Position numbers and translations under genes: made by a program
The notes under the pieces: model-generated
What the model was told of the DNA's origin: nothing
What the model saw: the letters and a program-made list of their open reading frames with translations, nothing else
Database searches by the model: none
Part shown: positions 1-34,660 of the stretch, one piece after another
Position numbering within the stretch: the first letter of the stretch is position 1
Layout of the letters: each line of letters opens with the position of its first letter
Origin: Acetobacteraceae bacterium
GTDB lineage: Bacteria > Pseudomonadota > Alphaproteobacteria > Acetobacterales > Acetobacteraceae
NCBI GenBank assembly: GCA_027449745.1
Contig: DAIDKZ010000114.1
Span: forward strand, 1 to 34,660
DNA length: 34,660 nt
Direction of reading: 5' to 3'

Positions 1-20
1 ATGCGCTGAATGAGATGGCG

Positions 21-43
21 GGCGCCGGGTCAGTCCCGGCGCC
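21..43 (-). terminator. Hairpin after the leftward pyrimidine/ABC operon
   Basis: A perfect 9-bp inverted repeat (GGCGCCGGG, 5-nt loop, CCCGGCGCC) lies 14 bases beyond the stop of the binding-protein gene, the last gene of the leftward operon. No T-run follows on the minus strand, so it may act as a 3' stabilising hairpin rather than a classical intrinsic terminator. Confidence 0.4.
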
Positions 44-57
44 GGCCGTGTTCGGCC

Positions 58-1062
58 TCAATGCGCGAAGGCCTTGTCCCAGACGGCGTGCGTCCATGCG
101 CCGTCCGGCTTCTTCGTGATCACCGGATCGGACTTGCCGGACATCAGGACGGACACCGTGCGCTCATAGTCGGCCGGCTCAAGATAGCCAAGGCCACGCT
201 TGCTGCCGGCGACGAGTTTTGCCACCTCACCCATCATGCGCGTCTGGTGCGCCTCGGTCTGCGCGCCGGTGCTGTCATTGTCGAGCACGATCTTGACCGC
301 TTCCTTCTCGTGGCCGAGCGCGTACTGCCAGCCCTGCATGGTCGCCTTCACGAAGCGGGCGAGGCGGTCCACCACTTTCGGATCATCGAGCTTCGGCTGC
401 AATGTGTAGAGCCCATCCTCCAGCGTCGCCACACCCTCGTCTTCGTATTTGAAGACGGTGAGCTGGGCCGGCTTCATGCCGGCTTCGATGAGCTGCCAGT
501 ACTCGTTATACGTCATGGTCGAGATGCACGCTGCCTGCTTCTGCAACAGCGGATCGACGTTGAAACCCTGCTTCAGCACCTTCACGTCCGGGTTGGCGCC
601 GGTGTAGCTGTAACCGAGCTTCGCCATCCAGGCGAGAAACGGATATTCATTGCCGGAGAACCAGACGCCGAGAGTCTTTCCCTTGAAGTCCGCGGGCGTC
701 TTGATGCCGCTGTCCTTCCGGCACGTGAGCTCCATGCCGGATTTCTGGTAGACCTGCGCGATGTTGACCAGTGCCACCCCCTTCTCCCGCGTGGCGAGCG
801 CCGAGGGCATCCAATCCACCACCACGTCGGCGCCGCCGCCGGCGATCACCTGGGACGGATTGATGTCCGGACCACCGGGCTTGATGGTCACGTCGAGTCC
901 GGCCGCCTTGTAGAACCCCTTGTCGCGGGCGACGTAATAGCCTGCGAACTGGGCCTGCGTCACCCATTTCAGTTGCAGGGTCAGCGGATCCGCGGCTTTT
1001 GCCACGCCGGTCCAGGCGAGCGTGTTCATTGCGATGGTGGCGAGAAGCAGTCGTCGCATCAT
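58..1062 (-). CDS. ABC transporter substrate-binding protein, NMT1/THI5-like
   Basis: This is the periplasmic binding protein of an NMT1/THI5-type ABC importer (334 aa). It starts with a Sec-type signal peptide (basic MMRRLL, hydrophobic core, probable cleavage after VAKA near residue 23). The mature part has family features such as LQLKWVTQAQFAGYY and GADVVVDW. An AAGGAGG Shine-Dalgarno precedes two adjacent ATGs (1062 and 1059), and the second has the better spacing. It is the last gene of the leftward operon, 13 bases after a permease gene. NMT1-like proteins bind pyrimidine-type ligands in thiamine and hydroxypyrimidine uptake. Because the operon encodes reductive pyrimidine breakdown, I infer that the ligand is a pyrimidine, dihydropyrimidine or hydantoin-like compound. 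The ligand itself cannot be read from sequence. Confidence 0.9.
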   Translation of the reverse strand: MMRRLLLATIAMNTLAWTGVAKAADPLTLQLKWVTQAQFAGYYVARDKGFYKAAGLDVTIKPGGPDINPSQVIAGGGADVVVDWMPSALATREKGVALVNIAQVYQKSGMELTCRKDSGIKTPADFKGKTLGVWFSGNEYPFLAWMAKLGYSYTGANPDVKVLKQGFNVDPLLQKQAACISTMTYNEYWQLIEAGMKPAQLTVFKYEDEGVATLEDGLYTLQPKLDDPKVVDRLARFVKATMQGWQYALGHEKEAVKIVLDNDSTGAQTEAHQTRMMGEVAKLVAGSKRGLGYLEPADYERTVSVLMSGKSDPVITKKPDGAWTHAVWDKAFAH

Positions 1063-1075
1063 GTCCTCCTTCGTG

Positions 1076-2002
1076 TCAGCGGCGAAATGCGGGATGCCAG
1101 AACGTCGCCGCGCGCTCGATCAGGGCGATCGCGCCGAAGCTCAGCGAGCCGGCCAGGGCGGCGACCGTGATCGTCGCCCAGACGATGTCCATGTTCATGC
1201 GGGCGGCCTCGGTGGAGATGCGGAACCCCATGCCGAGGATGGGCGTGCCGAAGAACTCCGCCACCACGGCGCCGATGAGCGCCAGCGTCGAATTCAGCTT
1301 CAGCGCGGTGAACACGAACGGCATCGACGCCGGCAGGCGCAGTTTCAGCAGCGTCGGCCAGTAGCCCGCCGCGTAGCAATGCATCAGGTCCCGTTCCATC
1401 GCCCCCGTCGCGGCGAGGCCCGCGGTGGTGTTCACCAGCATCGGGAAAAACGTCATCACCACGACGACTGCCGCCTTGGACGGCCAGTCGAAGCCGAACC
1501 ACATCACCATGATCGGCGCGACGCCGACGATCGGCATGACACTGGCCAGATTGCCGAGCGGCAACAGGCCGCGGCGCAGGAACGGCGAGCGGTCCACCGC
1601 GAGCGCGACGGCGAAGCCGGCGCCGCAGCCGAGCGCGTAGCCGGCGATCACGGCGTGCAGATAGGTCTGCCGGAAGTCAGTCGCGAGCGTGCCGAGATGG
1701 GTCACGAACGCCGCCGCGATGGCGGACGGTGGCGGCAGCAACACGAACGGAATGTGCAAGCCCAGAACGAGCATTTCCCACAGCCACAGCAGCAATGCCC
1801 CGAACAAGGCCGGCGAGGCCAGCCGCGCCGCGAGCGTGTCCCGGCGTGCGAACCGGGCGAGTGCCAGCACGAGAAGCGGTAGTGCCACCAGCGACGCGAG
1901 GAGCGCGAACGCCGGGGCGCCCGGCAGGCTTGCACGTGCGATACCGGCGCTCGCCAGCGCCAGCACGGCGGCGAACACCGCCGAGCCGCGTATCTGCCTC
2001 AC
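1076..2002 (-). CDS. ABC transporter permease (BPD_transp_1 family)
   Basis: This is an inner-membrane permease of the nitrate/taurine/thiamine-precursor type (308 aa). Several hydrophobic helices are visible, including LLLWLWEMLVLGLHIPFVLL. The cytoplasmic coupling (EAA-like) loop is seen around AAGYWPTLLKLRLPASMP, which docks on the ATPase. The ATG overlaps the stop of the preceding permease gene by 4 bases, indicating translational coupling. With the neighbouring permease it probably forms a heterodimeric channel for the ligand delivered by the binding protein encoded next. Confidence 0.88.
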   Translation of the reverse strand: MRQIRGSAVFAAVLALASAGIARASLPGAPAFALLASLVALPLLVLALARFARRDTLAARLASPALFGALLLWLWEMLVLGLHIPFVLLPPPSAIAAAFVTHLGTLATDFRQTYLHAVIAGYALGCGAGFAVALAVDRSPFLRRGLLPLGNLASVMPIVGVAPIMVMWFGFDWPSKAAVVVVMTFFPMLVNTTAGLAATGAMERDLMHCYAAGYWPTLLKLRLPASMPFVFTALKLNSTLALIGAVVAEFFGTPILGMGFRISTEAARMNMDIVWATITVAALAGSLSFGAIALIERAATFWHPAFRR

Positions 2003-2871
2003 AGCCGGCCGCCGCGCGCATGCAGCACGGCGCGCTCCGCCATGGCGACGCCGAGGAGTGCGACGATGGAGAGCAGCGCGGCCATCACCAGCGCCGCCCA
2101 GAGCTGGATGGTCTGCCCGTAATAGCTGCCGGTGAGCAGCCGTGCGCCTAGCCCGGCCTGCGCGCCCGTGGGCAGTTCCGCGACGATCGCGCCCACCAGG
2201 GAGAGCGCCACCGCGACCCGCAGCCCGGGAAACAGGAACGCCAGGGACATCGGCCAGCGCAGCTTGGTGAACACGGCGCTGGGCGCGGCGCTATAGGTGC
2301 GCATGAGGTCGAGCTGCAGCGGATCCGGCGCGCGCAACCCCGTCACCATGCCGACGGTGATCGGGAAGAAGGCGAGGTAGCCGGCGATGGCGGCCTTCGG
2401 CAGCAGACCCGTGATGCCAAGAGTGCCGAGCACGACAACGACCATCGGCGCGATGGCCAGAACCGGAACCGTCTGGCTGGCGATCACCCACGGCATCAGC
2501 GAGCGATCGAGGGTGCGCACGTAGACGATCCCGACCGCCAGCGCGATGCCGAGGACCAGCGCGATGCCCAGCCCTGCGAGCGCGGCGGACAGTGTCACCC
2601 AGGCATGATAGAGCAGATTGCGAGGCGAGGTCAGCGGATGGAACAGGACGCTGGTCCAGAGCTCGGCCACGACCTGATGTGGCGCCGGCAGGACGGGGCG
2701 GTCCATCGACCATGCCGCGCTCGCCAGGGTGGAAAGCCCCGCGGTCTCATCCAGATCGAGCCGCGGCGCATTCAACGGGATGGCCAGCGCATACCAGAGG
2801 ACCGTCAGGATGCCGAGGACGGACACCATCGGCAGGATGCGCTCGGCCCACTGTCGTGGGGCGTCAGTCAT
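1999..2871 (-). CDS. ABC transporter permease (BPD_transp_1 family)
   Basis: This is the second permease of the importer (290 aa from the ATG at 2871, MTDAPRQWAE). The start is chosen because it gives an 8-base overlap with the end of the ATPase gene; a longer in-frame reading lies inside that gene. Hydrophobic helices and the EAA-type loop (AAPSAVFTKLRWPMSLAFLF) are present. It is 4 bases overlapped with the next permease gene, so both should be made in equal amounts. The substrate is inferred only from operon context (pyrimidine catabolism). Confidence 0.86.
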   Translation of the reverse strand: MTDAPRQWAERILPMVSVLGILTVLWYALAIPLNAPRLDLDETAGLSTLASAAWSMDRPVLPAPHQVVAELWTSVLFHPLTSPRNLLYHAWVTLSAALAGLGIALVLGIALAVGIVYVRTLDRSLMPWVIASQTVPVLAIAPMVVVVLGTLGITGLLPKAAIAGYLAFFPITVGMVTGLRAPDPLQLDLMRTYSAAPSAVFTKLRWPMSLAFLFPGLRVAVALSLVGAIVAELPTGAQAGLGARLLTGSYYGQTIQLWAALVMAALLSIVALLGVAMAERAVLHARGGRL

Positions 2872-3688
2872 AGCTGTGCCCGGCGCGCAGCCCTTCGCGC
2901 ACGCGATGGGCGACGGCAAGGAATTCGGCCGACTCGCGGATGCCGAGAGCGCGCGCCGCGCCAAGCGGGCTATCGATCACGTCGATGATCCGCCCTGGCC
3001 GGGCGGACATCACGACGATGCGCGTGGACAGGAAAACGGCTTCGGGGATGGAATGGGTGACGAACACGACGCTCATGCCGGTGCGTCGCCAAAGTTCGTG
3101 CAGATGCAGGTTGAGGCCGTCGCGCGTGATCTCGTCCAGCGCCCCGAACGGCTCGTCCATCAGCAGCAGCGTCGGCTCGAAGCAGAGCGCCCGGGCGATG
3201 GAAACGCGCTGCTGCATACCACCCGACAATTGCCAGGGGAATTTGCGCGCGAAATCGCCGAGCCCGACCAGGCGCAGATAGCGCTCTGCCCGCTCCGTCC
3301 GCTCGCCCCGGGCCATGCCCATGATTTCGAGCGGCAGCATGACATTGCGGGCCACGCTGCGCCACGGATAGAGAGCGGGTGCCTGAAACACGTAGCCGTA
3401 GGCGCGCGCCCGCCGGGCCTCGGCCGCGCTCATCCCGTTCACCGTCAGCGTGCCGCCACTGGGCGCCTGAAGGTCGGCGATCGCGCGCAGGAGCGTCGTC
3501 TTGCCACAACCGGACGGCCCGATCAGCGAGACGAAATCGCCGCGGCGAATGGTGAGATCGACGCTCGTCAGCGCGTTGACGCGTTGGCCGTCGGTCTCGA
3601 AGGCGACGCCGAGCCCGCGCGCTTCGACGACCACCGGTGCGTTCGGTGCGGGAACGGTTTCGCTCGCGAGCAAGGCCGATTCGCCCAT
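2864..3688 (-). CDS. ABC transporter ATP-binding protein (NitT/TauT type)
   Basis: This cytoplasmic ATPase energises the importer (274 aa from the ATG at 3688). Walker A GPSGCGKTTLL, the Q-loop region (YVFQAPALYPWRS), the signature LSGGMQQRVSIARAL and Walker B LLLMDEPFGALDE are all intact, followed by the H-loop VTHSIPEA. A longer reading from a TTG at 3715 overlaps the amidase gene. The ATG at 3688 lies 4 bases after the amidase stop with an AAGG motif upstream and is preferred. The gene sits between the catabolic enzymes and the permeases in one leftward transcription unit. Confidence 0.92.
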   Translation of the reverse strand: MGESALLASETVPAPNAPVVVEARGLGVAFETDGQRVNALTSVDLTIRRGDFVSLIGPSGCGKTTLLRAIADLQAPSGGTLTVNGMSAAEARRARAYGYVFQAPALYPWRSVARNVMLPLEIMGMARGERTERAERYLRLVGLGDFARKFPWQLSGGMQQRVSIARALCFEPTLLLMDEPFGALDEITRDGLNLHLHELWRRTGMSVVFVTHSIPEAVFLSTRIVVMSARPGRIIDVIDSPLGAARALGIRESAEFLAVAHRVREGLRAGHSYD

Positions 3689-3692
3689 GCAC

Positions 3693-4958
3693 TCAGCCTT
3701 GACCCGCTTCGGCAAGCCGCGCGTCGGTCGCGAGGACGGCGCGTAGCAGCACGTTCGCGGCCGCCGCGATATCTGGCTTCTCGGCGCTCTCGGCCTCGTT
3801 GTGGCTGACCCCGTTGGCGCAGGGCAGGAAAATCATCGAGGTGGGCGCAACGGAGGCGACATAGGCGGAATCATGACCGGGCCCCGAAATCATGTCGCGA
3901 TGCGGGTAGCCGAGGTCGGCAGCGGCATCGCGTACGGCAGCGATGCAGCCGGCGTCGAAATGCACCGGCGGCGCATTCCAGATGCGCGTGAACGCGGCCT
4001 CGACCCCCGACGCCGCCGCGATCCGCTGCACGGCGGCAGAGACGTCACGCTCCATGCTCTCCAGCACGGTCTCCTCCGGGTGGCGCAGATCGATGCTGAA
4101 GAACACCTCGCCGGGAATGACGTTACGGCTGTTCGGCTTCACTTCCAGCAATCCGACCGTGGCGACCGCGACCGGTGCCTGCCGCAAGCCGGCCGCATTC
4201 ACGGCCTCGACCATCCGCGCCGCCGCGAGCAGTGCGTCGTGGCGCAGCGTCATCGGTGTCGATCCGGAATGGGATTCGCGGCCCGTCACCGTCACTTCAT
4301 ACCAGCGCATGCCCTGGACCCCGGTGACGACGCCGATCGTCTTGCCCTCCTCCTCCAGGATCGGCCCCTGCTCGATATGAACCTCGAAATGCGCGGAGAG
4401 CGGATGCGCGCCACAAGGCAATTCACCGCGGTAGCCGATGCGCGCGAGTTCGTCACCGAACCGGTGCCCCTCCCGATCCTCGCGCGCGTAGGCCCAGTCG
4501 CGGGTGAATTTGCCGGCGAAAACGCCGGAGGCGAGCATGGCGGGCGCAAAGCGCGCGCCCTCCTCGTTGGTCCAGTCGATCACCTCGATCGGTGCATTGG
4601 TCTCGTAACCGGCATCGTTGAGCGTGCGCAGCACCTCGAGTCCGGCCAGGACGCCGACGATGCCGTCATATTTGCCGCCGGTTGGCTGGGTATCGAGATG
4701 GCTGCCCATGGCGATGGGCTTGAGATCCGGATTGCGGCCGGGACGGCGGGCGAAGATGTTGCCCATGTCATCGATGTTGATGCTGCACCCGGCGGCCTTG
4801 CAGGCGGCGACGAACCAGTCGCGCACCTCGCGGTCGAGATCGCTCAGTGTCAGGCGTCGAATGCCGCCCTTCTCGGTGGCGCCGATCCGCGCCGTCTCCA
4901 TCAGACTGTCCCAGAGGCGCTCCGGGTTGATGTGCAGATTGCTTGCAGTCTGGCTCAT
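3693..4958 (-). CDS. M20 family N-carbamoyl-amino-acid hydrolase / beta-ureidopropionase type
   Basis: This cytoplasmic metal-dependent amidohydrolase (421 aa, typical length) belongs to the allantoate amidohydrolase/N-carbamoyl-L-amino-acid hydrolase group. Expected metal ligands are visible: H87 and D98 in GSHLDTQPTGGKYDG, E132/E133 in DWTNEEGARF, H194 in FEVHIEQGP and a late His around residue 386 in GVSHNEAE. In this context it most likely removes the carbamoyl group from N-carbamoyl-beta-alanine or N-carbamoyl-beta-aminoisobutyrate, releasing CO2, ammonia and the beta-amino acid, the third step of the reductive pyrimidine pathway. The ATG overlaps the preA stop by 4 bases. Allantoate or hydantoin-derived N-carbamoyl amino acids are alternative substrates. 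Confidence 0.9.
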   Translation of the reverse strand: MSQTASNLHINPERLWDSLMETARIGATEKGGIRRLTLSDLDREVRDWFVAACKAAGCSINIDDMGNIFARRPGRNPDLKPIAMGSHLDTQPTGGKYDGIVGVLAGLEVLRTLNDAGYETNAPIEVIDWTNEEGARFAPAMLASGVFAGKFTRDWAYAREDREGHRFGDELARIGYRGELPCGAHPLSAHFEVHIEQGPILEEEGKTIGVVTGVQGMRWYEVTVTGRESHSGSTPMTLRHDALLAAARMVEAVNAAGLRQAPVAVATVGLLEVKPNSRNVIPGEVFFSIDLRHPEETVLESMERDVSAAVQRIAAASGVEAAFTRIWNAPPVHFDAGCIAAVRDAAADLGYPHRDMISGPGHDSAYVASVAPTSMIFLPCANGVSHNEAESAEKPDIAAAANVLLRAVLATDARLAEAGQG

Positions 4959-6232
4959 TCGGCGGCCTCACGACGATCGGGATTGTTCGGGTGCTGCTTC
5001 CAGGTGCGCTTCGGCCGCGCGACCTCCTGCGCCACCATGCGGATACAGCCGCTCACCGGGCAGACGTGGGCGCACAGGTTGCAGCCAACGCATTCAGCGT
5101 CGATCACCTCGAAGCGCCGACGAACCCCGTCGCGGTGGATCGCGATGGCCTGATGCGACGTATCCTCGCAGGCAATGTGGCAGAGACCGCACTCGATGCA
5201 GAGCGCGGGGTCAATCCGCGCCTTGGTGACGTAGTCGAGGTTCAGGTCCTCCCAGTGGACGAAGTTCGGCACCGCACGGCCGAGGAAGGAACCGATGCCG
5301 GCATAGCCCTTCTCGTCCATCCAGTTGGCCAGCCCGTCCTGCATCTCCTCGATGATGCGGAAACCCCGATGCATCACCGCCGTGCAGACCTGCACCGTGC
5401 CCGCGCCAAGCGCGATGAACTCCGCGGCGTCACGCCAGGTCGAGATGCCTCCGATCCCGGAGATCGGCAGGCCGGCGAGCTCCGGGTCGCGTGCCAACTC
5501 GGCCACCATCCGCAGTGCGATCGGCTTCACGGCGGGGCCGCAATAGCCGCCATGCGTGCCCTGGCCATCGACCACGGGTTCGGGCGCCATGGTGTCGAGA
5601 TCAACGGCGACGATGGACTGGATGGTATTGATGAGCGACAGCGCGTCTGCCCCGCCGCGCTTCGCCGCCCGCGCCGGCGCACGGATGTCGGTCACGTTCG
5701 GAGTCAGCTTGACGATCACCGGCATGCGCGAGTGCTGCTTGCACCAGCGCGTGACCATCTCGACATACTCCGGCACTTGCCCGACCGCCGAGCCCATGCC
5801 GCGCTCGGACATGCCGTGCGGGCACCCGAAATTCAGCTCGATGCCGTCGCAGCCAGTGGCTTCGACGCGCGGCAGGATGCGCTTCCAGCTCTCCTCGGTG
5901 CAGGGCACCATGAGACTGACGACCAGCGCGCGGTCCGGCCAGTCGCGCTTCACCGTGGCGATCTCGCGGAGATTGACCTCGAGCGGACGATCGGTGATGA
6001 GCTCGATATTCGAAAAGCCGGCCATGCGCGCGCCGGCATAGGAAACCGCCCCATAGCGGCTGGAGACATTCACGATCGGCGGATCCTCGCCGAGCGTCTT
6101 CCACACCACGCCGCCCCAGCCGGCCCGGAAGGCGCGGACGACGTTGTATTCCTTGTCCGTGGGCGGTGCGGAGGCGAGCCAGAACGGATTGGGCGCGCGG
6201 ATCGAGGCGAAATTCACCGAGAGGTCGGCCAT
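4955..6232 (-). CDS. preA: NAD-dependent dihydropyrimidine dehydrogenase subunit PreA
   Basis: This subunit reduces uracil and thymine to the 5,6-dihydro compounds (first step of the reductive pathway). The N-terminal FMN-binding barrel resembles dihydroorotate dehydrogenase. The pyrimidine loop FGCPHGMSERGMG carries the expected catalytic Cys (C137). The C-terminal part has two [4Fe-4S] ferredoxin motifs, CIECGLCHIAC and CVGCNLCAHVCPVSGC. The start MADLSVNF at 6232 gives 425 aa and lies 5 bases after the preT stop; a longer in-frame reading is an artefact overlapping preT. PreA forms a complex with PreT, which supplies electrons from NADH. Confidence 0.95.
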   Translation of the reverse strand: MADLSVNFASIRAPNPFWLASAPPTDKEYNVVRAFRAGWGGVVWKTLGEDPPIVNVSSRYGAVSYAGARMAGFSNIELITDRPLEVNLREIATVKRDWPDRALVVSLMVPCTEESWKRILPRVEATGCDGIELNFGCPHGMSERGMGSAVGQVPEYVEMVTRWCKQHSRMPVIVKLTPNVTDIRAPARAAKRGGADALSLINTIQSIVAVDLDTMAPEPVVDGQGTHGGYCGPAVKPIALRMVAELARDPELAGLPISGIGGISTWRDAAEFIALGAGTVQVCTAVMHRGFRIIEEMQDGLANWMDEKGYAGIGSFLGRAVPNFVHWEDLNLDYVTKARIDPALCIECGLCHIACEDTSHQAIAIHRDGVRRRFEVIDAECVGCNLCAHVCPVSGCIRMVAQEVARPKRTWKQHPNNPDRREAAE

Positions 6233-6237
6233 CCCGG

Positions 6238-7590
6238 TCACTCCCTGAGGTCGGCCAGGCGGCGATGGATCGCCTCGGCGGCGACCTTGCCATCCTGCAC
6301 CGCACGCACCGTGAGGTCCTGCCCTGCCACGCAGTCGCCGCCGGCGAAGACGCCGGGCAGCGACGTTTCGCAATTGGCATCGACGACGATCCGTCCGGCC
6401 ACGATACGCGGGGTGACGTCGAGGACAGGCAAGTCGAGCCGCTGTCCGATTGCGATCAGCACACGGTCGGCGGGCAACGTCACCCGCTCGCTGGCCGGTT
6501 GTGCCGTGTCTGGACGGCCATGCGCGAATTCCACCCCCGCCACGGCCCCCCCGGCGGCGACGAGGCCGACGGGGGTGAGGTGATGCAGGATGCGCACCCC
6601 CTCCGTCCGCGCGAAATCCTGCTCCCAACGCGTCGCGCCCATTTCGGCCGGGCCACGTCGATAGGCGATGGTGACATCCTCGGCACCGAGACGACGCGAC
6701 TGCACCGCGGCGTCGATCGCGGTGTTGCCGCCGCCGATGACGATGACGCGCCGCCCCGGCATGAGGTGCCGCGGCTCCGGCGCCTGCCGCAGTTCGGCGA
6801 TGAAACCGACGGCGTCGCGCAGGCCAACGAGCGGTGCCTCCGGCGCGCAGGAGAGGCCGTTCACGCCGGCGAGACCGAGGCCGAGGAACACGGCGTCGAA
6901 ATCACGTCGCAGTGCGCCCAGCGTCAGATCGGCGCCGAGCGCGCGGCCATACTCGATGCGGATGCCGCCCAGGGCGAGGAGAAAAGCCACCTCGCGCTGC
7001 GCGAAATCGTCGACGAGCTTGTACGCCGCGATGCCGTACTCGTTGAGCCCGCCCGGCTTCGCGCGCGCCTCGAACACCGTGACGTCGTGGCCATGGCGGG
7101 CCAGGCGGTGGGCACAGGCGAGACCGGCGGGGCCAGCGCCGACGACGGCGACGCACTTGCCGCTCGCCGGGGCGCGCTGGAACGGCTGGATCTGACGATC
7201 CATCAGCCAGTCGGTGGCGTGGCGCTGGAGCAGGCCGATCTTCACCGGCCGTTCCTCCTGGGCGCGGCGGACGCAGGCTTGCTCGCAGAGAATCTCCGTC
7301 GGGCAGACGCGGGCGCAGCTGCCGCCGAAACTGTTCTCCTCGAGGATGCGCACGGCAGCACCCTTCAGGTTGCCGGTCGCGATGCGGCGGATGAAGCCCG
7401 GAATGTCGATGCCGGTCGGGCAGGCGTGCAGGCAGGGCGCGTCGAAGCAGAAATAGCAACGATTCGCTTCGACCAGGGCCTCATCATGCGAGAGCGGCGG
7501 ATGCAGGTCGCTGAACAGGCCGGCCGGACCGGCCGCGCTCGTCACCTCGTCCGCGGGAGGGGTGGCGGTGATGCTGGCAGGCTCGTCCAT
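6238..7590 (-). CDS. preT: NAD-dependent dihydropyrimidine dehydrogenase subunit PreT
   Basis: This is the flavoprotein partner of PreA (450 aa from MDEPASIT at 7590), a GltD-like oxidoreductase carrying electrons from NADH to PreA. The N-terminal iron-sulfur region has clustered cysteines (CYFCFDAPCLHACPTG, then SCARVCPTEILCEQAC). An FAD-binding VAVVGAGPAGLACAH and an NAD-binding VIVIGGGNTAIDAAV follow, with a C-terminal FAD motif near VFAGGDCVAG. It is the first gene of the leftward operon, facing the regulator gene across a 114-base gap containing a RutR-type palindrome, so repression by that regulator is likely. Confidence 0.94.
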   Translation of the reverse strand: MDEPASITATPPADEVTSAAGPAGLFSDLHPPLSHDEALVEANRCYFCFDAPCLHACPTGIDIPGFIRRIATGNLKGAAVRILEENSFGGSCARVCPTEILCEQACVRRAQEERPVKIGLLQRHATDWLMDRQIQPFQRAPASGKCVAVVGAGPAGLACAHRLARHGHDVTVFEARAKPGGLNEYGIAAYKLVDDFAQREVAFLLALGGIRIEYGRALGADLTLGALRRDFDAVFLGLGLAGVNGLSCAPEAPLVGLRDAVGFIAELRQAPEPRHLMPGRRVIVIGGGNTAIDAAVQSRRLGAEDVTIAYRRGPAEMGATRWEQDFARTEGVRILHHLTPVGLVAAGGAVAGVEFAHGRPDTAQPASERVTLPADRVLIAIGQRLDLPVLDVTPRIVAGRIVVDANCETSLPGVFAGGDCVAGQDLTVRAVQDGKVAAEAIHRRLADLRE

Positions 7591-7636
7591 CCGGGCGGGC
7601 TCCCTTCGCAGCGTGACCAACTCAGCGTGGAAGAAA

Positions 7637-7652
7637 TTGACTGTTTGGTCAA
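7637..7652. promoter_or_regulatory. RutR-type operator
   Basis: TTGACTGTTTGGTCAA is a near-perfect palindrome matching the known RutR box TTGACCAnnTGGTCAA at all positions but two in the left half. It lies in the gap between preT and the rutR-like gene. Extra half-sites TGACCAA (7614-7620) and GGTCAA (7672-7677) flank it. RutR releases DNA when it binds uracil or thymine, so this site should derepress both divergent operons in the presence of pyrimidine. Confidence 0.88.
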
Positions 7653-7665
7653 CTTCTTTCAGAAT
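7637..7665 (+). promoter_or_regulatory. Probable promoter of the rutR-hydA-symporter operon
   Basis: TTGACT (7637-7642) and CAGAAT (7660-7665) are separated by 17 bases, a sigma-70-like arrangement about 40 bases upstream of the regulator ATG. The -35 box is the left half of the RutR palindrome, so bound regulator would block RNA polymerase. This is a pattern-based prediction. Confidence 0.5.
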
Positions 7666-7704
7666 TGGAGCGGTCAAATTTTTTCTGGCGAGGAATTGGG
7701 CGCA

Positions 7705-9845
<2,141 letters not shown>

Positions 9846-9949
9846 GTGCCGCCGGCACCCGGAGGCCGGATAGAAATCTGGTGCGTGCATAACGCCACGA
9901 GACGGGGTATGACGACTTCGTGATCGCCGCCGCCAATGGAGGAAACAGA

Positions 9950-11290
9950 ATGCCGGGAACCAGCGATACCGCCATATCGGGCGGCCATTTGCTATCGGAG
10001 GTAGAGCATCGCGCCCAACTGCGTCGGGCCGTCCTCGCCAGCACGATCGGGACAACCATCGAGTGGTATGATTTCTTTCTCTACAGCATCGTGACCGGCC
10101 TGGTGTTCGCCAAACTCTATTTCCCCAAGTCGGACCCGCTGGTCGGGACGCTCGAAGCATTCCTGATCTATGCCGTGGGCTTTGTCGCGCGCCCGGTGGG
10201 GGCGGCGATCTTCGGCCATTACGGCGATCGCATCGGCCGCAAATCGACGCTGATCGCGACATTGTTGCTGATGGGGCTTGCCACGTTTGCGGTGGCGCTG
10301 GTGCCGACCTACACGAGCATCGGCATCTGGGGCGCGGTGCTGCTCACCGTGCTTCGCTTCATCCAGGGGGTCGGCGTCGGCGGTGAGTGGGGCGGATCTG
10401 TACTCTTGGCCATGGAGTGGACGCGCACGAACAAGCATCGCGGGTTCGTCGCCGCCTGGCCACAACTGGGAGTGCCTGCCGGACTGTTCATTGCCAATCT
10501 TGCGGTGCTCGTGTTCAGCGCCGTTTCCGGGACCGATTTCCTGGTCTGGGGCTGGCGCATTCCCTTCCTGCTCAGCATCGTGCTGGTCGGGGTCGGGCTA
10601 TGGATTCGGCTCGGCATCCTCGAAACCCCGACGTTCCGCGGCCTGGTCGAGAACAACCGCCTGGAGCGGGCGCCAATGGTCGAGGTGTGGCGCAAACATC
10701 CGGGCGAGATCCTGCTCAGTTCGCTCGCGCGCCTCGCCGAGCAGGCGCCATTCTATATTTTCACCGCCTTCGTTTTCTCTTATGGCGTCGGCGCCCTCAA
10801 GGTGTCGCGTGACCTGTTGCTGGTCTCGGTTCTGGCAGCCTCCGTCGTCTCGCTGGTGACGATCCCCCTCGCAGGGCATCTCTCCGACCGCATCGGCCGC
10901 CGCAAGGTCTATATGTTCGGCGCGCTGCTGATCGGTTTGTTCGGTTGGCTCTATTTCGGCATGCTCGATAGCAAATCCCCGGTCCTGATCTTCGTCGCCA
11001 TCGTTCTGTCGCTCATCCCGCACGATATCATGTATGGGCCGCAGGCGGCGCTGATCGCCGAGAGTTTCACGCCGCGGCTGCGCTACAGCGGTGCCTCCGT
11101 TGGCTACCAGTTGGCTTCGATCATCGCCGGCGGACCAGCGCCGCTGATCGCGACCTGGCTGTTCGCAACCTACCACTCGGGCTACGCCATCGCGGGCTTC
11201 ATCGCCGGCTGCAGCGTGGTCAGCCTGATCGCGACGTCGTTGCTGAAGGACTACACGAACCGGGACATTTCCGCAGAGTACGACGCCTGA
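9950..11290 (+). CDS. MFS transporter, metabolite:H+ symporter (MHS) family
   Basis: This is an inner-membrane secondary transporter (446 aa, about 12 predicted helices). The N-terminal ASTIGTTIEWYDFFLYS and the loop motif FGHYGDRIGRKSTL are typical of the MHS group (ProP/KgtP/ShiA relatives), and a second loop motif LSDRIGRRKVYMFG follows midway. The ATG at 9950 follows a strong GGAGG at good spacing and is preferred over an in-frame GTG at 9920. It lies about 100 bases after hydA on the same strand. It may import a pyrimidine-related compound or export a product such as beta-alanine. The substrate is unknown. Confidence 0.88.
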   Translation: MPGTSDTAISGGHLLSEVEHRAQLRRAVLASTIGTTIEWYDFFLYSIVTGLVFAKLYFPKSDPLVGTLEAFLIYAVGFVARPVGAAIFGHYGDRIGRKSTLIATLLLMGLATFAVALVPTYTSIGIWGAVLLTVLRFIQGVGVGGEWGGSVLLAMEWTRTNKHRGFVAAWPQLGVPAGLFIANLAVLVFSAVSGTDFLVWGWRIPFLLSIVLVGVGLWIRLGILETPTFRGLVENNRLERAPMVEVWRKHPGEILLSSLARLAEQAPFYIFTAFVFSYGVGALKVSRDLLLVSVLAASVVSLVTIPLAGHLSDRIGRRKVYMFGALLIGLFGWLYFGMLDSKSPVLIFVAIVLSLIPHDIMYGPQAALIAESFTPRLRYSGASVGYQLASIIAGGPAPLIATWLFATYHSGYAIAGFIAGCSVVSLIATSLLKDYTNRDISAEYDA

Positions 11291-11304
11291 TGTCGTCGCC
11301 GATG

Positions 11305-11341
11305 CGGACCGCCGGGGGCATGACCTCGGCGGCTCGGTCCG
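11305..11341 (+). terminator. Weak hairpin after the symporter gene
   Basis: CGGACCG (11305-11311) and CGGTCCG (11335-11341) are perfect inverted repeats 14 bases after the symporter stop, with further CCG/CGG pairing inside. No T-run follows, so termination is uncertain. Confidence 0.35.
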
Positions 11342-11767
11342 GCGGCGAAACCGCTTGACCATGTGCACTGGGCGGGATCAATATCGCGCACGGAAGGCCG
11401 CCAGAACGCGCGGTCGGGGAATAGGCCAGCGCTGTCTGGTGGGAGAGAAATGATTCCGGCGTCGGGCTCCGCTTGGCTGTCCTCGGCTACGTCTGGACAC
11501 TCCCCGGCTCGGTTCGGCTCCGGTCCTCGTTGGGCTCGTTATACTCAACAGGGAATAACGGGTCAAGTGAAAATTGCGGCGGGTCGACGAGCGGCGCCTG
11601 AGCGAGCGCTACGGGTGCGTTCCGCCCGTGGCGATCGCCGGGGCGCTGGGCGCTGGTGTCTTCCTTGCACGCCCACCGCGCGCGCCGCGCGCGGGATCAA
11701 TCGGGTGCGGGGGCGGCGAACCGTCCGTCCGTGCTCTCTGCCTGTGACAACTGAACGGAGCTGATCA
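11342..11767. other. Non-coding gap before iorA
   Basis: No gene is convincing here. Short readings on both strands are rich in Arg/Ala and have no recognisable motif. A TATACT hexamer near 11540 could be a -10 box for iorA, but no good -35 sits at the right distance. A GGAG sits just upstream of the iorA ATG and sets that start. Confidence 0.5.
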
Positions 11768-12220
11768 ATGATCACTTTGCGCGTGAATGGGCAGGTGCAG
11801 GCCTACGATGGCGATCCATCGCTGCCCCTGCTGTGGTACCTCCGGGACGAGCTGGGGCTGACCGGGTCCAAGTTCGGCTGCGGTGAAGGCCTGTGCGGCG
11901 CTTGCACGGTGCATCTCGCTGGCAATGCCGTGCGGTCCTGCGCCGTGTCCATGGCGGACGCGGCCGGGCACGAGGTCGTGACCATCGAGGGGCTCGATCC
12001 GCGTGGTGATCATCCGGTGCAGCGCGCCTGGCGCGCGGTGAACGTTCCGCAGTGCGGCTTCTGCCAGGCGGGGCAGATCATGCAGGCGGCAGCGTTGCTG
12101 GCGAAGACGCCGAACCCGACGGAGCAACAGATCACCGAGGCCATGGACGGCAATATCTGCCGGTGCGGCTGCTATCAGCGCATCCAGACCGCTGTCCGCG
12201 CGGCCGCGACAGGAGTTTGA
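11768..12220 (+). CDS. iorA: 2Fe-2S subunit of an isoquinoline 1-oxidoreductase-type molybdenum hydroxylase
   Basis: This is the small iron-sulfur subunit of a xanthine-oxidase-family hydroxylase (150 aa). The plant-ferredoxin-like cluster is formed by C38, C43, C46 and C58 ([15 protein letters not shown]). The second cluster uses C96, C99, C131 and C133 ([11 protein letters not shown] and [11 protein letters not shown]). It passes electrons from the molybdenum site in IorB to an acceptor, often a cytochrome. The iorB start is 3 bases downstream, so the two are co-translated. The true substrate is unknown: this family acts on N-heterocycles, aldehydes and nicotinate-like compounds. Confidence 0.93.
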
Positions 12221-12223
12221 TCC

Positions 12224-14536
12224 ATGTCCCACATCGATAACCCCTCCCATATCGTCGAGAATGTCAGCCGCCGCGGCGTGCTGAAGGGCGTCGTCGCCAG
12301 CGGCGCCGTGATTCTCGTCGCGCGCTCGCTGCCCGCCCAGGCAGCCGGCTCGCTGCCCAAATACACGACCGGCGCCAGCGCGATGCCGCACGGCACGGTG
12401 AACGACCCGCACATCTTCGTCGCCATCGACAGCGCTGGTCTTGTCACCATCGTCGCGGCCCGCGCCGAGATGGGCACCGGCGCCGCCCGCACCTCGCTGC
12501 CGATGATCCTGGCCGACGAGATGGAGGCCGACTGGGCGCGCGTCCGCATCGTCCAGGGCGAAGGCAACGAGGTCAAATACGGCAACCAGGATACTGACGG
12601 CTCACGCAGCGTGCGCCACTGGCTGTGGCCGATGCGCGAATGCGGCGCGGCGATGCGCATGATGCTCGAGACCGCCGCGGCAGCGCGCTGGGGCGTTCCG
12701 GTCGAAGAGGTCGAAGCGACCAATCACGAGATCGTGCATCACGGCTCCGGCCGGCGTCTCGGCTACGGCGCCGTCGCGGCGGATGCGGCGAAGCTCGCCA
12801 CGCCGGCGCGCGAGACGCTGCGCTTCAAGGATCCAGCGGCGTTCCGCTACATCGGCACCGGCTCGATCCCAGCGGTCGATCTGTTCAACATCACCACCGG
12901 CCGGGCCATCTATGGCCAGGACGTGCGGCTGCCGGGGATGAAATACGCCGTCATCGCCCGTCCGCCCGTGCTCAACGGCAAGCTGGTCTCCTTCGACGCG
13001 ACCGAAGCGATGAAGGTTCCCGGCGTCGAGAAGGTGATGGAACTGAAGGGCTGGACCTGGCCCGCGAAGTTCCAGCCGCTCGGCGGCATCGCCGTGATCG
13101 CGCGCAATACCGGCGCGGCGATCAAGGGCCGTGACAAGCTGAAGATCGTCTGGGACGACGGCGAACACGCTTCGTACAATTCCGACAGCTACCGCGAGGC
13201 GATGAAGGCCACCGCGGCGAAGCCGGGCCAGGTCGCGCGCAACGAGGGTGACATCGATGCGGCCATGAAGGGCGCGGCGAAGGTCATCACCGCCGAGTAC
13301 TATCTGCCGCACATCGCCCACGCGACCATGGAGCCGCTGGCGGCAACCGCGGTGGTGACCGATGCCGGGGCGGAAATCTGGTCCTCGGTGCAGAGCCCGG
13401 GCGGCACGCGCGATGATGTCGCCAAGACTCTCGGTCTGCCGGTCGAGAAGGTCGTCGTCAACAACATGCTTCTGGGCGGCGGCTTCGGCCGCAAGTCGAA
13501 GTGCGACTACGCGCAGGAAGCGGCGCTGCTGTCGAAGGCCCTGGGCGGCACGCCGGTGAAGGTGATCTGGACGCGCGAGGACGATCTGCAGCACGACTAT
13601 CTGCACACCGTCGCTTGGCAGCGGATCGATGCCGCGCTCGACTCGAACAACAAGGTGATCGGCTGGCGTCACCGCAGCGTCGCACCTTCGATCTGGTCCA
13701 CCTTCATCCCGGATCCGAAGCATCTGCAGCCGCTCGAGACGAGCATGGGCCTGATCGACATGCCGTTCGACATCGCCAATATCCGTTGTGAGACGGGCGA
13801 GGCGGCGGCGCATACGCGCATCGGCTGGTTCCGCTCGGTGATCAACATCCCGCAAGGCTTCGCGGTGCAGAGCTTCGCCGCCGAACTCGCGGCGGCGACG
13901 GGCAAAGACCAGAAGGAGATGCTGCTCGAACTGATCGGCCCGCCGCGCATCGTCGATCCGCGGAAGTCGGTCAAGGAGCTGTGGAACTACGGCGAGCCGT
14001 TCGAATCCTATCCGATCGACACCGGGCGTCTTGCCCGCGTGCTCGAACTGGCGGCGGAAAAGGCCGGCTGGGGACGCAAGCTGCCCGAAGGCCACGGGCT
14101 TGGGATCGCCGTCCACCGCAGCTTCGTCAGCTACATCGCCACCGTCGTCGAGGTCGCGGTGAACAAGGACGGCAGCTGGTCGATTCCGCGCGTGGACACC
14201 GCGATCGATTGCGGCTTCCACGTCAATCCGGAGCGCATCACCTCGCAGATCGAAGGCGCGGCGGTGATGGCTCTCGGCATTGCCAAGCACGGCGCGATCA
14301 CCTTCAAGAACGGCCGCGTCCAGCAGAGCAACTTCAACGACTACCAGGTCGTGCGCATCAGCGAGGCGCCGAAGGTGACCAACGTCTACATCGTTCCGGC
14401 CGGCATCGAAGTGCCGCCGAGCGGCGTCGGCGAGCCGGGCGTGCCGCCCTTCGCGCCGGCGCTCTGCAATGCGATCTTCAACGCTACCGGCAAGCGTATC
14501 CGCCAGCTGCCGATCGGCAATACGATCGCGATCTGA
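12224..14536 (+). CDS. iorB: Molybdopterin-binding subunit of an isoquinoline 1-oxidoreductase-type hydroxylase
   Basis: This is the large catalytic subunit (770 aa). The N-terminus has a twin-arginine signal ([15 protein letters not shown], ending near AQAAG), so the folded cofactor-loaded complex is probably exported to the periplasm. Molybdopterin-binding motifs include [13 protein letters not shown]. Near the C-terminus [14 protein letters not shown] contains the glutamate expected at the active site. It carries no FAD domain, as usual for the IorAB type. No cytochrome partner or XdhC-type maturation gene is in the window. It follows iorA directly and is closed by a strong terminator about 100 bases downstream. 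Confidence 0.93.
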
Positions 14537-14633
14537 CCCCGCCCCGGAGCGCGCCCGCGGCAAGCGGGAGCGCTTCGGTCTCGGGTTCGTCGGTCGCTGC
14601 GTCTTAACTCTGCCGCCGCGACCGTTCCTCCTG

Positions 14634-14667
14634 CGCCGCCGGAACCTGTTCCGGCGGCGTTTTTCTT
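14634..14667 (+). terminator. Intrinsic terminator of iorAB
   Basis: CGCCGCCGGAAC and GTTCCGGCGGCG form a perfect 12-base inverted repeat with only two bases between them (so about 11 pairs and a 4-nt loop), followed at once by TTTTTCTT on the plus strand. This is a textbook rho-independent terminator between the convergent iorB and kinase genes. Confidence 0.9.
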
Positions 14668-14690
14668 GGGCAAATTCGCCCCGCTGCGCC

Positions 14691-16184
14691 TCAGCCGTGC
14701 CGCGGCAGCGCCGCCATGAGATCCTTGGTCTGCTCGTAAAGCCGCCGGTAGAGGCTGAACTGCGCGTCGTAGAGCCCAGCGAGTTCGACGCGCGGGGTGA
14801 CGGTGGTGCGGGCCGGATTCCAGTCGGCGAGGGCCGCGGCATCGACATCGCCGATCGCAAACGCCGCCAGCATCGCGTCGCCCAGTGAGGCGCCGATGGT
14901 CTCACGCGGGACGATCTGCTCGAGGCCGCAGACATCCGAGACCGCCTGCACCCAGACCGGGTTGCGCGTGCCGCCGCCGGCGACGAGCACTCGCCGCGGT
15001 GCCTTGGCATAGGCCGAGAGCGCGTGGCGGACGGAGCAGGCGATGCCCTCGAGCACGGCCCGGAACAGATGGCCGCGGGTGTGCGTGAGATCGAGGCCGA
15101 AGAAACAGCCGCGGGCCAGCGGGTCATGGATCGGCGTGCGCTCACCTGAAAAATAGGGCAGCACGACGAGCCCCGCCGCACCCGGCGGCGAGGCGGCGGC
15201 CTCCTCGGCGAGGCGGGCCATCGCCGTCTCGGCGGGCAACTCGCGCGCGAAATGCTCGCGGAACCACTTCGTCAGCGTGCCACTGGTGGCCAGCCCGGCC
15301 TGGCTCGCATGCAAGCCGGGGCGCAGCCAGGGGGCATACCACAGCCGGGCATCGAACACCGGCGCCGCGGTGAGCAGGATGGTGAAGATCGTCGACCCAT
15401 ACATCAGCATCATCTCGCCCGGCGCGGTGACGCCGACGCTGAACGCCTCGGCCGCGGCATCGATGGTGCCGACGGTGACCGGCGTGCCGGCGGCGAGCCC
15501 CGTGGCCGCGGCGGCCTCGCTGGTGATCGTGCCGGCGATATCCGTGGTCTCGCCAAGACGCGGCAGGCGAGCCGGTTCGAGCAGCCCAACGCCGGCCGGC
15601 GCGGCCCAGAGTCGGGCACTGGCATCATAGAGCGGGGTGAAGCCGGCGGCGGTGAAATGGTCCATCACCGCCTCCCCGGTCAGCCGCTCGACGAGGAAGG
15701 AGGTCGCGGTATGGACGCGCGCGGCGGCGGCGAAAATCTCCGGCCGGTTTCGCTGCAGCCAGAGGATTTTCGGCCCGACGGACTGCGCGGTGAGCCGGTT
15801 GCCGCCATGGGCGATCAGCCGCGCCTCGCCAATGCGCTCGGTGAGTTCGGCGATCTCCCGCGCGGCGCGCGTATCGACCCCGTAGAGAACCGCGTTGCCA
15901 AGCGGCGCGCCGGCGGCGTCGACGGGGAGCATGCAGGGGCCGATCGCGCTCAGCCCAACGCCCCGAATCTCGCGCGGATCAAGCCGTGTCTCGGCCAGCA
16001 GGCGCGCCGCGATCTCCCGCAGGCCGGCCCACCAATCCTCGATCGGCCGGTGTTCGGCCCAGCCTGGCTCGGGCACCAGCATGCGGTGCCGCCGCGCCGC
16101 GCTGGCGAGAATGCGCCCGGAGGCGTCGACGAGGACGCCCTTGGCCTCGAAAGTGCCGATGTCGATGCCGAGATACGCCCGCAT
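14691..16184 (-). CDS. FGGY-family carbohydrate kinase (xylulokinase-like)
   Basis: This is a cytoplasmic sugar kinase of the FGGY family (497 aa, typical length). The first actin-like ATPase domain starts with [17 protein letters not shown], and [13 protein letters not shown] and [14 protein letters not shown] lie in the second. The ATG at 16184 follows GGAGG at good spacing; longer readings enter non-coding DNA. It phosphorylates a sugar or polyol, but no transporter, dehydrogenase or isomerase lies nearby to suggest which. It is transcribed alone and converges on iorAB. Confidence 0.9.
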
Positions 16185-16317
16185 GTTCGCCTCCGACGCT
16201 GCCATCCGGTCCGGCGGCAGGCTAGTCCATGACCGAACGGCGAGGAACCGCCGCCGGCTGGACCCGACGCTGGGTCGAGGGCAATTCTCGGCCCACCAAT
16301 GGCGAGGAGGCATGGGC

Positions 16318-16569
16318 ATGGGCGGAAACCGACTGCAGAGGATCGGGTTCGGGCTGCAACTCGGGCTGGCGACGATCGCCATCCTTGGCGGCGAGTGGGC
16401 GCTGTTCGTCGCCCTCGGGCGGTTGACCGGGCCGGTGGTCATCGCGCTGACCGCTCTCAATGTCGTGATCGCCGGCGGAATCGCGCTCGTGGCCGGCCTG
16501 ATTGGCGTCTTGCAGATCAGAATCCGACATATAATTCAGCACGATAACGGTTTTGTGAGTCCGCAATGA
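16318..16569 (+). CDS. Small two-helix membrane protein, unknown function
   Basis: This short ORF (83 aa) starts at the second of two close ATGs, with AGGAGG 7 bases upstream. Two hydrophobic segments are clear: LGLATIAILGGEWALFVAL and VVIALTALNVVIAGGIALV, continuing to LIGVL. The tail RIRHIIQHDNGF is basic and polar. A hairpin with a T-run follows 11 bases after the stop, which supports it being a real gene. I do not recognise the family. Confidence 0.55.
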   Translation: MGGNRLQRIGFGLQLGLATIAILGGEWALFVALGRLTGPVVIALTALNVVIAGGIALVAGLIGVLQIRIRHIIQHDNGFVSPQ

Positions 16570-16580
16570 CGATTGTATGA

Positions 16581-16610
16581 CGAAAAAATCTGCATTGTTG
16601 CAGTTTTTCG
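16581..16610. terminator. Bidirectional terminator-like hairpin
   Basis: CTGCA and TGCAG surround a 4-base loop, and the stem is extended by CGAAAAA on the left and TTTTTCG on the right with a small bulge. On the plus strand the GC-poor stem runs into five T residues just after the small membrane protein gene. It could equally be a binding site upstream of the PEP-CTERM gene. Confidence 0.5.
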
Positions 16611-16677
16611 CTCTCTTGTGCCCCGGAGAGCGAATGCGTTAAGAAATCCCTACCGAATTAGACAACTGGAGAGAACG

Positions 16678-17832
16678 ATGAGACTGCGCGGACCCCAATG
16701 GCTGGCCTCGGCTTCGGTGCTGGCGCTGCTGGTCCCGGCAGCCGCATGGGCCAATGTGGCGACGATCAATCCCGGCGACACGATCAGCGTCACCGCGACC
16801 CTCAGCACCACCGATCCGAACGAAAACGGCGAGGGCGAGCCGCTCGTCATCACCGCCGATGGCGCCAACATCAATGTCGTTTTCAACTACGGCATCGCGT
16901 CGACGACGACCTACACCGCCCCGCCGGTCCTGACCGCGCCGGGAGCGCCGATCCCCACCACCAGCATCGATTACTACATCCAGGGCGCCGACGGGGACGA
17001 GAGCGCCTCCTTCTCCACCGCGGTCAACGCGCCCCCGTCAGCCAAGACGCCGGACCAGGTCGCGCAATGGACCAAGGACGCAGCGATCCTGGGGATTGCC
17101 GGCGGCGTGCTCGGAACGATCAGCGCGCCGCTCAACCTGGTCCCCGGCTGGGGCACTGCCGCCAGCATCACCGCCGGCGTGCTTGCCGGTCTGACCTCGG
17201 CGACCGCCGGCTATTTCGCACTGCTCGCCGCCGACCCGGTCGACCCGAACTACAAGGTGATCGCCACCCCCGGCAGCATCACCTTGCCGTCCTCCCTGTC
17301 ATCCTCCGGTCTCGCCGCCGATGAAGCCAAGGCGATCGAGATCGCCGCGGCGCTCATCACATCGCTCAATCGCTATCAGGGCGCCGAGGTGGCGGGCGAT
17401 TCCTACTGGAAGGCACAGCAGCTCGCCGCCGTCGATCAATATACCGCGGAGCTCAACAGCCTGACCGGGTCGATCTCCAGCGACCTGCGGACCCTGGCCG
17501 CCAATCTCGCCGCCGCGCGCGGCGGGTCGGTCACGATCACGCCGCAGCAAGTGCTGCAGATTGAGCAGTATTTCGCGAGTTACGGGCTGTCTTCGACCAC
17601 GATCGCGCTGCTGCAGCAGCTCGGCCTGACGCCGGCCCAGATCCAGCTCGCTACCCAGAACATCTATGTGCAGAACATCAACTCTGTCGCCGGTGTCTAT
17701 CCCGACGTGCTCGTCGCGCTCGCCAACGACCTCTCGCCGATTCCGGAGCCGGCAACCTGGGCGGTGTTCCTGCTTCCGCTGGCTTTGCTGCCGCTCATCC
17801 GCCGCGCCTCGCCGCCGGCGCGCCTGATCTGA
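16678..17832 (+). CDS. PEP-CTERM sorting domain secreted protein
   Basis: This is a secreted protein (384 aa). A Sec signal peptide (MRLRGPQW, hydrophobic core, likely cut after AAAWA) starts at the ATG preceded by GGAGAG. The C-terminus has the complete PEP-CTERM signal: PEPATW, a hydrophobic helix (AVFLLPLALLPL) and the basic end IRR. Such proteins are processed by an exosortase and placed at or beyond the outer membrane, often with exopolysaccharide. The middle is low-complexity Ala/Thr/Ser-rich with a hydrophobic stretch around residues 135-190. No exosortase gene is in the window. The function is unknown. Confidence 0.87.
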   Translation: MRLRGPQWLASASVLALLVPAAAWANVATINPGDTISVTATLSTTDPNENGEGEPLVITADGANINVVFNYGIASTTTYTAPPVLTAPGAPIPTTSIDYYIQGADGDESASFSTAVNAPPSAKTPDQVAQWTKDAAILGIAGGVLGTISAPLNLVPGWGTAASITAGVLAGLTSATAGYFALLAADPVDPNYKVIATPGSITLPSSLSSSGLAADEAKAIEIAAALITSLNRYQGAEVAGDSYWKAQQLAAVDQYTAELNSLTGSISSDLRTLAANLAAARGGSVTITPQQVLQIEQYFASYGLSSTTIALLQQLGLTPAQIQLATQNIYVQNINSVAGVYPDVLVALANDLSPIPEPATWAVFLLPLALLPLIRRASPPARLI

Positions 17833-17842
17833 CGCTTCTGCC

Positions 17843-17871
17843 AGGGCAGGGTTTCATCGCCCTGCCCTTTT
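17843..17871 (+). terminator. Intrinsic terminator of the PEP-CTERM gene
   Basis: AGGGCAGGG and CCCTGCCCT form a perfect 9-bp stem with an 8-base loop, running into TTTT, 10 bases after the stop codon. Confidence 0.88.
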
Positions 17872-17909
17872 GCGCATGATCGGCGCGAAGCAGGGACACG
17901 AGGCCACTT

Positions 17910-17930
17910 ATACCGAACTCGCCTCCGCCT
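17910..17930 (+). repeat. Direct repeat left of the toxin-antitoxin pair
   Basis: A 21-base sequence starting ATACCGAA matches 18923-18943 at 20 of 21 positions, in the same orientation, and the similarity continues with an indel. The two copies flank the toxin-antitoxin genes. Confidence 0.6.
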
Positions 17931-18045
17931 TCCCGCAAGGCACGGGAAACGAACGGGAAACCGGCCACGCAGGAACCAACATCCCGCAGCCCTCCCCGCA
18001 TCGGGCGCCCGCCCGGCTGGGTAACCGTGGATGTTTCCCGCAGGG

Positions 18046-18552
18046 CTATAGCCTCTCGACGGCCTCGACTGCCGTCGAGGTCAAGAGAAACAAGCGGCGC
18101 GGGTGCTGGGGGAACGGGCGGAACCCGAACCCCTCGTAAAAGGCCGAGGCCGCCGCATCCTTGGCCTCAACGACGATTGCGAACACCGCGAGCGTGCGAC
18201 CGGCGCTGATGATGCGGCGGACGGCGTCGGCCAGCAGCAATTCGCCGATGCCTCTCCCGCGGACCCGGATGTCTCGGGCCAAGCGTCCAATCAAAGCCGC
18301 CGGGATTGCCTCATAGCGAGGCAGCTTCCGTCCGATTTCCTCCGGCAGGTCTTCGATTGTCAGAGTGAATGAACTCAGGCTGTAAAAGCCGATGACGCCA
18401 TGCTTGTCATCGCATGCAACGAACACCCGCGCGACATTGCGCTTGTCGTCCTGGCTGGCGCGCCGCTGAAACCAGTCATCGAGGTCGGCTTGGCCACATT
18501 GGAACGATTTCCGAACGTGCCCCTTGTTCAGAGGCTCGATAGCGAAGGCCAT
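18046..18552 (-). CDS. GNAT-family acetyltransferase toxin (TacT-like)
   Basis: This GNAT acetyltransferase (168 aa) has the size and pattern of type II toxins that acetylate aminoacyl-tRNA. The acetyl-CoA loop is seen in RLARDIRVRGRGIGELLL (RxxGxG), and the C-terminal ASAFYEGFGF carries the expected catalytic tyrosine. The N-terminal FQCGQADLDDWFQRRA is typical of the toxin subgroup. The ATG overlaps the antitoxin stop by one base (TGATG), so the toxin is translated with its antitoxin. Activity against tRNA is inferred from the family. Confidence 0.9.
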   Translation of the reverse strand: MAFAIEPLNKGHVRKSFQCGQADLDDWFQRRASQDDKRNVARVFVACDDKHGVIGFYSLSSFTLTIEDLPEEIGRKLPRYEAIPAALIGRLARDIRVRGRGIGELLLADAVRRIISAGRTLAVFAIVVEAKDAAASAFYEGFGFRPFPQHPRRLFLLTSTAVEAVERL

Positions 18553-18842
18553 CAGCCAATCAGGTCACGATGCCGCCGGAGCGCTGCCACCAGCTTGTCG
18601 GTCGGCTCCGGAGGATTGGCCACGGCTGCCAGGAAAGCGTCACGGTCGGCTCCAGCCAGCACCATGCGCTGGTGTTCATCCAGTACCCGGCGCGCGCCCT
18701 CGTAGGCGAGGTCACCAGCCGTCAGGCCCGACACCGCCATCGCCCTCTGAATCAACGCCTTGGCCGACCCAGCCACGCGCAGCTCGATGCGGTCCTTTTT
18801 CAGTTCCCGAGCTGGACGAGTGGTGCGGGCGACAGACGGCAT
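18552..18842 (-). CDS. DUF1778-type ribbon-helix-helix antitoxin
   Basis: This is the partner of the GNAT toxin (96 aa from 18842; an ATG at 18848 adds two residues). AGGA at good spacing favours 18842. The N-terminal part (KKDRIELRVAGSAKALIQRA then MAVSGLTAGDLAYEGA) fits the ribbon-helix-helix fold of this family, with the strand IELRV contacting DNA. The C-terminal tail (LAAVANPPEPTDKLVAAL) resembles the segment that wraps and neutralises the toxin. It should repress its own promoter together with the toxin. Confidence 0.87.
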   Translation of the reverse strand: MPSVARTTRPARELKKDRIELRVAGSAKALIQRAMAVSGLTAGDLAYEGARRVLDEHQRMVLAGADRDAFLAAVANPPEPTDKLVAALRRHRDLIG

Positions 18843-18845
18843 GGG

Positions 18846-18863
18846 CATATCCTTTCGGATATG
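18846..18863 (-). promoter_or_regulatory. Palindrome over the antitoxin ribosome-binding site (putative operator)
   Basis: CATATCC (18846-18852), a 4-base spacer and GGATATG (18857-18863) form a perfect inverted repeat covering the antitoxin Shine-Dalgarno region and the first ATG. It could be the autoregulatory operator or an mRNA hairpin limiting translation. A TTGACT -35-like hexamer lies upstream on the minus strand (18889-18894), with only a poor -10 at the expected distance. Confidence 0.5.
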
Positions 18864-18922
18864 CGAGTACGGGAAAATACCGTGCAGAGTCAAGGGCGGC
18901 TCTCTCCGACCCCGCGGCGCCC

Positions 18923-18943
18923 ATACCGAATTCGCCTCCGCCT
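18923..18943 (+). repeat. Direct repeat right of the toxin-antitoxin pair
   Basis: This is the second copy of the repeat at 17910-17930, differing at one of 21 bases and placed about 1 kb away in the same orientation. It lies just upstream of the toxin-antitoxin promoter. Confidence 0.6.
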
Positions 18944-19066
18944 CCCGGCACGGCGGCCAAAAGCAACGAGAACCTCGCCAGGTAGCAGCGTCCGTTCGGT
19001 GGCATCCATCCGGTCCAGAGTGCAGGCGTATCGGACTTCGCAGCAGCGGCGCGGTCCGCGTTTCCA

Positions 19067-19719
19067 TTGTCAGCGCCAAAATCAGGACGGTGCTCAACTC
19101 TCGGCGCCAACCTGCGCTCGGACCGTCGTGCCGCCAACCTGACGCAGGCAGCGCTGGCCGAGTGCGTCCAGGTTTCCCTGCCTACACGTCGGCAGGCCGA
19201 GCTCGGCCAGGGCGCGCTCGCAACCTACGCCGCCATTGCCGCAGCGCTCGGGACGGAAATCGGCGGCCGGTCGCTAACCTCCTGGGGAGACCCGCGGTGG
19301 GCGCCTGGCCACCTTGCCAAGGCGCCGGGGGATGAGCGGGCGTGGCGGAACTTGCCGGCATGAGCCCGACCACAGGGGCGCCAATCGAGAACGGCCAAGG
19401 CTGCTACCTGAACAGCATTGTGCGTCTTGGTGCGGCGCTGGGCGCGGCACTCCGGCTGTTGCCCAGGGGCTCCGCGGCGAAACTCTGGACGGCGGCCGCT
19501 GCGTCGTATGCGCACCAGGGCTGGACCACGCCCCCGAAATCCTGAGCGGCTGTACAGGGTCGCCGGCGGCGCGTTCGGGCTGAATCCGTGCTCGCCGGTC
19601 CAGAAGGGGCCGCGCGTGCCGGTTCGCGCACGTCTCCGCTTCGTGACCGACTATGACAGCCTCTCGCTGCCGTGGCCGCGCCAACGGTTTTCATGAACTC
19701 GCCTTACGGACGATGGAAA
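19067..19719 (+). pseudogene. Degraded XRE-HTH / Dam-like adenine methyltransferase fusion
   Basis: Pieces of one protein can be followed through all three frames. A first XRE-like helix-turn-helix lies near 19100-19260 (NLTQAALAECVQVSLPT, then QGALATYAAIAAALGTEIGG). RRRGMSGRG follows in a second frame. A second helix-turn-helix is in a third frame from 19342 (AELAGMSPTTGAPIENGQG, then LLPRGSAAKLWTAAA and HQGWTTPP). A methyltransferase-like block lies in the first frame around 19545-19690 (RLYRVAGGAFGLNPCS, PVRARLRF, DSLSLPW). The catalytic-type motif FMNSPYGR is in the third frame at 19690-19713. Phage-type Dam proteins usually show FDLDPC and NPPYGR; here they read FGLNPC and NSPYGR. Frameshifts, stops and truncation right after the motif mark a dead gene. 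Confidence 0.7.
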
Positions 19720-19819
19720 TCAGGCGCGTCAACGCCTCGCGCGAGGGCCGCACGCAGCAGCTAGGAAGCGGGCGCGACCCCCTTTTCAGGCTATGCTGTC
19801 TGCTGCTAGCTAATCCCCA

Positions 19820-21391
19820 ATGCTTCCGCACCCCCAAACCCAGCAGGACCCAAAGGCCGTGCGGCAATACCAATCCACCTCCGAACCGACAGCCCCTGCC
19901 AACACGGCCTCCGCCACGCCCGCCATGGCCCGTGCCCGTGAAGCGGTGTTCCAGCGGGAACTCGCGCGCCTGCTGCGCCAGCTCGCCGCCAATCAGGACC
20001 ATCTCACCCGGCTGGATGCGGAAATCGATGCCAAGAACCGCGATCTCGACTGGCTCGCTCGTCAGCTTGCCGAGCGTGACCAGCTTATCGCCAACCTCCA
20101 CGCCTCTCATTCCTGGCGCCTCACCGCCCCCATCCGTTCGCTCTCCCACCGGCTCCGGAAAATCATCCCGCTCTGCCGCCCGCCCCCGTCGGTGCCGGCC
20201 GGGGCGTCGGACGCCGCTCCCGCCATGGCCCCGCCACCGGCCATCCCGGCCCTGCCTTCCGGCGGCCCGGTCATGCTCATCATCTCCGACCATCTGCCCC
20301 TCTACGACCAGCAAAGCGGCGGGCTGCGCCTCAAAACCCTGATCGGCCTGATCGGCGAGGCCGGCCTGCGCATGGTCCATGCCTCGATGTTCGGCCCCGA
20401 TTTCCAGCCCGGCATCCTCGGCAACCCGGAAGCCCGCGCCCGTTACCAAGCCGCCTTGGGTGCCCTCGGCGTCACCGATTTCCTGTTCGGACCCGAGCAG
20501 ATCGATGGTTACCTCAAGGCCAACGGCAACGGCCTTGCCTGGGTGGTCATCGTCTTCCCCGATACCATGCACAAAATGCTGGCGCCCGTCCGTAGCCACT
20601 GCCCCGGCGCGCGCGTCGTCTACGACATGGTCGATTTCCATGGCCTGCGCATGCGCCGCGAGGCCGAATTGCGCCAGGATGCCGCCTTGCGCGACCAGGC
20701 CGCACGCCAGTTTAAGGCCGAAATCGCCGCCGCCCGCGCCGCCGATGTCACCATCGCCATCACCGAGGACGAACGCGCTGCCATGCTTCAGGCCGCGCCC
20801 GATGTCGTGGTCGAGGTTCTGCCCAATATTTTCGAAATTCCGGAACGGCAGTTCCCGGAGCCCTCTGCCCGGCGCGACCTGCTTTTCGTCGGCGGCTTCT
20901 GGCACCGTCCCAATGGCGACGCCATGCTCTGGTTTGCCAACGAGGTATTCCCGACCATCCAGGCGGAAATCCCCGATATCGTCCTGCGCATCGTCGGCGC
21001 CAATGCCGAAAACGAGGTGCTGGCCCTCGGTGCCCGCCCTGGCATCGAGATTCTCGGCTACGTCCCCGATCTCGATCCGCTATTCGACCGGCATCGCGTT
21101 TTCGTCGCGCCGCTGCGCTATGGCGCCGGCATGAAGGGTAAGGTCGGTCAGAGCCTTATCCATTCCCTGCCTGTCGTTGCTACCACCATCGGCGCCGAGG
21201 GCATGGGCCTAATTCCCGGCCAGCACCTGCTGGTCGCCGACGATCCCGCCGAATTCGCGGCCGAGGTGCTGCGTCTCCTGCGCGACGACGCGCTCTGGTC
21301 GCGGCTCGCCGCCAATGGTCGTGCGCATATCGCCGCGACCCTGTCCATCGAAGCCGTCCGCCCCCGCGTCAAGGAACTTTTCGGTGGCTGA
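19820..21391 (+). CDS. Glycosyltransferase family 4-like, with N-terminal coiled coil
   Basis: This is a cytoplasmic GT-B glycosyltransferase (523 aa). Residues about 37-100 are predicted coiled coil (AREAVFQRELARLLRQLA and after), ending in the SWRLTAPIRSL motif common in polysaccharide-cluster proteins. A Pro/Ala-rich linker follows, then two Rossmann-like halves. The C-terminal half has LLFVGGFWHRPNGDAMLWF and PLRYGAGMKGKVGQSLIHSLP, typical of GT4 donor-sugar binding. A stop at 19811 limits the start to 19820 or later. The ribosome-binding site is poor, so translation may begin downstream. It is the first of four genes overlapping by a few bases or nearly abutting. The sugar donor and acceptor are unknown. 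Confidence 0.87.
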   Translation: MLPHPQTQQDPKAVRQYQSTSEPTAPANTASATPAMARAREAVFQRELARLLRQLAANQDHLTRLDAEIDAKNRDLDWLARQLAERDQLIANLHASHSWRLTAPIRSLSHRLRKIIPLCRPPPSVPAGASDAAPAMAPPPAIPALPSGGPVMLIISDHLPLYDQQSGGLRLKTLIGLIGEAGLRMVHASMFGPDFQPGILGNPEARARYQAALGALGVTDFLFGPEQIDGYLKANGNGLAWVVIVFPDTMHKMLAPVRSHCPGARVVYDMVDFHGLRMRREAELRQDAALRDQAARQFKAEIAAARAADVTIAITEDERAAMLQAAPDVVVEVLPNIFEIPERQFPEPSARRDLLFVGGFWHRPNGDAMLWFANEVFPTIQAEIPDIVLRIVGANAENEVLALGARPGIEILGYVPDLDPLFDRHRVFVAPLRYGAGMKGKVGQSLIHSLPVVATTIGAEGMGLIPGQHLLVADDPAEFAAEVLRLLRDDALWSRLAANGRAHIAATLSIEAVRPRVKELFGG

Positions 21392-22085
21392 AATTCTTGT
21401 TGCCGGCATATACCTTGCCCATAAGCCCAATACCGCCGCGCATATCATGCTCGAATGCGCCGCCAGCAACCACCACCAGGTCCACCAGCGCTGGATCGCG
21501 CTCGCGCCGGACGGGCAGGGAAGTTACGATCTGCCGCTGACGGAACTCGTCGTCACCGAAAAAACTCCGAAATTCACCCTGCTCAACCGCCTGCTCGAAG
21601 ACCATCGAAACTTCGACTGGATCATGCTGACCGACGACGACGTCGAACTCGCCCCCGATTTCCTCGATACCATGACCGAACTGGCCGACCGGCACGATTT
21701 CGCCCTCTGCCAGCCCGCCCGCACCGCCGACAGTTTCATCGACCATCCGATCACGCAAATCATGCCCGGTCTCAGCGCCCGCCGCACGCGCTTCGTCGAA
21801 ATCGGTCCCGTTACCCTCATTCGGCACGACGCGGCGGAACTTCTGCTGCCGTTCCCGGAAGCGTGCGGCATGGGTTGGGGGCTCGATTTCGTCTGGCCTG
21901 TCGTGCTTGAACGCCAAGGGCTGCGGCTCGGCATCATCGATGCCGCGCCCGTTGCGCATCGCCTGCGCCGGCCCGTCAGCGAGTATGTTCATGCCGACGC
22001 CGATCGCCAGATGTTCGATCTGCTTGCCCAGGCGCCGCACCTGTCGCATGATGCCGCGTTCATGGTGCTGGAAGCCCATGCATGA
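21384..22085 (+). CDS. Glycosyltransferase (GT-A type), DxD-containing
   Basis: This is a 233-aa protein beginning at a GTG (VAEILVAGIYLAHKPN) preceded by AAGGA. It overlaps the preceding gene by 8 bases. Residues around 82-95 contain WIMLTDDDVELAPDF, with the acidic DDD expected to bind the metal and nucleotide sugar in GT-A enzymes. CGMGWGLDFVWPVVLERQG resembles the acceptor side of GT2-like enzymes. It is shorter than the average GT2 protein but appears complete, and overlaps the next gene by 4 bases. The specificity is unknown. Confidence 0.75.
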   Translation: MAEILVAGIYLAHKPNTAAHIMLECAASNHHQVHQRWIALAPDGQGSYDLPLTELVVTEKTPKFTLLNRLLEDHRNFDWIMLTDDDVELAPDFLDTMTELADRHDFALCQPARTADSFIDHPITQIMPGLSARRTRFVEIGPVTLIRHDAAELLLPFPEACGMGWGLDFVWPVVLERQGLRLGIIDAAPVAHRLRRPVSEYVHADADRQMFDLLAQAPHLSHDAAFMVLEAHA

Positions 22086-23110
22086 GCCTAAGCCTCTCGG
22101 CCCTGCTGACCACGCATAACCGGGCGCACCTCCTGCCGCGCGTGCTGGAAGGTCTGGCCGCGCAAACCCTGGACCGTGACCGCTTCGAAATCATCGTCAT
22201 CGACGACGGGTCCACCGACGATACGCCGCGAGTCCTCGCCGCCTGGCAGGATCGCCTCAGGCTGCGTATTTTCCGCCAGCGCCAGGCCGGCTTAGCCGCG
22301 GCCAAGAATCTCGGCGTATTTGCTGCGACCGCGCCCATTCTCGTCTTTCTCGACGACGACGACGTGGCAACCCCCGGCCTGTTTGTGGCGCATCTCGCCG
22401 CGCATCTCGCCATGCCGGCGCCGGAGGTCGCGGTACTCGGCCTCACTACCCTCGACCCGGAAATCCGTGATCTGCCGGTCATGCGCCATGTCACCGAGGT
22501 CGGCTGTCAGTTGTTTTCCTATGGCTGGATGCAGCGCGGCCAGGTACTTGACCATACCGGTTTCTGGGGCGGGCGCAGTTCGGTCAAGCGCGGCCTGCTG
22601 GTGCGTCATGGCGTCTTTCACCCCGATTTCACCTTCGGCTGCGAGGATATCGAGCTCGGCTTCCGCTTGCGCCGGCACGGGCTTTCTGTCCGGTTCGAGC
22701 CACGTGCCCATACCGTCATGATCCGCGCCCTCAGCTTCGACCAGTTCTGCCATCGCTCCTACCGCCAGGGCCTTGCCCAGTACCGCTTCGCCACCCTCCA
22801 CGACGGCCCAGAAATTCGTCGATATTGCGAAATCGATGCCGCCTTCGCGGCCTGGTCGCGGGACCGTTTGGCCTATGCCGGGCATATGCGCTGGACGCGC
22901 AACCTCGATCGTGCCGCGAATGCGTGCCAGTCGGCCGGACTGCCGCCCGACCCCACCCTCCAGTCGACCCTCGACGAGGCGTATCGGCGCGCCTTTTTTC
23001 TCTCGCGCGCGAAGGGTGTGGCCGATGCCGCCGCCGCCGCCAGGGTTCGTCCCGCCCCCCGCTTCGGCAGCGTTCTCGAATATGGCCTCGCCGCCTCCGG
23101 CCGCGCCTGA
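22082..23110 (+). CDS. Glycosyltransferase family 2
   Basis: This is a GT2 enzyme (342 aa). The N-terminal SALLTTHNRAHLLPRVLEGL and IIVIDDGSTDDTPRVL form the nucleotide-sugar site, and VFLDDDDVATPGLF carries the DxD metal motif. GCEDIELGFRLRRHG matches the (E/D)D-containing acceptor region with the catalytic base (CEDIELGFRLR). The start overlaps the previous stop as ATGA. It probably adds one sugar to a surface glycan such as O-antigen or exopolysaccharide. Confidence 0.93.
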   Translation: MSLSLSALLTTHNRAHLLPRVLEGLAAQTLDRDRFEIIVIDDGSTDDTPRVLAAWQDRLRLRIFRQRQAGLAAAKNLGVFAATAPILVFLDDDDVATPGLFVAHLAAHLAMPAPEVAVLGLTTLDPEIRDLPVMRHVTEVGCQLFSYGWMQRGQVLDHTGFWGGRSSVKRGLLVRHGVFHPDFTFGCEDIELGFRLRRHGLSVRFEPRAHTVMIRALSFDQFCHRSYRQGLAQYRFATLHDGPEIRRYCEIDAAFAAWSRDRLAYAGHMRWTRNLDRAANACQSAGLPPDPTLQSTLDEAYRRAFFLSRAKGVADAAAAARVRPAPRFGSVLEYGLAASGRA

Positions 23111-23111
23111 C

Positions 23112-24401
23112 ATGACCGGCGCCGTCTATGATGCCGCCTTCTACGCCGATCAGGGCGACGAAAGCCTCGCTTCCGCCCGCATCGTGTTCCCGCTAATTCT
23201 CGCCGCCCTTAATCCCGCGCGGATCGTGGATATCGGTTGCGGCGTGGGCACCTGGCTCGCCGCCGCCGCCGAGTGCGGCATCGCCGATACCCTCGGCGTC
23301 GATGGCAACTATGTCGATCGCGCCGCATTGCGCATCCCGCCCAATCGCTTCCTGCCCGCCGATCTCGCCGAACCGGGCCTGCCGCGCCGTATCGCCGAAC
23401 ATCACCCGGCGGGTTTCGATCTCGCCCTCTGCCTCGAGGTCGCCGAGCATCTGCCCCACGCGCGCGCGTCGGGCTTCATCGCCGAACTCTGCGCGCTTGC
23501 CGATGTCGTCGTCTTCTCGGCGGCGCTGCCGTTCCAATACGGTACCGATCATATCAACGAACAATGGCCGGAATTCTGGGCTATCCTGTTCCGCGCCAAC
23601 GGCTTCCGATGTTTCGACCCCTGGCGCGACCGGATCTGGAGCCATCCGCGCGTCGCTTGGTGGTACGCGCAGAATCTGCTGGTCTTCGCGCGCGAAGGCA
23701 GCCCCGCGGCCGCAACGCTCCCCCATGCCGCTGATGCAACGCCGCTCGCGCGTGTTCATCCGCTATGCTGGCTCTCCGGCACGCTCAATCTTTGGCGTCC
23801 TTACCGCGCCGCCGCCCGGGACGAGGAACCCGCCGATTATCGCGCCGTGCGAAATGCCTGGGCGCAAGGGGCGACCACCCCGCCGGCACTCGCCGCCCTG
23901 GCACGCGCCACCGCCAATCCTGACGCGCCCGACCGATTTCCCCTGACCCGAACGATCATCGCTGATCCCGAAGCGATGCTTGCCGCCGCCGAAACCGCAA
24001 GCGCCCAGGCCGTTGCCGAACGCGACCGGCTCGCCGGGGAAATCCACACCCTACGTGCGGATATCGCTAACCTTGAGGCCGATCTCGCGGCACTCACCGC
24101 CGATCGCGACCGGCAGACCGGGGAAATCCTCGCGCTAGGCGCAAAAATCTCGGCGGCCAATGCCACGAACCAGCTTCTCGAAGCGGCGAACAGTACTCTG
24201 CGCCAGCAGGTCGCCAAACAGGAAACCCATCTCGCCGAGCTGTTTGACCGCGCCCAATGCGCCGCTGCCGCCGGCGCCGAACGCGACGCCATCCGGAAGG
24301 AACTCGCAGCCGCGCATCACCTGCTGACGTGCATGCGGGAATCCACCTCCTGGCGCCTTACCCGTCCCCTGCGCCGTCTGCGCGGCTTTCGCAGCCCTTA
24401 A
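23112..24401 (+). CDS. SAM-dependent methyltransferase with C-terminal coiled coil
   Basis: This is a 429-aa protein starting at the ATG one base after the previous stop codon. The N-terminal half is a class I methyltransferase: IVDIGCGVGTWLAAAAECG binds SAM, LALCLEVAEHLPH is the post-II motif, and a conserved LPFQYGTDHINEQWPEFWA follows. Residues about 270-410 form a long heptad-rich coiled coil (AERDRLAGEIHTLRADIANL and after). The protein ends in ESTSWRLTRPLRRLRG, the same SWRLT motif as in the first glycosyltransferase of the cluster. It probably methylates a nascent glycan, with the coiled coil organising partners. The acceptor is unknown. Confidence 0.85.
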   Translation: MTGAVYDAAFYADQGDESLASARIVFPLILAALNPARIVDIGCGVGTWLAAAAECGIADTLGVDGNYVDRAALRIPPNRFLPADLAEPGLPRRIAEHHPAGFDLALCLEVAEHLPHARASGFIAELCALADVVVFSAALPFQYGTDHINEQWPEFWAILFRANGFRCFDPWRDRIWSHPRVAWWYAQNLLVFAREGSPAAATLPHAADATPLARVHPLCWLSGTLNLWRPYRAAARDEEPADYRAVRNAWAQGATTPPALAALARATANPDAPDRFPLTRTIIADPEAMLAAAETASAQAVAERDRLAGEIHTLRADIANLEADLAALTADRDRQTGEILALGAKISAANATNQLLEAANSTLRQQVAKQETHLAELFDRAQCAAAAGAERDAIRKELAAAHHLLTCMRESTSWRLTRPLRRLRGFRSP

Positions 24402-24498
24402 GCGTCCCCCCGTTGCCTCCCTCCGCGATCGTTCTTCCGTATCCGACGCCGGGGGTGACATGAATACAGGCGCCCGGACGCTGAGATTTCTGTTGGGG

Positions 24499-24809
24499 TG
24501 ACCTGCTCCGGAATTTTCGGGCCGCTCGGAAGTTGAGAGAGTGGCTCTCCGGATGGAGGGAGCGATGCCGCAGTCGAGGTTCACGGACGAGCAGGTGGTG
24601 GGGGTCATCCGCGAGGCGGACCGGAAACCGATGGCGTTCGCGGCGCAGGTAGCAAGAACAGCGCCCCGCGATTTAACGGGCCGGGACACTGCGGTCTGTG
24701 GGGCCTCCACGACCGGGCCCGTTGCATCACGGCCCTGCCTGGGGCAACAGCAGCGAGCAGGAGCCGGACTCTCAAGTTAGCCGTGGTCCGAAAATCCGGG
24801 GGCAGGTCA
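24499..24809 (+). mobile_element. Internally deleted IS3-family element with both ends
   Basis: The two ends are imperfect inverted repeats: the left end begins TGACCTGCTCCGG and the right end, read inward, begins TGACCTGCCCCCGG. About 21 of the first 25 positions match. Only about 311 bases lie between, far below a full IS3-family element (1.2-1.5 kb), and both transposase ORFs are lost apart from the orfA start. No target duplication is evident: the bases beside the ends are GGG and GAG. It abuts a truncated IS5-type transposase on the right. Confidence 0.75.
24565..24660 (+). pseudogene. IS3-family transposase OrfA, N-terminal fragment
   Basis: From the ATG at 24565 the reading MPQSRFTDEQVVGVIREADR is the classic start of IS3-family OrfA. 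Family similarity fades after about 30 residues, before the helix-turn-helix would be complete, which marks the deletion inside the element. Confidence 0.8.
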
Positions 24810-25241
24810 GAGAACCGACATGGCCTCATTGTCGGCGCCACCGCCACCCGTGCCTCGGGCCATGCCGAGCGGCTGGCGGCACAGCATCTCATCGAACCGC
24901 ATGCCGACCGGCCTCAGCGTATCACCGTCGGCGCCGAGAAGGGCTTCGACACCCAGAACTTCGTCGCCGAGATGCGCGAGATCAACGTCACCCCGCACGT
25001 GGCGCAGAACGACAACGGGCGGCGCTCGGCCATTGATGGCCGCACCACCCGCCATCCCGGCTATGCGGTCAGTCTGCGCATCCGCAAGCGCATCGAGGAA
25101 GCCTTCGGCTGGGCCAAGACGGTCGCCGGACTGCGCAAGGCGCGGCACCGAGGGCTGCCGAAGATCGGCTGGCAGTTCACCTTCGCGATGGCCGCCTACA
25201 ACCTGATCCGCCTGCCCAGGCTGCTCGGAGCAGCGGCATGA
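24810..25241 (+). pseudogene. IS5-type DDE transposase, C-terminal fragment
   Basis: The reading from SENRHGLIVG to the stop at 25241 (about 143 aa) is the C-terminal half of an IS5-type DDE transposase. ENRHGLIVGATATRA and IGAEKGF-like ITVGAEKGFDTQNFV hold the middle region, and RIRKRIEEAFGWAKTVAGLR contains the catalytic glutamate block. FAMAAYNLIRLPRL is the typical end. The N-terminal half, with the DNA-binding part and first Asp, is missing where the IS3-type end begins, so the gene cannot be active. Confidence 0.85.
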
Positions 25242-25500
25242 CGCCCCGAACCTGCACAAACGGAACCTGCACAAACCCTGCCGCCCAATCCCCCAATCAC
25301 CCGCCCCGACGCACCACAGGCACCCGACGCACGTAGATGTCTCCGAAAAACGAACGATCCACCGCAATCCGCCCCGCTTTTCAGCAGTCTGCTACGAAGC
25401 CAGTGGGACCCCATGCCTCGGGGGTCCCTTTTGAATGCCGATCACCCCCAAAACGGGGTCCTTATTCCACGCCGAATGACAGGTTACACGCAACTGTGCG
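25242..25500. other. IS5-type 3' non-coding end and flank
   Basis: This gap has no gene. A tandem direct repeat GGAACCTGCACAAA-like pair (around 25249 and 25263) follows the transposase stop. TTTTCAGCAGTCTGCT near 25378-25393 resembles the terminus of an IS5-type element and may be its right end. Two hairpins follow, the first listed separately. Confidence 0.4.
25405..25432 (+). terminator. Intrinsic terminator downstream of the IS remnants
   Basis: GGGACCCC (25405-25412) and GGGGTCCC (25421-25428) form a perfect 8-bp stem with an 8-base loop, followed by TTTT on the plus strand. It may originally have served the glycan operon now separated from it by the IS remnants. A second small hairpin (ACCCC, CGGGGT) lies near 25444-25460. 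Confidence 0.7.
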
Positions 25501-26166
25501 TTAAAGCGCAAAAGGATTAGCCTGTTGGGCATATTTTTCGGTCATCTGCAGGATATATGGAGATGTATTCCATTCTCCGATGTAGCGGTCAGTAGACTGT
25601 TTTTGGAACACGAGAGACTTTCCCATGTCCAGCGATAGAGAAAATCTGGGGTCTTGGCTCAAGAAACGTCCTAGTTCCTTGACCGAATGGAGCTGGACGT
25701 CGTCGATCATCAAATAGCCACCGTTACTGAGCATAAAATTCACATAAAAGAAATCTACGAAAACTGTAGGCCAATTGTGGCCACCATCGATAAGCGCGAA
25801 GTCCAGAAGCGGCTCGCCCTCTCGTGTGGAACGCGCGATATCTGGCAAGACCCATTCAGATAGATTTTGCTTTATATCGAGAAAAGTGGATGAAATCCCC
25901 GCTTGCGCTAGGAAGCTTCGAATGCGTTCGAGGACGCCGCCATCGGGGCAAATGACCGTGTGTCGCGCCGGGTCTAAAAAACAAATCGTAATTGTTGAAT
26001 TGCCAGCCCCAGTTTCCAGTGTCACCGGCCTGTGCGGCAGCCTGGTTGACAGGAACTCGTGAAGTTCTTTGAGTTGTGACGCTTCAAATCCGCCACTGTT
26101 CCAAGTTTTTCCACCATCCCAAGTATGCAGATGCGGGATCTGCGCAAGATATTCATCAAATTCCAT
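25501..26166 (-). CDS. Class I SAM-dependent methyltransferase-like protein, probably acquired
   Basis: This is a 221-aa protein starting at ATG 26166 (MEFDEYLAQ), with GAGG 6 bases upstream; a TTG at 26217 would add 17 residues. TLETGAGNSTITICFLDP looks like motif I of a Rossmann methyltransferase. FALIDGGHNWPTVFVDFF and GGYLMIDDVQLHSVKEL match the motif IV/V pattern of the Methyltransf_24-like group (often linked to glycan or small-molecule methylation). Its base composition is visibly more AT-rich than its neighbours, and it lies between transposase scraps, so recent horizontal transfer is likely. Its role is unknown. Confidence 0.78.
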   Translation of the reverse strand: MEFDEYLAQIPHLHTWDGGKTWNSGGFEASQLKELHEFLSTRLPHRPVTLETGAGNSTITICFLDPARHTVICPDGGVLERIRSFLAQAGISSTFLDIKQNLSEWVLPDIARSTREGEPLLDFALIDGGHNWPTVFVDFFYVNFMLSNGGYLMIDDVQLHSVKELGRFLSQDPRFSLSLDMGKSLVFQKQSTDRYIGEWNTSPYILQMTEKYAQQANPFAL

Positions 26167-26264
26167 GATGGCCTCATCAGTTCCGACGCGAAGTGTTCTC
26201 GTCGACCTAGTCCTCAAGGCATTCCGGCGAAAAGCTCATCTGCGTGCGGTCAAGGCCCTGAGAA

Positions 26265-26303
26265 GGGTCTCCTTGGGAACCGCTATTCCCACGAAGGAGA
26301 CCC
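26265..26303 (+). promoter_or_regulatory. IS200/IS605-type leader hairpin over the tnpA ribosome-binding site
   Basis: GGGTCTCCTT (26265-26274) pairs perfectly with AAGGAGACCC (26294-26303), with an inner GGGAA/TTCCC stem. The 3' arm contains the AAGGAG Shine-Dalgarno of the tnpA fragment two bases downstream. IS200 is known to keep transposase translation low by such a structure. Confidence 0.8.
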
Positions 26304-26305
26304 CA

Positions 26306-26400
26306 ATGACGCAGTTGCATCACCAGAACCATGCCACATGGGAGTGCAAATGTCATGTCGTTTCATCCCGAAATATCGCAAGAAGGTAACCGGGGCAAAA
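26306..26400 (+). pseudogene. IS200/IS605 TnpA (Y1 transposase), N-terminal fragment
   Basis: From ATG 26306 the reading NHATWECKCHVV is the start of an IS200-type TnpA. The expected continuation FIPKYRKKV is present but one frame away, so a frameshift lies near 26360. The similarity ends by about 26400, before the HUH motif and catalytic tyrosine, so this fragment is inactive. Confidence 0.8.
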
Positions 26401-26416
26401 GTCCGGGCATGACTGC

Positions 26417-26716
26417 CTATGAGGCGGGTTGGCCGCGGCAGCGGACGAGGTGTGGGAGATAGGGGACGGACCGGCTGCCTGGGACGCGGAGGCGGTGGCC
26501 GCGGTAGTCCCAGAAGGCGACGCCGAGCTTGCCGCAGGTGTTGGCGAGGCCGAGGAAGGCGTCGCGGCAGCGGCGGTAACCAGGCGGCACCGAGAAGGCC
26601 AGCATCTTCGCCACCGTCCGAGGGTCAATCCCAAAACGCCGCGCCGCCTCACGACGGCTCATCCCCTCAATCCGCACCGCGTAGCGGACCCGACCATACA
26701 GTTCCACGAGCTTCAT
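26417..26716 (-). pseudogene. IS21 IstA N-terminus fused to another transposase tail
   Basis: From 26716 leftward the reading VELYGRVRYAVRIEGMSR then REAARRFGIDPRTVAKML is the helix-turn-helix start of an IS21 IstA transposase (about 48 residues, ending AFSVPPGYRR). It then joins a different segment, CRDAFLGLANTCGKLGVAFW then DYRGHRL and VPYLPHLVRC, which looks like the C-terminus of another transposase whose family I cannot name. The DDE core is absent. The short chimera is open to its stop at 26417 and is presumably a deletion product. Confidence 0.7.
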
Positions 26717-26816
26717 CCCCCAGCCCTCTGCGCTCAACGCAAAGAGCTTCACACCGATGGACTTTTACACCGGCGCAGCCAGACCACCCGGCCGCTTCCG
26801 TGAGGGAGTTTGTCTC

Positions 26817-26966
26817 CGGCGCGTACAGTTTCTCGATGCGGCTGTGTGCGAGCGGCTCGACCAGGCCGGCCAAGCCAGGGTTCTGCTCGCGCAGTGCGGC
26901 GAGGGACGCCCTGGCCGCAGCCACAGCGCGGGCAGCCTGCCGCAAGGCGGTGAGAGGCGGACCGGT
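26817..26966 (-). pseudogene. Fragment resembling the TraA C-terminus
   Basis: About 50 residues on the minus strand (AARAVAAARASLAALREQNP then GLAGLVEPLAHSRIEKL) align with the tail of the intact TraA in this window (AWRAAQAIAADPALLAALRA then QDPGLARHVEALARSRLDTL). The surrounding frame carries no other TraA domain. It is a relic of a second copy of the element, not a gene. Confidence 0.55.
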
Positions 26967-27107
26967 TCTTTCTTCCCGGCCCCGGTGCCCAGCCAAGCGG
27001 CGGCGCACCCGGTCGACCATCGTGGCGACAGGGGTCGCGGCCAGCGTTGCGACCTGACACCCCAGCACGCAGCGCGCATGGCAGCACGGGTCCGGTCGAG
27101 TCTTTTC

Positions 27108-27345
27108 TTGACATTGCCCATTTTTGCGACATTTTTGCTGCGCAGGTAGACGTCCCGCCTCCGGCATCGAGGGGTCCCCGAGAAATAGGGGCCGAGCGCA
27201 ATGCCGGAGTACGGCGCCCGGCCTGACGTGCAACCGGTGGAGTGACACCATGTCGAGGACTGCGTCGACGGCATCGCGAACCTGGTCCGGCCAAGCGGAA
27301 GCGCTGACGACGAGCGCCTCGGGTCGGCTTGGCTCGAGGGGTTAA
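27108..27345 (+). pseudogene. Orphan promoter and leader of the PDDEXK-like module, with truncated ORF (third copy)
   Basis: The segment aligns with the promoter and leader of the gene at 32683. TTGACA (27108-27113) follows CTTTTC. GGTCCCCG and GGCCGAGCGCA come next, then a long shared block (CCCGGCCTGACGTGCA, then GGAGTGACACCATGTCGA). The ATG at 27250 opens only a 31-codon reading with no similarity to the PDDEXK-like domain. Just before the ATG, GGTG and CACC can pair with the Shine-Dalgarno GAGTGA in the loop, as in the other copies. Confidence 0.6.
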
Positions 27346-27531
27346 ACCGGCCTCGATTGGGTTTGTTCCAGCCATATGCACTCTAATATCGACCAGTTTG
27401 CCGTGTACGACGCGACTCAATTCTATCAAACTATCTTCCAACTGCTGGGAGCCCGTCGATATTCGGACGCACGCGACTAGTCCTGTCCGGACCATTTCGA
27501 CAAGCTTTCTGTCGGCCTTGTTTTCAGGCGC
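27346..27531. other. Unassigned stretch between module relic and MucR relic
   Basis: A minus-strand reading continues from the MucR remnant (RKLVEMVRTGLVACVRISTG and on) and looks coding-like in composition, but I recognise no family. It may be an out-of-frame extension or part of another gene remnant. Confidence 0.3.
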
Positions 27532-27735
27532 CCCCAGCTTGATTCGAACCGTCGACTTCCACTTCATGGCCGTATATCCCGGCGCCGTCATCGGGTAGCC
27601 CCCGCCGGCCCGAAGGCCCGGCGGTAGCTGTCCGGGGTGAAGCCCCAGCGCTTGATACGGCGCTTGAGCATATTCACCGGCGCCCCGTCGACCTAGCAAA
27701 ACATCGTGTTGCCGTCGGCGGACGTGCTGTGGCGC
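27532..27735 (-). pseudogene. Ros/MucR-family regulator remnant
   Basis: On the minus strand one frame reads VDGAPVNMLKRRIKRWGFTP then DSYRRAFGPAG, and the next reads GYPMTAPGYTAMK and RIKLG. Joined, these match the C-terminal half of Ros/MucR zinc-finger regulators (pattern MLKRHL...GLTPxxYRxxWGL...YPMxAPxYA...GLG). An in-frame TAG lies just before VDGAPV and a frameshift lies near 27600. The usual Cys-His zinc ligands are not recovered. Ros/MucR proteins repress exopolysaccharide or virulence genes in Alphaproteobacteria, but this copy is dead. Confidence 0.7.
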
Positions 27736-28087
27736 AGGCGCAGCGTCAAAACCGGGTTTCCGCCAGCGTGGGTCTCTCCACGAGACTCCTAAAACTCCTC
27801 CGGAACTTCGATGCTAATGCAACTCGACATCTCCGCCTCCTAAAATGCCCCTTATTGGTAGTGAATGCGCCGTCTTCGGATACTGACGGATTACTACTGT
27901 GTCGTCATACGCCATTTCTCAATCAATTGGCATGGTTGCGTGCAAAATATTCCACCTGCCGCGAGCTTGCCCTCACCGTCCAATCGAAACATACCGCACT
28001 CTGCTGCATTGACCCGAGAGCCTGCCATTCCCGTCGCTTTCGATTGTCACTGCTTCGCCGTACTCGGGCCCAGCCGTCCGATGATGG
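27736..28087. other. Lower-GC gap downstream of traA
   Basis: This stretch is distinctly less GC-rich than its surroundings. No reading frame shows a recognisable protein, and no tRNA, IS end or clear terminator was found. A plus-strand open frame crosses it but continues as the antisense of traA and is not credible. Confidence 0.4.
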
Positions 28088-30766
28088 TCACATCCGCATC
28101 CCCGCCCCGGGTTGCTCCGGCTCGGTTCGGGGCGGGCGCATCTGCCGTCGCGCCCGGGCGATGAGCGTGTCGAGGCGGCTGCGTGCGAGGGCCTCGACGT
28201 GGCGGGCGAGGCCGGGGTCCTGCGCCCGCAGGGCGGCAAGCAGCGCCGGGTCCGCGGCGATGGCCTGGGCGGCGCGCCAGGCTTGGGTGACGAGGCGGGC
28301 GAGCTCGGCCTCGTTCTCGTCGCTGCCCCGCCAGGCCGCGGCGAGGGTTTTCCGGGCTCGGGCGCTGTCGGCGATGGCGGCGCGGTGCCGGGACACGGCG
28401 TCCGCCACATCCACCGGGCGCGGTCCGGCCTCCGGCCGCCCCCGTGACGGTGGCGAAGGCCGTGCGTCGGGGACGACGATGCCGCTGTCGGGCACCAGGC
28501 CCCTGCGGACGGCGAAGCGGGCGTCGGCGGTGGTGACGGGGATGTCGGTCTCGCCGTAGTCGAGCGTGCTGTCGTTGCGCCGCTGGCGCGAGAGGGCGGT
28601 CCGCAGGCGGGCCTCGGTGCCCATCTCCTCGGCGCTCCAGTGCAGACTGAGCCGGTCGCGATGGCGGCTGAGGGCGACATAGGCGAGGTGACGGTCCATC
28701 CCCCGGCTCGCCAGGATATGGGCCTCGTCGACCGTGACGCCCTGGCTCCGGTGCACCGTGGCGGCGTAACCGTGGCCGATATCGGCATAGTCCTTGACGT
28801 CGAAGGCGACCTCCCGCCCGTCGTCGAGCCGCACCGTCAGCCTGGCCCCCGGCCCCGCCCCGTCGATGGCAACGAGCGTGCCAAGCGTGCCGTTCTTCAC
28901 CCCCAGGGACCGCTCGTTCCGCAGGAAGTAGACCCGGTCCCCGGCGGCGAGGACGAGCGGTCCCTGCCTGGTCGGCAGCGCGACGTCGGGACCAAGCTCC
29001 CCGGCCCGCCGCCGCACCGCCCGGGCCCTGGCATTGAGGTCGCGGACATCGGCGCGGCGATGGGCGAGGATGATGTGCGTCGCCGCCGGCCGCGCCGTCC
29101 GGGCCCCTGCCCAGCCGGCCACCAGCGCCGCCTTGGCGTCCTCGAGGCACTGATGCCCCCGCACCATCCCCGCCGCCTGGTAGCGGGCCAGCGCCGCCGC
29201 CGTGCGGCCGGTGGCCAGCTCCTGCGTCGCCTGCCGCTGCCAGGGCTCGCGCTGGCGCCGCACCGTGGCGATGGACGCCGCGCCGACGCGCTCGGCGAGG
29301 ACCCGGAACGGGGCCCCGGCGGCGATGGGCTGCAGCTGCTCCGGGTCGCCGACCAGCACCAGCTTCGCCCCCGCCGCCCGCACCGCCGCCACCAGCGCGG
29401 CCATCTGCTCGCTGCCGACCATCCCCGCCTCGTCGATGACCAGCACGTCGCGGGAGGTCAGCCGCTCCCGCCCCCGCCGCCACTGGTGCAGCAGCGAGGC
29501 GATGGTCCGGCTGGCGATGCCCGCTCCCTGCTGCAGCCCCTCGGCGGCGATGCCGGACAGCGCCGCGCCCCGCACCCGGTAGCCGGCCGCCGTCCAGACC
29601 TGCCGGGCGACGCCGAGCAGCGTGCTCTTGCCGGTCCCGGCATGCCCAACCACGGCGGCGAGGCTGTCCGCCGCGGTGATGTGGGCCAGCGCCGCTTGCT
29701 GCTCTTCGCCCAGCCCGGCCGCCCCGGCCAGCGCCCGGACCGGCTCCGGGGCCAGGGCCGGATGACCACGCCGCCCCGCCAGCCCGAGCCCGGCCTGCGC
29801 CAGCGTCTGCTCCAGCACCAGCATCGCGCGGGTGGTGAAGCGCTCCTGCCCGCTGCCATCGCGGCCCAGCCGGACCAGCTCCGGCGCCGCCTCCACCACC
29901 GCCAGGGCGGTGCGGAACTGCGCCGCGTCGGCGGTATGCCCGGTGAGGAAGCGGGCCAGGTCGCGGCGGGTGAAGGTCGCCTGCTGGCGGGTGATGGCGG
30001 CCAGCGCCAGCGCCGGGCTGGCGATGATTTTTTTCCCGTTCTCCTGCGCGATGCCCTGGTGGCGGGCCAGCCGGTCGGGGATGAGCCGCTCGGGGGCAGG
30101 CGGCTCGGGGTCCGGCGCGGCGGCGATGCGCAAAGCGGCGGCACCAATCTTGGTCTGGGGCAGGAGGGCGAGGCCCTGGTCGGCATAGCTGCGGTGGTCG
30201 ACGCGAACCTCCTGCCCGGCCTCGGCCAGGCGGGCATTGACCAGCCCGGCCCAGCGCTCGCGCCAGCGCCGCAGCAGGTCGGTCCCGTTCCACTCCCGCG
30301 CCTTGGCGCCGAACCCGTCCGGCCCGGCCCGGCGCAGGGTCAGCAGCACATGGGCATGGGGCTGGGCCTCGCCGTCACGGCCGCGGGGACAATGCACCGC
30401 GAGGTCGGCGACCATGCCGCGGCGCACGCACTCCGTCCTGACGAAGTCCCGCGCCAGCCGGATGGCCTCGGCCTGGGACAGCTCGCGCGGCAGGGCGAGT
30501 TCGAGCTCGCGGGCGAGCTGGGCGTCGCGGCGCCGCTCCGCCGCCTCGACCGCGTTCCACAGCACCGCGCGGTCCCCCCAGGCCTCGGGGGCGCCTTCGG
30601 GCAGCAGGACCGCGGCATGGACGACGCCAGCCTTCCGCCGGTAGTCGTGCACCCGGTCGGTCCGGGCATCGCGCAGCCGCGCCCCGGCGCGATAGGCCGC
30701 CGCCGCGACGGCACTGCGGCCGGCGGAGCGGGAGAGGATTTTCGCGCTGAGATGATAGATGGCCAT
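28088..30766 (-). CDS. traA: Conjugal transfer relaxase-helicase TraA (MobQ, Ti-type)
   Basis: This is a large relaxase-helicase (892 aa) that nicks the plasmid strand at oriT and unwinds it during conjugation. The N-terminal MobA/MobL domain (MAIYHLSAKILSRSAGRSAV, then AYRAGARL) includes the metal-binding PHAHVLLTLRR. The central part is a TraA/RecD-like helicase with Walker A VVGHAGTGKSTLL and Walker B VLVIDEAGMVGSEQM, plus later motifs GDPEQLQPI and ATVHRSQGVTVDEAHI. The start is the ATG before AIYHLS; a longer in-frame reading runs toward the putative oriT. No coupling protein or type IV secretion genes are in the window, so the element may be mobilisable or truncated. Confidence 0.94.
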   Translation of the reverse strand: MAIYHLSAKILSRSAGRSAVAAAAYRAGARLRDARTDRVHDYRRKAGVVHAAVLLPEGAPEAWGDRAVLWNAVEAAERRRDAQLARELELALPRELSQAEAIRLARDFVRTECVRRGMVADLAVHCPRGRDGEAQPHAHVLLTLRRAGPDGFGAKAREWNGTDLLRRWRERWAGLVNARLAEAGQEVRVDHRSYADQGLALLPQTKIGAAALRIAAAPDPEPPAPERLIPDRLARHQGIAQENGKKIIASPALALAAITRQQATFTRRDLARFLTGHTADAAQFRTALAVVEAAPELVRLGRDGSGQERFTTRAMLVLEQTLAQAGLGLAGRRGHPALAPEPVRALAGAAGLGEEQQAALAHITAADSLAAVVGHAGTGKSTLLGVARQVWTAAGYRVRGAALSGIAAEGLQQGAGIASRTIASLLHQWRRGRERLTSRDVLVIDEAGMVGSEQMAALVAAVRAAGAKLVLVGDPEQLQPIAAGAPFRVLAERVGAASIATVRRQREPWQRQATQELATGRTAAALARYQAAGMVRGHQCLEDAKAALVAGWAGARTARPAATHIILAHRRADVRDLNARARAVRRRAGELGPDVALPTRQGPLVLAAGDRVYFLRNERSLGVKNGTLGTLVAIDGAGPGARLTVRLDDGREVAFDVKDYADIGHGYAATVHRSQGVTVDEAHILASRGMDRHLAYVALSRHRDRLSLHWSAEEMGTEARLRTALSRQRRNDSTLDYGETDIPVTTADARFAVRRGLVPDSGIVVPDARPSPPSRGRPEAGPRPVDVADAVSRHRAAIADSARARKTLAAAWRGSDENEAELARLVTQAWRAAQAIAADPALLAALRAQDPGLARHVEALARSRLDTLIARARRQMRPPRTEPEQPGAGMRM

Positions 30767-30800
30767 GCCGCAAGCGTGACCGCTCCGCTGGCAAGGGAGA

Positions 30801-30814
30801 CGATAAGAATATCG
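30801..30814 (-). promoter_or_regulatory. Palindrome in the traA promoter region
   Basis: CGATA, AGAA, TATCG is a perfect short inverted repeat 35 bases upstream of the traA ATG, inside an AT-rich stretch likely to hold the traA promoter. It could be an operator. Confidence 0.4.
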
Positions 30815-30887
30815 GTCCACCCGAATAAATAATCAGGACGCCCCGGCACCACGCCGCCCGGGACATCAGGTCATCCGGACACCAGGG

Positions 30888-30917
30888 ACGTCGCGCAGCG
30901 ACGTATAAGCGCGCCAT
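30888..30917. other. Putative MobQ-type origin of transfer (oriT)
   Basis: An inverted repeat ACGTCGC, GCA, GCGACGT (30888-30904) is followed at once by A and TAAGCGCGCCAT (30906-30917). The latter matches the RSF1010-type nic core TAAGTGCGCCCT at 10 of 12 positions, and the repeat plus GACGTATAA resembles the Ti plasmid oriT. It sits about 120 bases upstream of a MobQ-type traA, the usual place. The nick would fall within the TAAGCGCGCC core. Confidence 0.78.
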
Positions 30918-30997
30918 TCGAACTTTTTGTCGTCCTGGACGCCTGATGGTCTTTGCGGACTGTCGCAGCATGGCCACCAACACCGGGGTCGGACCAT

Positions 30998-31027
30998 CGG
31001 ACAAAGCTGGTGCATACTCTATATACT
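30998..31027 (+). promoter_or_regulatory. Possible promoter of the secreted Gly/Pro-rich protein gene
   Basis: CGGACA (30998-31003) and TATACT (31022-31027) are 18 bases apart, on the plus strand. The long untranslated region (about 165 bases) to the ATG at 31198 includes one copy of GGATACGGTGC (31077-31087), also found in the palindromes after the gene. Confidence 0.4.
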
Positions 31028-31197
31028 ATGCGTGCCGCACAGACTGCAGGCACTCCGCGGCACCGGGGGCCGCTTGGATACGGTGCGGGGCTCGCCCCTA
31101 CCAGCGACCGCCAGCCGGGCGCGGAGTTGCAAACGCCGGTGGTTTCACGACATGTCCTGTGTCCACCATCGCTGGGGCAAACCGGAGGAGCAAAGCC

Positions 31198-32085
31198 ATG
31201 AAGCGGAGCCCGTATTCGCCCAGGATGAAGCACGCCGCCGCCGTTGTCCTGGCCGCCTGCCTCATCGGCGGCGGCCTCGTCGCACCACCGGCCTGGGCCA
31301 AAGGCGGCGGAGCAGGCGGTGCGGGAGCAGGAGGGGCCGGTGCTGGCGGGGCCGGAGCAGGGGGCGCCGGTGCAGGGGGCGCCGGTGCCGGAGGTGCAGG
31401 CGGCGCGGGTGCGGCCAGCGGCGCCACGGGAACCGCGGCCGCCGGCCATGGGCTCGGGCCAGGGCGGGTCAATGTCGGCATCGTCGTTCCCACTGCCACC
31501 CGGCCCGGACAGGTCTCCTCACCCCGGCCGGTGGCCTTCGGTCACATGGCGCGACCATACCGCGGCCATCCCGCCAGCCGCGGCCAGCTGGCCGCCGCGC
31601 TTGGGCCGCTCAACGCCGCCCACGCCGCGCCGGGAGCCCTCGCCCATGCCTCGCCGCGCTCCATGGTCGGCAAGATAGCCACCTATGACCGCGCCATGCT
31701 GGCGGCCCTGTCCATGCCCGCCCAAACGCCGCAGCAGGTGGCGCTCCGCGACCAGGCCATCATCAGCGCCCGTGAAACCCTCGCCGACGAGACCGGGCGC
31801 ACCTTGACCCCGCCCGTCGTCGGCCGGGTGGACCAGCTGCTCGGCCTGCCAACGGGGAACCCGACGCTTGGCGCCATCGCGCCGATGCCCGCCCTGGGGC
31901 CGACCGCTCCCATCCGGCAGGCAGCCCTTCCACCTCCGGGACCAGCCCCCGCGCCGCGCGGACCCAGCCCCGTCGCCGGGCCCGCTCCGGGGCCCGCCCC
32001 GGCCCCGCCTGGTCCCAGCGTGGGACCGGCTCCCGCACCCGGACCGGCGCCCGCTCCGGCGCCGCCCGGACCGGCAAGCCTGTAG
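31198..32085 (+). CDS. Secreted Gly-rich/Pro-rich protein, unknown function
   Basis: This is a 295-aa exported protein. The ATG follows GGAGGAG at good spacing. The signal peptide is basic, then hydrophobic (AAAVVLAACLIGGGLV), with probable cleavage after PAWA near residue 34. The mature N-terminus is a Gly/Ala tract built of GGAGAG units. A more ordinary central region (ATYDRAMLAALSMPAQTPQQ, then RDQAIISARETLADETGRTL) may fold into helices. The C-terminus is a Pro/Ala/Gly tail (PAPGPAPAP-like). Such architecture suggests a cell-surface or envelope protein, but I recognise no family. It lies between the oriT/traA unit and the palindromic repeats. Confidence 0.75.
   Translation: MKRSPYSPRMKHAAAVVLAACLIGGGLVAPPAWAKGGGAGGAGAGGAGAGGAGAGGAGAGGAGAGGAGGAGAASGATGTAAAGHGLGPGRVNVGIVVPTATRPGQVSSPRPVAFGHMARPYRGHPASRGQLAAALGPLNAAHAAPGALAHASPRSMVGKIATYDRAMLAALSMPAQTPQQVALRDQAIISARETLADETGRTLTPPVVGRVDQLLGLPTGNPTLGAIAPMPALGPTAPIRQAALPPPGPAPAPRGPSPVAGPAPGPAPAPPGPSVGPAPAPGPAPAPAPPGPASL
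31303..31416 (+). repeat. GGAGAG-coding low-complexity tract
   Basis: These are imperfect tandem 12- to 15-base units encoding Gly-Gly-Ala-Gly-Ala repeats inside the secreted protein gene, prone to length change by slippage. Confidence 0.7.
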
Positions 32086-32155
32086 GCGTTCGCGGCGCCG
32101 CACGGCCCTGACGGCACGGCGCCGCCTCTCCACCTGTCAGACAGCATCCGGTCCG

Positions 32156-32197
32156 ATACGGTGCCCATACCGTATGGATACGGTGCCGATACCGTAT
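32156..32197. repeat. Two tandem 20-bp palindromes (iteron- or operator-like)
   Basis: ATACGGTGCCCATACCGTAT (32156-32175) and ATACGGTGCCGATACCGTAT (32178-32197) differ at one central base and are separated by GG, giving a 22-bp period, about two turns of the helix. Each is palindromic (ATACGGT pairs with ACCGTAT). No T-run follows. The spacing and symmetry suggest a dimeric DNA-binding protein loading cooperatively: a partition, replication or repressor site. Confidence 0.65.
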
Positions 32198-32531
32198 AGG
32201 CGCCCGGACACGCCGGACCGCGACCGCCGCCGACCGGGTTCATGCCTCAGGCCGGGCAGACCGCCACCAGGGCAGGCCAATACTCTGGCAGACGAATGGT
32301 CGGCCGTTCTCTTACAACCTGGCTCATCATCGAATCATCGCCAGGCCGCGTCCTGCCCGGACGTCACAGCCCAAAATCCACCCGGTCGCATGGCCAGTCG
32401 AGCGGCGAACCAGCCGACGCATGGTCTGCTCACCGTGCGCTGGCCCAGAGGTTCCAGGGCCTGTCTGCAGCGGAGGCAGAGAACAGCGAAGTCCCGTGAT
32501 TTTGCTCCTGCAGTAAAATTTTGCGTGCTTG

Positions 32532-32570
32532 GCTTTTTCTATTGACTTTTCCCGGCAAATGAGACATAAC
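32532..32570 (+). promoter_or_regulatory. Promoter of PDDEXK-like module A
   Basis: TTGACT (32542-32547) and CATAAC (32565-32570) are 17 bases apart. The 15 bases GCTTTTTCTATTGAC (32532-32546) are identical to those upstream of module B, so the upstream element is conserved along with the -35 box. Confidence 0.7.
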
Positions 32571-32685
32571 TGCGGGCAGAGGCAAACACAACGCCTCCCG
32601 CCCGGGCGGTCCCCGGGGAACCAGGCGGCCGAGTGCATGCTGGAACATGACACCCGGCCTGACCTACAGCATGGAGTGCACCATG
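32571..32685 (+). ncRNA. Structured 5' leader of module A
   Basis: This is a leader of about 110 bases sharing GGCGGCCGAGTGCA and later blocks with modules B and C. GTGCATGCTG (32633-32642) can pair with CAGCA (32667-32671) and TGCAC (32677-32681), leaving the TGGAG Shine-Dalgarno as a bulge. A competing hairpin pairs CATGG (32670-32674) with CCATG (32681-32685), which includes the start codon. The two folds exclude each other. The structures are read by eye. Confidence 0.45.
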
Positions 32686-33273
32686 TCGAAGGCTGACGAC
32701 GACGATATCACGGGCCCGGCCGTGCCGGGAGGGAGGACCGACGGCGAGCGCTTCGAGCGCCGCGCCGGTCCGGCGGAGGCCGGGCCGGAGGAACCACCGC
32801 CGCTCCCGCGCGACATCCCCATCGGCAGGGCGGAGGTACACTTGGTCCTGGCGCGCCTGCTTCATTGGGGCATCCCCGCCCGGGTCGCCGCGCCGGACCT
32901 CCCCTACGACCTCATCGCCGAGCCGGGCGAGGAGTTCGGGAGCGTCCGCATCCGGGTGAGGACCATCCGGGTCGAGCGGCGCCGCCGGAACCGGTTCGCC
33001 CTGCGACAGGGCCATCACCATGCCCGGCGCGGGACGGTCGATGACCGCCCGGGAGAGTTCGACCTGGCCGCCTTCGTGACCCTGGACCTCGGCCGGGTGC
33101 AGTTCCGGGCGCGGCTGGTCGGCGGCATCCACATCGGTGCCGCCGCACTCCTCACCCATGGCGCCGAGTTGCGGAGCTGGTTCGCGGCCCTGTCCGCGCT
33201 GCTGGCCGGGCACTGGGCGCCGGCGGACGGCGATGCCGGTGACGCGGCCCCTCCGGCCTGGCCCACCGTCTGA
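32683..33273 (+). CDS. PD-(D/E)XK-like protein A, probable inactive paralogue
   Basis: This is a 196-aa protein from the ATG at 32683 (MSKADDDD), with GGAG 6-7 bases upstream. Residues 1-45 are polar and Pro-rich. Residues about 50-145 form the domain shared with module B: VHLVLARLLHWGIPA, LPYDLIAEPG (D76), GSVRIRVRTIRV and GEFDLAAFVTLDLGRVQFR. This pattern fits small PD-(D/E)XK endonuclease-like proteins, where the second motif is normally QVKT. Here it reads RVRT, with Arg at the catalytic Lys position (R93), so nuclease activity is doubtful. The function is unknown. Confidence 0.72.
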   Translation: MSKADDDDITGPAVPGGRTDGERFERRAGPAEAGPEEPPPLPRDIPIGRAEVHLVLARLLHWGIPARVAAPDLPYDLIAEPGEEFGSVRIRVRTIRVERRRRNRFALRQGHHHARRGTVDDRPGEFDLAAFVTLDLGRVQFRARLVGGIHIGAAALLTHGAELRSWFAALSALLAGHWAPADGDAGDAAPPAWPTV

Positions 33274-33322
33274 CGACGGACGCTGGGCCCCGGGGGCAGC
33301 GGGGCCCGGCAGCGACAGGAGG

Positions 33323-33370
33323 CCCGCCAGGGACGGCGCCAAAATGGCGCTGCCGCCCCTCCCTGGCGGG
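33323..33370 (+). terminator. Long 3' hairpin of module A
   Basis: CCCGCCAGGGA (33323-33333) pairs perfectly with TCCCTGGCGGG (33360-33370), and an inner GCGCCA/TGGCGC stem lies within. The segment CAGGGACGGCGCCAAAA is shared with the hairpin after module B. No T-run follows. Confidence 0.65.
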
Positions 33371-33686
33371 AAGCCGCGTCACCACCCCAGGAACAAGCGC
33401 GGCACGATTATTTGCTCCCCCCTGCCGATGAAGAGGGACGTCCTCGAACTACACAAGTAGAATGCAGCGGCAAACGCTCTCGCGGGCTTTATACCCAACT
33501 TGCGGCTAATCAAGGGCCTGGGAACGCCGCAGAGCGCGGACACGATGATTGAAGTCGAGAATCCCCATCAGTCATGCTGCCACACCGGACCGCGGCCGGA
33601 GCGCATTTCGGCGATATTCTCTGTCGTCGGCGGAGATGATGCAGGTGTGACGTAGCGCGTCTTATATCAAAACGTCTCGGATTGTC

Positions 33687-33725
33687 GCTTTTTCTATTGA
33701 CGCGTGCCAGCGGTGAGACTATATA
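33687..33725 (+). promoter_or_regulatory. Promoter of PDDEXK-like module B
   Basis: TTGACG (33697-33702) and TATATA (33720-33725) are 17 bases apart, preceded by the same 15-base sequence GCTTTTTCTATTGAC (33687-33701) as in module A. Confidence 0.7.
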
Positions 33726-33830
33726 CACAATCAGCCAGGCCGTTGCTTCCCCGATTGTCGGGGCGGGGCGGCCGAGTGCAGTGCGCCAACACTGCACCCA
33801 GCCTGGCTCGCACCATTGGAGGGACCAATG
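33726..33830 (+). ncRNA. Structured 5' leader of module B
   Basis: Three hairpins are visible: CCCCGA/TCGGGG near 33750-33763, GTGCAGTG/CACTGCAC (33776-33783 with 33790-33797), and CATTGG/CCAATG (33814-33819 with 33825-33830). The last encloses the AGGGA Shine-Dalgarno in its loop, and its 3' arm includes the start codon. GGCGGCCGAGTGCA is shared with module A. Confidence 0.5.
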
Positions 33831-34525
33831 TCACGAGTTGCACGCAGCCTTATCACGCCCGAGGCCGAGCCGGGAGGCGCATGCCCGTCGGCGCGGGCCG
33901 TGCCCGCCGCCGCCCTGTTCCTGCCGTCGGGGCCGCACGACATCCGCATCGACCGGCCGGAACGCGATACGCCGCCCCCGGCCGCGGTGATGACCGCGGG
34001 CGGCGCGATGCCGCCGGCACCACCGCCGCCGGCCATGGCGGACGGCGAGGATTTTCCCGAGCCGCGTCCGACCGACGTCATGATTGGCGATGCGGGGCGT
34101 ATCTCGTGCTGTCACGGCTGCTCCATTGGGGCAGTCCCGCCCATCCCGCCGGCTCCGGCCTGCCCTATGACATCATCGCCCATGGCGGCCGCGGGGTCGG
34201 CCTCATCTGCCTGCAGGTCAAGACCACGACGCAGCCACCGCGCGGGCGGCGCTACTGCTTCGCCCTCCGGCGCGGGTTCCACGGCTCGGCGCATGGCGTC
34301 TTCGCCTACCGGGCGGGGGATTTCGACATCGCCGCCTTCGTCTCCCTCGCACTCGGCCGGGTGCTGTTCCGCCCCTTCGGGCAGCCGACCTTCTCCGCCA
34401 CCCCGGCCGAGTTCGCGGCGCCGGAGGCCGAGCAGGAGAGTTTCCGGAGCGCGCTCGCCGCCGTGCGGGCGCGACGTCGGACCCCGCCCGCAGGCGGCGT
34501 CCCGGCGCCGCCGCCGCCGGCCTGA
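33828..34525 (+). CDS. PD-(D/E)XK-like protein B, frameshifted or recoded
   Basis: The expected start is the ATG at 33828, with GGAGGGA just upstream. The N-terminal frame (MSRVARSLITPEAEPG, then PTDVMIGDAG) lacks the conserved domain, which continues in the -1 frame from 34097 as AYLVLSRLLHWGSPA, LPYDIIAHGG, LICLQVKTTTQ and GDFDIAAFVSLALGRVLFRP. The joint is at GCG GGG (34092-34097), where a GGG codon can slip back onto an identical GGG. Joined, it makes about 232 aa. Unlike protein A it keeps the PD-(D/E)XK signature (D in YDIIA, Q and K in QVK). Either one G was lost from a G-run or translation shifts frame. Confidence 0.65.
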
Positions 34526-34558
34526 GCGCGGGACGCCGGGCCCGGATGATGTCCCTCT

Positions 34559-34640
34559 CCGGACCCGTCCCCTCCGGACCCATCACGGACAGGCCCACCG
34601 GGGACAGGTCCGGCAGGGACGGCGCCAAAACGGCGCCGTC
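34559..34640 (+). terminator. 3' hairpins of module B
   Basis: GACGGCGCC (34618-34626) pairs perfectly with GGCGCCGTC (34632-34640) around AAAAC, and shares CAGGGACGGCGCCAAAA with the hairpin after module A. Upstream, a 14-base segment at 34559-34572 pairs with 34600-34613 apart from one mismatch. No T-run is seen. Confidence 0.6.
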
Positions 34641-34660
34641 ATCCCGCCCGCCGTCACCCC

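Follow-up and report, generated by a model that had tools for sequence, protein, structure and literature searches.

The window, that is, the whole 34,660-nucleotide stretch of DNA from an Acetobacteraceae bacterium analyzed here, is one whole contig and carries three copies of a leader element (modules A, B, and C; table 1). R1, a covariance model whose sole structure is the hairpin P1, gave three strong matches in the window, one in each module. The initial annotation had described in all three copies a small stem that abuts or contains the ATG, with the Shine–Dalgarno sequence (SD) in or beside its loop; the three stems were found exactly where it had placed them, and the SD does lie within or beside the loop in leaders A, B, and C. 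Module A looks intact and is the working candidate. Module B keeps a good predicted antisense fold over a frameshifted gene, gene B being either a frameshifted copy or the product of a sequence error; in a relative (L029; L020:5016-), a B-type start is in frame with the domain, up to the end of its contig. Module C, in which the promoter motif, the fold, and the open reading frame (ORF; just 31 residues) have all been lost, is a remnant. A MobA/MobL relaxase-helicase gene lies between modules C and A (28088–30820, minus strand), the context of a mobilizable element.

Table 1. Positions of the leader modules and their predicted antisense RNAs in the window.
Feature	Position	Strand	Remarks
Expected place of antisense RNA of C	27186–27261	−	Promoter motif lost, weak fold; z −1.38 antisense, −1.23 sense
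Module C hairpin P1	27190–27223	+	R1 57.7 bits
Module C start-site hairpin	27236–27249	+	GGTG 27236–27239/CACC 27246–27249; directly adjoins ATG at 27250
Sense promoter of module A	32542–32570	+	By eye: TTGACT, 17 nt, CATAAC
Predicted antisense RNA of A, ~72 nt	32623–32694	−	5′ end 32694; 3′ end assumed, four bases beyond P1; z −4.12 antisense, −2.13 sense
Module A hairpin P1	32627–32659	+	Sense view of predicted antisense stem-loop II; R1 69.6 bits, covariation
Module A hairpin P2	32670–32685	+	CATGG 32670–32674/CCATG 32681–32685; SD in loop, ATG (32683) in 3′ arm; apex of predicted antisense stem-loop I
Gene A, 196 aa	32683–33273	+	Distant PD-(D/E)XK-like family; R at catalytic lysine position
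Predicted antisense promoter of A	32702–32711	−	GTGATATCGT, extended −10 TGnTA, within codons 7–10; position and spacing conserved over family
Sense promoter of module B	33697–33725	+	By eye: TTGACG, 17 nt, TATATA
Predicted antisense RNA of B, ~74 nt	33766–33839	−	z −4.94 antisense, −1.61 sense
Module B hairpin P1	33770–33803	+	R1 76.6 bits
Module B hairpin P2	33814–33830	+	CATTGG 33814–33819/CCAATG 33825–33830; encloses ATG at 33828
Gene B	33828–34525	+	ATG frame differs from frame of conserved PD-(D/E)XK-like domain (34088–34372)
Predicted antisense promoter of B	33847–33856	−	GTGATAAGGC

The sense promoter that we recognized by eye upstream of module A, unreported by a consensus promoter scan, contains TTTTTCTATTGAC, an exact copy of which occurs in module B (shuffles average 0.01 matches at two mismatches or fewer). 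We rejected this sequence as a family-wide box: it was found in only one other genome of 60, and with no such leader beside it (L017). Differing short repeats or palindromes, operator-like by eye, surround the sense promoters of five other leaders, upstream of P1 (L036, L041, L045, L046, and L056).

Matches to protein A were present in 12 of 299 genomes of the family, its own included; the weaker ones, by our reading, belong to another, methyltransferase-adjacent group or are due to chance, and lack the leader. Its relatives were found on seven contigs of the GTDB collection, Acidiphilium and Acidocella among them, which suggests that Acetobacteraceae is the family in question. The protein of L005 retrieved eight plasmid records with distant relatives (Sulfitobacter, Roseovarius, and Paracoccus); viral contigs searched with the protein alignment yielded none. 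Protein A and its nearest orthologue (L004/L020) read RVRT where the other aligned relatives read QVKT, so that both lack the lysine that is probably catalytic in the PD-(D/E)XK site. Pfam PDDEXK_5 gave no match to protein A and matched the segment of gene B with an E-value of 0.31, short of the gathering threshold; the AlphaFold model of protein A, with a mean pLDDT of 38.6, was set aside. The closer relatives share not only the protein but also the leader, in which P1 is followed by a conserved strip, CC(A/G)GCCTG(A/G)CC, and then by the SD and ATG within the start-site hairpin P2. The initial annotation had thus seen the smaller half of a larger element, on the sense strand only: a strongly covarying hairpin P1 precedes the hairpin P2 that it had described.

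Because three leaders are little proof by themselves, the test of compensating changes was widened to leaders from the window genome and its relatives. From a set of 75, we removed three by hand as doubtful (L072_648, L086, and L084) and five near-duplicates (more than 85% identical), which left 67; L096 was dropped because no start was found. Two of the 67, in which the SD was not recognized, were left out of the P2 test. When the arms of P2 were swapped between the remaining 65 leaders, the mean minimum free energy (MFE) on the sense strand rose from −7.04 for own arms to −5.04 (standard deviation 0.21; 0 of 200 permutations, a count that, like the covariation counts below, is not a probability since related sequences are not independent), and the longest Watson–Crick stem fell from 4.17 to 3.56 (0 of 300 permutations). 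The advantage of own over swapped arms was also seen separately in the two length classes, of 41 and 24 leaders, the P2 subtypes being separated by linker length only. The claim that the arms change together therefore holds well beyond the three copies for which it was made. Leader by leader, some P2 hairpins are unconvincing alone: the longest perfect stem reaches at least 4 bp in 43 of the 65 leaders and at most 3 bp in 22, and in 40 its 3′ arm extends to the first or second codon, 30 of these having at least 4 bp.

The wider homologous set also bears out compensating changes in P1. With 68 leaders in an alignment fitted to the structure, the covariation score was 0.363 versus 0.104 after shuffling (0 of 500 on all five measures), 102 cells had changed on both sides versus 23.8 shuffled, 91.8% of the cells were paired, double changes occurred at 11 of 12 pairs, and sliding the structure along the alignment reduced the score to 0.008–0.035. 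Without such fitting, RNAalifold on a MAFFT alignment of 11 leaders still predicted P1, 6 of its 12 pairs showing double changes; P2 was not predicted on this alignment, which misplaces its arms. When the same number of leaders were folded singly, the inner P1 stem formed in all 11 and, by reading, the start-site stem in 10 (L022 pairs differently), with fold energies of the short core that are often unremarkable (z −0.80 to −3.84). Since the hairpins are conserved with compensating changes and positioned on the translation start, control of translation is likely, as the initial annotation had proposed.

Which strand folds was addressed by comparing both strands of the segment spanning P1 through the predicted start of the antisense RNA, with a dinucleotide-shuffle correction. 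For this, for the promoter table, and for the TG/−10 comparison described below, two of the 67 leaders, which have no early GCT, GTT, TCT, or ACT codon, were dropped. The composition-corrected z averaged −4.80 on the antisense strand (at or below −2 in 64 of 65 leaders) and −2.26 on the sense strand (39 of 65), a marked difference that points to a cis-antisense RNA. Only these z-scores count, because shuffled sequences, too, have the better raw energy on the antisense strand in 55 of 65 cases; we rejected the raw MFE comparison as largely compositional and replaced it by z-scores. The mismatches agree with this polarity: next to the outer stem of P1, an A.C mismatch in 39 of 68 leaders corresponds to G.U on the antisense strand, and G.U never occurs there on the sense strand, while across P1, G.U and A.C reach 0.37 and 0.55 of the re-dealt expectation, a modest lean towards antisense. 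The predicted antisense RNA is 72–88 nt long (median 76, with an assumed 3′ end), consists of two stem-loops, and is by position complementary to the target's SD and start codon. Its stem-loop I, which has P2 as its apex, folds better from its own halves than from swapped ones (−16.03 vs. −9.81 kcal/mol, standard deviation 0.38; 0 of 200 permutations) and extends to the 5′ end: in 56 of 65 MFE folds, the 5′ AGCC pairs with the strip that precedes P1′. This pairing would account for why both the strip and the GCT codon are conserved. The T-tail that follows P1′ is weak.

The conserved block also includes a promoter-like motif inside the target ORF. The sense-strand pattern TAnCA occurs at ATG+9 to +45 in 41 of 67 leaders versus 11 of 439 windows taken further along these genes, and TAnCAC in 38 leaders versus 4 of the windows. 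In the 41 leaders aligned on TAnCA alone, the predicted +1 is an A in every case, with an adjacent G in 38 and C in 40, at a fixed distance. Read in antisense, the motif is GTGnTA, 10 nt, and YAGC, as for an extended −10 with a start at A. This alignment is free of the anchor used for the promoter table, in which 65 leaders were aligned on the T of an early codon, so that its +1 A in 65 of 65 is there by construction; the choice of start codons did, however, favor candidates with Ala/Val close by. In 40 loci, 11 different residues are found at the NNT codon under the motif, and such varying residues over fixed bases indicate a constraint on nucleotides. Strict TAnCA is absent from 26 of the 67 leaders and from 9 of the 17 loci read in the class survey (present in 8). 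No −35 element stands out among the 65 leaders; in the 24 that lack the TG, the −10 hexamer is poorer (2.25 vs. 3.00 matches on average), so TG and −10 do not compensate for each other; and at A a consensus promoter and terminator scan found nothing on either strand. With these points against it, an antisense promoter inside the target ORF stays no more than likely, as judged from the motif and its spacing.

At an E-value of 0.01 or below, R1 matched 152 of 397 genomes of the family, in 54 of 102 genera; the best E-value is below 1e-6 in 66 of the 152, chance hits occur among the weak matches, and part of the matches are to a P1 already counted, read on its reverse strand. In one genome (G062), R1 matched at eight places, with a ninth match on the reverse strand of one of the eight. 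A second model, R2, built from this leader family only, without the known antisense RNAs, was found, at an E-value of 0.001 or below, in 37 of the 289 genomes searched in the class, including the window genome and one more genome of the family; three of the 17 class-survey loci read (L110, L119, and L120) do not look convincing, and the rest show the same anatomy by eye. With the leader of L080 as query, plasmids gave two unannotated Azospirillum records, covering 38% and 33% of it, and E. coli genomes gave no match. As for the surroundings, a small, divergent HTH-like gene (MITGxQIRAARA... or ...QxRAARGLLGWS...) was seen by eye just upstream of leaders L022–L025, L038, L062, L051, L076, L080, and L093, and perhaps encodes a transcriptional repressor acting as a second lock. 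Matches to the Rfam int-alpA RNA lie within 3 kb of leaders L056, L082, L091, and L093, two of the four being above the gathering score, which hints at integrative elements, and suhB/mmgR small RNA matches above gathering lie near two loci, at L057:1687-1758 (−) and L033:1-56 (+).

The genes behind the leaders are diverse. After exclusion of three of the 67 proteins, shorter than 30 residues once trimmed, the remaining 64 formed 43 clusters, the largest of which is the PD-(D/E)XK group with 11 members. Because the element precedes dozens of unrelated proteins, it is not the autoregulatory site of a single protein family, so that this part of the initial proposal falls. In Pfam and PHROGs scans of 59 downstream proteins chosen from the 75, PDDEXK_5 was found in four at an E-value of 0.01 or below (best 4e-8), DUF6880 in one, phrog_5018 (no function) in six, phrog_24524 in two, and eight other PHROGs families once each. 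These unrelated proteins have the nucleotides of their first ~11 codons in common. Soon after the shared first codons, a twin-arginine-like stretch follows in eight loci by pattern (L036, L037, L042, L051, L054, L064, L066, and L087) and in L034 by eye, and the leader of L088 precedes a 270-residue protein (L088:1321-2130, plus strand) with ParB-like PHROGs matches (E-value 1e-20). Type I toxin–antitoxin systems combine an antisense RNA with a protein that is toxic to the cell producing it. Candidates for type I toxin-like proteins, small and with a single strongly hydrophobic segment, lie behind five leaders (L028, L033, and L057, 79–81 residues; L044, 80 residues; L082, 56 residues); gene A is not of this sort.

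These data make it highly probable that the leaders are the translation-start targets of cis-antisense RNAs of the FinP/RepX/SymR type. Computation shows the two-hairpin anatomy, the covariation, the strand preference, a promoter-like motif at fixed spacing, and a match in position to RepX and SymR (see below); that the antisense RNA is transcribed, represses, and is ended by the antisense strand of P1 is what we infer from them. The RNA would be transcribed from the extended −10 promoter (GTGnTA), start inside the first codons at the conserved A that faces the T of an early, mostly GCT, codon, run back over the ATG and SD, and end after P1 as two stem-loops with a short linker, within the length range given above. 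The mRNA leader would fold as their weaker mirror images, P1 and P2, and pairing of the two RNAs, in which loop–loop contact is the probable first step, would mask the SD and ATG and prevent translation. Since the stems diverge while the anatomy is conserved, each copy would be specific to its own mRNA. The initial interpretation was therefore right in kind, translation being what is controlled, and the likely agent is an antisense RNA.

The hairpins might instead act in the sense mRNA only, with no antisense RNA, whether by switching translation, by sensing temperature, or by binding an RNA-binding regulator common to many genes. In favor of this, P2 on the sense strand pairs better with own than with swapped arms, and the sense folds have slightly better scores than shuffled sequences; nothing in the results points to a thermometer. 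We consider a sense-only role improbable, given that after correction the opposite strand folds much better, that the mismatch on the side of P1 is A.C in 39 of 68 leaders and thus pairs on the antisense strand alone, that the conserved block extends into the codons with promoter-like spacing, and that two known antisense loci are matched in register. For module A, the initial annotation suggested a two-state switch by way of a competing 10-bp stem. That stem is present letter for letter, and complementary segments do exist, but the best fold containing it (−15.3 kcal/mol) is 11.4 kcal/mol less stable than the MFE structure (−26.7), and over 67 leaders the 5′ half of P1 pairs no better with its own start region (5.40) than with that of another leader (5.41; 102 of 200 permutations at or above), so that fold and pairing tests leave such a switch scarcely credible.

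The conserved block could also be a DNA site, made of palindromic operators or of a recombination site joining different genes to one 5′ end, as might be suggested by the near palindromy of P1, whose model matches its own reverse complement in many loci, and by the common nucleotides in the first ~11 codons of unrelated proteins. A DNA site is, however, difficult to reconcile with the strand polarity of the mismatch beside the outer stem (39 A.C vs. no G.T among 68) and with the retention of the SD, ATG, and start-site stem; moreover, RepX and SymR, which have the same anatomy, are characterized as antisense RNAs in the parts of the two reports available to us (PMC8136791; PMC1891008). We regard it as very unlikely.

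Comparison with known systems favors a target of cis-antisense RNA. Three Rfam families are relevant: RF00043, the RepX/R1162 RNA, antisense to repA of the IncQ plasmids R1162/RSF1010; RF01809, SymR, the antitoxin RNA of symE in E. coli; and RF00107, FinP, antisense to traJ. Such antisense RNAs repress symE in E. coli or control the copy number of IncQ plasmids. No Rfam family reached its gathering threshold in the window. With a permissive threshold applied to 27 loci (7 + 20), full-length matches fell exactly at the leader in 10, and none of the three families was found at the other 17. The R1162 RNA matched the sense strand in six loci (L044, L045, L052, L056, L065, and L093; 28.1–35.8 bits, gathering score 55), SymR the opposite strand in three (L080, 1-77, 40.1 bits; L082, 29.9; L036, 28.6; gathering score 61), and FinP the opposite strand in L065 (1-76, 35.3 bits; gathering score 45) and L085, L065 being matched by both R1162 and FinP; all these scores are below gathering and several have E-values near 1. 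The asX6 family also matched one leader (L066). In the reverse direction, R2 scored 36.1 bits on the IncQ1 repA leader, the best in the stretch searched, overlying the start of the RepA helicase gene. On E. coli, it matched symR end to end (1334-1412 vs. the annotated 1336-1412) with 16.9 bits, again the best in the stretch searched; this score extrapolates to an E-value of about 0.3 over the whole genome and is thus unremarkable, so that the symR match rests on its position. In both loci, a −10 lies thirteen bases before the A, and the raw folds of the antisense and sense strands are −46.4 and −37.8 kcal/mol for IncQ1 and −37.9 and −28.7 kcal/mol for symR.

RepX overlaps the ribosome-binding site and initiation codon of repA, has a two-stem-loop fold like that of FinP, a likeness already published, and is bound by FinO, according to the part of that report available to us (PMC8136791), with which the accessible portion of a review conflicts, its table listing IncQ as having no antisense system (PMC12361487). 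The leaders resemble RepX in having two stem-loops over the SD and start codon within ~75 nt, the same linker region (sense CCTAACC), and a common motif at an equal distance from the predicted start (TGATAGGCTTATGGGT-A on IncQ1); they differ in that the downstream genes examined were not recognized as replication genes. With FinP they share the two stem-loops but not a FinO partner, none having been found for the leaders: a FinO/ProQ-domain protein (PF04352) was detected in 4 of 200 genomes of the family, three over the cut-off, and not in the window genome (93% complete), so the system probably works without that chaperone. SymR, in the excerpts available, is a 77-nt cis-antisense RNA over the 5′ end of its mRNA, with a promoter inside symE, and mutation of its −10 abolished it (PMC1891008). 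Its annotated 5′ end in K-12 lies opposite base 6 of symE, as predicted for ATGGCT-type leaders; none of the 59 downstream proteins scanned was recognized as SymE-like by Pfam.

Beyond the individual loci, we lean towards a portable antisense silencer, one ancestral unit comprising leader, antisense RNA, and the first ~11 codons at the nucleotide level, which would be ancestral or sister to symE/symR, IncQ RepX, and perhaps FinP, and which would have come to stand in front of dozens of unrelated accessory genes throughout the class, in up to eight copies per genome, each copy specific to itself and independent of a FinO/ProQ chaperone. The literature searched, available to us in part, gave no prior description of this leader family and did not name SymR and RepX together. 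Dozens of small proteins that lack annotation would be marked by such a family as products of accessory genes that are probably kept tightly silent, some of them perhaps type I toxins, and the family would offer many natural variants that bear on how sense/antisense specificity evolves with several copies per cell and on which gene contents need such control. It would also tie SymR, RepX/R1162, and FinP, mostly treated apart, to one large family that goes unrecognized at Rfam thresholds.
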